A DNA stretch of 64,000 bases from Calditrichia bacterium (lineage in GTDB: Bacteria; Calditrichota; Calditrichia; Calditrichales; Calditrichaceae), in assembly GCA_026983775.1 (NCBI GenBank), contig JALSTK010000117.1:1-64000 (forward strand), read 5' to 3'. Positions 1 through 64,000 of this stretch are shown here, one piece after another. The notes beneath the pieces were generated by a model that was given only the letters and a program-made list of their open reading frames with translations, had not been told where the DNA came from and did not search any database. The position numbers were made by a program, and so were the translations under genes. How positions within the stretch are numbered: the stretch's first letter is position 1; every line of letters starts with the position of its first letter.

Positions 1-1
1 T

Positions 2-967
2 AAAACTTTAAATGAGCAACCTCCGGCCCTGCATACCGTTCGGGAAGATGTTCCGCAATGGCTGTCGATGCTGATCGGTAATATGCTGGAAAAGGAGGCC
101 CGTAAACGGCCGTCGGATTGCGAGGTTTTGCTGAATCGTCTGAGCAGTCTAAGCGGTTTGCCTGACCGGGAAACCTTTATGGCCTATTTACACGATCCGC
201 ATACGGTAACGCTTAACTTTGTTGATCAACCGGCGCAATCTTCTTTTAGAGAACGACAACCAGCAATTTCCCGACGGGTCTTGTATCCTTTTATTGTTTT
301 TTTAATACTCGTTATTTTGTTCCTATTCTGGCCGTATCGGTCGGCCAAACAACCGGGAGCTCCAGGAGCCTTACCAACAGACACCGTAACCGTAAATCAG
401 AAGCCGCATTCTACCGGAAAAACCGGGGCCATCGCAAAGACAGGGGATGTTATCGATCGGGCCGTAAGAAAAAACTCTCTAAACCCGGACAAGCGCATCC
501 TGACGGACAGCAGGGTCGGGGAGAAAAGCAGCCCAATCCAGGTACAGCCTGCGGAATTGTTCGTTGTATGCACACCCTGGGCCGATATTTATATTAACGA
601 TAAGAAAGTGGATACAACCCCGCTTAGGAAAACAATTTCTTTGATACCGGGCAACTATTCGCTGCAACTAAAAAATCCCGGATTCCAGACTTACCGATCC
701 AATTTGATTTTGCACCCGGCTCAAAAAGAAACCTTACGGGTAACGTTACAAAATAGATTAGGCTATCTGAATTTGCGGGTTAGCCCCTGGGCACAGGTAT
801 ATATTGATGGAAACTATTACGAGACAACGCCCCTATCGGCTCCCCTATCATTGCCGGATGGGAAGCATCTGATCGAGCTGAAAAATCCGGCATTTGCAAC
901 TATGAAGGATACGGTCTGGATAGAAGCGGGGAGAACCAAACAAAAATGGCTACGATTTAAAAAATAG
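2..967 (+). CDS. Serine/threonine protein kinase, C-terminal part, with two PEGA domains (5' truncated)
   Basis: The reading frame is open from base 2, so the gene starts before the window and most of the kinase domain is missing. The first visible residues match the end of a Hanks-type kinase, including a KRPSD motif like the conserved Arg of subdomain XI. A linker and one membrane segment follow (about VLYPFIVFLILVILFLFW). Two PEGA repeats come next, each with a PWAxxYI(N/D) start and a (K)NPxF motif. PEGA domains are thought to bind the cell surface, so this is probably a membrane kinase with an extracytoplasmic sensor. Its substrate cannot be inferred. The Kelch gene begins 49 bp downstream and may be co-transcribed. 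Confidence 0.85.
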   Translation, partial: KTLNEQPPALHTVREDVPQWLSMLIGNMLEKEARKRPSDCEVLLNRLSSLSGLPDRETFMAYLHDPHTVTLNFVDQPAQSSFRERQPAISRRVLYPFIVFLILVILFLFWPYRSAKQPGAPGALPTDTVTVNQKPHSTGKTGAIAKTGDVIDRAVRKNSLNPDKRILTDSRVGEKSSPIQVQPAELFVVCTPWADIYINDKKVDTTPLRKTISLIPGNYSLQLKNPGFQTYRSNLILHPAQKETLRVTLQNRLGYLNLRVSPWAQVYIDGNYYETTPLSAPLSLPDGKHLIELKNPAFATMKDTVWIEAGRTKQKWLRFKK

Positions 968-1016
968 TGGCATTGTATTTGTATATATAAAGTAGAGAGA
1001 TATCCCGGAGCGAAGC

Positions 1017-2267
1017 ATGATTCATAAATTTCTATTCGTTTATATACTTTCTTTCATTATTGCAATCGGAAGCGTCCTGGCTTCGGACTGGCAAAATGCC
1101 CATATGTTGCATATGCCCCGCGGGGGAGCCGCCGTCGTTCAATGGGGCCATTATCTCTTTACGTTTGGTGGTAAGGCAAAAAATAACAAAGCCTTAAAGT
1201 CGGTCGAGAAATATGATGTACTGGCTGATACCTGGGATAAAAATACGGTTCCCTCCTTTATGCATGGGCGCTATAATGCCGGTGCAATTGTCTATCAGGA
1301 TAAGATCTATCTGATCGGTGGGCGTGATGAATCGGAGGCCCTGAAGGAGGTGGAAGTCTATGATCCTGTGCAAAATTCCTGGTCTGTAGCGCATGATTTG
1401 CACGAAGAGCGGGAGGGGCTGGCCGTACATATTCTAAATGGACAATTACATGCGATCGGGGGTCGTGATGAGGAGTATTCCATGGTGAGTGATATTGAGT
1501 GGTACGACGGAATCGAGGATGAATGGAAAAAAAGTTCCTGGGAAATGGATAATCCGCGGGCTGAATTTTTTTCGGCTGTGTATCAAAATATTCTCTATCA
1601 GTTCGGTGGATATTACTATGGATTAACCGGAAAAAGCTATAAAGCCGTTCCTTCACAAAATGGGTATACCTGGCAAAACATGCACGAAATGACTACAGGA
1701 CGTGCTTATGGCACTACCCTGATCCGGGATGATAAAATTTACTTGATTGGCGGGGAAACTTCCGGCGGTAAGAGCGCGCGGGTAGAAGTTTATGATATCA
1801 GCCACGATACATATGGCACGGAGACCTCTCTACCCACTGCACGAAGCGGTATGGCGGGAGCGGTCGTTGGAGATACGATCTTTGTTATCGGTGGTTTTGA
1901 AGGGAATAACGATACCCCTGTGGCTAAAGTTGAATTTCTTGTTCTTGATGCTTCGCCCATTACGGAAGAGTCGAATCCGGTCCGGCCCGCCTCACATTTG
2001 TTGATCCGGGGCTATCCTAACCCGTTTAACGGTATCATATCCCTTATGGTGAAAATTCCCCGCCAGGATGAGTATCGTCTGGATATTTTTGATATTTCGG
2101 GGCGGTTGATTAAGACTCTTTTCAAGGGTAACTTAAACAGGGGAACGCGGAATTTTAAGTGGGACGCCCGAGATAATCATTTACAAACGGTTGCTTCCGG
2201 TATATATTTCCTCAGGATTCATTCTGAAAAAGAAATACAAAAGTTAAAAATAATTTATGTCAGATAA
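1017..2267 (+). CDS. Secreted Kelch-repeat protein with T9SS-type C-terminal sorting domain
   Basis: The 416-residue product has an N-terminal signal peptide (about residues 1-22, ending SVLAS). About five Kelch repeats follow, recognisable by GG doublets after IYLIGG-like strands and by conserved Tyr/Trp positions, so a beta-propeller is expected. The last ~80 residues, from YPNPFNG near residue 332, are a Por secretion system sorting domain, which routes proteins through type IX secretion. The protein is therefore probably surface-bound or released. Its ligand is unknown. The stop codon lies inside the next gene (11-bp overlap), which suggests translational coupling. Confidence 0.85.
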   Translation: MIHKFLFVYILSFIIAIGSVLASDWQNAHMLHMPRGGAAVVQWGHYLFTFGGKAKNNKALKSVEKYDVLADTWDKNTVPSFMHGRYNAGAIVYQDKIYLIGGRDESEALKEVEVYDPVQNSWSVAHDLHEEREGLAVHILNGQLHAIGGRDEEYSMVSDIEWYDGIEDEWKKSSWEMDNPRAEFFSAVYQNILYQFGGYYYGLTGKSYKAVPSQNGYTWQNMHEMTTGRAYGTTLIRDDKIYLIGGETSGGKSARVEVYDISHDTYGTETSLPTARSGMAGAVVGDTIFVIGGFEGNNDTPVAKVEFLVLDASPITEESNPVRPASHLLIRGYPNPFNGIISLMVKIPRQDEYRLDIFDISGRLIKTLFKGNLNRGTRNFKWDARDNHLQTVASGIYFLRIHSEKEIQKLKIIYVR

Positions 2268-3039
2268 TAAATTTGCTATTGCCATTCTGATTCTTCTTCT
2301 CAGTTTTTTTCCTTCACGAGCTCAGCAATCTGCCAAGGAGGGAATGCAGGTTAAGTATCTCTATGATACTCTCCGCTTTGAGGATGCTATAAAAAGCGGA
2401 CGGGATTTATTGCAAGAAAAACAGGTTCTGGGGAAGGCAAATTTAATCATTATACACCAGTATATGGCCTATTCCTTTTTCAATTTAAACAAGCTCGACT
2501 CTGCTCGGGTTCATTTTTTGACCCTTCTTTCTCTTAATCGTAATATCAAGTTGGACCCCATTCGAACTTCGCCCAAAATTATTGACTTCTTCCAGCGAGT
2601 GCGGCAGGACTTCAACCATATGGAGCGGGAAGAGCGGCTTATTCCGGTCAGGGAATATGTTTTTGAAAAAGACCCGAGACCTTCGGCCGCCTGGCGTTCG
2701 GTACTCCTGCCTGGCTGGGGTCAGTATTTTAAGAAGCAACCCGATAGAGCGTACTGGATAGGCGGAATATTTATGGGTAGTGCGGTTCTAACAACGCTTT
2801 CATTCTTTCAGGAAAACAAATATAAAAACCTTTATCATAAAGAGACCAACCCTGTGCAGATACCAGGTCTGTATGATACATACAATACATGGTCAAAATA
2901 CCGACGCGTTATGAGCTATATAACACTCTCGGCCTGGGTTCTGTCCTTCGCTGACGCTTTATGGTCGGACTATCCTCATTTTACGCTGGAAACCGCTTCC
3001 GGCGGTACTGCTTCACTATCCTTTCAGGTTGCTTTTTAA
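2257..3039 (+). CDS. DUF5683-like membrane protein with TPR-like N-terminus
   Basis: The 260-residue product starts with a signal peptide (ends SRAQQ). A helical region resembling a tetratricopeptide repeat follows (about residues 25-110). Near residue 145 comes the motif SVLLPGWGQYFKKQ, which is typical of DUF5683 and related small membrane proteins of the FCB group, and then two hydrophobic segments. Function is unknown. The start overlaps the Kelch gene by 11 bp, so kinase, Kelch protein and this gene probably form one transcript. That may mean an envelope sensing or surface display role, but this is only inferred from position. Confidence 0.75.
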   Translation: MSDNKFAIAILILLLSFFPSRAQQSAKEGMQVKYLYDTLRFEDAIKSGRDLLQEKQVLGKANLIIIHQYMAYSFFNLNKLDSARVHFLTLLSLNRNIKLDPIRTSPKIIDFFQRVRQDFNHMEREERLIPVREYVFEKDPRPSAAWRSVLLPGWGQYFKKQPDRAYWIGGIFMGSAVLTTLSFFQENKYKNLYHKETNPVQIPGLYDTYNTWSKYRRVMSYITLSAWVLSFADALWSDYPHFTLETASGGTASLSFQVAF

Positions 3040-3453
3040 AAACGCCTTTTTTAGCTGAGTCAGGTCCACAAGACCTGGCCCTGTTTACTTCCGGGTACTC
3101 AGTCTTATGTATCTCAGTTTTAGTTTCTTTGTACTTCATGTGTTCTGAATATAAATCGGCAAGGCTAAAAGAATCCTTTTCTAATTAAACCACTCTGTTA
3201 AAGACCCCTGGGTCAGGCCGATATCGCTATTCGAAACAAGCATTGATATGGGGAAAGTTTCCAAACCGGTATATTTTACGACCCTCTAAGATCGGACATG
3301 GCTCTATGTATCTCCGATTGGATCACGCTTCGGAAAGTCCTGCATCTTTATACAGGAATGCCTGCTCCGGATCATGTTGAAATCAAGGAGAAGATATTTG
3401 GAAGCGAAAGTACTCTGAATTTACTGAAGTATAACTGAGAGTCTGTAAATAGA
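3040..3453. other. Gene-poor interval with one possible 46-codon ORF
   Basis: No confident gene was found here. An ATG at 3298 opens 46 codons to a TGA at 3436-3438. Its composition looks protein-like, but there is no recognisable domain and no good ribosome binding site. It could be a gene remnant. The rest holds no repeat or promoter that I can support. Confidence 0.3.
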
Positions 3454-3478
3454 AAAGCCGGCCCAAAGAGCCGGCTTT
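3454..3478. terminator. Bidirectional intrinsic terminator
   Basis: A 9-bp stem, AAAGCCGGC / GCCGGCTTT, encloses a 7-nt loop and has A/T-rich flanks on both sides. It lies between the convergent DUF5683-like and DUF5666 genes and can serve both. Confidence 0.8.
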
Positions 3479-3514
3479 ATTGGTTAAGCAGAGGTTGATC
3501 TTCTTTTCGGTTTT

Positions 3515-5857
3515 CTACCGCAACAGAACCATCTGTTTTACGGTATTCTTCCCGGCTACATCCAATTTATAGAAGTACATCCCACTGGAGACGATCCGAC
3601 CAAAATCATTGGTTGCATTCCAGCGGAAAGTGTAATTACCGGCACCTAAGATGCCGTTAAACAAGGTCCTTATTTTTTGACCAAGAAGGTTGTATACTTC
3701 CAGACGAACCCGGCTGAACTGATTACCGCTAATCCGGAAGGGGATCGTGGTAACCGGGTTAAATGGATTGGGATAGTTCTGCTTTAATTCAAATCCATCC
3801 GGAAAGGTGCTCAAGCTCTCCTCGTTCAGAGAATTTACGGATGCAGTGCTACCTAATTTAACTTGAATAGCCTGCGACGTGGCCCCGTCCTGTTCGGACC
3901 AAAGGGTAATTTCAGACCCCAGAGGATAAGTACTCAGGTCGGTTGGCTGATAATTAGCGTCCAGTATTACCGTTGTGTTTGTGATAATCACTTCCCGGCC
4001 GCCGACCATTAAACGATCTGCGGATAATCCGTTCAGGATAGCACCCAAAACAGACAGAGTAGGGGCATCTTCCAGTTTAATCTTCTCGGCTATATAGGTA
4101 CCGTCATTTCGGATATGAGCTTTTACTTCCACATATTGCCCGGGTGTCAAATCACTAAAACCAATCGGATGGCCGGTGTAATCCAGGATTCGTGTGGAAT
4201 CATCCACATAAAAAGTGATTTCACCAACCATTACATGGCTCTGGCTTAACGAATCAATATAGCCGGAAATTTCGATGCGCCCCAGTCTATCATTCTCGAT
4301 CTTAATACGATAGGCCAACCAGGATCCGTCGCTAAGAAGTCGGGCCTTAATTTCCACCAAATCACCGGTTTTAATCTGAGCCAGGCTGATCGGGGTTTTA
4401 TTTTGGTCGAAGATAACCGTATTACTATCAACCAGGAATACAACATGGTTAACCCGCATCCGGTCCGGACCAACCGAATCTACCAGCCCGTGAAATTCAA
4501 CATAATCCTGAAAAAACGATTTTACTTTAATTGAGGATGCCAGAACAGTACCGTCACTACGAATGTATCCCTTAATTTTAACCCGCTGTCCTTTTTCCAT
4601 ATCTGATAAAGTAAGTATGGTATGTTTGTGGCCGGTTATTTCGGTATTTTCATCCACATAAACCCTATACCCGAAGACCCGGATGAACGTATTTCCTACG
4701 GAGTCAATAATTCCGGTAAAGTGTATTTTATAGTTATAGTTGTTATCTTCCATTTCGATTTTACGCACCAGATATCTACCGTCTGTTTGCAAAAAGGCCT
4801 TGAGCTCCACAAAATGTCCTGCACTCAGATCGGATAGAGAACCCAGTCGATGATCATCCAGAAAAACTTTAGTCATAAGGTCTGTGTAAAAACGCATGCC
4901 GTTAACAACCAGAAAGTCGGAGCCCAGTGAATCGATTCGACCTTTGAACTCCAGTTCATTATCTTCTGTGTCCCCATAATAGCTTTTAACCTTAATTTTA
5001 TTTGCGATATAGGTTCCGTCGCTCTGTTTCTCGGCTTTAATTTTTACGTACAAACCCGTTTTGAGGTCACTTAAAGAAAGATAATCATGATCTTGTCCTT
5101 TGATTTCTGTTTGAGAAGTAACCCCAAAGCGCAATCCGTTTACATCGATGAAATCAATACCCACGGAATCGATCACGCCAAAATACTCCATCTCATTGTC
5201 ATGATGATCAGAATTCCCATCATCAAGTTTAATCATTTGGGCCAGATAACTGCCATCCACCCGGGTTATCGCCTCTACTTTGACATAGTCGCCTGCTTGT
5301 AAATCGGATAGAGAAAGCATCCGGTGATCATCGTCGCTTTTGATTTTAGTAAATTGATCGACCCAAAACGTGATTCCATCGATCACCAGGCTGTCGGGAC
5401 CGATGACTTCTATGGTACCTTTATATTCGAAATCGGTCTCATCATGATGGCTGCTGTCTTCACCCATACCGTTACCATAGGTGAATTCTGCTTCAAATTC
5501 GGCTTCGTTGCCCATAGTATCCTCAAGACGAGCTTTCCATTTCCAGGTACCGAAGTCGGGCAGTTGGTCAAGATTAAACTGAGCGCGGAAATAACCGTTT
5601 AACTCGTTGTCGAACGAACCCGAGGATTCATTCATATCGGACATCCGGATCGTCCAGCGCATTTTTTTCATTTGATTAAAATTCAGATCGGGCGCGTAAA
5701 CGCTCATGTACAGGGTATCCCCCTGATCAAATACATATTGACTGCTATCTGCTCCCGTGTGGTTGGATAGCGTATAATAGCTCTGGGCAAACACGCTCTT
5801 GATGGATAGCACGGCAAATATCAGCGCTATAACCACGGTAAATAATTTCCTGTTCAT
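3515..5857 (-). CDS. Large secreted protein with six to seven DUF5666 repeats and T9SS sorting domain
   Basis: The 780-residue product has a clear signal peptide (residues 1-25, ending SVFAQ). A ~100-residue beta-rich N-terminal domain follows. From about residue 139 there are six good DUF5666 repeats and a seventh divergent one, each 70-80 residues long. The repeat pattern is G.IDS(L/V)G, then a short strand, V(D/T)..T.I, then LSDL..G..V..KA and DG.Y.A..IK. The last ~85 residues, from YPNPFNP near residue 696, are a type IX sorting domain. A strong Shine-Dalgarno (GAAGGAGG) precedes the ATG. A weak sigma-54-like site lies near 5935-5950. Function is unknown. The repeats look like small OB-like barrels, so a surface adhesin or matrix role is possible. 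Confidence 0.8.
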   Translation of the reverse strand: MNRKLFTVVIALIFAVLSIKSVFAQSYYTLSNHTGADSSQYVFDQGDTLYMSVYAPDLNFNQMKKMRWTIRMSDMNESSGSFDNELNGYFRAQFNLDQLPDFGTWKWKARLEDTMGNEAEFEAEFTYGNGMGEDSSHHDETDFEYKGTIEVIGPDSLVIDGITFWVDQFTKIKSDDDHRMLSLSDLQAGDYVKVEAITRVDGSYLAQMIKLDDGNSDHHDNEMEYFGVIDSVGIDFIDVNGLRFGVTSQTEIKGQDHDYLSLSDLKTGLYVKIKAEKQSDGTYIANKIKVKSYYGDTEDNELEFKGRIDSLGSDFLVVNGMRFYTDLMTKVFLDDHRLGSLSDLSAGHFVELKAFLQTDGRYLVRKIEMEDNNYNYKIHFTGIIDSVGNTFIRVFGYRVYVDENTEITGHKHTILTLSDMEKGQRVKIKGYIRSDGTVLASSIKVKSFFQDYVEFHGLVDSVGPDRMRVNHVVFLVDSNTVIFDQNKTPISLAQIKTGDLVEIKARLLSDGSWLAYRIKIENDRLGRIEISGYIDSLSQSHVMVGEITFYVDDSTRILDYTGHPIGFSDLTPGQYVEVKAHIRNDGTYIAEKIKLEDAPTLSVLGAILNGLSADRLMVGGREVIITNTTVILDANYQPTDLSTYPLGSEITLWSEQDGATSQAIQVKLGSTASVNSLNEESLSTFPDGFELKQNYPNPFNPVTTIPFRISGNQFSRVRLEVYNLLGQKIRTLFNGILGAGNYTFRWNATNDFGRIVSSGMYFYKLDVAGKNTVKQMVLLR

Positions 5858-6242
5858 AAAATACCTCCTTCGGTTAAAATTAATAACGATCTGAACAGAC
5901 AGATTAAAATTCTTTTTAAATTCGTCTATACATATTCAAATCCTGTGCCATCCGCGCCGGATGCTGTTAAATAAGGGAATAGAGAGATATGAATTTGAAT
6001 AAGCAGGGCAAAAAAGCGCAAAATAATAAAGAAGAAGCGCAAGAAATGCGCAAAACACAGCCGGTTGATTCAGCCCTTTTTGCTATTTGCCGGGTCAATA
6101 GAAGGGGAATTAAAACAAGTTTGGCTGCCGATCTATACCTGCCGGCAACTAATAGGAAAAATTAAATTCGGGAGTATTGCCAATAACAAACGCTGCCGGT
6201 TCTTCATCTTCGCCGGATCACAGGGATCAATCACCCTGATGC
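5858..6242. other. Leader region of the DUF5666 gene; no gene seen
   Basis: This 385-bp stretch separates the activase gene from the DUF5666 gene, both on the minus strand. The part next to 5857 holds the ribosome binding site. A TGGCACAGGATTTGAA element (minus strand, about 5935-5950) is a poor sigma-54 match because the -12 GC is missing. A 64-codon frame on the plus strand (6065-6259) has no coding signature. Confidence 0.4.
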
Positions 6243-9200
6243 TCAGATATTTGATATAAACAGTTCTAGCCGGTTCATGGTGTTGGCATCGCTGGTACCG
6301 GATTCATAGTCGAGTAACAGCATGTTCATATTGTATCGGTCTTTGAACTGGCGATAAGTTCCTTTGGCCACAATGTGATTGGAAATGCATCCGAAAGGTT
6401 GCAAAGAAATTACGTCTTTTACCCCGTTTTTGGCCATTTCCGCAATTTCCATAGGCAGAAGCCAGCCTTCACCGAACTGCAAATAAAGAGGCATGGGATT
6501 GTCTTTGGCCGCAATAGCTTCTTTTATTTGAACTTCCTCTTCATATCGGTCGAATCTTTGTAACTCCCTTTCTACAAGATTCCGATACCGTGTAATCGTC
6601 AGGTGATTCAGAGTGCGGGTCAAAAGTTTCAAAGGCAAAAAGCTGATGCGGTTTTTAGTGCTGTAGAGTTGCGTATAGTATCCGTATTCAAAAAATTTCA
6701 GATAGGAGGGGAGTACGACCTCACATTGCCGTTTTTCCAGCCAGTCCACTAAGTAATTGTTGGAGAAACAATTACTTTTCATATAAATTTCACCGACCAC
6801 CCCGACCTTACGATAGGGTTGCTCGTAATGTACGTCGATGGCGTTGAATTTTTCCACGGCGTAACGCATGAATTGCTGCAGCATTTTTTTATTGGGCGCC
6901 CGGTCATAAACCATCTGTTTTAATTCATCAATCAGTTCATTGACCAGCCTGATGGTCTCACCCTTTCGAATTTCATAAGGTTTGGTACGCAATTTCATTT
7001 TAAGAATACCATCCGCTATGGCAAAAAGCAGGACAGAGTATTTAATAAACTTAATAGGATTGAAAACGAATCCTTCGGCAAAGGAATCGGCGCTGAGACT
7101 AATGACCGGGGTATGGGTAAATCCGGCCTCCACCAGAGCCTTTTTCAGCAAGGGCACGTAATTTGAGGCGCGACATTGTCCGTTGGTCTGACTCAGGGCA
7201 ACCACGGTTTCATTGGGATCATATTTTCCACTTTGTAGAGCGCGCAATAAGTCACCGATAACAATCAGGGCCGGATAACACATATCATTATTTACGTATT
7301 TTAAACCGGTGTCAATTGCTTCCTGCGACTGTTCGTATAAAGTAACGATATGATAACCCAGACGATGGAAAACCGGTTCGAGTAAATCCGAATACATTTT
7401 GGCAAAATAGGGCACAAGAATCGTTTTTTTACGATCTTTTTTACTGTATGGTTTGCTATATTGCCTTTTTTGTAAACGAATGGATGTATTCTGTTGCAGA
7501 GCTTCCAATACGGAACGCAGGCGGATCCTTGCAGCGCCCATGTTAGACATTTCATCAATTTTAATGGAAATATAAATCCGGCCTCCGCTTTCTACAAGGG
7601 ATTTTACTTCATCCACCACAACGGCATCCGGCCCGCAACCGAATGAATTTAACTGAACTGCGGCAATCTTGTCGTATTTTTGGTGGGTGATCCATTTAGC
7701 AGCCAGATAGAGCCGGTTGTGGTAGGACCACTGAGTAAGAGGCAGAACACCATCCAGGTTCATTTCGTGCAGATTGGGAATAGCCGTTTCCGGAATACCA
7801 TAAGCGCCGAGATCATAAATTAAATCCAAAATACCGGTATTAATCAGAGGATCCTGATGGTAAGGCCGACCCATAACCACGATCAGCGGTTTATTTTCCT
7901 TTTGAGCCTTTTCGATAATTTTTTGGCCGAGCTCTTTTTGCAGGCGGATTGCAGTACGTTCCGTCTCCAGAGCAAAGGGGATAGCATGGTTGATGTCGTG
8001 TTTTGAAACCCCATACTCCTTCAGGTATTCATATGTATTGTGCTTTATTCCCGGTATATAATTAAAGCTCATGGGCAGGGAATCGATCGGCACATCTGTT
8101 TTGATGTTTTGCTTAAGAACCTCTCCGTAACCGGTAACAATCGGACAGTTGAAACTGTTCTTCGAATCTTTAGTCTCCGATCGTTCGAACACGATCGAAG
8201 GAACAAAGATACGGTCTACCTTTTTATTGATTAAATCCAGGATATGGCCGTGCGCCACTTTGGCCGGTAAGCATAGATTATCTGCCGATACCGTTCGCAA
8301 ACCCCGATAATACATGGTTTGATTGGTGTTATCGGAAAGGATCACTTTAAAACCGAGACGGCGGAAAAAACTGTAGAAAAACGGATAGTGTTCGTAAACC
8401 GCCAGAACTCTGGGAATACCGATAACCGGTTTATCGGTATCAATTACCGGTAGCCGGGATAGGTCCATATAGCGGTCCACATCAAATAAAATTTCCTCCC
8501 GGTTGCGGAAATAATTTTCGGTAATACGTTCCGTGCTTACTTTATTGGAAAAATAGCGTTCACAGCGGTTGCCTGTATAAAAGCGGTTTTTATTGGCAAA
8601 GGTAAATTGCGAAATACGGCATTTATTGCCACAACCGTTACAATGGATTTCGCGCCGGGTAAATTCGATATGATCAATATCATCTATGTTAAATTTGGTT
8701 TTGTAATGCGGATGAGATTCATAGAACTGTTTAGCGTATAGTGCGGCACCGAAAGCACCCATATATTCCGAAATATTCAATCGAATTACGTGCTTACCGG
8801 TGAGCAATTCGAAAGCACGCAGTACGGCATCATTTTTGAAGGTCCCTCCCTGAACAAAAACATTCTCGCCCAGCTCATCCGTATTGCGAATTTTAATCAC
8901 TTTATACAGGGCATTTTTAACTACGGAGTAGGCCAGACCGGCGGCTATATCACTTACCGGCACACCATCTTTTAATGCTTCTTTTACTTTGGAATTCATA
9001 AAAACGGAGCAGCGGGAACCAAGGTCCACAGGATTCTTGGCAAACAGCGCCTGTTCGACAAAATCACTTAACTCAAGATTCAAACTGCTGGCAAAAGTCT
9101 CGATAAAGGAACCGGTACCGGAGGAGCAGGCTTCATTGAGCTGAATATCACTCACAATTTTATTTTCAATTTTAATGGATTTGATGTCCTGTCCGCCCAC

Positions 9201-10457
9201 ATCCACAATAAAACTAAGCTGATCATTAAACAGAGCTCCGGCCTTAAAATGGGCCATGGTTTCTACGATACCGCCGTCCAGATTAAGCGCGATTTTAATA
9301 AATTCTTCCCCGTAACCGGTTGCGTAAGCGGCTCGTAAAAGGCCCTTTTTCAGGTAGGGTCGGAAGCGGCGCAGCCCTTTCCGTGCCACTTCCAGGGGTG
9401 TGCCTGAATTGCTCGCGTAATATTGATCCACAATATTGTTATGTTCATCCATAAGCAGAAGCTTGGTTGTAGTTGAACCGGCGTCGATTCCCAAAAAGAG
9501 CGCAGTCGATTCCCCTCGTTCTTCCGGACGAAGTTTACGGACATTAAAACGATTGTGACGCTGTTGGAAGGCCTCATATTCTTTTTGAGAAGTGAAAAGG
9601 GGCTGCAAGGTACGAATGGTCTGTAGTCCTTTTTTTTCATCTGCCAGAGTACGCAGCAATTGTTTTAATGTAAATTGTTGAGAATTCTCTTCTGAGAGCA
9701 GGGAGGCACCCATGGCCACCAATACTTCGGAGTGGTCCGGCAGGATAAAGTTTTCTCGAGGTTGTTCCAGTGTTTCTACAAATGCAGTCCGTAATTCGGA
9801 TAAAAAAGTGAGCGGGCCACCGGCGAAAAGGACTTTTCCTTTAACATCGGCCCCGGCCAGGAGCGAAGTAATGGCCTGATTGGCAACAGCAGTAAATACA
9901 GCTCTGGCTATGTCGTTTTTATCCTCTCCCTTGTTGAGCAAAGCCTGAACGTCCGTTTTGGCGAAGACTCCGCAGCGGGAGGCGATATACAGCTTCTTTT
10001 TACTCTGTTTGGCCATTTCATTTAATGTGGTGGGGGAAACATTTAACAGAGTAGCCATTTGATCGATAAAAGACCCTGTTCCGCCGGCACAACTGCCGTT
10101 CATTCTCATTTCCGGCGTCTGGTTTTTACTGAAAAGGACGATTTTGGCGTCTTCTCCGCCGAGTTCGATAAAGGTGGATATTTCTCTGTAAAAACTACGA
10201 ATCGCTTTGGAAAGAGCGATAACCTCCTGAACGAAGGGAACTGAGATACGTGCCGCCAATCCCATTCCGGCACTCCCGGTAATATTTACCGTAAAGCTTT
10301 CCTGCCCGTATTCGGGAAGAAGTTGCCGTAGAATATGTAACAAGGTGTCTTTGACCTGGCCATTATGACGGGTATAAACTTTAAATTCCAGATCATTTTG
10401 ATCGGATAGGATAACCACTTTGGCCGTGGAAGAACCGAGATCGATACCAATCTTCAT
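6243..10457 (-). CDS. BcrA/BadF/BzdG-type acyl-CoA dehydratase activase fused to DUF2229 and dehydratase-like domains
   Basis: The 1404-residue length is typical of this fused family. Two ASKHA-fold ATPase domains are visible. The first starts GIDLGSSTAKVVI (residues 4-16) and the second has GIDAGSTTTKLLL near residue 323. Each carries the NG/E(A)CSxGTG loop, whose Cys holds a bridging [4Fe-4S] cluster in known activases. A Cys-rich motif CNGCGNKC lies near residue 606. The C-terminal half matches DUF2229 and 2-hydroxyacyl-CoA dehydratase D-like domains. Known relatives use ATP to drive low-potential electron transfer to dehydratases or benzoyl-CoA reductase. No partner dehydratase lies nearby, so the substrate is unknown. 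It probably requires anaerobic conditions. Confidence 0.85.
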   Translation of the reverse strand: MKIGIDLGSSTAKVVILSDQNDLEFKVYTRHNGQVKDTLLHILRQLLPEYGQESFTVNITGSAGMGLAARISVPFVQEVIALSKAIRSFYREISTFIELGGEDAKIVLFSKNQTPEMRMNGSCAGGTGSFIDQMATLLNVSPTTLNEMAKQSKKKLYIASRCGVFAKTDVQALLNKGEDKNDIARAVFTAVANQAITSLLAGADVKGKVLFAGGPLTFLSELRTAFVETLEQPRENFILPDHSEVLVAMGASLLSEENSQQFTLKQLLRTLADEKKGLQTIRTLQPLFTSQKEYEAFQQRHNRFNVRKLRPEERGESTALFLGIDAGSTTTKLLLMDEHNNIVDQYYASNSGTPLEVARKGLRRFRPYLKKGLLRAAYATGYGEEFIKIALNLDGGIVETMAHFKAGALFNDQLSFIVDVGGQDIKSIKIENKIVSDIQLNEACSSGTGSFIETFASSLNLELSDFVEQALFAKNPVDLGSRCSVFMNSKVKEALKDGVPVSDIAAGLAYSVVKNALYKVIKIRNTDELGENVFVQGGTFKNDAVLRAFELLTGKHVIRLNISEYMGAFGAALYAKQFYESHPHYKTKFNIDDIDHIEFTRREIHCNGCGNKCRISQFTFANKNRFYTGNRCERYFSNKVSTERITENYFRNREEILFDVDRYMDLSRLPVIDTDKPVIGIPRVLAVYEHYPFFYSFFRRLGFKVILSDNTNQTMYYRGLRTVSADNLCLPAKVAHGHILDLINKKVDRIFVPSIVFERSETKDSKNSFNCPIVTGYGEVLKQNIKTDVPIDSLPMSFNYIPGIKHNTYEYLKEYGVSKHDINHAIPFALETERTAIRLQKELGQKIIEKAQKENKPLIVVMGRPYHQDPLINTGILDLIYDLGAYGIPETAIPNLHEMNLDGVLPLTQWSYHNRLYLAAKWITHQKYDKIAAVQLNSFGCGPDAVVVDEVKSLVESGGRIYISIKIDEMSNMGAARIRLRSVLEALQQNTSIRLQKRQYSKPYSKKDRKKTILVPYFAKMYSDLLEPVFHRLGYHIVTLYEQSQEAIDTGLKYVNNDMCYPALIVIGDLLRALQSGKYDPNETVVALSQTNGQCRASNYVPLLKKALVEAGFTHTPVISLSADSFAEGFVFNPIKFIKYSVLLFAIADGILKMKLRTKPYEIRKGETIRLVNELIDELKQMVYDRAPNKKMLQQFMRYAVEKFNAIDVHYEQPYRKVGVVGEIYMKSNCFSNNYLVDWLEKRQCEVVLPSYLKFFEYGYYTQLYSTKNRISFLPLKLLTRTLNHLTITRYRNLVERELQRFDRYEEEVQIKEAIAAKDNPMPLYLQFGEGWLLPMEIAEMAKNGVKDVISLQPFGCISNHIVAKGTYRQFKDRYNMNMLLLDYESGTSDANTMNRLELFISNI

Positions 10458-10491
10458 CTATGCCTCAAAAATTTTTTATTTTAATAAATAA

Positions 10492-10522
10492 AACAAGTCG
10501 GATCAATTCAATCCGACTTGTT
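10492..10522 (-). terminator. Intrinsic terminator after the SPW-repeat gene
   Basis: A 12-bp perfect stem, AACAAGTCGGAT / ATCCGACTTGTT, has a 7-nt loop. On the minus strand it is followed by a T-rich tract (TTTTATTTATT). It ends the SPW-repeat transcript about 40 bp after its stop and insulates the activase gene. Confidence 0.85.
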
Positions 10523-10561
10523 ATAACCCTCTTTTTCAAACTCTAGATTCAGTGTTTGAGA

Positions 10562-10882
10562 TTACGCCACACTGCCTTTTCCTGAACCGCCGAGAGCTCC
10601 GAATCCGGCAACCATCAACAAGGTACCGCTGATGACATCGTTCCACAAATTACCGGCACCGCCTTGCAATGCCGGTATGAAAGCGGCTATAATCAACCAA
10701 ATACCAATAACTACGCTAAGCCAACCTTGCCATGATTTCTCTTTTGCCAGCAGATATCCTACATAAGCAGCAACAATACCTACGATCAGATCATTCCATA
10801 AATTTCCGGATGGAGTAAAATTCAGAAAAGCTGCAATGAAAATCCAAGCTCCCAATATCCCGTTAGTCCATGCTTGCCACAT
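10562..10882 (-). CDS. SPW-repeat small membrane protein
   Basis: The 106-residue product is almost entirely hydrophobic, with four membrane segments in two similar halves. Each half has a W-x(3)-G-x-W-(I/L) start and a NLWND motif near its middle (NLWNDLIVG, NLWNDVISG). This matches the SPW-repeat family, whose function is unknown. The gene has its own promoter, which looks sigma-54 dependent, and its own terminator, so it is probably a single-gene unit. This may point to expression in stress or a specific growth phase, but that is an inference from the promoter type alone. Confidence 0.85.
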   Translation of the reverse strand: MWQAWTNGILGAWIFIAAFLNFTPSGNLWNDLIVGIVAAYVGYLLAKEKSWQGWLSVVIGIWLIIAAFIPALQGGAGNLWNDVISGTLLMVAGFGALGGSGKGSVA

Positions 10883-10930
10883 TTTGTCGTCCTTTCAGTT
10901 AGAGTTAGTATTGAATTCAATTTGACTTAT

Positions 10931-10947
10931 TGCATAGGTCGTGCCAA
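10931..10947 (-). promoter_or_regulatory. Sigma-54-like (-24/-12) promoter of the SPW-repeat gene
   Basis: Read on the minus strand, the site is TTGGCACGACCTATGCA. It matches the consensus YTGGCACGrNNNTTGCW at all but one position and keeps the essential GG and GC doublets 10 bp apart. It would start transcription about 35-40 nt before the SPW-repeat start codon. A 6-5-6 inverted repeat (ATTCCT-N5-AGGAAT, 10948-10964) lies directly upstream. Confidence 0.65.
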
Positions 10948-11271
10948 ATTCCTAATACAGGAATCAACCTTTATAAATACAGTACGTTAGCTATGTTAAA
11001 AGGTTGGACTACAAGAATTAATCTCTAGGGATATTGGGAAGTTCTATTTCCCACTCATTCTTTTCTCAAGGGACCAAACCCACTCCGTAAAGGGGAATCC
11101 GACCGGAAACGGGAGTTCGCACCTCATTTTTTCAAATTGAAAACCGGCGGGTTTTTCCTTTTGGGTCGCTATAAACAAATTTTTTCGGGCGGTTGTTTTT
11201 GATTACTGTGTCTTTTAACTTCTATGGTAAAAAAGATCAAGGTAATCACAAAAATAAAGTGAGGTAAGACC
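10948..11271. other. Divergent intergenic region between the SPW-repeat gene and serA
   Basis: It holds the inverted repeat at 10948-10964 next to the SPW promoter and, near serA, an A/T-rich stretch. I see no gene, no recognisable riboswitch and no clear sigma-70 promoter for serA. The serA ribosome binding site (AGTGAGG) is near 11260. Confidence 0.4.
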
Positions 11272-12195
11272 ATGCCAAAAGTATTAGTTGCCACTGTTAA
11301 ACCCTTTGCTGCCAGGGCCGTGGAGGGTATACAAAAAATCGTGAAGGCGGCAGGCTATGAATTTGCTTTATTGGAAAAATACGCTGATCAGAAAGATTTT
11401 ATTTCTGCCGTCAAAGATGTCGATGCTCTGATCATCCGCAGCGATAAGGCTACCCGGGAAGTAATGGACCATGCTCCCGGATTGAAAATCATTGTCCGCG
11501 CCGGCGCCGGCTACGACAATATCGATCTGCAAGCGGCTACCGAAAAGGGCATCGTGGTCATGAATACTCCGGGTCAAAATTCCAATGCCGTGGCCGAACT
11601 GGCTCTGGGGATGATGGTCTATTTGGCCCGAAATCAATTTAATGGCAAGCCCGGTACGGAACTACGCGGCAAAACTTTGGGCATTCAGGCCTATGGTCAT
11701 GTGGGCAGTCTGGTAGCCGGTATTGCCAGGGGATTCGGCATGGAATTGTATGCCTATGACCCCTTTATCCCGAAGGAAGTTATTGAAAAAGACGGAGTGA
11801 GCGCCCTGGATTCCGTGGAAGAGCTTTATGAAACCTGTCAATACGTTTCGCTGCATATTCCGGCCAACGAACACACCGTTAAATCTGTCAATTATGCCTT
11901 ATTATCCAGGATGCCGCAGAATGCCGTGCTGGTTAATACGGCCCGTAAAGAGGTTATTCATGAAGGCGATTTGTTAAAGGTCTTTGCCGAGCGTCCGGAT
12001 TTTAAATATATATCCGATATTGCCCCGGATTGTGCCGGGGAAATTGCCGAAAAATATGAAGGACGGTTTTTCTTTACTCCCAAAAAGATGGGGGCTCAAA
12101 CGGCAGAAGCAAATATCAATGCCGGCCTGGCTGCAGCCAATCAAATTGTTAAGTTCTTTGAAAACGGGGACCGTACGTTTCAGGTAAATAAATAG
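11272..12195 (+). CDS. serA: D-3-phosphoglycerate dehydrogenase, short form
   Basis: The 307-residue product is an NAD-dependent 2-hydroxyacid dehydrogenase and would start phosphorylated serine synthesis from 3-phosphoglycerate. The nucleotide-binding loop is AYGHVG, with Ala at the first Gly of GxGxxG. NTARKEV carries the catalytic Arg. The usual C-terminal catalytic His (TPHxGA) is replaced by TPKKMGAQT, with Lys at 271 and 272. This Lys form is known from Bacteroidota and Entamoeba PGDH. There is no ACT domain, so no serine feedback site is expected. The next pathway gene, serC, lies 7 kb away on the other strand. Confidence 0.85.
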   Translation: MPKVLVATVKPFAARAVEGIQKIVKAAGYEFALLEKYADQKDFISAVKDVDALIIRSDKATREVMDHAPGLKIIVRAGAGYDNIDLQAATEKGIVVMNTPGQNSNAVAELALGMMVYLARNQFNGKPGTELRGKTLGIQAYGHVGSLVAGIARGFGMELYAYDPFIPKEVIEKDGVSALDSVEELYETCQYVSLHIPANEHTVKSVNYALLSRMPQNAVLVNTARKEVIHEGDLLKVFAERPDFKYISDIAPDCAGEIAEKYEGRFFFTPKKMGAQTAEANINAGLAAANQIVKFFENGDRTFQVNK

Positions 12196-12218
12196 CATCG
12201 TCTTTAAAGACTTAAAGA

Positions 12219-12249
12219 AAGGCTGCCTTCGGGCAGCCTTATTTTTTTT
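12219..12249 (+). terminator. Intrinsic terminator after serA
   Basis: The stem GGCTGCC / GGCAGCC closes on a TTCG tetraloop and is followed by TTATTTTTTTT. This is a strong, textbook terminator 24 bp after the serA stop. Confidence 0.9.
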
Positions 12250-12336
12250 ATTTAAATTCTGATGAAACATGGAAACGGATTTTACGTCTAAGGGCTTGTA
12301 ATAGTCGATCAATCTATTAAGAAAAGGAGAGCTCTC

Positions 12337-14427
12337 ATGGGAAACAAAAAAATTTTTCATATTATTTTTAAAACCTCGGTATTCCTGGTTATACTCGTTC
12401 TTACCAATTCACTTTTCGCTAAACCGGATGAGGGCATGTGGACTTTTGATAATCCGCCGGTGAAACAGTTAAAGGAAAAATATGGCTTCACGCCCACTCA
12501 AAAGTGGCTGGACCATGTTCGTTTGTCCAGTGTCCGTTTCATGGACGGCGGTTCGGGTTCCTTTGTGAGTCCCAACGGTCTGGTCATGACCAATCATCAT
12601 GTGGCTGTTGGTCAATTGCAAAAAATTTCTTCGGAGAAGAGAAATTATGTACAAACCGGTTTCTATGCTGTCACACCGGATCAGGAATTAAAGAGTTCCG
12701 ATCTGGAAGTCAATGTGTTGATGTCCATGCAGAATGTAACCCAACGTGTTTTAGCCGCCGTTAAAAAAGGTATGAATCATGAAGAGGCTTTCAAGGCCAA
12801 AGAGGCGGTTATTGCCGATATAGAAAAAGAGAGTATGGATAAAACCGGATTAAAATCAAGGGTTGTAAATCTGTATCATGGTGGTGAATACTGGCTTTAC
12901 CGCTATAAAAAATATACCGATGTTCGTCTGGTATTTGCTCCGGAAAGACAGGCTGCCTATTTCGGAGGAGACTTCGATAACTTTACCTATCCCCGTTATG
13001 ATTTGGATGTGGCCTTCTTCCGTGTTTATGAAAATGGCAAGCCGATTCATTCGCCCGATTATTTTAAATGGAATGCCAAAGGTGCCAAGGATAATGAACT
13101 TGTCTTCGTCTCCGGAAATCCCGGTTCTACCAGCAGACTGAATACTTATGCGCAACTGCTTTTTCAAAAGGATTATGGTTATCCGATGTCATTAAAATAT
13201 ATCAAATCATGGATTAAGAGTTTAAAAAAATATGCGGCTCGAGGGCCGGAACAGCAGCGTCGGGCCCTGGTCCACCTTTTCGGTCTTTCCAACGCAGAAA
13301 AAGCGATGACCGGCGAATATGAAGGATTGCAGGATACTACTTTGATGAACAAGCGCAAAAGAGAAGAAGCCGATTTTCGCAAAAAGATCGCTTCCAATCC
13401 TCAATGGCAAAAGGAATATGGCGATGCCTGGGATATCATTGCCAATAGCATCGAAAAACAGAAGAAATATCTGAAAAAACTGACATTCGAACGAATAATC
13501 GGTTCCCGAATGGCCGGCATTGCCACGGGTATTGTGCAATATGTGGAAGAAATTAAAAAACCCGATAAAGAACGATTGGAAGGATACCACGATTCGCAAC
13601 TTCCGGTGCTGAAATACCGTTTGTTATCTCCGGCTCCGATTTATGCCGATTTTGAACAGTTTAATCTTGCCTGGGGGCTCCATATGTCTTTATCGGTTTT
13701 GGGTAAAGATGATCCGTTTATAAAAACCGTGTTAAAAGGTAAAACTCCCGAACGAGTCGCCAAAGAATTGGTGGAAGGAAGCAAATTACTGGCTGTGGAT
13801 TACCGTAAGAAGTTAATGGACGGCGGAATGGAGGCCGTAAAGAAGAGTACGGACCCCATGATTGTCCTTGCGAGGGAAATCGACCCTATTTTGCGTAAAA
13901 ATCGGGAATGGTCTAAAAAGAATATCGAAAGTGTACTTGCTCCGGCCTCCGAGAAAATTGCTAAAGCGCGATTTGCCGTTTATGGTAAAAGTATGTATCC
14001 GGATGCCACCTTTACCTTACGCCTTTCCTATGGTACGGTTAAAGGATATCCCATGAACGGCACAAAGGCACCGTATAAGACTACCCTGTACGGTTTATAT
14101 GACCGATCATTGAGTTTCGATCAGGAAAAAGATTTCCAACTTCCGCAAAGATTTTGGAAGAATCAAAACAAATTGAATCTGGCTACTCCGGTTAATTTTG
14201 TCAATACCTGTGATATTATCGGGGGAAATTCAGGTTCACCGGTTATTAACCGAAAGGCGGAGGTTGTGGGATTGATTTTCGACGGAAATATTGAAAGTCT
14301 TGCGGGAAAATTTGAATACAATATTCGCAAAAACCGGGCGGTTGCCGTTCATACGGGATATATTACAGAAGCTCTGCGCCATTTGTATGATGCCGGTAAA
14401 CTGGCAGATGAGATCGAAGGGAAATAA
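12337..14427 (+). CDS. S46 family dipeptidyl-peptidase (DPP7-like)
   Basis: The 696-residue product has a signal peptide (about residues 1-28, ending SLFAK) and the typical S46 start GMWTFDNPP. The family is a chymotrypsin-fold serine exopeptidase that removes dipeptides in the periplasm or at the outer membrane. The catalytic His is His88 in TNHHV. The Asp probably lies in the GDFDNFTYPR region near residue 212. The nucleophile is Ser632 in GGNSGSP. Eighteen residues after the Ser is Gly650 (FDGN). In the characterised family, Gly here marks DPP7 (hydrophobic P1) and Arg marks DPP11 (acidic P1). A good ribosome binding site (AAGGAGAG) precedes the ATG. Confidence 0.9.
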   Translation: MGNKKIFHIIFKTSVFLVILVLTNSLFAKPDEGMWTFDNPPVKQLKEKYGFTPTQKWLDHVRLSSVRFMDGGSGSFVSPNGLVMTNHHVAVGQLQKISSEKRNYVQTGFYAVTPDQELKSSDLEVNVLMSMQNVTQRVLAAVKKGMNHEEAFKAKEAVIADIEKESMDKTGLKSRVVNLYHGGEYWLYRYKKYTDVRLVFAPERQAAYFGGDFDNFTYPRYDLDVAFFRVYENGKPIHSPDYFKWNAKGAKDNELVFVSGNPGSTSRLNTYAQLLFQKDYGYPMSLKYIKSWIKSLKKYAARGPEQQRRALVHLFGLSNAEKAMTGEYEGLQDTTLMNKRKREEADFRKKIASNPQWQKEYGDAWDIIANSIEKQKKYLKKLTFERIIGSRMAGIATGIVQYVEEIKKPDKERLEGYHDSQLPVLKYRLLSPAPIYADFEQFNLAWGLHMSLSVLGKDDPFIKTVLKGKTPERVAKELVEGSKLLAVDYRKKLMDGGMEAVKKSTDPMIVLAREIDPILRKNREWSKKNIESVLAPASEKIAKARFAVYGKSMYPDATFTLRLSYGTVKGYPMNGTKAPYKTTLYGLYDRSLSFDQEKDFQLPQRFWKNQNKLNLATPVNFVNTCDIIGGNSGSPVINRKAEVVGLIFDGNIESLAGKFEYNIRKNRAVAVHTGYITEALRHLYDAGKLADEIEGK

Positions 14428-14505
14428 CCTTCTGACCTGTTAAACTCCATAAGAACGAGGGCCGTAAAAAGTTCTGCTTCCTGCGGAGTTTTTTCTTTGT
14501 TACAT

Positions 14506-14519
14506 CCCATCCGGATGGG
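14506..14519. repeat. Perfect 14-bp palindrome in the gap before ygfZ
   Basis: CCCATCCGGATGGG is a perfect palindrome in the 296-bp gap between the S46 peptidase and the YgfZ-like gene. It could be an operator or a weak hairpin. A TTGACA box at 14649-14654 has no convincing -10 partner. Nothing else is recognisable in the gap. Confidence 0.35.
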
Positions 14520-14723
14520 TATCCGCTTTTGGGCCGGAGCCGATCTCCAATATCATAATTTAAGCGTTTTTAAAATTACCACCACGAAGAGACCCAACTT
14601 GCAGACGTATTTATGGAACCTCTTCTGTCTGGAATAAATATTTTTCACTTGACAAATACAATTCAACAGGCCAAATTAAGTGTATTGATAATTACTGACC
14701 GGGTTTAATGAACCGTCCTGAGT

Positions 14724-15806
14724 ATGAAAAGATTACCTTTACATGAATTTCATGTAAGCCACGAAGCGCGTTGGGCAGAAATAAATCATTGGATACTTCC
14801 CGCTCATTACGGCGATCCTGCCGTGGAAATTGAACGGGCCAAAAACAGCGTGGTTTTACTGGACCGCAGTTATCTCGGTAAAGTAAAGTTAAGCGGACCG
14901 GATACGATTGATTTTCTTAATCACACATCTACCAATGATATGCATTGTCTGTTTGCTCAGACCGTTTGCGATACGGTTTTCAGTACACCACAGGGTAAAA
15001 TTGTCGATTATTGCCGAACTCTCCATCTGATTCCCGATGTATTGCTTGTCTCCAGTTTTATGGACAGCAAACATATTCTTTCCTGGCTGGAACGTTTACA
15101 ATTAACCGAAACGGTTGACATCGCGGATGCCTCCGAGGGATTTCTTTGGCTAACACTGATCGGCCCCCAAAGTATTTCCCTGATCGAAAGTTGCAGCGGG
15201 CATGCGATTTCCATTAAAGACGATACGGTTTGGCTTAAGAATGGCGAAAGCGAATTTCCGGCTCTGCGTAACGATAATTTTATGGTTCCCGCTTATAATT
15301 TATGCCTGCCGACCGAAAATTCGACTTCCCTGGTAGATTGGATTGTGGAAGAAATGAATCAATTTAACGGCGTGTTGATCGGGGAAGAAGCCTTCCAGAT
15401 TATTCGTGTGGAGAGCGGTATGCCCGATTGGGGTACAGAGCTTACCGAAGAGTATAATCCTCATGAAGCGCGGTTACTCAATGCCGTCAGTTTCACGAAA
15501 GGAGCTTATACCGGTCAGGAAGTCATCGCCCGTCTCGATACCTATGGTACGGTTCAAAAATATTTGATGATTGTGGACATCTTTGGTCAGCTGGATGAAC
15601 CTCCGCCGGTGAAAATCGCCTATAATCATCAAATCATCGGCACCTTAACCAGTTATGCCTTTGACCCCATTTCTCAGCAACATGTGGGTCTGGGGTATGT
15701 GGATCGTACCTATACCGTGGATGGGCTCAACCTGAAAGTGGATATTCTTACCAGAAATTACAGTATACCGGCCCGGCTGCGCATTCCGCCGTCCGCTTCG
15801 ATATAA
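14724..15806 (+). CDS. ygfZ: YgfZ/GcvT-domain folate-binding protein
   Basis: The 360-residue product has the GcvT-like fold, with the N-terminal LLDRSYLGKVKLSG strand region and a C-terminal barrel. YgfZ proteins bind tetrahydrofolate and support Fe-S enzymes such as the tRNA thiotransferase MiaB. The family signature KGCYxGQE appears here as KGAYTGQEV (residues 259-267), so the conserved Cys is Ala261. That Cys is functionally important in the E. coli protein. True GcvT has KGxxxGxE with Asp or Glu nearby, so assignment to the YgfZ branch is likely but not certain. It is the first gene of an apparent operon with the DUF2203 and dus genes. Confidence 0.75.
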   Translation: MKRLPLHEFHVSHEARWAEINHWILPAHYGDPAVEIERAKNSVVLLDRSYLGKVKLSGPDTIDFLNHTSTNDMHCLFAQTVCDTVFSTPQGKIVDYCRTLHLIPDVLLVSSFMDSKHILSWLERLQLTETVDIADASEGFLWLTLIGPQSISLIESCSGHAISIKDDTVWLKNGESEFPALRNDNFMVPAYNLCLPTENSTSLVDWIVEEMNQFNGVLIGEEAFQIIRVESGMPDWGTELTEEYNPHEARLLNAVSFTKGAYTGQEVIARLDTYGTVQKYLMIVDIFGQLDEPPPVKIAYNHQIIGTLTSYAFDPISQQHVGLGYVDRTYTVDGLNLKVDILTRNYSIPARLRIPPSASI

Positions 15807-15879
15807 TAATCGATTCGGTTTGTATTTATTACCTCTGTTTTTTAGCTTAAGAAACAATACAAAAAATAAGTGATGATCA

Positions 15880-16275
15880 ATGGCCAACTATTCCTATATA
15901 AAACATTTTACCATTGCCGAAGCCAATGCGAAAATCCGTTATCTGCGCCCGCTTCTGGAAGAATTAAGGCAGCTTAGTATCGTCCTGACTGAAAACGGGT
16001 TCGATATTTATCAGGGTCGATATAAACCCGGCTATCATCCCGGCACACGGGACGAATTTCCGCCCCGGTACAGACGGATGCTCGGCCTGATTCATCAACT
16101 GAACGATGACGGTATTGAAGTGAAAGGGATTGAACAGGGTCTGGTTGATTTTCCGGCCCTTCGTCCCAATGGTGAAGAGGTATTTTTATGCTGGAAACTG
16201 GACGAAGACTATATTGAGTTCTGGCATCCGTTGCAGGGTGGAATGAAAGGACGCGAACATATCGATGATTTTTGA
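15880..16275 (+). CDS. DUF2203 family protein
   Basis: The 131-residue product matches DUF2203. It has an N-terminal FTIAEANAKI helix, a long amphipathic helical region and a C-terminal block with GIEVKGIEQGLVDFPALR, CWKLDE and FWH motifs. Function is unknown. It lies 73 bp after the YgfZ-like gene and its stop codon is 2 bp before the dus start, so it is probably translationally coupled to a tRNA-modifying enzyme. A role linked to tRNA or translation is a guess from context only. Confidence 0.8.
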   Translation: MANYSYIKHFTIAEANAKIRYLRPLLEELRQLSIVLTENGFDIYQGRYKPGYHPGTRDEFPPRYRRMLGLIHQLNDDGIEVKGIEQGLVDFPALRPNGEEVFLCWKLDEDYIEFWHPLQGGMKGREHIDDF

Positions 16276-16277
16276 CT

Positions 16278-17339
16278 ATGGTTATTAAATACGGAAGTTA
16301 TGAAATCGAACAGGGGCTCTTTCTGGCGCCCATGGAGAGTGTTACGGATTATCCGTTTCGGATGATTTGTAAAGAGTTGGGTGCTGACGTGGTTTATTCC
16401 GAATTTATCAGTTCCGAAGCCTTGATCCGGGATGCCCGGAAGGCGTTTAAAAAAATGACCATTCAGCCTGAAGAGCACCCGATCGGTATTCAGATTTATG
16501 GCAACCGGGTGGGCGCTATGGTAAGAGCCGCTCAACTGGCTGAAGAGAAGGGGCCGGATTTTATCGATATTAATTTTGGCTGCCCGGTAAAAAAAGTGGC
16601 ATTAAAAGGAGCCGGAGCCGGCCTGTTAAGAGATGTCCCGCTTATGATCGATATTTGTAAAGCCGTCGCCCGTTCGGTGAGTGTACCGGTGACTGCCAAA
16701 ACTCGCCTGGGATGGGATGCAGAATCAATTGAAATCGTGGAAATTGCCAGGAAAATGGAAGATGTGGGCATCGAGGCCCTTGCTTTGCATGCCCGAACAC
16801 GTGCCCAGGGCTATAAGGGGCAGGCAGACTGGCGCTGGATCGGGGAAGTGAAAAAAGCGGTGGGCATTCCCGTGATTGGTAACGGTGATGTTACCGACGC
16901 GAAGCAGGTTAAACAAATGTTTGCCGAAACCGGCTGTGATGCGGTAATGATTGGCAGGGGAGCCATTCATAATCCGTGGATATTTCGTTCTGCCAGGAAA
17001 TACCTGCAATCGGAGGAAATTACCGCTTCTCCGGATCTAAAAGAAAGAATCCGCCTTTTAAAAAGACACTATCAATACAGTATAGCCTATAAAGGGGAGC
17101 GGAAAGGGATTATCGAGATGCGCAAGCATATCAGCGGCTATCTGAGAGATTTACCGCATATCGCCAAATTTCGGCTGGAACTGATGCAATATGATCAATG
17201 GCAGCCCATTCTGGATAAATTGGATGATTTATCCGAGGTTAAACTGGCCGAAGATTTGGTTCGTTCGGAGAAAGAATATAAAACCGATATCAGTAATATC
17301 TCCTGCCGGATGCCCCCTGATTCGCGTTTAATGAGTTGA
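16278..17339 (+). CDS. dusB: tRNA-dihydrouridine synthase (DusB-like)
   Basis: The 353-residue product is an FMN-dependent TIM barrel that reduces uridines in the tRNA D-loop. Clear motifs are LAPMESVTDYPFR near the start, INFGCPVKKV with the catalytic Cys, LHARTRAQGYKG with the FMN-binding His/Arg, and IGNGDV and MIGRGA for phosphate binding. I chose ATG 16278, two bases after the DUF2203 stop; a TTG six bases earlier is the alternative. There is no strong ribosome binding site, which fits coupling. The 3' end overlaps the convergent apbE gene by 12 bp. Confidence 0.9.
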   Translation: MVIKYGSYEIEQGLFLAPMESVTDYPFRMICKELGADVVYSEFISSEALIRDARKAFKKMTIQPEEHPIGIQIYGNRVGAMVRAAQLAEEKGPDFIDINFGCPVKKVALKGAGAGLLRDVPLMIDICKAVARSVSVPVTAKTRLGWDAESIEIVEIARKMEDVGIEALALHARTRAQGYKGQADWRWIGEVKKAVGIPVIGNGDVTDAKQVKQMFAETGCDAVMIGRGAIHNPWIFRSARKYLQSEEITASPDLKERIRLLKRHYQYSIAYKGERKGIIEMRKHISGYLRDLPHIAKFRLELMQYDQWQPILDKLDDLSEVKLAEDLVRSEKEYKTDISNISCRMPPDSRLMS

Positions 17340-18392
17340 TTTCTTTAAAAATGTTTTGAATCCGCTGCTCATCATCTCCTTAAATCCTTCCTTGCGGTGC
17401 ACTATAATGAGTGTTTCCACTTTTGGTTTGGATTCTACCCAGGCCAGTCCGCTTTTACCTCCCATAACCATGATAGCGGTAGCCATGGCATCGGCCAGAG
17501 CGCAGGAGGGGGCAATGATCGTAACCGAGGCGACGCCGTTATCGATCGGATAGCCGGTGGCCGGATTGATTTCATGGGAGTAAAGATGATGACCGGAGAT
17601 AAAATAATTACGGTAATCACCGCTGGTGGCAACGGCTATATTGCTGAGTTTTAAAATAGCTTCCAGCTTTTCTCCGGGTTGATTCCCGATTTGTGGCCGG
17701 TCAATGCCGATTTTCCAGGGATTGTTGAAATGGAAACCCCGTACTTCTACCTCTCCGCCGATTTCGACTATAAAGTTTTTATATCCCAGTTGACTTAAAA
17801 AACGGGTCACTTCGTCCACGCCATAACCTTTGGCCACAGCACTAAAATCCAGTTCACTTTCGGGATTCGATTTACTGATCATGGAATCATTGAGAATATG
17901 AATGAATTGCGAACCGACCCTGGAACGAATCTGTTCGATTTGATCTTCGGGTGGAGGGCTTTGGCGCTCTCCTTTCTTCCCGAAGCCCCATAAGTCGACC
18001 AGCGGACCGACGGTTACGTCAAAAGCACCGTGAGATTCCCGGTTGATTTGTAAGGATAATTTAAGTACTTCCATAAATTGCGGCGATACAGGATAGGGCC
18101 GGTCGGAATGCAGACGATTAAAACGGGATATTTCGCTGCCCGGAATATAGGTAGACATCTGCCGGTTTATTTCTTTGAGCAAGGAATCGATTCGGCTCTG
18201 TAACAAAGAAGGCGTTTGAAGAGCTCTATCAGCGATTTTGATATGGTACAAGGTTCCCATGGTGGTACCCTGTATGATCAGGTCCCCGGGCTTTGAACAG
18301 GAAAACAGTAAAAGAGTCGCCAATAAAATAAGGGAAGTGCGTACCAGGCGTCCTGGTGGCCTTAATGAAACAAAATTATGGGAAAAGAACAT
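17328..18392 (-). CDS. apbE: FAD:protein FMN transferase, lipoprotein
   Basis: The 354-residue product is an ApbE family flavinyltransferase, which attaches FMN covalently to Thr in proteins such as the Nqr and Rnf subunits. The N-terminus is a lipoprotein signal with lipobox LLFSC (Cys near residue 32), so it acts in the periplasm. MGTLYHI, ISRFN and LDFSAVAKGYGVD are family motifs. The last of these lines the FAD pocket. The C-terminal GxxxxxAMATAIMVMG helix is also typical. No Nqr or Rnf genes are in the window, so its target is elsewhere. Confidence 0.9.
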   Translation of the reverse strand: MFFSHNFVSLRPPGRLVRTSLILLATLLLFSCSKPGDLIIQGTTMGTLYHIKIADRALQTPSLLQSRIDSLLKEINRQMSTYIPGSEISRFNRLHSDRPYPVSPQFMEVLKLSLQINRESHGAFDVTVGPLVDLWGFGKKGERQSPPPEDQIEQIRSRVGSQFIHILNDSMISKSNPESELDFSAVAKGYGVDEVTRFLSQLGYKNFIVEIGGEVEVRGFHFNNPWKIGIDRPQIGNQPGEKLEAILKLSNIAVATSGDYRNYFISGHHLYSHEINPATGYPIDNGVASVTIIAPSCALADAMATAIMVMGGKSGLAWVESKPKVETLIIVHRKEGFKEMMSSGFKTFLKKSTH

Positions 18393-18491
18393 GTATGCTC
18401 CGATTGATTCGTGATTTTATACCGAATTTTATGTAATTTTAAATTATGATACAATATTAATTTTACACGGATATAAAAGAGGGAATAATTC

Positions 18492-19307
18492 ATGTCATCC
18501 AAAATAATTTTGATTAGCGGATCCACCGATGGCATCGGCAAACAGACCGCACTGATGATTGCCGGAGAAGGTCACCGGGTTATTATCCATGGTCGTAACC
18601 GACAGCGCTGCCGGGAAACAGTGCGGGAAATACGGTCGTTGACGGCCAATGAGGCGGTGGAGATGATCTGCGGAGACCTTTCATCCCTGGCCGATATTCA
18701 TAGAATGTCCGAAGAACTGCATCAAAAATACGAACGTCTCGATGTACTGATCAATAATGCCGGTGTGTTTGAAAAGAAGCGGCGGCTTACAGCGGACGGT
18801 CTGGAAATGACCTTTGCCGTAAATCATTTGGCCGTATTTCTGCTTACCGGCCTTACGCTCGATTTATTGAAACACAGTGTTCCCTCCCGCATTGTGGTGG
18901 TGAGTTCCATGGCCCACGCCGCTTCCATTGATTTTAATAATCTTCAGGGTGAGCAGGGTTATTCCGGGTATGCCGCATATAGCCTGAGTAAACTGGCCAA
19001 TATCCTGTTTACCTTCGAGCTGGCCCGTCGTCTGAATAAAAATGAAATAACGGTCAATTGTCTTCATCCCGGTGTCATTCGAACCAAATTGTTGCAGGCC
19101 GGTTGGGGAAACGGGGGGGCTTCCACCGCGGAAGGGGCAAAGACCTCCGTTTATTTGGCGCTTTCTCCGCAAGTGGAGGGAGTAAGCGGTAAATATTTTT
19201 CCGGTTTAAGCGAAAGTCGACCGGCCGGGATTGCCTATAATGAAGAAGTCGGTAAGAAATTGTGGCGGATTAGTGAAGAGTTGTGCCGCTTTCAGTATGA
19301 AATTTGA
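18492..19307 (+). CDS. Short-chain dehydrogenase/reductase
   Basis: The 271-residue product is a classical SDR. It has the nucleotide loop GSTDGIGKQT (residues 10-19), the NNAG motif (LINNAGVFE), the catalytic Ser in VVSSMAHA and the YSLSK pair in YAAYSLSKLAN. The HGRNRQR basic residues after the second strand suggest NADP(H). The overall pattern resembles retinol dehydrogenase/WW-domain oxidoreductase-like members, but the substrate cannot be read from sequence. The gene stands alone and ends in a terminator shared with serC. Confidence 0.85.
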   Translation: MSSKIILISGSTDGIGKQTALMIAGEGHRVIIHGRNRQRCRETVREIRSLTANEAVEMICGDLSSLADIHRMSEELHQKYERLDVLINNAGVFEKKRRLTADGLEMTFAVNHLAVFLLTGLTLDLLKHSVPSRIVVVSSMAHAASIDFNNLQGEQGYSGYAAYSLSKLANILFTFELARRLNKNEITVNCLHPGVIRTKLLQAGWGNGGASTAEGAKTSVYLALSPQVEGVSGKYFSGLSESRPAGIAYNEEVGKKLWRISEELCRFQYEI

Positions 19308-19378
19308 GTTAAAACCATCTTATGAGACGGGGCTACCGGCAAAGAAATACCTGAAAGAGATAAAGATTTTAGAAGATA

Positions 19379-19418
19379 AAACTCCTGCCCCTTTCCGGCG
19401 TCAGAAGCGACAGGAGTT
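19379..19418. terminator. Bidirectional terminator between the SDR gene and serC
   Basis: The inverted repeat AACTCCTG / CAGGAGTT has a 22-nt spacer that can pair further inside. TTATTTGTTTTT follows on the plus strand and TTTTATC on the minus strand. It sits between two convergent genes. Confidence 0.7.
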
Positions 19419-19426
19419 ATTTGTTT

Positions 19427-20509
19427 TTAACCGTTGGCCTTTTCAAATGTATCCATGAAATCAACCAGAGTCTGTACCGCCGCCAGAGGAACGGCGTTGT
19501 AAATAGATGCCCGGATACCGCCGACCGAACGGTGGCCCTTTAAGCCGAGCATGCCGTTTTCAAGCGCTTCGGCTACAAATTTTTGCTCCAGTTCTTCGGA
19601 AGGCAGACGGAAGGTCACATTCATCAGGGAACGACTGTCTTTCCGCACCGTACCCCGATAAAAATCCGTCTTGTCGATGGCATCATACAATAAACGCGCT
19701 TTCTGACGGTTGATCTGCTCAATCTTCTCAATACCGCCGGAACGCTGCATCCATTCCAGAACCAGTTTGATCAGGTAAATACCGAACGTGGGCGGCGTGT
19801 TGTATAGAGAATCCTTTCCACCGATGATTTTGTAACTGATCATTGTAGGTAGGTCGGCCGGACTCTTCTCCAACAGGTCTTCGCGAATTATCACAATGGT
19901 CACCCCGCTGGGTCCCATATTTTTCTGCGCACCGGCATAAATTAAAGCGAATTGGCTGACATCGATTTTCCGGCAATTTATGTCGGAGGACATATCACAT
20001 ACCAAATCAACACGGCCCGGGTCGGGATACGAGGCAAACTGGGTACCGGCAATGGTGTTGTTGGAAGTAATATGCAGATAAGCAGCCTCCTGGGAGGCGG
20101 AAATGTTTCCTGGAATATAAGAAAAATTTTCATCTTCCGAACTGGCGACTATCTTTACGGTTCTTCCCAGCTTTTCGGCTTCGGCAATGGCCTTCTTGGA
20201 CCAGGAACCGGTATTCACATATTCGGCAAACTGACTGTCTTGCATGATATTCATGGGAACGGCTGCAAACTGCAGAGTGGCGCCACCCTGCATAAAAAGT
20301 ACTTTATATCCTTCGGGAATACCCATGACCTCTTTCATTAAACGTTCGGCATCCTTGATGATGCCGTCGAAGGTTTTGGAACGGTGACTCATTTCAAGAA
20401 CGGATATACCCTCGCCCTTATAGTTTAATAAATCCTCTTGAGCTTCTTGCAAGACAGGAAGCGGTAAGGCTGCGGGTCCGGCGTTAAAGTTAAAGATACG
20501 GTCTTTCAT
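19427..20509 (-). CDS. serC: Phosphoserine aminotransferase
   Basis: The 360-residue product is a class V PLP aminotransferase that makes phosphoserine from phosphohydroxypyruvate and glutamate. The N-terminus FNAGPAALP and the SHRSKTF substrate loop are diagnostic. The PLP Lys lies in YAGAQKNMGPSG. The C-terminal KGHRSVGGIRASIYNA contributes to phosphate binding. The length is standard. AGGAGATAAGTATATG gives a clear ribosome binding site. It completes the phosphorylated serine route with serA, although the two genes are not linked in an operon. Confidence 0.95.
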   Translation of the reverse strand: MKDRIFNFNAGPAALPLPVLQEAQEDLLNYKGEGISVLEMSHRSKTFDGIIKDAERLMKEVMGIPEGYKVLFMQGGATLQFAAVPMNIMQDSQFAEYVNTGSWSKKAIAEAEKLGRTVKIVASSEDENFSYIPGNISASQEAAYLHITSNNTIAGTQFASYPDPGRVDLVCDMSSDINCRKIDVSQFALIYAGAQKNMGPSGVTIVIIREDLLEKSPADLPTMISYKIIGGKDSLYNTPPTFGIYLIKLVLEWMQRSGGIEKIEQINRQKARLLYDAIDKTDFYRGTVRKDSRSLMNVTFRLPSEELEQKFVAEALENGMLGLKGHRSVGGIRASIYNAVPLAAVQTLVDFMDTFEKANG

Positions 20510-20789
20510 ATACTTATCTCCTGTTTTTTCCTGTTCAATAATGTTCCTTAAATCTACAAATTATATCCTTAAAAATGAACAAAAAAATTAGTTTTCTGCC
20601 TGCTTGAAAATCAACGAAAGAAAGGGAATGAATCCGCTTTATGCGGGAAGGACATGCTGCCAGGGTATATTGTAAGTCCGCATGGGGTTGCCCGGGCCCA
20701 ATCCGTTTATTTTCCCGGAATAGTTGTGCCACATAAGTTGATCCGCTAAATTCCGTTTTGAACAGGCAACAAACCGGAGAGCATTCAAT

Positions 20790-21920
20790 ATGAAAAAATA
20801 TTATGGGATACTATTAACGCTGCTCATAGTCATGGCCACCCTTCTACCCGCGCAAACGCTGCATCAGGAAGCACTGGACTATTTGAAAACCTTACACAAG
20901 CCGCAATCAATAAAACCGTTTAAAGCGATTTTTCATTTTCCTGCCATGAATCAGGATACGACCAATTCCTGCTGGAGTTTTTCCACTCTTTCTTTCGTAG
21001 AATCGGAAGCGCATCGTTTGGGCCTGAAGCCGGTGAAGCTGGCGGTGATGTTCCCGGTTTATTTCGCCTTTATAGAAAAAGCGCGCCGTTTTGTTCGCAC
21101 CAAAGGGGAATCCCGTTTCGGGCCGGGCGATCTGTTTACCGGTGTGACCGATATCATTCAAAAATATGGCATGGTTCCCCAATCCGTTTACCGCGGCCAG
21201 GTGCGAAACTCCGAAACCTATAATCATATCGAACTGGAATCTCGTTTGAAACAGTTGATGAACGAGGTGAAAACCCTTCGGCTGTGGGATGAAGATCTGG
21301 TAGTGGCCAAAGTCAGGCAGATTCTCGATGAAGAGCTGGGACCGCCTCCTCTTCATTTTATGTATGAGGGGCACTCTTATACCCCCAGGTCCTTCCGGGA
21401 TACATTTGTGGCCCTGCCCTGGAAAGATTATTTGATGGTCACCTCCTTTTTGTATGCACCGGCTTATCAATTTACAGAATTGAAAGTGCCTGATAACTGG
21501 GCCCATCAAAAAAAATATTTTAATGTACCCCTGACCGTTTTTTATAATTCCCTGAAACAAGCTGTCCGCACCGGTTTTTCCGTGGCATTCGACAGTGATA
21601 TCGTAGAACCGGGACGCATGGGCAAGCAGGACGTGACCTTTGTTCCGCCGTTTGATATCCCCTCATCCCATATCGACGCCTATGCCAGGGAGCTCCGTTT
21701 TGAAAACGGCTCGACTAGCGATGATCATCTGATGCATATAATCGGATTTCATCGGTTTGAAGGAGATGACTGGTTCCTCGTTAAAGATTCCTGGCGTACG
21801 GCCTGGCAGGGAGCGCAGAAAGGTTACTATTTCTTCCATGGCGACTACATAAAGCTGAAAGTACTGGCCTATCTGGTGCATAAGGACGGGATACCGCAAA
21901 TTACCGAACATCTTCCGTGA
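20790..21920 (+). CDS. Secreted C1 (papain-like) peptidase, bleomycin-hydrolase-like
   Basis: The 376-residue product has a signal peptide (residues 1-22, ending LLPAQT). The papain-fold active site is visible: Gln55 and Cys61 in NQDTTNSCWSFS, and His316 in LMHIIGFH. The third site, usually Asn in NSW, is Asp333 (VKDSWRTAW). The arrangement resembles C1B aminopeptidase C/bleomycin hydrolase. Asn to Asp may change activity, but Cys and His are intact, so it is probably still an enzyme. The next gene starts 31 bp later. A protease placed before an ABC exporter pair may be incidental. Confidence 0.8.
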   Translation: MKKYYGILLTLLIVMATLLPAQTLHQEALDYLKTLHKPQSIKPFKAIFHFPAMNQDTTNSCWSFSTLSFVESEAHRLGLKPVKLAVMFPVYFAFIEKARRFVRTKGESRFGPGDLFTGVTDIIQKYGMVPQSVYRGQVRNSETYNHIELESRLKQLMNEVKTLRLWDEDLVVAKVRQILDEELGPPPLHFMYEGHSYTPRSFRDTFVALPWKDYLMVTSFLYAPAYQFTELKVPDNWAHQKKYFNVPLTVFYNSLKQAVRTGFSVAFDSDIVEPGRMGKQDVTFVPPFDIPSSHIDAYARELRFENGSTSDDHLMHIIGFHRFEGDDWFLVKDSWRTAWQGAQKGYYFFHGDYIKLKVLAYLVHKDGIPQITEHLP

Positions 21921-21951
21921 AACATCAAGCCGTAATATTGCCAAGGCCCTT

Positions 21952-23283
21952 ATGATCCGATTTTTATTTAAGCAACCCAAATATCTCTGGCGATCCCAGT
22001 CCTGGCCGAATCGCCTGGAAATCATTATTTTAGCGGGTATGATTTTCGTTTTTTTAGTGGGACGCATTGCCGGCGGATTCGAACAACTGCTTGCGAAATT
22101 TCATATTACAACCTGGACATTAGCAGCCCATATTGTTCATTTTCTGGTTTTATCTATATGGTTGAGTGCACCCTTTGTCCTCTCTTATACCCTTCCTCGC
22201 CTGAAATTTATATCCCTTTTTTATGGCCAACCTTTGTCGGACAAACAGCTTGTAGAGATGCTGGCCTATTTCTATCACAAATATCTAATCGTTTTTTTTC
22301 TACTTAGCGTTTTATTGTTTGCTTCTCTTGGATTGCTGGCCCCCTTTACGGCTTTGACGGCTTTTGTTGTTTTACTCATCTATGATCTTATTCTTTTTTA
22401 TCTGATGGTTAATTTAATTGGGATATTCGGTAGGAATCGCCGGTTCCTGACTGTTACTATTGCTCTTGCCATCGGGTATGGATTGATTTCTGCCGCTTTC
22501 ATTATCTTTAATGCATCGATTTGGCGCTGGGATGCCTCATTTTGTTTACTGTTGGGCCTATGGTTTTACTGGCACAGAAGCGATGCCCTGAAATTTGATC
22601 TGGAGACACTTTACCCCTTGAAAGAGGTCCGTTTTCGAAAGAAAGCTCCAAAAATATGGAATCTGCAAAATTTTTTTACTGTGTTACCACAGAAGATGCG
22701 TGCCTTGTTTTTTAAGGAAATGGCCGCTTCCTGGCGTAACCCACGCTATAGAAAATTAAAGATTTATACTTTCGTTTTTTACTTTATAATCCAGGCGGGA
22801 TTCTATTTTGGGGAGGTGGCCCGGGCCGATATGTGGATGATAGTAAGCGGTTTACTCCTTATCTATTTGCACTACGCCCAATATTTCAATACAAAATATG
22901 CCGGCACCGATCCCCGGTGGTTTATGCTGACGATGCCCATTCGTTTTGCTCAATTATGGTTCGCCCGTTTTTGGGCGGAATTTTTATTTGTCCTGCTACT
23001 TGTTTTCGGGCAGGGAATTTTTCTGCTCAGCATCGGCAGCGATTTTGCCGTATTGCTGAACTGGCTCGGTGTTTTATTGTTATTTGCCGTAATCGTTCTC
23101 TCCGTGGTGATTAATTTCCAGATCTATTTTTATGAGGATCTCCGGCTGGCCGGCTACCTGTATCATTTCACGGTCTTGTTTATTCTTGTATTATCGGTGA
23201 ATTACCGGTTAGTCGGCCCCCTGGTAAGTGTTGTTTTTCTCATGATCCATTCGTATAAAAGCTACCGCTTTTTTAATTCCTGA
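21952..23283 (+). CDS. ABC transporter permease-like membrane protein
   Basis: The 443-residue product has about ten to twelve hydrophobic segments and no enzyme motif. It has the general look of an ABC-2 type exporter permease. The main support is position: an ABC ATPase gene begins 7 bp downstream, so the two form one transporter. The cargo is unknown. A region with charged residues near residues 215-260 may be the cytoplasmic coupling loop. No closer family can be named from the sequence. Confidence 0.7.
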   Translation: MIRFLFKQPKYLWRSQSWPNRLEIIILAGMIFVFLVGRIAGGFEQLLAKFHITTWTLAAHIVHFLVLSIWLSAPFVLSYTLPRLKFISLFYGQPLSDKQLVEMLAYFYHKYLIVFFLLSVLLFASLGLLAPFTALTAFVVLLIYDLILFYLMVNLIGIFGRNRRFLTVTIALAIGYGLISAAFIIFNASIWRWDASFCLLLGLWFYWHRSDALKFDLETLYPLKEVRFRKKAPKIWNLQNFFTVLPQKMRALFFKEMAASWRNPRYRKLKIYTFVFYFIIQAGFYFGEVARADMWMIVSGLLLIYLHYAQYFNTKYAGTDPRWFMLTMPIRFAQLWFARFWAEFLFVLLLVFGQGIFLLSIGSDFAVLLNWLGVLLLFAVIVLSVVINFQIYFYEDLRLAGYLYHFTVLFILVLSVNYRLVGPLVSVVFLMIHSYKSYRFFNS

Positions 23284-23290
23284 GGATACC

Positions 23291-24007
23291 ATGCTAAGTA
23301 TTAAAAATGTACATATCCAATATGAAACATTGACAGCCATCGATCATCTGAGCCTTGAAATCGAGCCGGCCCGCATAACGGGATTGGTCGGGTTGAACGG
23401 AGCCGGGAAAAGTTCTTTATTAGAAGCCTGCAGCGGTATTCTGACCGATTTTACCGGTTCAATCAAATTTGGAGAGATCGATGTAAAGAAGGAACGGCGC
23501 AAATTGAAATCACATCTGGGCTATGCCCCGGAAGACAGCGAGCTGATGCCTTACCTGACCGGCCGGGAATTATTACAAATGATCGGCCTTATCCGTAGCT
23601 GTCCTAATATGGAAGAGGAAATTTCCTTTTTAACGGAAATGCTGGACCTGAATCCGAAGCAAGATGAACTGATTATTAATTATTCCCACGGTATGCGCCA
23701 AAAGCTGTCCATTGCGGTGGCGCTCATCAACCGGCCCGAACTGATGATCCTGGATGAAGCGTTAAACGGATTGGACGCCCTGGCCCTCAAAAAATTACGT
23801 TCGTATTTGCAGCAAATGAAAGAGAACGGACATACCATCATTCTTTCTTCCCATATTTTACCTTTTATACGTCAATGGTGCGATACCCTTATTGTTCTGC
23901 ATCAGGGTAAAGTGATAAAGACAATTACGGCTCCCGAATTGGATCGCCTGGAAAAAGAAAAAGGCCGGAATTTCGAGGCCCTCTTTTTCGAATGGATCGG
24001 GCAATAA
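23291..24007 (+). CDS. ABC transporter ATP-binding protein
   Basis: The 238-residue product is a complete ABC ATPase. Walker A is GLNGAGKSS (residues 34-42), the signature loop is YSHGMRQK (in place of LSGGQ), Walker B is LMILDEALNGLD with the catalytic Glu, and the H-loop is LSSHIL. The YSHGM form is common in ABC-2 type exporters of the CcmA/NatA kind. It partners with the permease 7 bp upstream. Confidence 0.9.
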   Translation: MLSIKNVHIQYETLTAIDHLSLEIEPARITGLVGLNGAGKSSLLEACSGILTDFTGSIKFGEIDVKKERRKLKSHLGYAPEDSELMPYLTGRELLQMIGLIRSCPNMEEEISFLTEMLDLNPKQDELIINYSHGMRQKLSIAVALINRPELMILDEALNGLDALALKKLRSYLQQMKENGHTIILSSHILPFIRQWCDTLIVLHQGKVIKTITAPELDRLEKEKGRNFEALFFEWIGQ

Positions 24008-24036
24008 TATTTTTTGGGGATTATCCGGATTCCCTA

Positions 24037-24065
24037 TTGACATCAATCCGAATTTTTAATATAAT
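24037..24065 (+). promoter_or_regulatory. Consensus sigma-70 promoter of lexA
   Basis: The -35 box is TTGACA (24037-24042) and the -10 box is TATAAT (24060-24065), with an ideal 17-nt spacer. All twelve consensus bases match. The expected start is near 24072, inside the LexA box. Confidence 0.9.
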
Positions 24066-24066
24066 T

Positions 24067-24084
24067 GGTGTACCTTAGTACATT
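24067..24084 (+). promoter_or_regulatory. LexA operator (SOS box) of lexA
   Basis: GGTGTACCTTAGTACATT contains the palindrome GTAC-N4-GTAC and starts one base after the -10 box, covering the transcription start. The same core at the same distance precedes the DUF6504-dinB unit. The core resembles the cyanobacterial LexA box (RGTAC-N3-DGTWCB). LexA autoregulation is inferred. Confidence 0.75.
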
Positions 24085-24097
24085 AAGCGGAGACAAG

Positions 24098-24712
24098 ATG
24101 AAAAACATTACCAAGCGTCAAAAAGAGATTTTACAGTTGATCGCGAAAAATATTGAAGACAAGGGGTATCCGCCATCTTACCAGGAACTGGCCAATCAAA
24201 TGAATATTAAGTCGAAATTTGCCATTTTGAAACATATCGATGCTCTGGTAGCCAAAGGATATCTGGAGAAGGATTCAGCTGCCCGCGGTCTGCGCATCAT
24301 CGATCCCCAATATGCACCGGCTAATAAAAATGAGGTCAGCGTACCTTTAATCGGCCGGGTGGCTGCCGGATTTCCCATTCTGGCCCAGGAAAACGTGGAA
24401 CGTTACATTCCCATCCCCCGGGCCATGATTAAAGCCGAAGGACGGTATTTTGCTTTAAAAGTACGCGGCGACAGTATGATTAACGCCGGCATCTTCGAAG
24501 ATGATCTGGTTATTGTGAATTCCACCAATATGGCTCGTAACCGGGATATCGTTGTTGCCTTACTCCATGATGAAGTGACCGTCAAACGTTTAATGACCGA
24601 CCGTGGCCAAACATTTCTGAAAGCCGAGAATCCCAATTATGATAATATCTATCCCGAAGGGGAATGGTCTATCCAGGGGAAAGTGGTCGGCCTGGTACGG
24701 GAAATCAATTAA
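24098..24712 (+). CDS. lexA: LexA repressor
   Basis: The 204-residue product is the SOS repressor. Residues 1-65 form the winged-helix DNA-binding domain (start MKNITKRQKEIL, recognition helix near residues 38-50). The self-cleavage site is Ala90-Gly91 in VAAGFP. The catalytic Ser126 is in RGDSM and Lys163 in TVKRL, so RecA-stimulated autoproteolysis should work. I chose ATG 24098 because AGCGGAGA lies just before it; an upstream GTG inside the operator is unlikely. The LexA-like gene starts 17 bp downstream in the same transcript. Confidence 0.95.
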   Translation: MKNITKRQKEILQLIAKNIEDKGYPPSYQELANQMNIKSKFAILKHIDALVAKGYLEKDSAARGLRIIDPQYAPANKNEVSVPLIGRVAAGFPILAQENVERYIPIPRAMIKAEGRYFALKVRGDSMINAGIFEDDLVIVNSTNMARNRDIVVALLHDEVTVKRLMTDRGQTFLKAENPNYDNIYPEGEWSIQGKVVGLVREIN

Positions 24713-24729
24713 TCCCCGGTGTGTCATCT

Positions 24730-25173
24730 ATGAAAAATAAACAGGCGGCAATAAAAGCATCTCCGCATCTCTCGGTTCCCAAAGGGGAATTTTACAATAT
24801 TCCTCTCATCGGTCAGGTGCACGTCGAAAACGAGTGGGGAAGCGGAGGGGATTATTCGCTTGGCGAGTTGATCCGCAACTATAAAAAAAACGATACCCGC
24901 TATCTTACCCTGCGCGCGGCGGACGACGGCCTTTCTGCCGTGGGAATTTTGCAGGGGGATTTCTTAACCGTCGAAATGAACCGTAAACCGCGAAACGGTG
25001 ATATTGCCGCCGTTCGCCTCGGTGAACGGGTTTTCATCCGCAAGACCTATTTTGAACGCGGCCTGATTCGTCTGGAAACGACGGATCCCTCCACGGCTCC
25101 CCTGATTGTAGATGCAAAAACGCCCGGCTTCGAATTATTAGGCAAGGTCCATACGGTTATCCGGGAGCTATAG
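24730..25173 (+). CDS. LexA/UmuD-like S24-fold protein with degenerate active site
   Basis: The 147-residue product lacks the DNA-binding domain but keeps the S24 core. NIPLIGQV (residues 23-30) aligns with LexA VPLIGRV, GILQGDFLTVE with GIFEDDLVIV, and VFIRKT with VTVKRL. The cleavage pair Ala-Gly is replaced by His31-Val32. The catalytic Ser position is Gly67 and the catalytic Lys position is Arg104, with Lys105 next to it. It is therefore unlikely to cut itself. It could be a UmuD-like polymerase partner or a LexA-binding regulator. It follows lexA and is probably SOS-induced with it. Confidence 0.75.
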   Translation: MKNKQAAIKASPHLSVPKGEFYNIPLIGQVHVENEWGSGGDYSLGELIRNYKKNDTRYLTLRAADDGLSAVGILQGDFLTVEMNRKPRNGDIAAVRLGERVFIRKTYFERGLIRLETTDPSTAPLIVDAKTPGFELLGKVHTVIREL

Positions 25174-25277
25174 ACTCTTTCCCTCTTCCCGATTCATAAC
25201 CGTTTCCTAGAATTTTATGCTACTTTCCGGTCTCTACCGCTATCCGCCCCAATCCCGTTTTTTAGTCTGTTTCAGGG

Positions 25278-25306
25278 TTGCATTTCGTCTGTTCCTGTTT
25301 TATATT
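25278..25306 (+). promoter_or_regulatory. Sigma-70 promoter of the DUF6504-dinB unit
   Basis: The -35 box TTGCAT (25278-25283) and the -10 box TATATT (25301-25306) are separated by 17 nt. The spacing and position relative to the LexA box are the same as at lexA. Confidence 0.75.
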
Positions 25307-25307
25307 A

Positions 25308-25325
25308 GGTGTACAAAAGTACTAC
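25308..25325 (+). promoter_or_regulatory. LexA operator (SOS box) of the DUF6504-dinB unit
   Basis: GGTGTACAAAAGTACTAC has the same GGTGTAC-N4-GTAC core as the lexA operator and again starts one base after the -10 box. This indicates SOS control of the polymerase unit. Confidence 0.75.
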
Positions 25326-25346
25326 TAAAAAACAGGAGTAACCGAT

Positions 25347-25601
25347 ATGACCTTCGAAGATATTTTCGAACCGATCGAGGTCATTAGTTATTTCAGAGAG
25401 GGACATTTAAAACCGTTGCGTTTCAAATGGAACGGACGCGTCTATAAAATTAAACAGGTAAACGGACACTGGGTGAGTCATCAGGGCTATACCCGTCAGC
25501 ATCACTATTCGGTTATCTCGGACAGTTCCGATTATTTCGAGTTGATGTTCAACAGTGCCGATTTCGACTGGCAGGTGGCGCGGGTCTGTTTGGATGGCTG
25601 A
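25347..25601 (+). CDS. DUF6504-like small protein of the SOS polymerase unit
   Basis: The 84-residue product begins EDIFEPIEVI and has a small beta-rich pattern with PLRFKWNGRVYKIKQV, a Trp-His pair, and an ELMFNSADFDWQVARV end. This resembles DUF6504 proteins, which are often encoded beside Y-family polymerases in other bacteria. Function is unknown. The ribosome binding site is AGGAG, 8 nt before the ATG. dinB starts 51 bp later, and the pair shares the LexA-controlled promoter, so a role in translesion synthesis or its control is likely. Confidence 0.65.
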   Translation: MTFEDIFEPIEVISYFREGHLKPLRFKWNGRVYKIKQVNGHWVSHQGYTRQHHYSVISDSSDYFELMFNSADFDWQVARVCLDG

Positions 25602-25652
25602 TAATTACCGCAATAGATTTTTCTATTGCTGAATTTGGGAAACGGAAGATTC

Positions 25653-26885
25653 ATGGCAGAAGCGAAACCGAAGAGAATATTAATTTTTCACATCGATGCC
25701 GATGCATTCTTTGCTTCGGTAGAACAGGGCTTTAATCCCCGCTTGCGGGGAAAACCCGTAATTGTGGGTGGCAAAGAAGACCAGCGCGGTGTGGTGCATA
25801 CGGCCAGTTACGAAGCGCGGGCCTGCGGGGTGCGCACCGGCATGCCCTTGATGAGAGCTAAAGCGATCTGTCCCCGGGCTATCTTTTTAAAGGGGAACTA
25901 CGAACATTATCGTGCTATTTCGGAGATATTTCAGCAGGTATATATGAAGTACACACCCCAGGTGGAATTCACTTCCCCGGACGACGCCTATCTGGATTTA
26001 AGCGGCGCCCTGCATCTCTATCCTTCGCCTTTGTGGGTGGCCGAAACCATCAAAAAAGAGGTATACGAACGCACGGGTGTAGGGCTTTCGGTAGGCATCG
26101 GCAGCAGCAAAGTTATTGCCCGTATTGCCTCGGATTTAAAAAAACCGGGGGGTACGGTTTATGTTCCGTCCGGAGAGGAGCGGGCCTTTTTAGCGCCCCT
26201 TCCGGTTGATGTCCTGCCCGGTATCGGACGGATGGCCAAAGAGCGGCTGGTGGATTTACGTATTTTTACCGTGGGACAACTGGCGGCTTTGCCGGCCATG
26301 ATTCTGGAACAACTATTCGGCAAAAACGGACGCTCCTTATGGCATTTTGCCAACGGTATCGATCAACGGCCGGTGGAGCGCAAAATCATTCCCGGGCAAA
26401 TCAGTCGCGAAACCAGCTTTGAAGAAGATACATCGGACATGGATTTGGTTAAAGGCACCTTGCAATATTTAACCGAACGGATTGCAAAAAAATTGCGGGA
26501 GCAGGATTTAACGGCCCGTACCGTATCGGTCAAAATCGGGTATTCCGATTTCAAACGACATGCCCGCAGCCGCAGTCTGGACTATCCCACCAACGACGGG
26601 ATTCGGCTTTTCGGCCAGGTAGAGCGTATCTTTGAAGCGATCCGTCTGCGGCGTGTCCGCATCCGCCGGGTAGGGGTCTCGGTTTCCCATCTTGGGGCCG
26701 CCCGCTTTCAGGCCTTGTTGTTTGACGAACAGGATCGCCAGGAAGTGCTTAACACGGCAGTGGATACGCTGCGGGCCCGCTACGGCTTTACCAGCCTGCT
26801 GCCGGCAGATACGCTGGAGCTGAAACGTAAATACCGTATGGACGCGCACGGCTACATCCTGCACAATCCCGCCCTGACCCGATAA
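25653..26885 (+). CDS. dinB: DNA polymerase IV, Y family
   Basis: The 410-residue product is a translesion DNA polymerase. The first metal motif is HIDADAFFASVEQ (Asp15, with Phe19 or Phe20 as the steric gate). The second motif, normally S-x-D-E-A-Y-L-D, reads SPDDAYLD, so the catalytic Glu is Asp111 after Asp110. GIGSSKVIARIAS (palm) and LPGIGRMAKERL (thumb HhH) follow, then the little-finger domain. There is no clear beta-clamp QLxLF tail at the C-terminus. I chose ATG 25653, preceded by CGGAAG; an upstream in-frame TTG at 25626 is less likely. Expression should be SOS-induced. Confidence 0.9.
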   Translation: MAEAKPKRILIFHIDADAFFASVEQGFNPRLRGKPVIVGGKEDQRGVVHTASYEARACGVRTGMPLMRAKAICPRAIFLKGNYEHYRAISEIFQQVYMKYTPQVEFTSPDDAYLDLSGALHLYPSPLWVAETIKKEVYERTGVGLSVGIGSSKVIARIASDLKKPGGTVYVPSGEERAFLAPLPVDVLPGIGRMAKERLVDLRIFTVGQLAALPAMILEQLFGKNGRSLWHFANGIDQRPVERKIIPGQISRETSFEEDTSDMDLVKGTLQYLTERIAKKLREQDLTARTVSVKIGYSDFKRHARSRSLDYPTNDGIRLFGQVERIFEAIRLRRVRIRRVGVSVSHLGAARFQALLFDEQDRQEVLNTAVDTLRARYGFTSLLPADTLELKRKYRMDAHGYILHNPALTR

Positions 26886-26894
26886 AGCAACCGT

Positions 26895-28385
26895 TTATTT
26901 TCTGAAAAACAGACCGACGGTAATGGTAATGGTTGTCCCCAGCGCTACGAACCAGGTCCAATGCATAACAGGAGGAACATGGAATAAATAGGGTAAAAGG
27001 CTTACCGATAACATGGCTAAAATGCCTACCGTAAAGCCGATTAATGCGCCCTTTTCCGATACCTGTTTAAAGAGCCGACCCAGTAGAAAAGTGCCGAGTA
27101 AGCCGCCGTAGGTAATGGAGGCAATCCCCAGGGCAACTTCTACCACGGAGTGGCTCATGGAGATAAACAGAAAAGCCACGCCGGTAAGGATGATGGCCGC
27201 CATAATGGTAAATAGGCGGGAGACGAACAATTCTTTTTGTTTGTCAGTATCCTGTTTTTGCCAGGGACGGTACAAGTCCAGCATGGCGGAACTGGACAGG
27301 GAACTCATCGAACCGGCTAAAGTAGACATGGCGGCTGCGAACAGGCCGGCCACAATAAGTCCTTTGACGCCTGTCGGCAGATAGCGGATGATGAAGAAGG
27401 GAAAAATTTCGTCCGGTTTGTGAAAAGGAGCGGCGGGGTCTGTGATGGGAATACCTTTAAAGAATACATAGAGCAGCAGACCGACAGCCATAAAAAGTGC
27501 AAACTGGATCATGATAACCACCCCGCTGGTGATGATCGCTTTTTGGCTGTCTTTTAGTGTCCTGGTGGTTAGCAACCGTTGCACAATAAGCTGATCCGTT
27601 CCGTGAGAAGCCATAGATAAAAAGGTTCCGCCTATAAAAGCTCCTAAGAAGGTGTAAGGGGTACGAAAAAATTCTCCGATGGAGGAACCGAAGTCAAAGT
27701 TAAATATTTTTAATTTAGTCCCCAGAGATGCGATCTTAAAATCGGGTGGCAGCTTATCGGCCAGGATAATAAAAGCGATCAGGGCCCCGCCGATATAGAT
27801 GGTCATTTGAATCACATCCGCCCAAATGACTCCCTTAACCCCTCCTGTGTAAGTGTAAATAAGGGAAACGATAGCGATCAGGACGATGGATAGCATGTAG
27901 ATATCCGTATTGGACCAGGACTGAAAATAATGGCTGGTCTTAAGGATCAGGGCCAGGGGAATGGCAGTGGCAAAAAGGCGAACTCCGTCGGCAGCGATGC
28001 GGGTAAACAAAAAGACAGTGGAGGCATAGCGGCGGGTATGGATGCCGAAGCGTTGTTCCAGAAAGGCGTAGGCAGTGGTCATTTTCCCTTTTTTGTAAGC
28101 CGGTAAAAACAAAAAAGCAATGATGATCCGGGCCGTGAGGTAACCGATGGTCAGTTGTAAGAAGGTAAGGTTACTGATGTAAGCCAGCCCCGGTACGCTG
28201 ATAAAGGTTAAACTACTGGTTTCCGCAGCCACTATGGAAAAAGCAACCGCCCACCAGGGGACATTTTTACCGCCCAAAAAATAATCGGTTGTCGATTTCT
28301 GTTTTCCTCCGGATAAAGAACCGACCAAAGCTACAGTCAGGAGATATACAAAAATAATCAGGCCGTCCAGATAGCTAATTCCCAT
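26895..28385 (-). CDS. Sodium:solute symporter (SSS family)
   Basis: The 496-residue product has about 13 membrane segments. The start LDGLIIFVYLL, the TDYFLGGKNVPWWAVAFSIVAAETS block and the SSLSSSAMLDLYRPW block are typical of the SSS family (SGLT/PutP fold). The last block holds the serines that help bind Na+ in relatives. The solute may be a sugar, proline, pantothenate or other compound and cannot be told from this. The gene is monocistronic and convergent with dinB, 10 bp away. Confidence 0.85.
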   Translation of the reverse strand: MGISYLDGLIIFVYLLTVALVGSLSGGKQKSTTDYFLGGKNVPWWAVAFSIVAAETSSLTFISVPGLAYISNLTFLQLTIGYLTARIIIAFLFLPAYKKGKMTTAYAFLEQRFGIHTRRYASTVFLFTRIAADGVRLFATAIPLALILKTSHYFQSWSNTDIYMLSIVLIAIVSLIYTYTGGVKGVIWADVIQMTIYIGGALIAFIILADKLPPDFKIASLGTKLKIFNFDFGSSIGEFFRTPYTFLGAFIGGTFLSMASHGTDQLIVQRLLTTRTLKDSQKAIITSGVVIMIQFALFMAVGLLLYVFFKGIPITDPAAPFHKPDEIFPFFIIRYLPTGVKGLIVAGLFAAAMSTLAGSMSSLSSSAMLDLYRPWQKQDTDKQKELFVSRLFTIMAAIILTGVAFLFISMSHSVVEVALGIASITYGGLLGTFLLGRLFKQVSEKGALIGFTVGILAMLSVSLLPYLFHVPPVMHWTWFVALGTTITITVGLFFRK

Positions 28386-28620
28386 AGAAGCTCCGCTGTT
28401 TAAGGATCAATTTAATTTAAATCAATTTAAAGTGAATATAATCAGAAATTGAATTCATTTCATTTTTGATTTTTGTAGGGAATTTTTAATTCCGGCCAAA
28501 CCGTCTTTAAATCAAAAGAATACTACCGCCGCGTATAGAAATCACAACTATTTTCTAAAGAAACAGTAAACCCGACCGACCTTAAAGAAAGAAATCAATC
28601 AAGCGGGGGTTAATCGAAGC

Positions 28621-28986
28621 GTGTTAAAAGCGTTAGTTATAGATGATGAAGAATCGTTGCGCGAAATTATTGTAGAAGTACTATCCATGCTGGAAATTGA
28701 AGCGTTTACGGCAGAGAACGGCCAGCAGGCAGTGGACATTGCCAAAGTAAATGACGATGAAATTAATTTCGTGCTAATCGATCGTTTTATGCCGGATATG
28801 TCCGGAGAAGAAACCTTTCAGGCTTTGCGGGAATATTTACCCGGCCGGCCGGTACTGTTCATGTCCGGCTATAATCAGCAAGAGGGGGTCGAAGCGCTGA
28901 ACGGAGAAAAGATAAGGTTTATTAAAAAGCCTTTTTCTATCATGGAACTACGAAATACCGTGACGGAATTGATTTCCGATTTATAG
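28621..28986 (+). CDS. Single-domain response regulator (CheY-like receiver)
   Basis: The 121-residue product is only a receiver domain. The acidic pair is DDEES (residues 8-9), the phosphoacceptor is Asp54 in VLIDRFMPDMSG, Ser at the switch position is in LFMSGY and the conserved Lys is in FIKKPF. GTG start with a G-rich ribosome binding site about 10 nt upstream. No kinase or output gene adjoins it, so it is an orphan receiver that may act in a phosphorelay. Its end overlaps the convergent tex gene by 6 bp. The 235-bp region before it shows no other feature. Confidence 0.85.
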   Translation: MLKALVIDDEESLREIIVEVLSMLEIEAFTAENGQQAVDIAKVNDDEINFVLIDRFMPDMSGEETFQALREYLPGRPVLFMSGYNQQEGVEALNGEKIRFIKKPFSIMELRNTVTELISDL

Positions 28987-31155
28987 ATTTTCATCTGTTA
29001 TCATCGACAAACCGATTCTGCCGCGTTCCAAATCGATTGAAACTACCTTTACATCAATTACATCCCCAACCGCCACCACTTCCATAGGATTTTTAATATA
29101 TTTTTTACCCATTTTGCTGACATGAACCAGACCGTCGTGTTTTACGCCGATATCCACAAAGGCTCCGAAATCAACCACATTACGAACCGTCCCTTTCAGG
29201 ACCATTCCTTCTCGTAAATCTTCCATTTGCAATACATCGCTTTTAAGAATCGGTTTAGGTAGCTGATCGCGGGGATCGAGGCCCGGTTTTTCCAGATTAT
29301 CCAGAATATCGTTAAAGGTCGGTTTACCGATCCCCAATTCCTGCAGCAGATCATCAAGCTCAATCTCTGCTTCCTCAATTCTATTGCGCAACTGTTTTCC
29401 CTCTTTCTGCACATCGCGGATATTAAATTTTTGCAGAAGTTTACGTGTGGCAGCATAAGATTCCGGATGAATACTGGTATTGTCGAGAGGATTATCACTT
29501 TCCGGAATGCGCAGAAAGCCGGCCGCCTGCTGAAAAGCAATATTACCGATCCCCTCAACCCGATGCAGCTCCTCACGATCGGTGAAGGCCCCGTGTTCCT
29601 CTCTGTAGCGCACAATACTTTCCGCCGTACGACCGGTCAGTCCGGAAACATATCGTAGCAGCGAAGCGGAAGCCGTGTTCAGATTAATACCGACCATATT
29701 TACCGCAGATTCCACAACCTGCTCCAAAGATTTAGTTAAATTACGCTGATTCACATCATGCTGGTAAAGACCGACTCCAATGCTTTTGGGATCGATTTTA
29801 ACCAGTTCAGCCAGAGGGTCCAGTAAACGGCGAGCAATGGAAATATTGCCCCGCATAGACGCCTCCAATTCGGGAAATTCCTGCTGAGCAACCTTCGAGG
29901 CCGAATACACCGAGGCACCGGCTTCGTTGACAATAATATATTGAACTTTACGGGAATCTTTTATTTCCTCGATCAACTCAGCAGCCATTTGCTCTGTTTC
30001 CCTGCTGGCTGTACCGTTTCCGATAGCGATGATATCCACCTGGTATTTATCGATCAGAGCCCTGATCGTAGCCTTGGCTTCGAGATATTTATTTTGCGGT
30101 GGATGGGGATAGATGGTTGTCCCTTCCAGATATTTGCCGGTCGGATCGATCACGGCAACTTTACTACCCGTTCGGAAGCCGGGATCGATACCCATGATAA
30201 CCTTGTTTCGAACCGGAGGCTGCAAAAGAAGATTTTTCAGATTAATGGCAAAAATGGATATGGCATGTTCTTCGGCCTGCTCGGTCAGGTTGCTGCGTAC
30301 CTCACGACCGATGGAGGGAGCGATCAACCGCTGGTAGCTGTCGCGGACAGATTTCTTCAGTTGGCGGGTAAAAACGGAGCTGGAGTCGGATACGTATAGT
30401 TTTTCGATTTCGGCTACCATGCTTTCCGTATCTACATCTACGCTTACTTTAAGAATACCCTCTTTCTCTGCGCGATTGATGGCCAGGACGCGATGCGGGG
30501 CGATCGAACTGATTTTCTCGGTGTAATCGTAATACATTTCGTAAGGAGTGCGTTCTTCGATTTTTTTGGCTTCGGCCCGGATGAAAGCGGTTTTTAGCGT
30601 TTGAGCACGGATAACTTTCCGCACATCGGCGTCATCGCTGATGATCTCAGCCACGATGTCCATGGCACCCTGCAAAGCCTCTTCGATGGTATTAACCTCT
30701 TTATCCGCATTAACGAATTTGGCTGCGTATTCTTCAGGACTTCCCTGGACGAGTTCCTGTTTGAGGATCATTTCGGCCAGCGGTTCCAGACCTTTTTCTC
30801 TGGCTACCGTGGCCCGGGTTCGTTTTTTGGGCTTGTAAGGCAGATAGAGGTCTTCGACCTCCTGTAATTTGGTGGCTTTTTCAATCCTGTCCTTAAGCTG
30901 CGGGGTTAGTTTGCCCTGTTCATGAATGGATTTAAGGATAGTTTGTTTACGGGCTTCCAGAGCACGCAGATAGTGTATCTGGTCTTCAATGGCGCGGATC
31001 TGATTTTCATCCAGAGATCCGGTTACCTCTTTGCGGTAACGGGCGATAAAAGGAACCGTGTTGCCGTCATCCAATAGTTCGATCGTATGGGCAACCTGCA
31101 ATGTCCGGACGGATAATTCCTGAGCAATCAGATCAAACATTTCTTTTTCGGTCAT
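28981..31155 (-). CDS. tex: Tex family RNA-binding transcription accessory protein
   Basis: The 724-residue length is standard. The order is the N-terminal helical domain (FIARYRKEVTGSLDE near residue 35), a YqgF/RuvX-like domain (GIDPGFRTGSKVAVID), two HhH motifs (YRxEHGAFTDREEL and VEGIGNIAFQQAAGFLRI) and a C-terminal S1 domain (LREGMVLKGTVRNVVDFGAF to GRIGLSM). Tex binds nucleic acids and affects transcription in known bacteria; the exact role is not settled. The gene appears to be transcribed alone. Confidence 0.95.
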   Translation of the reverse strand: MTEKEMFDLIAQELSVRTLQVAHTIELLDDGNTVPFIARYRKEVTGSLDENQIRAIEDQIHYLRALEARKQTILKSIHEQGKLTPQLKDRIEKATKLQEVEDLYLPYKPKKRTRATVAREKGLEPLAEMILKQELVQGSPEEYAAKFVNADKEVNTIEEALQGAMDIVAEIISDDADVRKVIRAQTLKTAFIRAEAKKIEERTPYEMYYDYTEKISSIAPHRVLAINRAEKEGILKVSVDVDTESMVAEIEKLYVSDSSSVFTRQLKKSVRDSYQRLIAPSIGREVRSNLTEQAEEHAISIFAINLKNLLLQPPVRNKVIMGIDPGFRTGSKVAVIDPTGKYLEGTTIYPHPPQNKYLEAKATIRALIDKYQVDIIAIGNGTASRETEQMAAELIEEIKDSRKVQYIIVNEAGASVYSASKVAQQEFPELEASMRGNISIARRLLDPLAELVKIDPKSIGVGLYQHDVNQRNLTKSLEQVVESAVNMVGINLNTASASLLRYVSGLTGRTAESIVRYREEHGAFTDREELHRVEGIGNIAFQQAAGFLRIPESDNPLDNTSIHPESYAATRKLLQKFNIRDVQKEGKQLRNRIEEAEIELDDLLQELGIGKPTFNDILDNLEKPGLDPRDQLPKPILKSDVLQMEDLREGMVLKGTVRNVVDFGAFVDIGVKHDGLVHVSKMGKKYIKNPMEVVAVGDVIDVKVVSIDLERGRIGLSMITDENL

Positions 31156-31258
31156 TAGAACCTCGGATTGTTTTTATTTTGCTTATAGCTATGCTTTATT
31201 CGCGGCGAAATTTACGAATATCGTATAAACAAACCAAATTCGTTCAGTATCGGTTCTC

Positions 31259-31999
31259 TTATTCGGCGAACAATTGTTTTAAGCGTAAAAAGCCGCTGCG
31301 ACTAATGGGTAATTGTTGCTTGTTATGAAGTAGGGCCACATGGCTGTCTTTGCCGTAAGCTTCAATTTTTTGTAAAAAGCGGATATTTAAAATATAGGAA
31401 CGGTGAATCTGTACAAATAGTTTAGGGTCCAATAATTCCTTTAATCGGGACAAGCGTTCGTATTTAAGAAAAGTTTCCTCTTCGGTATGGATGGAAATAT
31501 AGTCGTCTTCAGCCCGGATATAGAGTACTTGATTTACGGCAATGATATGGATATTATTTCCTTCGCGAACAAGGATGCGATTTAAAGGTTCGGCTGTCTT
31601 GCGTTGTTCGGTGAGAAATTTTTGAAGGTCCTGTTTCTTCCGGCTGTTCAGAAAATAGCCGATTCTTTGCAAGGTCGTTTCCAATCGTTCCGGATTGACC
31701 GGTTTTAATAAATAATCAATGGCCTGCGCTTCAAAGGCCCGCAGGGCGTACTCATCGTAGGCCGTAACAAAGATGATCATCGGTTTCGGATCTTCTAAAA
31801 GCTCAACCACATCGAACCCGCTAAGGCGGGGCATTCGGATATCGAGAAAAACCGCATCGGGGTGTTTTTGCCGGATGGCTTTCAAGGCTTCCAGGCCGTT
31901 TTCACACTGAGCGATGATTTCCACCTGCGCATATTTCTGCAGAGCCAGTTCCAGCCCTTTTCGAGCCAGAGGTTCATCATCGACGATAATAACCCGCAT
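31259..31999 (-). CDS. LytTR-type response regulator
   Basis: The 246-residue product has an N-terminal receiver domain (VDDEPLARKG, phosphoacceptor Asp53 in FLDIRMP, Lys in LLKPVNPERLE). It has a C-terminal LytTR DNA-binding domain (VREGNNIHIIAVNQVLYIRAE, QIHRSYILN, LPISRSGF). LytTR regulators usually have a membrane kinase next to them; none is here. It lies 15 bp downstream of era, as the last gene of the M50-unknown-era operon. Its targets are unknown. Confidence 0.9.
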   Translation of the reverse strand: MRVIIVDDEPLARKGLELALQKYAQVEIIAQCENGLEALKAIRQKHPDAVFLDIRMPRLSGFDVVELLEDPKPMIIFVTAYDEYALRAFEAQAIDYLLKPVNPERLETTLQRIGYFLNSRKKQDLQKFLTEQRKTAEPLNRILVREGNNIHIIAVNQVLYIRAEDDYISIHTEEETFLKYERLSRLKELLDPKLFVQIHRSYILNIRFLQKIEAYGKDSHVALLHNKQQLPISRSGFLRLKQLFAE

Positions 32000-32014
32000 C
32001 TTCCGGCACTCCTG

Positions 32015-32911
32015 TCAGTAACCCATAGTGCGCAGTTTATGCTCGCTTTTACGCCAGTTTTCGGCTACTTTTACCCGTAATTCCAAAAAAACACTCCTGC
32101 CCAAAAAATCTTCAATCTCTTTGCGGGCCTGGCTTCCGATTCGTTTTAAGGCCAAACCTTGTTTACCGATTAGAATCGCCTTTTGAGAAGTTCGTTCCAC
32201 ATAGATAATCGCTGAAATAAAGTCCTTGCCCCTGGGTCTCTCGGTATAGGTCTCGATTACGACTTCCGTGGAATAGGGGATTTCTTCGTGAAAATTAAGG
32301 AAGATTTTTTCGCGAATGATCTCTGCTACAAAGAAGCGTTCCGGTTGGTCGGAAACCACGTCCGGAGGATAGAAGGGGGGACCATAAGGAATAAGCGGCA
32401 ACAACTCTTTTTGCAACTGGTCGAGTCCGTCATTTTGCAGCGCCGAAATTGGAATAATGGCCTGAAACGGATAGAATTGATCGTATAGTTTCATCAGAGG
32501 CAACAATTTTCCCCTGGATAACAAATCAATTTTGTTAAGCAGAAGAATCATGGGCTTATGTTGTTTGTTTATCTGTTTAAAATCGATATCCAGGGGATGA
32601 TGCTCCCGGCTGACATCAATAATAATCAATAATACATCGGCATCTTGCAAAGAAAGACCCACATAATCCATCATTTTTTTCTGAAGATGATAGCGTGGCT
32701 TCAGTAATCCGGGCGTGTCAATAAAGACAATCTGTGCGTTGGACCGGTTTAAAATACCGAGAACTCTGCGGCGTGTGGTTTGAGGACGGGGCGAGATGAT
32801 GGATAGCTTTACATTGAGCAAAGCATTCATCAAAGTCGACTTCCCGGCATTGGGTTGACCGATGATAGCCACATAACCGGAGCGAAAAGTTTTAGGAAGA
32901 GTTTTCGTCAA
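32015..32911 (-). CDS. era: GTPase Era
   Basis: The 298-residue product is the ribosome-assembly GTPase that binds the 3' end of 16S rRNA. G1 is GQPNAGKST, G2 is in PQTTRRRVLG, G3 is DTPG and G4 is NKID. The C-terminal KH domain has VERTSQKAILIGKQGLALKRIG. The start is TTG and overlaps the stop of the upstream gene (TTGA), with AGGAG about 10 nt before it. The conserved KH motif and normal length support full function. Confidence 0.95.
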   Translation of the reverse strand: MTKTLPKTFRSGYVAIIGQPNAGKSTLMNALLNVKLSIISPRPQTTRRRVLGILNRSNAQIVFIDTPGLLKPRYHLQKKMMDYVGLSLQDADVLLIIIDVSREHHPLDIDFKQINKQHKPMILLLNKIDLLSRGKLLPLMKLYDQFYPFQAIIPISALQNDGLDQLQKELLPLIPYGPPFYPPDVVSDQPERFFVAEIIREKIFLNFHEEIPYSTEVVIETYTERPRGKDFISAIIYVERTSQKAILIGKQGLALKRIGSQARKEIEDFLGRSVFLELRVKVAENWRKSEHKLRTMGY

Positions 32912-33495
32912 ACCAAATGATCTCCTAAATTTTTCAGAACCTTCAGTCGTTTTAACAGGGTCTCATATTCGGTTGCTTTGATAATTTCCTCCGGAATCCA
33001 TTCACAAATCAGGCCGCTCTGACCCACAAACAGATAGGCCAAGTTTCTAAATTCATTGATGAAATCTTTCAGAGCCTTCTTTTTAATCAACGCTTTGACT
33101 CCTTCGCGTGAGGCCGGGCGAATGATGAATTCCTGATCTGCATCATTTCTTAAAATCTTATAATCTTCCAGTTGACCGGTTTGATGTTGATCCAACCATG
33201 ATTTGGAAGAGATGGTAACAGAATAATTAGCGGGGGTGTCAAAGCTCAGATCAATATAATTCATTCGGGAACCGGAAATTTTCTCGGAACTGAAGTTAAT
33301 GGTAAAACTGACACCATCGAATTTCCCATGGAAAGCGGGGCGGGTTAAAAAATTGCGCCGGATGACTTTGCCCCCGATTTGATCTTCCAGATCGAGTAAA
33401 TTACGATGAATAGCATCCCACATGGTTTTGCGTAGATAAACCAGAATGACCCAAAGGAAAAAAACGGCCAGAAAAACAATCAGAATATAGAGCAC
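32908..33495 (-). CDS. Hypothetical membrane-anchored protein
   Basis: I do not recognise this 195-residue protein. It starts with a membrane segment (residues 1-22, LYILIVFLAVFFLWVILVYL). The rest looks soluble, with beta strands and few charged clusters (for example FHGKFDGVSFTINFSSEK). The start is GTG with a good ribosome binding site (AGGGAG, 6 nt spacer). It lies 12 bp after the M50 protease and overlaps era by 4 bp, so it is co-expressed with both. It could be a substrate or partner of the protease, but nothing in the sequence shows it. Confidence 0.75.
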   Translation of the reverse strand: MLYILIVFLAVFFLWVILVYLRKTMWDAIHRNLLDLEDQIGGKVIRRNFLTRPAFHGKFDGVSFTINFSSEKISGSRMNYIDLSFDTPANYSVTISSKSWLDQHQTGQLEDYKILRNDADQEFIIRPASREGVKALIKKKALKDFINEFRNLAYLFVGQSGLICEWIPEEIIKATEYETLLKRLKVLKNLGDHLV

Positions 33496-33507
33496 CTTGT
33501 CTCCCTT

Positions 33508-34587
33508 TTATTGAATATAGATAGGCATGGGTGAAAAACATAATATGAAAATTAAATAAGCCAGCCAGCCTAATAATCTGCGGCCCGGTCCGAGGCCTTG
33601 TTCATTATGGATCGTCGGTGGATGACGAAAGCGAATGAATATCAGAATCAGCAAGGGCCACATCACCCAGACATAGGAATGGTAGAAGACGATCAGATAG
33701 ATGCTGAGGGAAACAAGTAAGAGAAAGGTAATGATGGCTACAATTCTGGCCCGGTCTTCGAACATGGCATAAGATATATGGCCGCCGTCCAACTGACCGA
33801 TAGGCATCAGATTGAGGGCGGTAACCAGTAAACCGAACCATCCGGCAAAGATGAACGGGAAATGGTATAGTTCATTCATGGGTAGAGCCTGGGCATGGAA
33901 AAATTGACGAAAACCTTCAAATATAATCGTATTGCCCAGAACAAGATCCACGGCATGCGAATCATTTAGGGGATGGATTTGTTGAATATAATTGTAAATA
34001 CCGGCTTGATCCGGTAGACGATGAAAGCCGATGGCCATAAAAATGAGGCTCATAATAAATCCGGCAAAAGGTCCGGCCACTCCGATGTCGAACAGAGCCA
34101 GTTTGTTGGGGATGGCGGAACGAATACGAATAAATGCGCCCATGGTTCCCGGATGGAAAGCGGGTATGAAAAAAGGGATAAAATAAGGCAAAGTGGCATC
34201 GACCCCATATTTTTTAGAAGTAAAATAATGTCCCATTTCATGAACCAATAAAATACTCATCAAAGCAAATGAATAGGGTAAACCGTAAGAAAGGTCCTGC
34301 AGGGAACCGAAAGGATTTCTGCCGCGTAACATGGCGCCTGTCATAGTAGTTGTTAAAACGGTCAGTAAAAACAGGGTGAGATGGGTAAGATATTTTTTAC
34401 GCGGACGGGGTCTGGTGGCACGAATTACCTTCAGGTAATATTTTCGCCGTCCTATTTGCAGATGGGAGACGATATGCCTTGTAAAAAGTTCCTCCTGGAT
34501 ACGACGGATCTTTTCTTCACTGATTTTGGATCGTTTCTGTTTGAAAACGGCCGAGCCATATAACCTGCTGAACCGATCCAGCTTCAT
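33508..34587 (-). CDS. Site-2 protease family (M50) membrane metalloprotease
   Basis: The 359-residue product has at least six membrane segments. The zinc motif HEMGH is in LVHEMGHYFTSKKYG, and the third ligand region is NLMPIGQLDGGH. The family cuts transmembrane proteins within the membrane. I chose ATG 34587, preceded by AAGGG. An in-frame TTG at 34638 gives 17 more residues but lacks a ribosome binding site. It appears to lead the operon with the unknown membrane protein, era and the LytTR regulator. No PDZ domain is seen, so it is not a typical RseP. Its substrate is unknown. Confidence 0.85.
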   Translation of the reverse strand: MKLDRFSRLYGSAVFKQKRSKISEEKIRRIQEELFTRHIVSHLQIGRRKYYLKVIRATRPRPRKKYLTHLTLFLLTVLTTTMTGAMLRGRNPFGSLQDLSYGLPYSFALMSILLVHEMGHYFTSKKYGVDATLPYFIPFFIPAFHPGTMGAFIRIRSAIPNKLALFDIGVAGPFAGFIMSLIFMAIGFHRLPDQAGIYNYIQQIHPLNDSHAVDLVLGNTIIFEGFRQFFHAQALPMNELYHFPFIFAGWFGLLVTALNLMPIGQLDGGHISYAMFEDRARIVAIITFLLLVSLSIYLIVFYHSYVWVMWPLLILIFIRFRHPPTIHNEQGLGPGRRLLGWLAYLIFILCFSPMPIYIQ

Positions 34588-34697
34588 TTGTCCCTTAACA
34601 ATTTCTTTTGAGTAGCGGATTAATTCTTTAAATGTCAATCTGAGTGCCCGGGTTTTGTGGTTTTACCTAATTTGTTTCAAGTCCATTCTTAAATATG

Positions 34698-34711
34698 GAT
34701 CGGGCCCGATC
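34698..34711. promoter_or_regulatory. Perfect 14-bp palindrome upstream of the M50-era operon
   Basis: GATCGGGCCCGATC lies 111 bp upstream of the chosen protease start. It may be an operator, but it may also be unrelated. It is not a copy of the nearby REP elements. Confidence 0.35.
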
Positions 34712-34882
34712 ATCGAACAATTTACAATAGTAAGCGAAGGCCATGGCTAAAAATAAAAAAGAATGGGAAAAGAGTAAAATCTTTTTAGGTTAGACTACCC
34801 GGAGGCATTTATTTGTTTCTAAACATTGAGCTATCCAGCAAGTTAAGGGTGCATATTATTTTTTGCAGTAATCCATTTATCG

Positions 34883-35553
34883 ACCGTCCCTACGGGACAT
34901 CTTTGGATGTGTGGGCTATCCCCTGTTTCCCGGCGGTGAACTGCCGCGTTAATCTCAGAAATCCATCCGGGATTTTTTAAGCGGTACTCCCGCTCGTTTC
35001 GATACATCCCGCTAAAGCAGGACACTCAACGAGCGGGTTCCTTCCCGGTGGCTGAGTAGTCCCGGCTTGCCGGGACGTATCGAAGCCACCGCCATCGTCC
35101 CGGAGGGATGTTTGATATTAGCCCGCCGATTCATCTTACATTTCGGCAGGTCGATGATTTCGTCCCGTCAGGGACGGTTGTCAATAGCCCGCCGTTTCAA
35201 CGGCGGGGACAATGAGCCCCCCACCGCCAAACCCGTCCCGTAGGGACGGCTGAAACAGGGTGGATTGGTCATCAGATGTCCCTACGGGACATTTCGTAAT
35301 GTATTGGTTGCCGCCCTTTTCCCGGCAGTAAACTGCCGCGTTAATCTCAGAAATCCATCTGGGATTTTTATTGGAACAATGCGGATTTACATCCCGGAGG
35401 GATGTTTGGTATTAGCCCGCCGTTTCAACGGCGGGGAAAATGAACCGCCAAAAAAACAATCCCGTCCCGTCAGGGACGATTGATATTAACCCGCCGATTC
35501 ATCGGCGGGGGAATGAACCACCCCAAAACCCATACCCGTCCCGTAGGGACGGC
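34883..35553. repeat. REP palindrome array, left of the RAYT transposase
   Basis: The array has about a dozen short hairpins of a few kinds. Core type: GTCCC-3/4 nt-GGGAC, at 34886-34898, 35161-35176, 35233-35249, 35276-35292, 35463-35478 and 35536-35552. Variant ATCCCggaGGGAT is at 35389-35405. A second type, CCCGCCG-6 nt-CGGCGGG, is at 35188-35207, 35416-35435 and (AT-extended) 35490-35509. A third motif, CCCGGCGGTGAACTGCCGCG, recurs before AATCTC. Short open frames inside the array are byproducts of repeats and not genes. Confidence 0.85.
34979..35102. repeat. 124-bp direct repeat, copy 1 (with 36458-36581)
   Basis: By eye this 124-bp block is identical to 36458-36581. It carries two large hairpins of another family. 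The first is CCCGCTCGTT ... AACGAGCGGG and the second is GGTGGCT ... AGCCACC, enclosing CCCGGC-TT-GCCGGG. In each, TGAGTAG or TGAGTG pairs with TATCGAA or GATACAT, and the two units are in opposite orientation. Confidence 0.8.
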
Positions 35554-35562
35554 CGATAAAAA

Positions 35563-36015
35563 TTAATCCCAAATATACCTTTCATCATAGGGAATATTAT
35601 ATTTTTTCAAAAATTTCAGATATTCCTCTTTAAACGTCCGATGTCGATGATGCTCTCTTTGGTTTTCAATATAGTGCTTCACCTTTCCCAAATTTGAATA
35701 ACTAATACTAAACGCGCCATATCCCTCTTGCCAGGCAAAATTTATAAGATCCGGAAAAGTAGAATGAATCCAAGAAGAAGAGCCTCCTTTAATTAGCTGA
35801 ATAGCCTTGGCAACAGGCAGAGTTTTAGACAAGGAAACCAGAAGATAGACATGATCTTCAATACCGCCAATAGAATAAGGAACCATATTATTTTGCTTAG
35901 CTATTCCTCCCATGAACTCCCAAATTCTTTTTTCGTATTCAGAGTAAATTAGTTTTTCACGTTGCTTTGTGGAAAAAATATAATGAATTAGGATTTGGGT
36001 ATAAGAGTTTGACAT
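35563..36015 (-). CDS. RAYT-like (REP-associated tyrosine) transposase, Y1/IS200-like domain
   Basis: The 150-residue product is a Y1-type single-strand transposase of the REP-associated group. The start is SYTQILIHYIFSTK. The HUH motif region reads GGIEDHVYLL, with His55 but Tyr57 where the second His is expected. The catalytic Tyr is probably Tyr115 in KHYIENQREHH. The end YDERYIWD is typical of the family. It sits between two arrays of REP hairpins, as in known RAYT/REP systems. The second His is changed, so it may be weak or inactive. It could still be full length because no frameshift is seen. Confidence 0.85.
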   Translation of the reverse strand: MSNSYTQILIHYIFSTKQREKLIYSEYEKRIWEFMGGIAKQNNMVPYSIGGIEDHVYLLVSLSKTLPVAKAIQLIKGGSSSWIHSTFPDLINFAWQEGYGAFSISYSNLGKVKHYIENQREHHRHRTFKEEYLKFLKKYNIPYDERYIWD

Positions 36016-36143
36016 AATGTGCCTCCAAAAAATTTGCGGATTTTATATCTGAAAAATAAATGAGATATTTTTAAAAGGCAATATGGGTATTAGTTATTTT
36101 TTCTTTCTTACAAATGGTAATGGGATAGAAAAGAATGCCTCGG

Positions 36144-36607
36144 ATGTCCCTCCGGGACATTCTTATTTGTATGAGTTATCCCCTTTGACCCGGCAGTGAA
36201 CTGCCGGGTTAATCTCAAAAATCCCTACGGGATTTTTATTGGAACAATGCGGATTTACATCCCGGAGGGATGTTTAATATTAGCCCGCCGATTCATCTTA
36301 CATTTCGGCAGGTCGATGATTTCGTCCCGTCAGGGACGGCTGAAACAGGGTGGATTGGTCATCAGATGTCCCTACGGGACATTTGGGGATATAGGTAGTT
36401 CCACTGTTCCCGGCGGTGGACTGCCGCGTTAATCTCGGAAATCCATCCGGGATTTTTAAGCGGTACTCCCGCTCGTTTCGATACATCCCGCTAAAGCAGG
36501 ACACTCAACGAGCGGGTTCCTTCCCGGTGGCTGAGTAGTCCCGGCTTGCCGGGACGTATCGAAGCCACCGCCATCGTCCCGCAGGGACGATTGAAAATAG
36601 CCCGCCG
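36144..36607. repeat. REP palindrome array, right of the RAYT transposase
   Basis: The hairpins here are ATGTCCC/GGGACAT at 36144-36160 and 36366-36382, ACCCGGCAG/CTGCCGGGT at 36188-36209, AAATCCC/GGGATTT at 36219-36235, ACATCCC/GGGATGT at 36257-36273, CGTCCC/GGGACG at 36323-36338 and ATCGTCCC/GGGACGAT at 36573-36591. Longer blocks are shared with the left array (for example 36236-36291 with 35367-35422 and 36268-36340 with 35107-35177), so the two sides are mosaic duplicates. Confidence 0.85.
36458..36581. repeat. 124-bp direct repeat, copy 2 (with 34979-35102)
   Basis: Second copy of the 124-bp block, in the same orientation and without any mismatch that I can see. The flanking REP sequence differs (GCAGGGACGATT here, GAGGGATG after copy 1), so the block ends are sharp. 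Confidence 0.8.
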
Positions 36608-36608
36608 T

Positions 36609-36756
36609 TTCAACGTCTGTTAAAACGGTTGCTCTGCCCTGACAAATCGAGAAAAACTCCATGGGAATCTATAACATCTTGTTTTCTATGGATTCCCAAT
36701 AAATTTGGGAATGACTGTACACTATAAATTTCATATTTTTAAAAAGTCTGTTCAAC
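36609..36756. mobile_element. 136-bp insertion inside a REP hairpin with 6-bp target duplication
   Basis: The hairpin CCCGCCGTTTCAACGGCGGG, seen intact at 35188-35207 and 35416-35435, is split here. The left half ends CCCGCCGT-TTCAAC (to 36614) and the right half begins TTCAAC-GGCGGG (from 36751). The inserted 136 bp is 36615-36750, flanked by a TTCAAC direct repeat. It has no coding frame, starts and ends with GTCTG, and contains two internal inverted repeats (GGGAATC/GATTCCC and ATTCCC/GGGAAT). It lacks clear terminal inverted repeats. Confidence 0.65.
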
Positions 36757-36843
36757 GGCGGGAGAAGAATGGCCTTTCCCAACCCGGTTCGCCGGGGCAG
36801 AGTTTATATCTACTTTTGAAACCGGACGGGTTCTTATCCATTC

Positions 36844-38217
36844 TCAGAATTCTTTAGTCTCAATAAATTCGGTATGAATCATTTTCACCGTTTTCTCGAT
36901 GTCTTCTTCTCCGATGATGAACATCATGCTGATCTGATTGGCAAACTGGGAGATCAGTTCCAGTTTAATGGCGTTTTGATGCAACATGCGTATGATCTGC
37001 CAGGTTAGTTCTAAGTTGCCCTTCATGCCTTCGCCTACCACACTGACGACCACTTTTCCCGGTTCCAGATGCACGGTTCCGAACTGCTTTAATTCATCGA
37101 TAAAAGCATAGGAATCGCTGTTGTTTTGAATAGTAACGGACAATTTGGTAGCCGATTTGGTGATGGCGTATACCTTTTTACCATGATCGGTGAAAATCTG
37201 AAATATTTCCTCTATTAGTTTCGGTGAGAGCAGCAAATCAGACGATTCGATGATGACCAGCAAAATATTTTCTTTGTAGGCGATGGACTTAATCAATTTT
37301 TGACCCGTGTCCTTATAATCCGGTAAAATCAACGTACCTTTTTCCTGAGGATGATGGGAATTAAGGACACGCACCGGAATACCGTGATCCAGGGCGGGTT
37401 GGATGGTGGCGGGATGCAGAACCCGGGCGCCGAAATAGGCCAGTTCACAGGCTTCTTCAAAGGTCATAAACGGCAAAGGGTGCGCACCGGTAACGATACT
37501 CGGATCGGCACTTAAAATGCCATCCACGTCGGACCAAATCTGAATCTCCCTGACCTTTAAAACGGCGCCTAAAATCGAAGCCGTATAGTCCGATCCGTCG
37601 CGACCCAGGGTGGTGGGGGCGCCGTTTCGGGTGGTGGCCAGGAAGCCCTGGGTAACGATCAGGTCTTCTTGCTCGATATGGTGTTGCCAATGGATTTGTA
37701 CCTCCCTGCTGATATCTTGCATTAGCGGTATAATGCCGCTACTTTTCGTATCGATGATCATAATCGGCCGGATATCCTGACAAATACTTTGAATTCCTTT
37801 GCAACGGAGGTAAGAATTAAAAATATGGGTGGAAAGTAACTCGCCCGTGCTTAAGAGGCTACTGTAAATTTCCGGGCTTTCCACTTTAATAGCCCGGGTA
37901 GCATTTAAAAAAGTACGGACTTTTTGAAATTCGGCATTCATATAAGTAGAAATTTCATCATACAGCATAGGGTCGCTAATCAGCTCATCAATGATATTTT
38001 TATGGCGGTTATAAAGCGCTTTTAAAATTTGCTCTGCTTTATTATCCTCCCGGGAAAGAATTCGTTGATGCGCTTCGATGAGCTGATCGGTAACGCCTCC
38101 GAGAGCGGATAGAACGATCAGCGGCTTTTGGTCAAGCCGTTCTTCAATAATGCGGGCAACGCTTTGCATAGCAGCCGCATCTTTTATAGAACTACCTCCG
38201 AATTTCATAATTATCAT
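36844..38217 (-). CDS. lysC: Aspartate kinase, monofunctional
   Basis: The 457-residue product phosphorylates aspartate, the first step toward lysine, threonine and methionine. The kinase domain starts MKFGGSSIKDA and has TTLGRDGSDYTASILGA and the WSDVDGILSADP loop. Two ACT-type regulatory regions follow after residue 310 (for example ILLVIIESSDLL and VVSVVGEGMKG), so amino-acid feedback is likely. No homoserine dehydrogenase domain is fused. I chose ATG 38217, preceded by CAGGAG. A TTG two codons earlier is the other option. The start overlaps metX by 26 bp, so it is the third gene of the SAM-controlled operon. Confidence 0.9.
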   Translation of the reverse strand: MIIMKFGGSSIKDAAAMQSVARIIEERLDQKPLIVLSALGGVTDQLIEAHQRILSREDNKAEQILKALYNRHKNIIDELISDPMLYDEISTYMNAEFQKVRTFLNATRAIKVESPEIYSSLLSTGELLSTHIFNSYLRCKGIQSICQDIRPIMIIDTKSSGIIPLMQDISREVQIHWQHHIEQEDLIVTQGFLATTRNGAPTTLGRDGSDYTASILGAVLKVREIQIWSDVDGILSADPSIVTGAHPLPFMTFEEACELAYFGARVLHPATIQPALDHGIPVRVLNSHHPQEKGTLILPDYKDTGQKLIKSIAYKENILLVIIESSDLLLSPKLIEEIFQIFTDHGKKVYAITKSATKLSVTIQNNSDSYAFIDELKQFGTVHLEPGKVVVSVVGEGMKGNLELTWQIIRMLHQNAIKLELISQFANQISMMFIIGEEDIEKTVKMIHTEFIETKEF

Positions 38218-39364
38218 AAACAAGAGACTCCTGCCTTGAATTTGGAAAAATTGAATTGAGAAAATCGCTGATTAACCGGCCGATTCGGTCCGTTTCAATT
38301 AAAAAACTGTCGTGGCCGTCATTCGAAATAAGCTCACGATATAAACTATGGGGAATCGCGCGGGCAATCTGTTTTTGTTCGCTTGCCGGGTAGAGAATGT
38401 CGCTGCTGATTCCGATGCACAGGGCCCTGGCATTAATGGTCGCTAAGGCGTTGGAGATACCCTTCCTGCCGCGCCCTACATCATGATTGTCCATGGCCCG
38501 GGTCAAGGTGATCAGACTGTTGGCATCGAATCGCTGCACCAATTTTTTACCCTGATAAGAGAGATAACTTTCTACTTTAAAGGGTGCGGTTGCAGCCCCG
38601 GCTTGCTTGTGACGGCCGAAGCGCTGCTCAAAGGATATATCGGTGCGATAGGAAACCATTCCGATTTGCCGGGCCAGAGAAAGACCTCGGTGGGGTTGTT
38701 TCCTGTAATATCCGTTATTCCAGGATGGATCGGTCATGATGGCCTGGCGGGTAAGATGACTGTAGCCGATAGCCCAGGCGGAATGTCCGGCCGAGGTAGC
38801 GATGGGAATGATGGAACGGATCATCTGTGGATAGAGTAGCGCCCATTCCAGAACCTGCATACCGCCTAAAGATCCGCCTACGGCCGTAAACAGCTCTTTA
38901 ACTCCCAAAGAATCCAGTAGTCTTTTCTGCGCCCTCACCATATCGCGTACAGTGATTTCAGGGAAATCCGGCCCATACGTCTGTCTGCTGCCCGGTTTAA
39001 AAGAGGCCGGTCCTGTACTTCCGTAACAACTGCCGAGAACATTGCTGGAAATAATAAAATAGCGATCGGTATCCAGTGCTTTCCCCGGTCCGATCAAATC
39101 GTTCCACCACCCGGGTTGATCCGGATTTTTACTCCGGTACAGAGGAATTTCTTCCAAAATCCTGGAATCGAGTACGGGTAATCCGGCGGCATGCGCATCG
39201 GCAGTAAGAGCATGGCAAACTAATATCGCATTTCTGCCGTCTTTATTTAATTTACCGTAGGTTTCATATGCCAACTGAACTTCGCCGAGCGACTGTCCGC
39301 TTTCCAGAATAAAGGGTTCCTTGCGGGTAAAAAGTTGTTTGATTCTTGTACGACTTTTGAACAT
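38192..39364 (-). CDS. metX: Homoserine O-acetyltransferase
   Basis: The 390-residue product is an alpha/beta hydrolase-fold acyltransferase that activates homoserine for methionine synthesis. LAYETYGKLN, LVCHALTADAHAAG and the LIGPGKALDTDRYF block are typical. The nucleophile Ser is in GGSLGGMQ, and the His is in SNDGHDSFLIE. Some family members use succinyl-CoA, and sequence alone is not decisive. It lies between metY (22 bp upstream) and the aspartate kinase (26-bp overlap), so the three are co-transcribed. Confidence 0.9.
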   Translation of the reverse strand: MFKSRTRIKQLFTRKEPFILESGQSLGEVQLAYETYGKLNKDGRNAILVCHALTADAHAAGLPVLDSRILEEIPLYRSKNPDQPGWWNDLIGPGKALDTDRYFIISSNVLGSCYGSTGPASFKPGSRQTYGPDFPEITVRDMVRAQKRLLDSLGVKELFTAVGGSLGGMQVLEWALLYPQMIRSIIPIATSAGHSAWAIGYSHLTRQAIMTDPSWNNGYYRKQPHRGLSLARQIGMVSYRTDISFEQRFGRHKQAGAATAPFKVESYLSYQGKKLVQRFDANSLITLTRAMDNHDVGRGRKGISNALATINARALCIGISSDILYPASEQKQIARAIPHSLYRELISNDGHDSFLIETDRIGRLISDFLNSIFPNSRQESLVYDNYEIRR

Positions 39365-39386
39365 AATGCAATTCCAAATTTTTTGC

Positions 39387-40748
<1,362 letters not shown>

Positions 40749-40768
40749 CAATGTGTTATTGAACCCAC

Positions 40769-40880
40769 TCTTATCTTTCCCCGAGTTCTGGGGCAGGAGT
40801 TAGCACCTTTTCTTTACTGATTTAAGAATGGTTGCTAAGGTTTCGTAGGGCCTGTTCCCTCCACCTTTCTGGATAAGAAG
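40769..40880 (-). ncRNA. SAM-I (S-box) riboswitch aptamer
   Basis: On the minus strand the sequence begins CTTATCCAGAAAGGTGGAGG and continues with GGAACAGGCCCTACGAAACC and GGCAACC-like (AGCAACC) segments. These are the conserved SAM-I core. The P1 helix closes with GATAAG near 40770. A promoter lies upstream and a terminator downstream. It controls the metY-metX-lysC operon by binding S-adenosylmethionine. Confidence 0.95.
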
Positions 40881-40932
40881 CGATTTTAAATTTTCGGTTT
40901 TACATAAAAATCTCCGTATAATATTTCATGTA

Positions 40933-40961
40933 AATATATATTTTTACATTATAGAAGTCAA
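40933..40961 (-). promoter_or_regulatory. Sigma-70 promoter of the met operon
   Basis: On the minus strand, TTGACT (40956-40961) and TATATT (40933-40938) are separated by 17 nt. Transcription would start near 40926, about 46 nt before the riboswitch. The promoter lies 19 bp after the asd stop codon. Confidence 0.75.
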
Positions 40962-40980
40962 TTAAAAGATATTTTTTATT

Positions 40981-42036
40981 TCATTTGCCGGAAAGATATC
41001 CTTTGGCAACCATCAATTCCGCATTTAAAATAGCGGCACCGGCCGCTCCGCGAATCGTATTGTGCGACAGCACAGAAAATTTAAAATCCAGAATAGAGCA
41101 GGGTCTTAATCGGCCGATGCTCACGGCCATACCATGTTCCAAATTTCTCAGCAATCTGGGTTGGGGCATGTCTTCCGCTTCAAAATAATGAATGGGAAAT
41201 TCCGGAGCGGAGGGTAGTTTCAAGTCCTGGGGAATAGACTTGAAAGTGCTCCAGGCCTGAATGATTTCCCGTATACTGGCTTCACTTGCCAATTTCACGG
41301 AAACGCTTTCCAGATGACCATCCAGCACGGGAACGCGGTTGCAACTGGCGCTTATCGTTATAGGCGCTTCGATAAATCGTGAGCCGTCCCAGCTACCCAG
41401 AATCTTTTTGGGTTCGCTTTCCAATTTTTCTTCTTCATTACGGATAAAGGGAATGACATTATCGATGGCCTGTAAGGAAGATACACCGGGATATCCGGCT
41501 CCGGAAAGAGCCTGCATGGTTACCACATGAACCCGGGTCAGGCCGAAAAATTGCATCAACGGTTTCAAGGCGAGCGTCAGGCCCATGGTCGAACAATTGG
41601 GGTTGGTAACGATTTTACCTTTTTGAAAGGACTGGCTGCCCAGTGCTTTCAAGTGGTCCGCATTCACTTCCGGGATGAGCAGCGGTACCTGGGGATGGAA
41701 ACGATGATTACGGGCATTGGAAATAACCAGATAATCGGCCTCGGCAAAATCGCGTTCGATCGATTCGGCCACTTCGGCGTCCAGCGCAGAAAAAACAATC
41801 TTGCACGGTAAAACGGGTACGGTCGGCTGGATGATCATTGCACCTATTTTCCGGTTCAGGGGGCTGTTCTGAATCCATTTTACCACTTGCCCGTATGGTT
41901 TTCCTGCGGATCGTTGTGAAGCGGCCAGGGCTACGATTTCAAACCAGGGATGATCCGTAAGCAATTCGATAAATTTTTGTCCCACACTACCGGTTGCTCC
42001 TAAGATGCCTACCGGGATTTTCTGTTCTGGGTTCAT
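40981..42036 (-). CDS. asd: Aspartate-semialdehyde dehydrogenase
   Basis: The 351-residue product is the next enzyme after aspartate kinase and uses NADPH to reduce aspartyl phosphate. GILGATGSVGQ (residues 10-20) binds the nucleotide, and the catalytic Cys148 is in NPNCSTMG. The SCNRVPVLDGH block and the HNTIRGAAGAAILNAE end match the archaeal/fungal-type branch of Asd. It is on the same strand as the met operon but is separated from it by a promoter and riboswitch, so it is probably not under SAM control. Confidence 0.92.
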   Translation of the reverse strand: MNPEQKIPVGILGATGSVGQKFIELLTDHPWFEIVALAASQRSAGKPYGQVVKWIQNSPLNRKIGAMIIQPTVPVLPCKIVFSALDAEVAESIERDFAEADYLVISNARNHRFHPQVPLLIPEVNADHLKALGSQSFQKGKIVTNPNCSTMGLTLALKPLMQFFGLTRVHVVTMQALSGAGYPGVSSLQAIDNVIPFIRNEEEKLESEPKKILGSWDGSRFIEAPITISASCNRVPVLDGHLESVSVKLASEASIREIIQAWSTFKSIPQDLKLPSAPEFPIHYFEAEDMPQPRLLRNLEHGMAVSIGRLRPCSILDFKFSVLSHNTIRGAAGAAILNAELMVAKGYLSGK

Positions 42037-42132
42037 TTCTTTCGATTCCCGATTTTATTTTGCTTAATTGGCGTGCAATATACAAAAAAAGGGTGGGGAA
42101 AAGCAATGATTCGCTCTGAAGAAGAGTATCCG

Positions 42133-42855
42133 CTATTTTTTCTCAATTTCTCCGGTCATGGGAACAAAGCGCACCGGCAGGACATTTTCCATAGTAAGCC
42201 CGCTTTCCGTTTTATCGACCACTACCAGTTCCTGGACAAATTCTCCGACCGGTAAAACCATACGACCCCCCACTTTTAATTGTTCCAGGAGGGGAGGGGG
42301 AATTTTATTGGGGGCAGCCGTGACGATAATAGCATCGAAGGGCGCTTTTTCCGGCCAGCCCCGGTAACCGTCACCCAAGCGCACCTGCACATTGTGGTAT
42401 CCCAGCTCATCTAAAACTTTGCGGGCCCGCTGCGCCAACTCAGGAATGATCTCCATGGTAAATACGGAGTCGACTATCTGGGCCAGTACGGCCGCCTGAT
42501 ATCCCGATCCCGTGCCAATTTCCAGCACACGGTAACCGGCTTTTACATGAAGCTGCTCGGTCATAAAGGCCACAATATAGGGCTGGCTAATGGTTTGATT
42601 TTCACCGATGGGTAAAGGCTCATCCAAATAGGCGTCCTGAATTTCCTTCTCAGGTACAAAACGGTGTCTGGGAACCAGGCGCATGGCCCGAATGACCTGT
42701 TGATCTTTGACGCCACGAGCAATGATCTGGCGTTGGACCATCTGCTCCCTTAAAGCGGTATAATCGCTCTCTTGCAGGTTCATCTTATTCTCCCTGCTAC
42801 ATGCGAGAAAAATTAATAATATGAAAAAAATGGTACAATAATGTTTAAGCTTCAT
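42133..42855 (-). CDS. pcm: Protein-L-isoaspartate O-methyltransferase with optional lipoprotein leader
   Basis: The product repairs isoaspartyl residues with SAM. The motif VLEIGTGSGYQAAVLA binds SAM, and PVGEF and the GRMVLPVG region are typical. From ATG 42855 (240 residues) the N-terminus is a clean lipoprotein signal, KHYCTIFFILLIFLAC, with lipobox FLAC. Yet an internal ATG at 42783 (216 residues, MNLQESDY) has the best ribosome binding site, AGGGAG with a 6-nt spacer. The family is usually cytosolic, where SAM is found. Both products may be made. A TTG at 42873 is less likely. Confidence 0.85.
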   Translation of the reverse strand: MKLKHYCTIFFILLIFLACSRENKMNLQESDYTALREQMVQRQIIARGVKDQQVIRAMRLVPRHRFVPEKEIQDAYLDEPLPIGENQTISQPYIVAFMTEQLHVKAGYRVLEIGTGSGYQAAVLAQIVDSVFTMEIIPELAQRARKVLDELGYHNVQVRLGDGYRGWPEKAPFDAIIVTAAPNKIPPPLLEQLKVGGRMVLPVGEFVQELVVVDKTESGLTMENVLPVRFVPMTGEIEKK

Positions 42856-42934
42856 AGTAAACTGCAGTTTCAATAAACTATGGACAAACTAATTCAGAAT
42901 AGGGCCGGAGTCAACCGGAAATTAAATATTCTGC

Positions 42935-43879
42935 TTAATGTTTCAGTAAACAATGCAAATGCTGATAAACACTTTTACTCAAAGCCGTTAAGTTGTACCC
43001 TCCTTCCAGGAAGGAAATGATGCGTCCGTTGCAATGTTGATGCGCGAAAAGCGCGACAAGCTCCGTTAATTTATAATACCCGTTTTCGGTGAGTAACATA
43101 CCGCTTAAAGGGTCATCCCTGTGGGCATCAAAACCGGCCGAAATTAAAATCAGATCGGGAATAAAGATCGATTTTATATCTTCCAATGCCTGCTGCATGA
43201 GGTAAATATAATCCCGGTCGGTCTGGCCGATCGGTAGAGGAAGATTTCGGGTAAAACCCTGACCCGGACCTTCACCGCTTTCATCACTGCGGCCGGTGTT
43301 GGGATAGAACGGAGACTGATGCAAGCTAAGATAATAGACATGAGGATCGCGGTAGAAGATGTGCTGCGTACCGTTACCGTGATGGACATCCCAGTCGATA
43401 ATCAGCACTCGCTTTACCTGAGGCAGTTGCAAAGCATAGCGGGCAGCAATTGCAATATTATTAAATACACAAAAACCCATGGCCCGATCGGTCTCGGCAT
43501 GGTGACCCGGAGGACGGACACAGGCAAATGCTTTATCAAAACCATGATTAAAAATAAGGTCAACCGCTTCGATTCCGGCCCCGGCGGCCTTGAGAGCCGC
43601 ATCGACCGAATGTTGGTTCAGGATGGTATCTCCCCTGTCCAGTATGAGATGATCGATTCCCCGTTGTTCTAAAATATAATTAACATAATTGCTTTCATGG
43701 ACGAGCTCTAATTGGGTTCTGTCGGCATTTTTAGGAGAGATGGTTTCGACTTTCCGGAAAAATCCCTTTTGCTTTAGAAAGCTATAGATGGCCTCAACCC
43801 GTTGCGGTCTTTCGGGGTGCCCCGGGCCGGGATTGTGCAGAGTAAAAACAGGGTCATACAGGAATGCCAGTTTAGCCAT
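42935..43879 (-). CDS. Histone deacetylase family protein (AcuC/acetylpolyamine deacetylase-like)
   Basis: The 314-residue product is a Zn-dependent class II-like deacetylase. PGHPERPQR near the start is typical, with catalytic His pair in RPPGHHAE, zinc Asp/His in DWDVHHGNGTQ and the second zinc Asp in GFDAHRDDPL. Bacterial homologues deacetylate acetyl-CoA synthetase or acetylpolyamines; the substrate here is unknown. It lies 2 bp after the GAF histidine kinase gene, so both are on one transcript. Confidence 0.92.
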   Translation of the reverse strand: MAKLAFLYDPVFTLHNPGPGHPERPQRVEAIYSFLKQKGFFRKVETISPKNADRTQLELVHESNYVNYILEQRGIDHLILDRGDTILNQHSVDAALKAAGAGIEAVDLIFNHGFDKAFACVRPPGHHAETDRAMGFCVFNNIAIAARYALQLPQVKRVLIIDWDVHHGNGTQHIFYRDPHVYYLSLHQSPFYPNTGRSDESGEGPGQGFTRNLPLPIGQTDRDYIYLMQQALEDIKSIFIPDLILISAGFDAHRDDPLSGMLLTENGYYKLTELVALFAHQHCNGRIISFLEGGYNLTALSKSVYQHLHCLLKH

Positions 43880-43881
43880 AG

Positions 43882-45642
43882 TTACAGCTTTTTAAAATAG
43901 ATGTTGAAAGTGGTCCCTTTTCCTAATTCGGATTCTACTTCTATGCGTCCTTTGTGCTGCTCGACCAGCTTTTTGACAATTGCCAGTCCCAAACCGGTAC
44001 CTCCTTCCTTACCGGAAGTGACAAAAGAATCGAAGAGACGATCCCGGATTTCTTCGGGTATTCCGGAGCCGGTATCCGCCAGATGAAAAACAATCTCACC
44101 GTTCTGCTCTTCGGCACCGATTGAAAATTTTCCACCCGGTTCCATAGCTTCCAGAGCGTTCTTCATGATATTCATAAAAACACGGTTCAGTTTTTCCGGG
44201 TCTACATACACACTGCCTGCGGCTTCACAGGAAGATTCGAATTCATAACCCTGGTTGCGGATGTTGTTTTCGAATAAGCGGGTGAAGTTGGTAATGAGTT
44301 TATCCACCGGATACTTAATCGGTAAAATATTGGTTTTACCTTTTGCAAAGTCCAGCACATCTTTGGTCATATTGGTTAATATATCGATTTGTTCTTTGAC
44401 AATATCGCCATACTCGTTGCGCAACTGGGAGTCTTCTTCTTCGCGCATTAAATCTACAAAGCCGAATATGTTATTGATGGGAGTCCGTAAATCGTGAACA
44501 ATTGCACTCATCATATTTCCTATAGAAGCCAGACGATCGGCCTTTATTTTCTCTTCACGCAAACGATGGGCTTCAATACTGCGGGCAATCTGACTGGTTA
44601 GAGAACCGAGCAGACGCAGGTCCTCCTGGCGAAAGATTTCGTTGGGCTGAGTCTTGTTAAACAGTTCCAGGACGCCGATCACTTTATCGTTTACAATCAA
44701 CGGAGCGCATACAAAATGATGCAATTCAAAATCAGGAGCTTCTTTTTTTCTAAATGAATCTTTTAACCACTTCTCCTTCCCGGCCTGGTTAGTGAAAAAG
44801 ATTTGTCCCTTACGAATTACATCGCCAAGTCGGCCTGTATGTGGAGAGGGATGAAGGGCCTGTAACCGTTCCGGACCGATATGAAGGGAACGGAGTTTCT
44901 TAAATTCCTGACCGTTTTCTTTTAGTAGGACAAGGGCAGCCGCCTGGGTTTGAAGAGTAGAAGTAATTTTTTCCAGTAGAAACCGTAATAGTTCATCCAG
45001 ATCATAAACTTTGTTTAATTCCTGCTCGATTTCGAACATAAGGTTTAATTCGGATACTCGTTTTTCCAGAGAAGAATACAAACGGGCATTGATAATTGAG
45101 ATGGCGATTTGGGAAGCCATGGAAGCCAGCAGTTCTTCGTCATCTTCGGTAAAAACACCGTCTTTTTTATTCAAAACCTGCAGCACACCGATGATATCCG
45201 GTGATTTTTTATGCTCACTAAGCGGTTCGAATATAGGCATGCACAGGATACTGCGTGTATGGTACCCGGTTTTTTTATCCGTGCTGGGATCGAAGCGATC
45301 ATCGCGGTAAGCATCTTCGATATTGATGACTTCACCCGTTTTGGCTACATACCCGGCAATACCGGTTCCGACTTTAAGACGGATTTCTTTGATCTCCGCT
45401 TTTTGGGCAATCTGAGACCACAGTTCTCCACGCTCCCGGTCCACGATATAAAACGTACTTCGCTCGGCGTTCATCAGACGGGTAACTTCGTTCATAATCA
45501 ACGGTAAAAGCCGACGGGTACGTAACTCCCGGCTTAGGGCTTTACCGATTTGCTGAATGGAGTGCATCTCAATCTGTTTGCGTTCAAGTTGTTTTTCCAG
45601 ATTGGCAAGACGGGTAGTTAGTTCTTGTTGCTGGTTTGCCAT
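43882..45642 (-). CDS. Cytosolic GAF-GAF histidine kinase
   Basis: The 586-residue product has no membrane segment. A short coiled coil (residues 1-25) leads to two GAF domains (about 40-190 and 210-360). The HisKA dimerisation helix has the phosphoacceptor His in IVHDLRTPINN (near residue 381). The HATPase domain has NIMKNALEAM (N box), DTGSGIP (G1) and GGTGLGLAIV (G2). GAF domains bind small molecules or sense redox; the ligand is unknown. No response regulator is adjacent. An HDAC-like deacetylase follows after 2 bp. A palindrome lies 26 bp upstream of the ATG. Confidence 0.92.
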   Translation of the reverse strand: MANQQQELTTRLANLEKQLERKQIEMHSIQQIGKALSRELRTRRLLPLIMNEVTRLMNAERSTFYIVDRERGELWSQIAQKAEIKEIRLKVGTGIAGYVAKTGEVINIEDAYRDDRFDPSTDKKTGYHTRSILCMPIFEPLSEHKKSPDIIGVLQVLNKKDGVFTEDDEELLASMASQIAISIINARLYSSLEKRVSELNLMFEIEQELNKVYDLDELLRFLLEKITSTLQTQAAALVLLKENGQEFKKLRSLHIGPERLQALHPSPHTGRLGDVIRKGQIFFTNQAGKEKWLKDSFRKKEAPDFELHHFVCAPLIVNDKVIGVLELFNKTQPNEIFRQEDLRLLGSLTSQIARSIEAHRLREEKIKADRLASIGNMMSAIVHDLRTPINNIFGFVDLMREEEDSQLRNEYGDIVKEQIDILTNMTKDVLDFAKGKTNILPIKYPVDKLITNFTRLFENNIRNQGYEFESSCEAAGSVYVDPEKLNRVFMNIMKNALEAMEPGGKFSIGAEEQNGEIVFHLADTGSGIPEEIRDRLFDSFVTSGKEGGTGLGLAIVKKLVEQHKGRIEVESELGKGTTFNIYFKKL

Positions 45643-45667
45643 TCTAACTCCTTCCCGGTTCGATAAA

Positions 45668-45682
45668 TCGGGATTATCCCGA
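45668..45682. promoter_or_regulatory. 15-bp palindrome upstream of the GAF histidine kinase
   Basis: TCGGGATTATCCCGA is a perfect 7-1-7 palindrome starting 26 bp upstream of the kinase ATG. There is no T tract, so an operator is more likely than a terminator. The rest of the 252-bp gap to the STAS gene is A/T-rich without a clear promoter. Confidence 0.4.
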
Positions 45683-45894
45683 CCTGGTATAATCCCTTAA
45701 TAATTTTAGTTGACGAAATAAAGAAGTCTTTTTTCCTTATATAAAATATAGGGGTAATTTAAATTAAAAAATTTGATGAAATCAATAAAATAAGCGGAAT
45801 TTTAAGAATAAGGATAAAAAATAGGTATACTAAAGGGATCAGACATTGCTAATCCCTTTAAAAGTCAAGCAAACAGGTATGTTAAAACGATGTT

Positions 45895-46233
45895 TTACTG
45901 TAAGGAAGAGATGGCCCGATCCACGGTTTCGTAAGTATCGAAAACCCGGATGAGTTGTGTGATCAGAAGCAGGCTATTGACTTTCTCCGATACCCGCGCC
46001 AACACCATTTGTCCGTCGGCATTTTTTAAGGTAGTCATACAGGCCATGAGCACGCCCATACCCGAACTGTTCATCCATTTTATGCCACCGAGATCAATAA
46101 CCACTTTTTTTATACCATCATTAATTAAGCCTTTGATGTGGTCGTGTAAAGCAGTTGTTTCCGGGCCACCCATCATCTTACCGGACAATGTTAAAACTGC
46201 AACATGGTTTTCAATTTTCTCTTTTATTTTCAT
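45895..46233 (-). CDS. STAS-domain anti-sigma factor antagonist-like protein
   Basis: The 112-residue product is a single STAS domain. The start MKIKEKIENHVAVLTLSGKM and the phosphorylation loop MNSSGMGVL (Ser56/Ser57) match SpoIIAA/RsbV-type proteins. Such proteins switch sigma factors by binding an anti-sigma kinase. Neither an anti-sigma kinase nor a sigma factor is next to it. It may also work with the GAF kinase downstream, but the 252-bp gap does not support a shared transcript. Confidence 0.9.
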   Translation of the reverse strand: MKIKEKIENHVAVLTLSGKMMGGPETTALHDHIKGLINDGIKKVVIDLGGIKWMNSSGMGVLMACMTTLKNADGQMVLARVSEKVNSLLLITQLIRVFDTYETVDRAISSLQ

Positions 46234-46329
46234 ACGGGCTCCTTTTAAATATCTTATTTCCCTATAAATTAGGATGTTAGGACAAATGAGTCAATAATTT
46301 TATCAAGTTTTACAGATCAGGTGAAATTA

Positions 46330-47937
46330 TCAGGTTGTTTTTTGATAAACGATTTCTCCGTTAATGAACGTTTGCAATACTTTTAGGCTAAGAATTTCAT
46401 CGTTTTTTAAAGAAAAGGGGTCTTTGTTCAATACGATGAAATCGGCTACTTTGCCGGGTGTAAGGGTACCCCGGCGATGTAAGTCGTTGGTTGCCTTAGC
46501 TCCACCGATGATATAAGCTCTGATGGCCTGTTCTGTAGAGATGGCCAGTTGCGGTTGCCAACGCGGTTGACGAGGGTCCAGATGATAACGACGATTTACC
46601 GCACTGTAAATCCCCTTGATGGGATCAAAATCGGCGACGGGAGTATCGCTGCCGAAAGCCAACTCAGCGCCGGCCTGCAGTAAGGGCTTCATCGCATAGG
46701 CATAAGCCGAACGTTTTCCCCAGAATTTTTCTGCAATCCGAACATCATCGGCAATGTGAATGGGTTGCATGGAAGCGATCACGCCAAATTGTTTAAATAG
46801 GGATACTGATTCCGGGGGTACAAGCTGAGCATGTTCCATACGCAAGATCAAATTCCATTGGGCTCTCCATGATTGGATCTGCTCAAAAACGTTTAATACT
46901 TTTTGAACGGCCCGGTCTCCGATGGCATGAACAGCCGGACTCAATCCGTTCTCTGCTCCTTTAGAAATGATATTCAGAAGATCCTCTTCACTCAAATGGG
47001 CTATTCCCAAATTGTCCGCATCATTTTCATAAGGTGTGCGCATCTCTGCGGTTTGCGATCCCAGAGAGCCGTCGGCAAACACTTTGATACCACCGATACG
47101 CAGCCAGTCGGAACCGCTACCGGAGTGCCATTTCTGTCTTATCAGCCAGTCCATTTCCCGGTGTGGAATATAGAAATGAACCCGTAGTTTTAATTTGTCA
47201 TTTTGATCCAAATCCTTTAATAGTTTGTATTCATCCACACCTTCCATGGTATGGACGGCGGATATGCCTTTGGCATGAAGTTGCTTAATAAGCTTGAGAA
47301 CAGCCCGTTTTTTTTGTTGTCGGTTAAAATCCGGAAGTATGTTTTTAATCAGGGCAACGGCCTCTTCCGATAAGAGTCCTTTCGGTTGATGGTCGGCTTC
47401 CCGATCTATTTTTCCACCGGGAGGATCCGGAGTGTTTTGATTTATACCGGAGAGATGCAAGGTCCGGGAATTTACCCAAATGGTATGGTAATCAATCGAA
47501 TCGAGCAAGACAGGGTTTTTAGGGAAAATCCGGTCCAGATCATGACGGGTGGGTTGACCATCGTCCCAAAGATTTCGGTTAAAGCCAAATCCGAGTACCC
47601 ATTCGTTTTTTTTTATGGAGGAAGTGTGAGCCTGAAGGATGTTGAGAGCGCTTTTTAAAGACCTGGCCGGGCGTAAGTCAACCCCGTAAAAGTTCAGGGC
47701 CGACATGATTAAATGGGTGTGAGCGTCGGTAAAAGCGGGCAGAACATGCCGTCCGTTCAAATCGATCTTCTCGGCACTGCGTCCTGCCAATTGCGGGTAA
47801 GCATCCTCTTTGCCCAGGGCCAGGATGGCGCCATTTGAGATGAGCATCCAGTTATAAAGCGCATCATCATCAAGAGTATGTATTTTCCCGTTGACAAATA
47901 GGGTGAAAGAAGCATCCGGGTAGATTACCAACTTCAA
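46330..47937 (-). CDS. Amidohydrolase, YtcJ-like
   Basis: The 535-residue product is a metal-dependent hydrolase of the YtcJ/amidohydrolase-3 group. Metal-binding residues are in AFTDAHTHL and in HAIGDRAV, and the final Asp is in FGSDTPVADFDP. FADGSLGSQTAEM is also typical. The C-terminal TPGKVADFIVLNKDPF closes the barrel. No signal peptide is seen. The start is uncertain: TTG 47937 or TTG 47931, the second being better spaced from GGAAAGG. Its substrate is unknown. Confidence 0.85.
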   Translation of the reverse strand: MKLVIYPDASFTLFVNGKIHTLDDDALYNWMLISNGAILALGKEDAYPQLAGRSAEKIDLNGRHVLPAFTDAHTHLIMSALNFYGVDLRPARSLKSALNILQAHTSSIKKNEWVLGFGFNRNLWDDGQPTRHDLDRIFPKNPVLLDSIDYHTIWVNSRTLHLSGINQNTPDPPGGKIDREADHQPKGLLSEEAVALIKNILPDFNRQQKKRAVLKLIKQLHAKGISAVHTMEGVDEYKLLKDLDQNDKLKLRVHFYIPHREMDWLIRQKWHSGSGSDWLRIGGIKVFADGSLGSQTAEMRTPYENDADNLGIAHLSEEDLLNIISKGAENGLSPAVHAIGDRAVQKVLNVFEQIQSWRAQWNLILRMEHAQLVPPESVSLFKQFGVIASMQPIHIADDVRIAEKFWGKRSAYAYAMKPLLQAGAELAFGSDTPVADFDPIKGIYSAVNRRYHLDPRQPRWQPQLAISTEQAIRAYIIGGAKATNDLHRRGTLTPGKVADFIVLNKDPFSLKNDEILSLKVLQTFINGEIVYQKTT

Positions 47938-48006
47938 GCCTTTCCGCGATCGATTTTATTAAATAAATAGGTTTTATGATAACAGAATATAAGGTAAGTG
48001 AATAAA

Positions 48007-48033
48007 ATAAAAAAGCCCTTTGATAAAAGGGCC
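48007..48033 (-). terminator. Intrinsic terminator after rpoZ
   Basis: GCCCTTT / AAAGGGC with a GATA loop (48015-48032) is followed on the minus strand by TTTTTTATTTTATT. It starts right after the rpoZ stop. Confidence 0.85.
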
Positions 48034-48034
48034 T

Positions 48035-48340
48035 CTATTTTTCAAATGTTTGCTCTTCCTCTTTGGGGTAAACCCCTCGAATTTTTCCTTCGAACAGTTC
48101 CTGTTGAGCGATGACCGTGGGGTTGATCTCTTTCTCGAATTTAATATCTTTCATCAATTCGCGATCGTATATATCGGTTTCATCATACATATCCATGTCG
48201 TCAAGAATTTCATTCTCCCTTTTCCTGGCGATGCGTTCGCCGTTTATTTGTCTGGCCCGGGCAGCAATGATTAAACAGGCTTCATAGATATTCATGCTGC
48301 TACTATCAAATTTTCTTAAATCGATAGTTTGAATGGACAT
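48035..48340 (-). CDS. rpoZ: RNA polymerase omega subunit
   Basis: The 101-residue product fits the Bacteroidota-style omega chain. The core motif is NIYEACLIIAARARQIN near residue 17, which matches the conserved helix that binds the beta' subunit. The rest is charged and less conserved. The ribosome binding site is GGAGGG. It is transcribed alone, away from the YtxH gene, and ends in a terminator. The match is short, but the motif is distinctive. Confidence 0.85.
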   Translation of the reverse strand: MSIQTIDLRKFDSSSMNIYEACLIIAARARQINGERIARKRENEILDDMDMYDETDIYDRELMKDIKFEKEINPTVIAQQELFEGKIRGVYPKEEEQTFEK

Positions 48341-48521
48341 AAAAACCCTCCATTATATTAACTTTTAGCCCTTAAATATAAATATTATAAATCCGATTGT
48401 CAAAAAAAATATCTTTATTGAAATAGAGACTTAAGTTCTTTAATTTAAAGCCGTTATTCAAAATACGGAATAAAGCGATACTTGCCGATAGCAGATATAC
48501 ATTAAAATAAGGAGACATATC

Positions 48522-48893
48522 ATGGCGGAACAAGGCGGAGGAGATCTTTTTAAAGGTTTTCTGTTAGGAAGTTTTTTCGGTGTTATAACGGGACTTCTGT
48601 TTGCTCCCAAGAGCGGAAAAGATACCCGGGATGAAATCGTTGATAGCAGTGACGAGCTGCTAACCAAAGCCAGAAACGAGCTGGATAAAATTAAAGATGA
48701 TCTGGGTGATCTGCGTAACAAGCTCAATGAAACGCTGGAGAAGGGTAAAGTGATTTTTGAGCAGAAAGCGACCCAGGAAGAGCAGGATTTTGAAGCCGAG
48801 ATGAATAGTACGGAAGAAGAACCGGTTGAGAAGGAAGCACCGAAAAAGCCGCGCAAACGGGCGGCCACAAAAAAAGCTGACAAAGAAAAATAA
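48522..48893 (+). CDS. YtxH-domain protein
   Basis: The 123-residue product has the YtxH N-terminus: one Gly-rich membrane segment (FLLGSFFGVITGLLFAPKSG) and a coiled-coil helix with Lys/Glu repeats (residues 38-80). It ends in a basic tail rich in Lys, Arg and Ala. YtxH proteins are small envelope or stress-related proteins of unknown function. AAGGAGA gives a strong ribosome binding site. The DUF948 gene follows after 50 bp. Confidence 0.85.
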   Translation: MAEQGGGDLFKGFLLGSFFGVITGLLFAPKSGKDTRDEIVDSSDELLTKARNELDKIKDDLGDLRNKLNETLEKGKVIFEQKATQEEQDFEAEMNSTEEEPVEKEAPKKPRKRAATKKADKEK

Positions 48894-48943
48894 AAGCAGG
48901 ATTCGAGACGAATCATTAAATTGAAAGCAAAAGGACACTTATT

Positions 48944-49288
48944 ATGGCCTGGGAAATTGCGCTGGTTGTTTTTTTCCTCTCTCTTACCGTTCTGGTTTAT
49001 CTGATGATACCGCTGGTCTTTAAGATAAAAGAGACGCTTGGTAAAGCCAATCAGACTCTGGATATATTGAATAAAGATCTTCCCGATATTATTGAAAATG
49101 TGAATGAAATCAGCGGTACAATGAACAGTCTTTCGAAAAAGGTGGAAGATACCGTCGAAGATGTTATGGAGTTGGAACAGCTGATAAGTAAAGAAATCAA
49201 AGAACCGCTGCAGAATATTGCCAATACTGTCGGGACTCTTCTGCAGATTGCCAATAAGCTTTTTGATCGCCGAAAGCCTGTAAAATAA
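48944..49288 (+). CDS. DUF948 family membrane protein
   Basis: The 114-residue product has one N-terminal membrane segment (residues 4-25) and then long amphipathic helices with regular Leu/Val spacing, as in DUF948. YtxH and DUF948 genes are often neighbours in many bacteria, so the two products may interact. Function is unknown. The gene ends at a strong terminator shared with ilvE. Confidence 0.8.
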   Translation: MAWEIALVVFFLSLTVLVYLMIPLVFKIKETLGKANQTLDILNKDLPDIIENVNEISGTMNSLSKKVEDTVEDVMELEQLISKEIKEPLQNIANTVGTLLQIANKLFDRRKPVK

Positions 49289-49294
49289 AAAAAA

Positions 49295-49323
49295 AGACCT
49301 TCCGGATTGCAAAGGGAAGGTCT
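49295..49323. terminator. Bidirectional terminator between the DUF948 gene and ilvE
   Basis: The 9-bp stem AGACCTTCC / GGAAGGTCT is flanked by A9 on the left and TCTTACTC on the right. It is strong on the minus strand, for ilvE. Confidence 0.8.
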
Positions 49324-49343
49324 CTTACTCTGATGGGAACGGT

Positions 49344-50375
49344 TTAACGTATATCTATTTTGCGGTTCCAGCCATATTTATCGGGAACGTCCCCAACCTG
49401 TATAGATGTCAAAAGATCATACAGCTTTTTGGAATAGGGGCCGACCTCATCGGTTTCACAGTAAGTAATCGTTTCCCCCTGATAGGTCAGGCTCTTAATC
49501 GGTGTAATCACCGCCGCCGTCCCGCAACACCCTGCTTCTGCCAAATGATGGATCTCTTCGACACGAACCGGACGGTTTTCCACAGTCATACCCAAATCGT
49601 GTTCGGCCAGATGCATCAGACTTTTATTGGTGATACTAGGTAAAATGGTTTCGGACTTAGGGGTAATATATTTGCCGTCTTTCGTGATTCCGAAAAAATT
49701 AGCGGGACCGGATTCATCCAAATATTGATTGGTAGCTGCATCCAGATAGACAACCTCTTTGAACCCTTCTTTTTGGGCCTGGCGGGTCACACGTAAACTG
49801 GCGGCATAGTTTCCACCTACTTTCACATCTCCGGTACCGCCGGGAGCCGCGCGTTTCATCTTTTCCTCGATTTTAAATTTAAGCGGCTTCAACCCTTCCT
49901 TAAAATAGGGACCTACCGGTGAAGCGAAGACTAAAAAAAGATATTCCTCGGAAGGCTGCACCCCCAGTCGGCCCGATATGCCGAGTAGAAGGGGCCGGAT
50001 GTAGAGAGTGGCTCCTGTTCCGTAAGGGGGAATGAATCTCTTATTTAATTGCACGACTTTCTCAACGGCCTCAATAAATAGATCCTGCGGGACTTCCTGC
50101 ATCACCAATTTCCTTGCCGAGCGCTGCAAGCGGAGAGCATTCTCATCGACTCGAAAAACGGAAACGGTTCCGTCTTTATGTTCAAAGACCTTAAGACCTT
50201 CAAAAGCCTCCTGCCCATAATGCAGACATGTGGCGGCCATGCTCAATTCGATGGTATCTTTCTCCATTGTTTGTAACGAAGACCATTTACCGTCTTTATA
50301 ATAGGATTCTACATGAAAATCCGTCTTAACATATCCGAAAGGAAGATTCGACCAATCGAGATTTGCTTTATCCAT
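49344..50375 (-). CDS. ilvE: Branched-chain amino acid aminotransferase
   Basis: The 343-residue product is a fold-type IV PLP aminotransferase that makes or degrades Leu, Ile and Val. The PLP Lys lies in DVKVGGNYAAS. YLDESGPANFFG and AGCCGTAAVITPI are typical of the eukaryotic-like BCAT branch. CCGTA has the CxxC-like pair seen in mitochondrial BCAT only in part. I chose ATG 50375, preceded by AAGGAG with a 7-nt spacer. An ATG at 50399 would give eight extra residues. A hairpin with a T tract lies in the leader. Confidence 0.92.
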   Translation of the reverse strand: MDKANLDWSNLPFGYVKTDFHVESYYKDGKWSSLQTMEKDTIELSMAATCLHYGQEAFEGLKVFEHKDGTVSVFRVDENALRLQRSARKLVMQEVPQDLFIEAVEKVVQLNKRFIPPYGTGATLYIRPLLLGISGRLGVQPSEEYLFLVFASPVGPYFKEGLKPLKFKIEEKMKRAAPGGTGDVKVGGNYAASLRVTRQAQKEGFKEVVYLDAATNQYLDESGPANFFGITKDGKYITPKSETILPSITNKSLMHLAEHDLGMTVENRPVRVEEIHHLAEAGCCGTAAVITPIKSLTYQGETITYCETDEVGPYSKKLYDLLTSIQVGDVPDKYGWNRKIDIR

Positions 50376-50426
50376 ATCCGTTCTCCTTACAATTACCATT
50401 TCCTTTTATTTTGAAAAAACATAAAA

Positions 50427-50463
50427 AAAGCCCTTGACTATTTATAATATAATCAAGGGCTTT
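50427..50463 (-). terminator. Terminator-like hairpin in the ilvE leader
   Basis: The 11-bp stem AAAGCCCTTGA / TCAAGGGCTTT has a 15-nt A/T loop. On the minus strand it is followed by TTTTTTTATG and lies 52 bp upstream of the chosen ilvE start. The ~400 bp between ilvE and vanX holds no gene that I can support. The hairpin could attenuate ilvE or end a small RNA. A short frame (MRQGFIKE) precedes it but lacks a run of Leu, Ile or Val codons. Confidence 0.6.
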
Positions 50464-50806
50464 TTCAGCCAATTCATTGAATAAACACTCTAATTATAAA
50501 TAACAGTACAAAACGCATTTTTATTCCTTTATGAACCCTTGTCGCATGAAAATTTTACATTAACAAAATATCATTTATAGTATTAAAATACAAATAAATT
50601 TTTGGAATGATTCGACATAAAATACTCTGTTTTACTGAAATTTAAATAAATGCATTTTAGATTTCAGGTTTCATGCTCCGGGTCCACCCTGAGAGAATTC
50701 ATGAAAAGGAAATTTCCGGACAATGTTTTAATTCAATATGTAAAATTCGTAACTTGGATTCAGTATTGTTGCGAACATCTTTTAATTATTGGTCAAGGAG
50801 CCGCTC

Positions 50807-51430
50807 ATGAAACGTTTTATTTTATTCTTCGATTTTTTGTTGATTGTGTTTAGTTTCGCTCAACAACCGGGTGACTTTGTAGAAGTACAAAAAATTAATC
50901 CCCGGATTCGGTTGGATATTCGGTATGCCACCCCCCATAATTTTCTACATCAGGCCGTTTATCCGGAGGCGCGCTGTTTTTTGCGCTACGAAGCAGCCCG
51001 GGCCCTGAGTGATGTCCAAAATGAGTTACAAAAAATCGGGTTGGGGCTAAAGGTATTCGACGGCTACCGCCCGCTAAGTGTTCAAAAAAAAATGTGGAAG
51101 ATCATGCCCAACGCCAGTTATGTGGCCAATCCGGCTAAAGGATCCAGGCATAATCGGGGAATGGCCGTGGATCTAACCCTGGTCGACTCGGCCGGACAGG
51201 CATTAGCCATGCCCACCGGATTCGACAGCTTCTCTAAACGCGCCCATCATGATTTTTGGGCTCTACCCGCTAAGGTCCGGCAAAACCGCTGGATTTTGAA
51301 AACGGTTATGGAAAAACACGGTTTTCGACCCATCCGTACCGAATGGTGGCACTATGACTACAAAGGATGGAAAAAATATCCTGTGGAAGATAAATCTTTT
51401 AAAGAATTGGAAAAGACACGTAAAAAATAA
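50807..51430 (+). CDS. D-alanyl-D-alanine dipeptidase (VanX/DdpX family), secreted
   Basis: The 207-residue product is an M15D zinc dipeptidase. Residues 1-19 form a signal peptide (ends FSFAQQ), so it acts in the periplasm, unlike cytoplasmic VanX of enterococci. The zinc ligands His115 and Asp122 are in SRHNRGMAVDL, and EWWHYD holds the catalytic Glu and last His. Arg88 in DGYRP stabilises the transition state in VanX. I chose ATG 50807, preceded by AAGGAG. With no van regulators nearby, a role in murein turnover is more likely than resistance. Confidence 0.9.
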   Translation: MKRFILFFDFLLIVFSFAQQPGDFVEVQKINPRIRLDIRYATPHNFLHQAVYPEARCFLRYEAARALSDVQNELQKIGLGLKVFDGYRPLSVQKKMWKIMPNASYVANPAKGSRHNRGMAVDLTLVDSAGQALAMPTGFDSFSKRAHHDFWALPAKVRQNRWILKTVMEKHGFRPIRTEWWHYDYKGWKKYPVEDKSFKELEKTRKK

Positions 51431-51565
51431 GAATGACCCGTTACATAAACCGGAAATATTGTTATCAGCCAGCTGTTTGATGGCGGCCAAGAAAAAGAAG
51501 CATGGAAACAAAAGCGCTTTGCTCCGCCAATATTTTAAGGGGTCAATCATTAGAAAATATGAGGT

Positions 51566-51730
51566 ATGATTACCGATGCGGTTGAAATGATTCGTGGATC
51601 AAAAACACGGGGAGCCTTTCAAATCGATGGGTTCATTGTTCGTAATGAAAAAAGCTATCCTGTTATCCGGACAGTAACTTGCATGGGCAAACAGAACCTG
51701 TATCCCTTAAACGACGCAGAACCCAAATAA
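51566..51730 (+). CDS. Possible 54-residue small ORF
   Basis: An ATG at 51566 opens 54 codons to TAA at 51728. A weak GAGG lies before it. The composition looks coding (for example DGFIVRNEKSYPVIRTV), but I see no domain. It may be a remnant. The rest of the 51431-51748 gap shows nothing. Confidence 0.2.
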   Translation: MITDAVEMIRGSKTRGAFQIDGFIVRNEKSYPVIRTVTCMGKQNLYPLNDAEPK

Positions 51731-51748
51731 ACTTTGACGATACAAAAA

Positions 51749-51772
51749 GAGGAAGCAATTTTTTGCTTCCTC
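51749..51772. terminator. Terminator after the dipeptide epimerase gene
   Basis: The 10-bp stem GAGGAAGCAA / TTGCTTCCTC encloses a TTTT loop. On the minus strand it ends in TTTTTGTATC. It can also stop transcription from vanX. Confidence 0.8.
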
Positions 51773-51805
51773 CTTGGTCGTTTTACAAATCAAATAAGAT
51801 GGCTG

Positions 51806-52954
51806 TTAAAAATCACCTTCTACACCGAGCCCCGGTTTGTCATTAAAAACAAATCTGCCTTTGTCCACTTTTACACCATGGAAAGGATCATTTTTAATCA
51901 GCAAATTGCCGTCCAGATCGGCCCAGTCCACAAAAGGGGTCAGATGAGCCGCAGCAGAAATAGCCACCGAGCTCTCGATCATACAACCCAACATGATTTT
52001 CATACCCAAAGATTTGGCCATGCCGATCATGCGTACCGCTTCCTGAATGCCGCCCGATTTCATTAATTTGATATTGATCCCATCGTAAGCTTTGGCCAGC
52101 TTGGGAATATCTGCCGCCGTTTTCACGGCTTCATCGGCTACGATGGGGATACCGGCTCTTTCCCGCACCCAGGCGGTTTCTTCGATCATATCGGAAGGCA
52201 TGGGTTGTTCGATGAACTCCACTCCCTGCGATTTCAACCATAAGATACGTTCCAGGGCTTCCTCTTTGGTCTTCCAACCTTCATTGGCATCTACCCGGAT
52301 CGGTTTATCGGTTACGCTGCGCACGGCACCGATAATTTCTTCATCATTGGGTTTTCCGACTTTTACCTTTAGAAGGGGGTAGGGGGCGGCTTCGCGAACT
52401 TTTTCTTTAATAACTTCCGGTGTATCGATACCGATTGAAAAAGAGGTTAGCGGAGCGTCCGCCGTATTCAAGCCGTAATATTTGTATAACGGTACGTTCA
52501 ACGCTTTTCCTATCCAATCCATCAAAGCGATATCTAAGGCCGCTTTGGCACAACTCTGTTTCAGAATAGCAGAGTCCAGGGCATCCTTAATGTTTACAAA
52601 ATGGAAGAGATTGTTTTCCCTGAGAACCTGTTCGGCATTTTTAATTTTTTGGGTGGTTAATTCCGCGTTTTCGCCGTAGCGTACATTGGGAGCCGCCTCT
52701 CCAAAGCCTACAATACCGTCTCTTTCAATCCGGACAAAGACATTATTTTTGAAATTACTGGAATTCCTGGAAATGGTCCAGGTATGTTCGAGGATAAGTT
52801 TTTTGGTTTTGATATCGATTTTCATTTTTCCGTTACCAATCGTTGATTTAATGAGCGGAGCCGCGGCTCCTGTTCCACTAAGTGCGTTAAAAAAAGAAAA
52901 ACCGAGTACGGTTGTACCCGATAAAGATAAAAACTGCTTTCTGCTTAAATTCAT
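51806..52954 (-). CDS. Dipeptide epimerase (L-Ala-D/L-Glu epimerase-like), exported
   Basis: The 382-residue product is an enolase-superfamily enzyme. The catalytic base Lys is in LLKVKVG, metal ligands are in VDANEGW, EQPM and ADEAV, and the second Lys is in INIKLMKSGG. DWADLDGN supports the dipeptide-epimerase group, which binds the substrate amino group with a DxD pair. The N-terminus SRKQFLSLSG then a hydrophobic stretch looks like a Tat-type signal with only one Arg pair partner (SRK), so export is likely but not certain. It follows the NlpC/P60 gene by 3 bp and fits murein-peptide recycling. Confidence 0.88.
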   Translation of the reverse strand: MNLSRKQFLSLSGTTVLGFSFFNALSGTGAAAPLIKSTIGNGKMKIDIKTKKLILEHTWTISRNSSNFKNNVFVRIERDGIVGFGEAAPNVRYGENAELTTQKIKNAEQVLRENNLFHFVNIKDALDSAILKQSCAKAALDIALMDWIGKALNVPLYKYYGLNTADAPLTSFSIGIDTPEVIKEKVREAAPYPLLKVKVGKPNDEEIIGAVRSVTDKPIRVDANEGWKTKEEALERILWLKSQGVEFIEQPMPSDMIEETAWVRERAGIPIVADEAVKTAADIPKLAKAYDGINIKLMKSGGIQEAVRMIGMAKSLGMKIMLGCMIESSVAISAAAHLTPFVDWADLDGNLLIKNDPFHGVKVDKGRFVFNDKPGLGVEGDF

Positions 52955-52957
52955 GGC

Positions 52958-54097
52958 TTACTCCTTGTATTTTAAGATGCGCATTATTTTTCTTAAATGT
53001 TTCAGGCGGAAGGCGTTAAAATTGGGCGCCTTCGGGTCAAAGCTATCGATATGCACTTCACTGTCCTGATGGATGAATGCATAGCCTCCCAGACTCATGC
53101 CCACATGGGTGATACGGCCCTGTGATCCGAAGAATAACAGGTCTCCGGGTAGTACATTGGAGAAATGGGGATCGGGTACGATTTGTTTGCCCAGCAAGGC
53201 CTGTTGACGGGCGTCACGGGGTAGCTGGATACCATGGGCTTTAAAAACCGTCTGTGTGAATCCGGAACAATCGGATCCTTTTGATGAATTTCCTCCCCAG
53301 AGGTAGGGAATTCCCAGCAATCGCCTGGCCGTGTGGATAATCGCAGAACTTTTAACCTCTTCGATCGGAATGGGTCCTGTGTACGGAGTAAGTATAGTGC
53401 TTCGTACATAGCCGTTTTGTCCGTTCGGCAAGGTAACCTGGGTCCACTCTTTTGAAGAACGGACTAAATGAAGCGTTGCATTTAAAACCAGATCGGACAG
53501 GGGCAAAGCATTTTCATTCGGCTGCTCAAGAACCTCTCCCCACAGAGCCTTCACGCGGACGCGCGGTTCTCTTTTCCATAGATTCAATCCTTTGGAATCG
53601 GTGCGTTGAAAAGAATAATTACTGGACCATCCCATATAGCCGTATTCGGTTTTGATCAGGTACCAGCCTTTTTTTTGTAGCAGCAGTTGTACGGTACTGC
53701 CCAGAATGACCTGATCGACCATTTCGGATCTATGTTTGGGCTCTTTGCGTACCGGAGCCACACTCAGTTTGGTGATTCCAAAAGTACTGTCTCTTAGAGC
53801 CGGATCGGGTAGAAGGGTAAAACGATTGATATAGTGGCTCATTCCCAGTAAAGAATCGGTTAATTCGGTTACAGCTTCCCGCGCCGCAAGGAGGGTTGTA
53901 TATCCTTGTAATACCCAGGTTCGGTTTTCTTTCTTCAATTCTACCTGAAGCAGGTCCATGGCCGGATCGGGAATGAGTTGCTTCTGAATTCCTTTCACTC
54001 GGATGTGAAAGGTATTTTGTACCTGTACGTCGGAGGTACACTGGGAAAGAAAAATCGGCATAAACAAAAGTAAGATGAAACGTCCGATCTTGTACAT
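52958..54097 (-). CDS. SH3/NlpC-P60 murein endopeptidase, lipoprotein
   Basis: The 379-residue product has a lipoprotein signal (LLLFMPIFLSQC, lipobox LSQC). Two bacterial SH3-like domains occupy about residues 110-240. The C-terminal NlpC/P60 domain has the catalytic Cys in GSDCSGFTQ, the His in RITHVGM and a third polar residue near FIHQDSEVH. LLFFGSQ is typical. It resembles YkfC, which cuts gamma-D-Glu-diamino acid bonds after L-Ala. The epimerase gene follows after 3 bp, an arrangement like Bacillus ykfB-ykfC. Confidence 0.9.
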   Translation of the reverse strand: MYKIGRFILLLFMPIFLSQCTSDVQVQNTFHIRVKGIQKQLIPDPAMDLLQVELKKENRTWVLQGYTTLLAAREAVTELTDSLLGMSHYINRFTLLPDPALRDSTFGITKLSVAPVRKEPKHRSEMVDQVILGSTVQLLLQKKGWYLIKTEYGYMGWSSNYSFQRTDSKGLNLWKREPRVRVKALWGEVLEQPNENALPLSDLVLNATLHLVRSSKEWTQVTLPNGQNGYVRSTILTPYTGPIPIEEVKSSAIIHTARRLLGIPYLWGGNSSKGSDCSGFTQTVFKAHGIQLPRDARQQALLGKQIVPDPHFSNVLPGDLLFFGSQGRITHVGMSLGGYAFIHQDSEVHIDSFDPKAPNFNAFRLKHLRKIMRILKYKE

Positions 54098-54330
54098 AAT
54101 AGAATCCTTTATGATTGGAATAGTACTGAATCGAGGTTAATTTAATTAATGAACAAACCGGGCGCAATGAAGAGGCAAATAAAATAAAACATACTCGTTT
54201 TTAGACGACCTGGTTTTTGGAGTGGGATTTGATTAGAAAACAATGGTAAAAATCGCGGGACTTCTGAAAAATTACCCTTCTAACGGAACAGGGTTTATTC
54301 TGATGAGTGTATGGTACGGGAATGTTCGTT

Positions 54331-54624
54331 TCACCAATAGGTGGTAGTAATACTTAATTCCTGCTCAGCCTGGGTCTGGCAGGCCAGGCGTTCATTATCT
54401 TTAAATAAGTGACGTTTTTTTAAATGCAATTCGCGATTTGTAGGTGGGTGCAAACTTTCGAGACCCCGGATAATTTGGACCTTACACCAACCGCAGACCG
54501 CATCGCCATTACAGGAACTGGCCAGAGGAATATCGTTTTGATGCAGCAAGCTCAGCAGCGTCTTGTTTCCTTCGGTTTCTATTGTTTTGTCCAACCTGGG
54601 AAGATGTATTTTAAATTTTGGCAT
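54331..54624 (-). CDS. [2Fe-2S] ferredoxin, adrenodoxin-like spacing
   Basis: The 97-residue product is a small ferredoxin. Cluster ligands are Cys38, Cys44 and Cys47 in SSCNGDAVCGWC and Cys82 in LACQTQ. The C-x5-C-x2-C spacing is that of adrenodoxin-like rather than plant-type ferredoxins. I chose ATG 54624 (MPKFKIHLP). A longer frame runs upstream into the P460-like gene but has no better start. A terminator separates it from that gene, so it may have its own promoter or depend on read-through. Confidence 0.85.
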   Translation of the reverse strand: MPKFKIHLPRLDKTIETEGNKTLLSLLHQNDIPLASSCNGDAVCGWCKVQIIRGLESLHPPTNRELHLKKRHLFKDNERLACQTQAEQELSITTTYW

Positions 54625-54681
54625 GAACTGTATTCCGTTGACCGCTTTCAGGTAAAAAACGTATCGATAGGTATTCAAAAA

Positions 54682-54712
54682 AGAGACCTCTTCCCAGTAG
54701 GAAAAGGTCTCT
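54682..54712 (-). terminator. Terminator after the P460-like gene
   Basis: The 8-bp stem AGAGACCT / AGGTCTCT is extended by further pairs. On the minus strand it is followed by TTTTTTGAAT. It lies between the P460-like and ferredoxin genes. Confidence 0.75.
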
Positions 54713-54734
54713 ATGCACTCTGACCTTCCGTCGA

Positions 54735-55253
54735 TTACGGATGATTGAACACCCAATCCGTACCGTTATTATTAGTATTTGCCCCGGCATGGCAGGAAGC
54801 ACACATTCCGCCGCCGGCCGTGGCATTGTCCCCCTGGGATAAGATAGTTGTCAAACCGGTGTCGGTCATAAACCATTCCCAACCGTTTCCATCAGGATTA
54901 AAAGACCCACCCCGTTTTACCATGACCGTAATGGCACCCTGCAGTTTGTTATTGGCGTCGCGCAATTCCTTCAAAATCATAGTTCCTACAGGATATTTTC
55001 CGGAGCTGGGTTTTACATTATCTTTAACATATACCACTCTGAACAGAGAATCGGTCACTCCATGAGCCGTTTGTAACAACGGATCCGGCCCGAATCTGGT
55101 ATCTACTTTGGTCCAGGAAGTATAACCCTTAAAATCATCAAGCTTGGCAATGACCTCCTTAACTTCTTTTTTGGGCTCTGTCGAACTGCTGCAGGAAAAG
55201 AATATAATTCCGGTCATTACTAATATAGAAAACGAAAACAATGTTTTTCTCAT
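54735..55253 (-). CDS. Cytochrome P460-like c-type heme lipoprotein
   Basis: The 172-residue product has a lipoprotein signal with lipobox FFSC (Cys21). The heme site is CASCH (Cys151-His155). The pattern FKGYTSWTKV, KYPVGTMILKE, GWEWFM and the terminal DWVF matches the cytochrome P460 / cytochrome c'-beta fold. P460 members oxidise hydroxylamine or bind NO; the crosslinking Lys cannot be assigned here. ATG 55253 follows GGGGGA. It is last in the YceI-DUF5777 cluster and overlaps nothing. Confidence 0.8.
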   Translation of the reverse strand: MRKTLFSFSILVMTGIIFFSCSSSTEPKKEVKEVIAKLDDFKGYTSWTKVDTRFGPDPLLQTAHGVTDSLFRVVYVKDNVKPSSGKYPVGTMILKELRDANNKLQGAITVMVKRGGSFNPDGNGWEWFMTDTGLTTILSQGDNATAGGGMCASCHAGANTNNNGTDWVFNHP

Positions 55254-55282
55254 TGGTTTCCCCCTTTTGGTTTGTGTATGAT

Positions 55283-56137
55283 TTAGAATTTCAGAATTCT
55301 TGTAATATTGAAGCCGATGCGCCAATTTTTGGTTGAACCGGAAGCGAAGTATCCCAGATCGGCCCCTGCAAGAAATTGGGATGGATTCAGCATTTGACTA
55401 TTGGTTAGAAAAATTTTGAAAAAATGCCCCCCGGTCTCAATCTCAAATCCCAGACTAACGGCATCATTGGAGTGTCGGTATCCATTCATAGTGTTATTCA
55501 TTTCAATATAGAGGCTCCAGATGGTATTCAGGTAGTATTGCATATAGGAACCGAGCGTAGTCGTGGTTTGAATTTCTTGACAATAAATATGGCTGTTATA
55601 GAGATATGACGGGACTATTCCCATACCTAATTTTTTAAAGAGCAGGGTATTAAAAATAATCTGCCCGTAATATTGAAAATTTCGGCTGTTGCTTCTATGC
55701 CCTCCCGTAACCTGTGTCGTCCAGGCTGTGCCGGCCCTTACAGCAATTGAGAAGGGAAAAGTTTTATGACGAAACCAAAATAATTTATATTTTAATCGTA
55801 AATCCAAATTGTCTTCCCGATTACTTCTTCCCAGATTGATTAATAAACGATCGGTAATTCCATAGGCCAGGGCAATCCGCATATTAACCGGACCATCGAT
55901 CCCCAAAAAGGCCCCTTTCTGATCAAGGGGTGGAATGAAACGGTGGGAAATTTCGAATTCAAATTCCCCTTTTCTAATCGTTTCGACCGTAGGCAGGTTG
56001 ACGACCTGGGTGGAATGAAAAAGTTGTAAATCGATTATAGGAACGGTTTTTCTCTTTTTCCAATGAATGTGAGGCGGCTGTGCCCAGGCTAGCTGTATAA
56101 CGAATAGGATCAAAATGAATGTCAGCAATGTTTTCAA
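55283..56137 (-). CDS. DUF5777-family outer-membrane beta-barrel protein
   Basis: The 284-residue product has a signal peptide (ends LAWAQ) and then alternating hydrophobic strands ending in Phe (ITRILKF), typical of an outer-membrane barrel. The start region (TVETIRKGEFEFEISHRF) matches DUF5777. Start is TTG with AGAGGA before it. In related genomes this family is found next to YceI and cytochrome c genes, as here (29-bp gap to the P460-like start). It may form a channel for a substrate of the redox proteins. Confidence 0.8.
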   Translation of the reverse strand: MKTLLTFILILFVIQLAWAQPPHIHWKKRKTVPIIDLQLFHSTQVVNLPTVETIRKGEFEFEISHRFIPPLDQKGAFLGIDGPVNMRIALAYGITDRLLINLGRSNREDNLDLRLKYKLFWFRHKTFPFSIAVRAGTAWTTQVTGGHRSNSRNFQYYGQIIFNTLLFKKLGMGIVPSYLYNSHIYCQEIQTTTTLGSYMQYYLNTIWSLYIEMNNTMNGYRHSNDAVSLGFEIETGGHFFKIFLTNSQMLNPSQFLAGADLGYFASGSTKNWRIGFNITRILKF

Positions 56138-56150
56138 TTGAATGTCCTCT

Positions 56151-56732
56151 TTATTTATTAGGGTCTGTCCGGGTTGAACAATGGAAGTCTAATATCAGAC
56201 GCATAGTTTCGTCGATTTTGTAAAACATCAACGAAGGTATTTTGATATGATAATCGGATAATTTAATTTCGAATTTTGATGAAATATTCAGATGATCCGT
56301 TGTTTTTTCAATCAGTCCCACAATGGTCTTAGGTTGTTCCACACCATGGATAAACATTTTGCCCCGGGCGGCAACTTTGTAATGCGTTTCGTCTACTCTT
56401 TCGGCCTTGATTAGAGTACCTTTAAAGTAGGTGATTGGGAATTTATCGGTTTCCAGGTAATTTTCACGCATGTGGCGGTTACGAAGGCCGATGCCCGTAT
56501 CGATTGTATTCAGGTTTACCTCAAAATATAACTGACTTTTATGGAGTAAATTTTCGCCTTCCCAATATATATATCCGTCGATATCGTTGGTGACTCCCTC
56601 GAAATCCTCAATCGGTGCATCCGAGATAAATTTAACCAGATTCTCACTGGATTTTTTTACAGCCCATTCTTCACCGTTACCGAAAGAAAAGAACAGGATG
56701 ATGATAAATGAAAAATATATCCGTCGTTTCAT
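56151..56732 (-). CDS. YceI family periplasmic protein
   Basis: The 193-residue product has a signal peptide (about residues 1-20) and the YceI lipocalin-like pattern: an FISDAPIEDFEG strand, a NRHMRENYLETDKFP block and FKGTLIK. YceI proteins bind isoprenoid chains such as polyprenyl or quinone molecules. It lies 13 bp upstream of the DUF5777 gene and 31 bp after the cytochrome c gene. A role in moving or sensing quinones in this redox cluster is plausible but not shown. Confidence 0.85.
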   Translation of the reverse strand: MKRRIYFSFIIILFFSFGNGEEWAVKKSSENLVKFISDAPIEDFEGVTNDIDGYIYWEGENLLHKSQLYFEVNLNTIDTGIGLRNRHMRENYLETDKFPITYFKGTLIKAERVDETHYKVAARGKMFIHGVEQPKTIVGLIEKTTDHLNISSKFEIKLSDYHIKIPSLMFYKIDETMRLILDFHCSTRTDPNK

Positions 56733-56763
56733 GACTTTTCCTCTTTCAACCCAAAATATATGT

Positions 56764-57174
56764 TCAATTATTTTGCGCTCCCTTGGATACCCAGAGTTCG
56801 ACTAAATTGATTAAGGACTGGTTCAGCTTTCCGGAAGGAGGCATGGGGCTCTCTCCAGCGCTGGCATTAAGCCTTCTTAGCAGATAACTGTTTATGGTGT
56901 CTCCGGGTTTTACGCGAAGTAGAGTTGATCCGGTGGATGGTATGTTCACCAGATTGTTGTAAGCTTTTCCCGCGCTAAGATTTAATCCGCCGTTTGAAGT
57001 AATATTGCCATGGCATCCGATGCAGAAGGAATTGAATACATCGGATTGTACTTCGGAAAGAGTACCCGTATATACTTTTTCTGTTGTAGCACAGCTATCG
57101 GTTATTTTACCTTTGCAGGATAAAAAGATATTCATTACAAACATAAGGGATAGCATAGTAAAGTACTTACGCAT
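56764..57174 (-). CDS. Small c-type cytochrome lipoprotein
   Basis: The 136-residue product has lipobox FLSC (Cys20) and one heme site, CIGCH (Cys51-His55). SPMPPSG supplies the likely axial Met. The spacing GGLNLSAGKAYNNLVN is like that of planctomycete-type cytochrome c domains. I chose ATG 57174, preceded by AGGAA; a longer frame to 57243 starts with non-signal sequence. It is the first gene of the YceI cluster and probably its electron carrier. Confidence 0.85.
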   Translation of the reverse strand: MRKYFTMLSLMFVMNIFLSCKGKITDSCATTEKVYTGTLSEVQSDVFNSFCIGCHGNITSNGGLNLSAGKAYNNLVNIPSTGSTLLRVKPGDTINSYLLRRLNASAGESPMPPSGKLNQSLINLVELWVSKGAQNN

Positions 57175-57322
57175 CGGTATTTCCTGTATCTTAAGTAGAA
57201 GTTTTGAATTCCGGCCGGACAAAAGATAAATAAAATATATCACAAAACTTTCACAGAAGGTTCATTAAAAATTCAATTATTACGGAAGTAAGAAGAATAC
57301 TTACGGATTTCTTCAGGAATAT

Positions 57323-58069
57323 TTATGGCAATAAGCCGATAACTCCCATCATGCGCCCGCTGTTGGTTCCATCCCGCCGAAAAGAATAATAGTCGTTTTT
57401 GTTACAGTGAGTGCAGGTGGGGTCGTATTCGATTTGTTCTCTAGGAAGGCCCCGCTCCAGAAGTTGATCGATAATGGCACCTTGAATATTAAGCTTGAAA
57501 CGGCCGACTCCGTCAGGGAGTAAATAGACTTTGGCAAATTGTTTTGCCGTTTGTTCATCAACCTGATAGCAGGATTGCTGGATACCGGCCCCGATCGCAG
57601 CTAATAATTTCCCGGGGATACTCTCAAAGCGGCGGATCATCCAATCAATCGTTTTTCCGACAATATTTTGTGCCGTGCCTCTCCAACCGGAATGGACAAT
57701 GGCCACTACCCTCTTTACAGGATCACATAGAAAAACCGGAAAACAGTCGGCGGTCTGAATAGTAAGAAAAAGATCGGGCGTATCGGTTATGAGTGCATCA
57801 CAATTGGGAATCTTTCCCGGTTGATCGACTATTCGGACCCGATCCCCATGCACCTGTTGGGGAAAAACCAGTCGATCTGCAGGAATGTTTAGAGTCTTGA
57901 AGAAAAGAGAGCGGTTTTTCCTTACCGTAAACACATCGTCTCCTGTTGTTAGACCGAGATTAAGGCCCTTAAAGGGAGCATTACTCAATCCACCCTGACG
58001 TTTTGAAAAACCATGGATGAGCCCGGGACATGAATCGAAAAGGGAAAATTGTTTAATCTGAAGGGACAT
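57323..58069 (-). CDS. pgeF: Peptidoglycan editing factor PgeF (YfiH/DUF152 family)
   Basis: The 248-residue product is a cytosolic YfiH-type protein. Known homologues are described as purine-nucleoside or laccase-like enzymes and as murein editing amidases that remove wrong L-Ser from UDP-MurNAc. Metal ligands are in VHGDRV, the HSGWRGTAQNIV motif and the Cys-His pair of DPTCTHCNKNDYYSFRRDG. Murein functions lie nearby (VanX, epimerase, NlpC), but it is 150 bp from the cytochrome gene and likely transcribed alone. Confidence 0.92.
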   Translation of the reverse strand: MSLQIKQFSLFDSCPGLIHGFSKRQGGLSNAPFKGLNLGLTTGDDVFTVRKNRSLFFKTLNIPADRLVFPQQVHGDRVRIVDQPGKIPNCDALITDTPDLFLTIQTADCFPVFLCDPVKRVVAIVHSGWRGTAQNIVGKTIDWMIRRFESIPGKLLAAIGAGIQQSCYQVDEQTAKQFAKVYLLPDGVGRFKLNIQGAIIDQLLERGLPREQIEYDPTCTHCNKNDYYSFRRDGTNSGRMMGVIGLLP

Positions 58070-58152
58070 GTATCCTTACCTTAAAAAAATTAAAGTTCAT
58101 AAAACATGGGGAGAAGCGCAAATTAAAATGAAAAGCAATTAACCGGCCATAG

Positions 58153-58181
58153 TTGACTTTAGTCCTTAAATACGCTAAATT
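58153..58181 (+). promoter_or_regulatory. Sigma-70 promoter of the tRNA-Leu gene
   Basis: TTGACT (58153-58158) and TAAATT (58176-58181) have a 17-nt spacer. The start near 58188 lies about ten bases before the tRNA. Confidence 0.7.
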
Positions 58182-58197
58182 TTACGCCCTCAAACGA

Positions 58198-58281
58198 GCC
58201 GGAGTGGTGAAATTGGTAGACGCGCTGGACTCAAAATCCAGTCCCCTTCGGGGGGTGTCGGTTCGAGTCCGACCTCCGGTA
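58198..58281 (+). tRNA. tRNA-Leu (CAA)
   Basis: The acceptor stem GCCGGAG pairs with CTCCGGT (one G-U). The anticodon stem CTGGA/TCCAG holds the loop CTCAAAA with anticodon CAA. A long variable arm (CCCCTTCGGGGGG) marks a class II tRNA and GTTCGAGTC is the T arm. CCA is not encoded. A strong terminator follows. Confidence 0.97.
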
Positions 58282-58286
58282 CTGGA

Positions 58287-58315
58287 AGCCCGGGCAAATT
58301 GCCCGGGCTTTTTTT
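58287..58315 (+). terminator. Intrinsic terminator after tRNA-Leu
   Basis: AGCCCGGGC / GCCCGGGCT (9-bp stem, AAATT loop) is followed by seven T bases. It is a very strong terminator. Confidence 0.95.
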
Positions 58316-58378
58316 AAAATCTACGGAAGATAAACATATTGTCATTTTTTATCCATCAATAATACAAAAGGAATCTTC

Positions 58379-59089
58379 ATGCGGAATACGATTTTATTTT
58401 TATCGATGATCTTATTGGTCGGATTCTCATCCTGTCAGAAAAAGGAACAGGTACAACAAAAGACTTCGGTGCCGGATGGAACCCATAAAGCACTTGTGGA
58501 AGAAGTGTTACAGGCGACTTCTTACACCTATCTCAGGGTTAAAGAAGGAAACACAGAACACTGGCTGGCTATTAACAAAAGAAAAATATATCCCGGAGTT
58601 GCGGTTTACTACAAGCCCGAGCTGGAAATGAAAAATTTCAAAAGCAAAGAATTGCAGCGGACGTTCAAATCTATTTATTTTGTTTCCGAAATTAACGACC
58701 AACCCGGATTAAATGCTTCCGGGACGGCGAGGAACGTACCTTTGGGCCATACGGAATCCGCTTTAAAATCGGGTATTTCGGTTGAACAGCCGAAGGATGG
58801 TGTCTCCATTGCCAGGCTGTCTGCGAACCGAGCCTCATACGAAGGAAAAATCATAAAGGTGCGCGGTCAGGTTACAAAATATAACCCGGGCATTATGGGC
58901 CGCAATTGGGTTCATATTCAGGACGGTACCAAAGACGCCCATACTTTTGATTTAACGGTTACGACCAAGGATGCTGTACGCATGGGCCAGATCGTTACGT
59001 TTAAAGGGAAAATTGTATTAAATAAAGATTTTGGCGCTGGCTACAAATACGGCATCATTATGGAAGAGGCCGTGCTGCAAAATCCTTGA
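58379..59089 (+). CDS. Lipoprotein with OB-fold-like domains
   Basis: The 236-residue product has a lipoprotein signal with lipobox FSSC (near residue 19). Two related beta-rich modules follow. The second, KIIKVRGQVTKYNPGIMGRN then WVHIQDGT and GQIVTFKGKI, looks like an OB-fold as in NrfJ-like or tRNA_anti-like proteins. The first (TYLRVKEGNTEHWLAIN) is a shorter version. Function is unknown; a role in c-type cytochrome or nitrite-reductase systems has been suggested for relatives, but it is not shown here. Confidence 0.75.
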   Translation: MRNTILFLSMILLVGFSSCQKKEQVQQKTSVPDGTHKALVEEVLQATSYTYLRVKEGNTEHWLAINKRKIYPGVAVYYKPELEMKNFKSKELQRTFKSIYFVSEINDQPGLNASGTARNVPLGHTESALKSGISVEQPKDGVSIARLSANRASYEGKIIKVRGQVTKYNPGIMGRNWVHIQDGTKDAHTFDLTVTTKDAVRMGQIVTFKGKIVLNKDFGAGYKYGIIMEEAVLQNP

Positions 59090-59660
59090 TTTTTATCTTC
59101 GCCGAATGCCGGCTAAAATCAAATGATTCCAGAGTTAAGGTGTGTTGTTTTTTTTAATGAAATACAACGTGTACCCAAACTATAATCCCAAATTACGCCT
59201 TAGAAGAAAATTCAATAGGTAGAAAAAAATGTTTTGGTTGTTGCCATAAGCCGGTAAACCCTTCTCTACTTCTCTTCGAACCATATCAACCGTTTGTCCG
59301 TACTACGGAATGGACTCTTGTACATGGTTTCAGATATCCCAACACCTTCAGAAACTGTATACCGATTCCTTTATTCATAGAGCTTATGTCGGATAGATTT
59401 TTGAAGTTGGAAAGCGGGAATTAAAGAAACCGGTTCAGTAATTGATCAATATTACCGCAATGAATAATCGGCTTTAGCAAAACCGTTTTCCATGGAATCT
59501 TCTGTCTCTTTACCAGAGTTAATTTTGCATATTCTGCTGTCAGAATTGACGTAGAATCTTGCCGATATGACGTACTGAATTCCGACTTCCCGAATTACGG
59601 GCAGGTGATAGACTTTGTAATTACCGGAAAAACAATGGATTGCCTCTGATCCCCTGTTTT
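59090..59660. other. Long non-coding region upstream of hsp20
   Basis: No gene can be supported here. An inverted repeat GTCA-GAAT-TGAC (59539-59550) lies about 120 bp before the sigma-54-like promoter and could bind an enhancer protein. A 77-codon frame on the minus strand (59452-59685) overlaps that promoter and has no family pattern. Confidence 0.45.
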
Positions 59661-59677
59661 TTGGCACGAAGCTTGTA
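59661..59677 (+). promoter_or_regulatory. Sigma-54-like (-24/-12) promoter of hsp20
   Basis: TTGGCACGAAGCTTGTA matches the sigma-54 consensus YTGGCACGrNNNTTGCW except that the -12 GC is GT. It would start transcription near 59688, about 45 nt before the Hsp20 start. Confidence 0.6.
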
Positions 59678-59732
59678 CTTCTCACGGGTGAACTTGTAAA
59701 AAAACGTAAACAAAATAAAAAGGAGGTGTATT

Positions 59733-60176
59733 ATGGCACTCGTAAAATGGAGCCCGGCCAGTGATTTAATGAACTTCGATCGTGAGTTTGGTCGTTTGTT
59801 TAATGATTTTCTGAACACAGATGTGCGTTTGTTTGAAGACATCAGTCGGGTCGTCCCGGATATGGATGTGGAAGAGACGGACGATGCCTTTCTCATCTCT
59901 GCCGAATTACCGGGAATGAAAAAAGACGACATCAAAATTACTTTTCAGGACAATATTCTTACCATCAGCGGTGAAAAGAAAATGGAAGAAAAAAGGGATG
60001 AGAAAAATTTCCATCGCATGGAACGATCCTATGGTAAATTCTCCCGCTCCATCGGCATCCCGGCCGGCGTTAAATTAGACAAAATTGATGCCGAATACGA
60101 AAAAGGTGTCTTGCATATCACCATTCCCAAAGCGGAAGAATCAAAACCGAGAAAGATCGAAGTGAAGGTAAAATAA
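59733..60176 (+). CDS. Small heat-shock protein, Hsp20/alpha-crystallin family
   Basis: The 147-residue product is an ATP-independent holdase chaperone. The alpha-crystallin domain runs from about residue 42 to 135: PDMDVEETDDAFLISAELPG, IKITFQDNILTISGEKK, then the typical YGKFSRSIGIP and GVLHITIPKAEE. The C-terminal IxI-type motif (KIEVKVK) helps oligomer assembly. AAGGAGGTG gives a very strong ribosome binding site. Its upstream promoter looks sigma-54 dependent, which is known for a few small heat-shock genes in other bacteria. Confidence 0.95.
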   Translation: MALVKWSPASDLMNFDREFGRLFNDFLNTDVRLFEDISRVVPDMDVEETDDAFLISAELPGMKKDDIKITFQDNILTISGEKKMEEKRDEKNFHRMERSYGKFSRSIGIPAGVKLDKIDAEYEKGVLHITIPKAEESKPRKIEVKVK

Positions 60177-60196
60177 AACAAAGAACAGATTCATCA

Positions 60197-60226
60197 ATAC
60201 CCGGTTTATGACCGGGTATTTTTTTT
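60197..60226 (+). terminator. Intrinsic terminator after hsp20
   Basis: AATACCCGGT / ACCGGGTATT with a TTATG loop is followed by TTTTTT. Confidence 0.9.
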
Positions 60227-60358
60227 GAAGCAATAAACTTTTTTGTCGACCGACAAAATATCTTTTATTTATAGCTTACCTTTTAAAAAAATACTCCGAT
60301 ATTATAGTTGAAATGTGAACCGAAAGCCGGGCTAATTGATTTAGGAAGCCAACCGTAG

Positions 60359-63300
60359 ATGGGTCCGATCTTAGCCAGGAGCAGGGAGGAAATTACACTG
60401 CAACTTCAGCTAAAGAATAAGGCAATTATCAGTATTGTCTTTCTAATGGGTTTTCTGCGTATGGGGCAGCTGCAGGCCCAGTCTTATCCGCAAAGATTAT
60501 ACACGGTAGATGATGGCCTGCCGCAGTCCATTGTCACCGACATCAGCAAAGATTCATACGGTTTTATCTGGATTGCCACCAACGAAGGACTTTCCCGGTT
60601 TGACGGGCATAAATTTAAAAATTACAATCAAAGCACCGGTTTTCCTTTTCACCTTATCGTTGGAATCGTAGAAAAGGTACCGGGTGAACTGTGGGTTGCC
60701 GATAATGCTTCTGGTCTATGGCAACTTAAAAATGACAAGGCCCAAAATATAGATTTCGATCCGGGATTGAAAAATTTCCATATCAATTTTTTAAAGAAAA
60801 CCAAAGATGGCACTATCCTTTTGGGAGCGGAGCCGGGCGGATTATATGTTTTTAAGAGTGACACGATTCTTAAAATAAATAAAGAGAATACAGGCATTTC
60901 CGAACCGGTCATTTCTGCAGATATGGCTAAGAATGGAGATCTGTGGATCGGTTCTTATACACAGGGTGCTGATCTGGTCCATGAAGGAAAAGTCGTTCGC
61001 CGGATAACGGAAAAAGACGGATTACCTGCCAATGAAGTTAGAGCTATTTTAGCAAGAGGGAACGGACAGGTCTGGATCGGGACCAGGGCCGGTTTATATG
61101 TGCTGGGTAAGCCTTCTATTTCAAACCGATTTAACAAGATCTATCCCAAATCCCAGATTGATAATATTTATGCCTCGGACCGTAACGAAGTTTATGTGAA
61201 TATTATCAATCTGCAAGGGGGTATCGCCCGTTTTTACGACGATACATTCGATGAAATCATCGATGAAAACAGGTCCTATTATTCCAAATGTATGCTCATT
61301 GAACCTTCCGGAACGATGTTAGTAGGTACATACAATGGGCTCCTGGTTATTGTAAGTCGTAATTTTAAAAATTTTACTCAAAGTTCCGGACTAAAGGATA
61401 CCTATATTAAAGCGATTACCAAGGATCCGAAAGGGCGCTTGTGGGTCGGTACTAAAAATGGAGGTGTCTACTATCGGGACAACCATCGATTTGTATCTTT
61501 TAAAATTCCCGAATTTGAAGAACAATACAAAACACCTCTCGTACTTCATTTCTTCGGCAATCAATTTTGGATCGGCACAAGGAATGGATTATTGATTATA
61601 AATAAGAACAAAATGGTCCATAATGCGGTATCCCATGCTCTGGATAGTATTGAAATAAGAGCTATTAATGAAATGGACGGTGATATTTATGTGGTCAGCA
61701 GGAGAAAGCTGTTTCGTATACATGACGGGCAGTTAATCGATATTACGTACAATCTGTCCACCATACATGTATCTCTTTGGGGGATGGAAAAAGATAGTTC
61801 CGGCCGTCTCTGGGCGGCAACCAACGGAAAAGGACTCTGGACTTTGTCCGATACTCTCTGGCGTCCCTATCAATCCGAATATGCTCCGCGAAATGTGTAT
61901 GGCATTCGAAAAGATGCCGATCGGCATCTATTTTTCCCAACGGCGGGCGGTGCTTACGAATGGGATGGAAAGTACTTAAAAAAAGTTTTCACCAAAGCAG
62001 GAAATGTCTGGGATATTTTGCCCTTAAATGAAAAAGACATGTGGTTGGGTACCTCCAAGGGATTAATTCATTTATACAATAATCAAATTGATGTTTTTAC
62101 CCGTAAAATCGGATTCGCCAGTACAGAATTTAATATCGGTTCCTTTTATCGGGATAGGTATGATACTCTATGGTTCGGAGGTGTTTCCGGTATTGTTTCC
62201 TATCAAGCACGGAAGAAACTGCGTAAAGAGAAAAGACCATTGATTATCACCTCCATTCAGGCCGGTGATTCCCTGTTATTTTTTCCCTATCCGGATGTAA
62301 TCGGTTTGGCATCGAATGAGAATAATGTAAGCTTCAACTATAGCCTGATTTCTTACCGACAGGCCATTCCCTTCAGGTATCGGTATTTTTTGGAAGGATT
62401 TGATTCAGATACATCCAAAATGACCACCAAAGTCAATGCGGATTATACTAACCTTGGGCCGGGGGAATATACGTTTCATGTAATCGCCTATAATATTCTC
62501 GATAAGCCTATATCTACCGAAAGTACGGTGACCTTCACGATTGCAACCCCCTGGTGGTTGGCCTGGTATGCCTGGCTTATATATATTTTGATAACCGTAT
62601 TTCTTATCTATTTGATTGTACGCTGGAGAGAAAGAATATTACGTAAAAGAAATTTGATGTTGGAAAAATTAATTAATGAGAGGACCTCGGATTTACAAGC
62701 ATCGAATGCACGTCTGGCAAAAGAAATAAAAGATCGGTTACAAGCTCAGGAAGAACTTCATAAAGAAAAAGATCAGCTTGCTATAACGTTAGCAGCCGTC
62801 ACCGACGGAGTCATCCGGGTAGGTACCAATCGGCAAGTCATATTAATGAATAAAGTTGCGAAGACTTTAACCGGCTTCGGTTCCGCCACGGATTCAACAA
62901 TATTTATTGACGATGTTTTTAACATTATTGACGAAAAAACGTTTAATCCGGTTAAACTATCCTTAAAGGAAATGTTTCAGGATGAAAGTCAATCTATTAT
63001 CTCCGCTACAGCTATTCTGGTTAACCTCTCCGATCATAGTGAAAAAATGATCGCCTATAGTATTGCTCCGATTTTTGACAGAGATAGACAACTAACCGGA
63101 TATATTTTTGTTTTTCGTGATATTTCCCTTGAAAAGAAAATGGAAGAGGAAACGGTTAAAGCGCAGAAACTGGAGTCAATCGGTTTGCTGGCGGGGGGTC
63201 TGGCTCATGATTTCAACAATATACTTTCCGGAATTCTCGGGAATGCCCAGTTGGCCCGCCTGGTTCATAAAAAAGGTCAGTCAATCGATAAGTATTTAAA

Positions 63301-64000
63301 TGGGATCGAATCCGCAACTCAGGCTGCGACTAACCTTACTCATCAACTTCTGACCTTTGCCAAGGGGGGCGAACCCGTTAAAAAAGTTTTTAATATTAAT
63401 GATCAATTAATCGAATCGGTTCACTTTTCTTTGCGGGGTTCCAATGTAAAAAGTGCTTTTTTCAGTGATGATGATATCTGGCCTGTTTCGGCAGATCCCG
63501 GACAGATTAATCAGGTTATTAATAATCTGACAATTAACGCGGATCAGGCCATGCCCAATGGCGGTATTTTTAAAATTCAGACGAAAAATGAGATCATTAA
63601 AGAAAATAATAAAAACTTAAAACTGGCGGCTGGGAAGTATGTAAAAATTATTTTTACGGACCAGGGAGTGGGTATTCCCAAAGAAAATTTGTCTAAAATA
63701 TTCGATCCCTACTTTACGACCAAACATAAAGGAAGCGGCCTCGGTCTGGCATCCTGCTATTCCATTATGGAAAAGCATGGTGGTACCATAACGGTACAAT
63801 CTACTCTGGGCAAGGGGACAACCTTTACGGTATATCTACCGGCTTATGACGGCACGCTCGAAGAAAGCTATGAAGCCGAACCCGAATTGAAAGAGGGTCA
63901 GGGCAAGATACTGGTCATGGATGACGAGCCCTATATCCTGGATTTAATGGCCAATTTTTTACATGTGTTGGGTTATGAACCGGAATTGGTCAAAGATGGG
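60359..64000 (+). CDS. Hybrid two-component sensor with propeller, Y_Y_Y, PAS, kinase and receiver domains (3' truncated)
   Basis: The frame stays open to the end of the window (1214 codons). A signal peptide/membrane anchor ends near QAQSYPQ. Regulator-propeller repeats follow, with DGLPQ, YGFIWIATNEGLSRFDG and many WIGT-like strands, giving an extracellular beta-propeller pair to about residue 640. A Y_Y_Y domain (FRYRYFLEGFDS) and one membrane helix (WWLAWYAWLIYILITVF) lead to a coiled coil, a PAS-like domain, HisKA (His950 in GGLAHDFNN), HATPase and a receiver that begins ILVMDDEPYIL. The receiver Asp and any output domain lie outside the window. ATG 60359 is preceded by AGGAAG, but a start nearer to the signal peptide is possible. 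Confidence 0.9.
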   Translation, partial: MGPILARSREEITLQLQLKNKAIISIVFLMGFLRMGQLQAQSYPQRLYTVDDGLPQSIVTDISKDSYGFIWIATNEGLSRFDGHKFKNYNQSTGFPFHLIVGIVEKVPGELWVADNASGLWQLKNDKAQNIDFDPGLKNFHINFLKKTKDGTILLGAEPGGLYVFKSDTILKINKENTGISEPVISADMAKNGDLWIGSYTQGADLVHEGKVVRRITEKDGLPANEVRAILARGNGQVWIGTRAGLYVLGKPSISNRFNKIYPKSQIDNIYASDRNEVYVNIINLQGGIARFYDDTFDEIIDENRSYYSKCMLIEPSGTMLVGTYNGLLVIVSRNFKNFTQSSGLKDTYIKAITKDPKGRLWVGTKNGGVYYRDNHRFVSFKIPEFEEQYKTPLVLHFFGNQFWIGTRNGLLIINKNKMVHNAVSHALDSIEIRAINEMDGDIYVVSRRKLFRIHDGQLIDITYNLSTIHVSLWGMEKDSSGRLWAATNGKGLWTLSDTLWRPYQSEYAPRNVYGIRKDADRHLFFPTAGGAYEWDGKYLKKVFTKAGNVWDILPLNEKDMWLGTSKGLIHLYNNQIDVFTRKIGFASTEFNIGSFYRDRYDTLWFGGVSGIVSYQARKKLRKEKRPLIITSIQAGDSLLFFPYPDVIGLASNENNVSFNYSLISYRQAIPFRYRYFLEGFDSDTSKMTTKVNADYTNLGPGEYTFHVIAYNILDKPISTESTVTFTIATPWWLAWYAWLIYILITVFLIYLIVRWRERILRKRNLMLEKLINERTSDLQASNARLAKEIKDRLQAQEELHKEKDQLAITLAAVTDGVIRVGTNRQVILMNKVAKTLTGFGSATDSTIFIDDVFNIIDEKTFNPVKLSLKEMFQDESQSIISATAILVNLSDHSEKMIAYSIAPIFDRDRQLTGYIFVFRDISLEKKMEEETVKAQKLESIGLLAGGLAHDFNNILSGILGNAQLARLVHKKGQSIDKYLNGIESATQAATNLTHQLLTFAKGGEPVKKVFNINDQLIESVHFSLRGSNVKSAFFSDDDIWPVSADPGQINQVINNLTINADQAMPNGGIFKIQTKNEIIKENNKNLKLAAGKYVKIIFTDQGVGIPKENLSKIFDPYFTTKHKGSGLGLASCYSIMEKHGGTITVQSTLGKGTTFTVYLPAYDGTLEESYEAEPELKEGQGKILVMDDEPYILDLMANFLHVLGYEPELVKDG

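Follow-up and report, generated by a model that had tools for sequence, protein, structure and literature searches.

Two sites of the form GGTGTAC-N4-GTAC, one at the lexA promoter and one at the promoter of a DUF6504-dinB translesion-synthesis operon, are very probably operators of the LexA protein encoded in the same window (the whole 64,000-nucleotide stretch of DNA that was analysed), and a LexA dimer bound to them would keep both operons blocked until DNA is damaged. The original prediction had proposed this role, which is now backed by conservation of the box at lexA, its enrichment over control patterns, the SOS-type genes that carry it and the covariation of its arms with the LexA recognition helix. 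From the computed sites, their conservation and enrichment, the gene content and the helix covariation we infer protein binding, repression and RecA-triggered release. Literature searches for LexA in Calditrichota, or for an SOS response in Caldithrix, returned nothing relevant. The element itself appears ordinary in kind, being a LexA operator; we found no description of an SOS motif for the phylum, and the predicted regulon is unusual. It provides a concrete, testable SOS motif for Calditrichota.

The lexA promoter matches the sigma-70 consensus (TTGACA-17-TATAAT) perfectly, and a single T separates its -10 box from GGTGTACCTTAGTAC. At the DUF6504-dinB promoter (TTGCAT-17-TATATT) a single A precedes GGTGTACAAAAGTAC, and the spacing from the -10 box to the site is identical at the two promoters. 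Both promoters and both placements had been described beforehand and are confirmed at the coordinates in Table 1. Transcription is expected to start about seven bases downstream of a -10 box. Since this position falls within both sites, a bound dimer would block initiation. The lexA product has all the canonical features of LexA: an HTH, an Ala-Gly cleavage site (VAAGFP) and a Ser-Lys dyad (GDSM, VTVKR). The GTAC-N4-GTAC core occurs four times in the window, against 0.17 copies expected from shuffles; the remaining two copies lie in coding sequence and are probably there by chance.

In the mechanism that we propose, a LexA dimer would occupy GGTGTAC-N4-GTAC just past the -10 box, cover the transcription start, and block two operons: its own, in which lexA is followed by a dead S24 paralogue, and that of DUF6504-dinB. 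On DNA damage, RecA would load on single strands, LexA would cleave itself at the Ala-Gly bond and the operons would open. Two further genes of this genome, for a second, DnaE2-like polymerase and for an integron integrase, are predicted targets of the same LexA.

Table 1. Coordinates of the features discussed; locations given as bare numbers are window positions.
Feature	Location	Strand	Details
lexA promoter, TTGACA-17-TATAAT	24037..24065	+	TTGACA 24037-24042; TATAAT 24060-24065; 12/12 consensus matches
Predicted LexA operator at lexA, GGTGTACCTTAGTAC	24067..24081	+	GGTGTAC-CTTA-GTAC, reaching ATT 24084
lexA	24098..24712	+	ATG 24098; TIGR00498 206.3 bits, cut-off 111
HTH-less LexA-like S24 paralogue	24730..25173	+	PF00717 40.9 bits
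DUF6504-dinB promoter, TTGCAT-17-TATATT	25278..25306	+	TTGCAT 25278-25283; TATATT 25301-25306; from sequence
Predicted LexA operator at DUF6504-dinB, GGTGTACAAAAGTAC	25308..25322	+	GGTGTAC-AAAA-GTAC
DUF6504 protein, gene 1 of translesion-synthesis operon	25347..25601	+	ATG 25347; PF20114 25.6 bits, cut-off 24.2
dinB, DNA polymerase IV	25650..26885	+	NCBIfam DNA polymerase IV models, up to 324 bits
Remaining GTAC-N4-GTAC cores	40348-40359; 52906-52917		
Integron integrase	G000:C56:262-1299 (L209:262-1299)		TIGR02249 474.7 bits, cut-off 265
parE candidate box, ATTGTACATTAGTACTAT	G000:C168:2070-2082 (L211)		score 8.8
One-mismatch box in CRISPR-like spacer	G000:C2:23690-23704 (L033)		
FEERAAI-motif proteins	L133:335-541; L152:1296-1484; L153:1268-1480; L154:1553-1753; L192:1279-1467		63-71 aa
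Small conserved membrane protein	L203:1667-2023; L146		

The source genome is a 4.03-Mb metagenome-assembled genome (MAG) in 179 contigs (G000), and the list of its regulon members may therefore be incomplete. Within it GGTGTAC-N4-GTAC occurs three times, versus no match for the reversed control pattern, and all three sites are promoter-proximal: at lexA, at DUF6504-dinB and at the integron integrase gene. When one or two mismatches were allowed, nearly all matches fell in coding sequence, the exception being the promoter of the DnaE2-like polymerase gene, which at one mismatch was the sole additional promoter-like site next to a convincing gene. The looser pattern KGTACN4GTAC was rejected, since it gave as many control as real matches in this genome and specificity was obtained only with GGTGTAC-N4-GTAC. 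One single-mismatch box lies between copies of a CRISPR-like repeat, GTCTCAATCCCCTCTGAATAACGGGGTATTCC, that is, in a spacer, and is probably a chance match.

The phylum was sampled with 40 Calditrichota genomes from six families, labelled f1 (the family of the window) to f6; the closest LexA sequences come from Calditrichaceae, Calditrichia and Caldithrix MAGs. In 30 genomes the pattern was found at 54 sites, versus nine matches to the reversed pattern. About 40 of the 54, with classes assigned by reading of the match table, lie in promoters: those of lexA (7), DUF6504-dinB (about 10), small proteins with a FEERAAI motif (5), intI (4), IS91 transposases (4), dnaE2-like genes (3), addB-like genes (3), a membrane protein (2), umuD (1) and YjbR-parE (1). 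Eight are intragenic, which is about the control (chance) level, and these include all four matches in G023, a genome of f3, whose lexA box carries other arms. The genome scan that the original prediction had called for thus found the sites clustered at SOS-type genes rather than at random, and the proposed lineage motif is well supported by this enrichment and by the lexA promoters of the phylum.

A related box is present in every evaluable Calditrichota lexA promoter, in all six families. It reads GTGTAC-N4-GTACAT in f1, with GTGCAT, GTTCAG and GTGCAC variants, GTGTAC-N4-GTATAT in f2, GTGTAC-N4-GTACAC in f4, mostly GTGAAC-N4-GTATAC in f3 and f5, and GTGAAC-N4-GTTCAC in f6. The fuller motif is GTGNAC-N4-GTNCAC, running within the phylum to the f6 form. 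The recognition helix of LexA reads SK[FY]A[IV][LM]KHI in f1 and f2, SKN[AG][IV]KKHI in f4, and SK[QH]GVVRHL in f3, f5 and f6, such that SK[FY]A[IV][LM]KH pairs with GTGTAC arms and SK[QH]GVVRH with GTGAAC arms. The helix positions that vary include DNA-contacting positions of E. coli LexA, which are 39, 41, 42, 44 and 45 (PMC3091678). Of the computational evidence, this covariation argues most strongly that the box is read by LexA itself. For the phylum as a whole the predicted operator type is GTGNAC-N4-GTNYAY, its arms having changed together with the recognition helix.

Promoters of candidate regulon members were scored over 150-250 bp upstream regions with a matrix trained solely on the lexA and DUF6504 sites, and significance was assessed with mononucleotide shuffles. 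Orthologous DUF6504-dinB promoters carry the box in about nine further genomes. At p≤0.01 the matrix found it in 12 of 14 dnaE2-like promoters from f1 (7/9) and f2 (5/5), in none of the seven dnaE2-like promoters of f3, f5 and f6, and in none of six control promoters of the replicative dnaE1. The source genome encodes a second, shorter DnaE (C73) alongside its replicative DnaE1; because this protein scores 752 bits against the error-prone model NF004225, below the cut-off of 939, we refer to it as DnaE2-like. Its box, GGTGTACGTTCGTAA, lies 40 bp upstream of the ATG, and its score was reached by no shuffle despite a mismatch in one arm (GTAA).

The original prediction had called for a test of whether recA, uvrA and other repair genes carry the box. 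It is present at dinB and the dnaE2-like gene, and absent from recA and uvrA of the source genome, which have it in other families. The only GTAC-like site at its recA scores -0.9, the best score in that promoter has p=0.25, and recA was rejected as a member of this regulon; uvrA was likewise rejected in f1, f2 and f4, where no box was found. Elsewhere recA has a box in 6/6 genomes of f2, in 3/3 of f5 (p 0.003 to 0.06, one borderline) and in 1/11 of f1 (p 0.017). Membership of uvrA in the f5 regulon is likely, with a box in three of four genomes (p 0.005 to 0.055, one borderline). The lack of a box at recA and uvrA of the source genome suggests that the f1 regulon is biased towards translesion synthesis and recombination, and by the same promoter scans f5 appears to retain a more classical regulon than f1. 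Published LexA regulons of some cyanobacteria also lack recA (PMC3091678).

The position of the site right past the -10 box, which is common to many of the sites, would also be expected if it were an extended part of the core promoter, and several other S24 repressors use palindromic boxes (PMC8565304), so that the protein bound there might be another dimeric repressor, either one resembling phage CI or a further S24 regulator. We consider either version very improbable: the box is found at lexA in every family and accompanies translesion-synthesis genes, whereas dnaE1 and uvrA of those families lack it; its distance from the start varies, lying between -35 and -10 at intI of G007; and its arms covary with the recognition helix of LexA. 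The chance that the box has no regulatory role, being shared at lexA and dinB through close relatedness or coincidence, seems close to negligible. Near genera do share promoter sequence around lexA, and a few exact matches elsewhere are intragenic, as chance predicts; yet the excess over the reversed pattern, the occurrence at unrelated genes with unrelated flanks in six families, and the retention of the palindrome through changes of its arms all count against this reading, and the clustering at SOS-type genes refutes it.

The integron integrase gene of the source genome carries an exact predicted LexA box 42 bp upstream of its ATG, on a contig that ends 303 bp upstream of the gene. Across the phylum the matrix found a box in 6 of 18 intI promoters (p≤0.01 by shuffling), past the -10 box in G000 and G016, between -35 and -10 in G007 and at -129 in G006. 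Repeats separating single-ORF cassettes adjoin the boxed integrase of G016 and the integrase of G025, which carries a variant palindrome, GTATAC-N4-GTATAC; this repeat search performed better than a crude hairpin finder, which recovered few attC sites. G016 also holds copies of an IS91-family transposase gene (L214, L215, L217), each with GGTGTACATAAGTAC overlapping a putative -10 box and some divergent from integron integrases. For the integrases alone, the box could have arrived with the mobile integron or IS91 element instead of being acquired and retained so that the host LexA could control the gene. This is rather unlikely, though intI of G016 adjoins IS91 transposase genes, both are boxed, and the IS91 copies repeat an identical box; the differing box positions among genomes and the 12 intI promoters that lack one fit repeated gain or loss.

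Going beyond the original prediction, these sites appear to place LexA boxes of the native type at integron integrase genes beyond the Proteobacteria, in several genera. A 2011 survey by Cambray et al. discusses the absence at intI of any motif except the beta/gamma-proteobacterial one (PMC3108266), and host-type boxes would thus occur on integrases for which LexA control had been noted as absent beyond Proteobacteria. A 2026 paper describes ISCR transposases, which are related to IS91, as being under SOS control in E. coli (PMC13393415). By analogy, the Calditrichota intI and IS91 sites would embody the same idea as SOS-controlled intI and ISCR with a different, native motif. They resemble the SOS-controlled integrases of Vibrio and class 1 integrons in having a LexA box at the intI promoter, a TIGR02249 integrase and, in relatives, cassette arrays, and differ in that the box is the native phylum motif.

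The S24 paralogue, which probably shares an operon with lexA, has Gly and Arg in place of the catalytic Ser and Lys and no Ala-Gly site. We found it in 30 Calditrichota genomes, directly 3' of lexA in at least 25; Arg replaces the catalytic Lys in 30/30, only one member keeps the Ser, the dyad is broken in 30/30 and Ala-Gly is absent. In the lexA neighbourhoods of other phyla that were examined, LexA itself was the only S24 protein. A structure model (mean pLDDT 71) best matches LexA C-domains and then UmuD'. Like UmuD/UmuD', the paralogue has an S24 fold without an HTH and lies beside a Y-family polymerase operon; unlike them, it has a broken dyad and no cleavage site and is placed behind lexA rather than with umuC. 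The substitutions and the missing cleavage site led us to reject it as an autoproteolytic UmuD. This phylum-wide, HTH-less, dead S24 paralogue behind lexA was not named in the original prediction and exceeds its claim; it is a conserved part of a predicted SOS operon. It may associate with LexA, with the RecA filament, or with DinB and the DnaE2-like polymerase. We offer more tentatively, as a possibility falling somewhat short of an even chance, the joint reading that integron integrases (and IS91 transposases in one genome) repeatedly gained native LexA operators and that the dead paralogue is co-produced with LexA and adjusts the switch. It would do so either by slowing LexA cleavage, through heterodimer formation or competition for the RecA filament, or by partnering the adjacent DinB and the DnaE2-like polymerase in the manner of UmuD'.

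Among known LexA boxes, the Calditrichota box is closest to those at lexA of Ignavibacteria and Melioribacter (GTGNNC-N4-GNNCAC), which have the same outer GTG...CAC, N4 spacing and placement around the lexA -10 box. In Ignavibacteria the box stands on one or both sides of the -10 box, more often on both, and its inner positions vary, whereas the Calditrichota families near the window fix GTGTAC and have one box. The Gram-positive LexA box is of the GAAC-N4-GTTC type. It has the same N4 spacing, and the arms of f3, f5 and f6 (GTGAAC-N4-GTATAC or GTTCAC) come close to it, whereas in the family of the window the arms are GTAC and the 5' GG is conserved. The cyanobacterial box, as quoted from Mazon 2004 in PMC3091678, is RGTACNNNDGTWCB. 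It shares the core GTAC-N4-GTAC and the spacing, and in the quoted form its 5' arm is preceded by A or G and the outer GTG is missing; both window sites read TGTAC on the 5' arm and do not match this full consensus, and other Calditrichota families use GAAC/GTTC arms. The suggested cyanobacterial likeness, set against the consensus as quoted, stands for the core and falls as a special kinship, the Ignavibacteria boxes being closer and the arms varying within the phylum. One phylum thus spans GTAC to GAAC/GTTC arms, the cyanobacterial and Gram-positive box types, in step with the recognition helix.

Exact boxes also precede several further genes. Five small proteins sharing the motif FEERAAIxEFDAG are encoded downstream of such boxes (two of the five were searched against Pfam, with no match), and a small conserved membrane protein, also with no Pfam match, has an exact box in two f4 genomes. 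Genes for addB-like helicase-nucleases carry exact boxes in three f1 genomes (L151, L188, L189). In the source genome a candidate box, ATTGTACATTAGTACTAT, lies between YjbR and parE, and G006 has an exact box upstream of YjbR-parE (L190); SOS control of topoisomerase IV through these boxes is possible.
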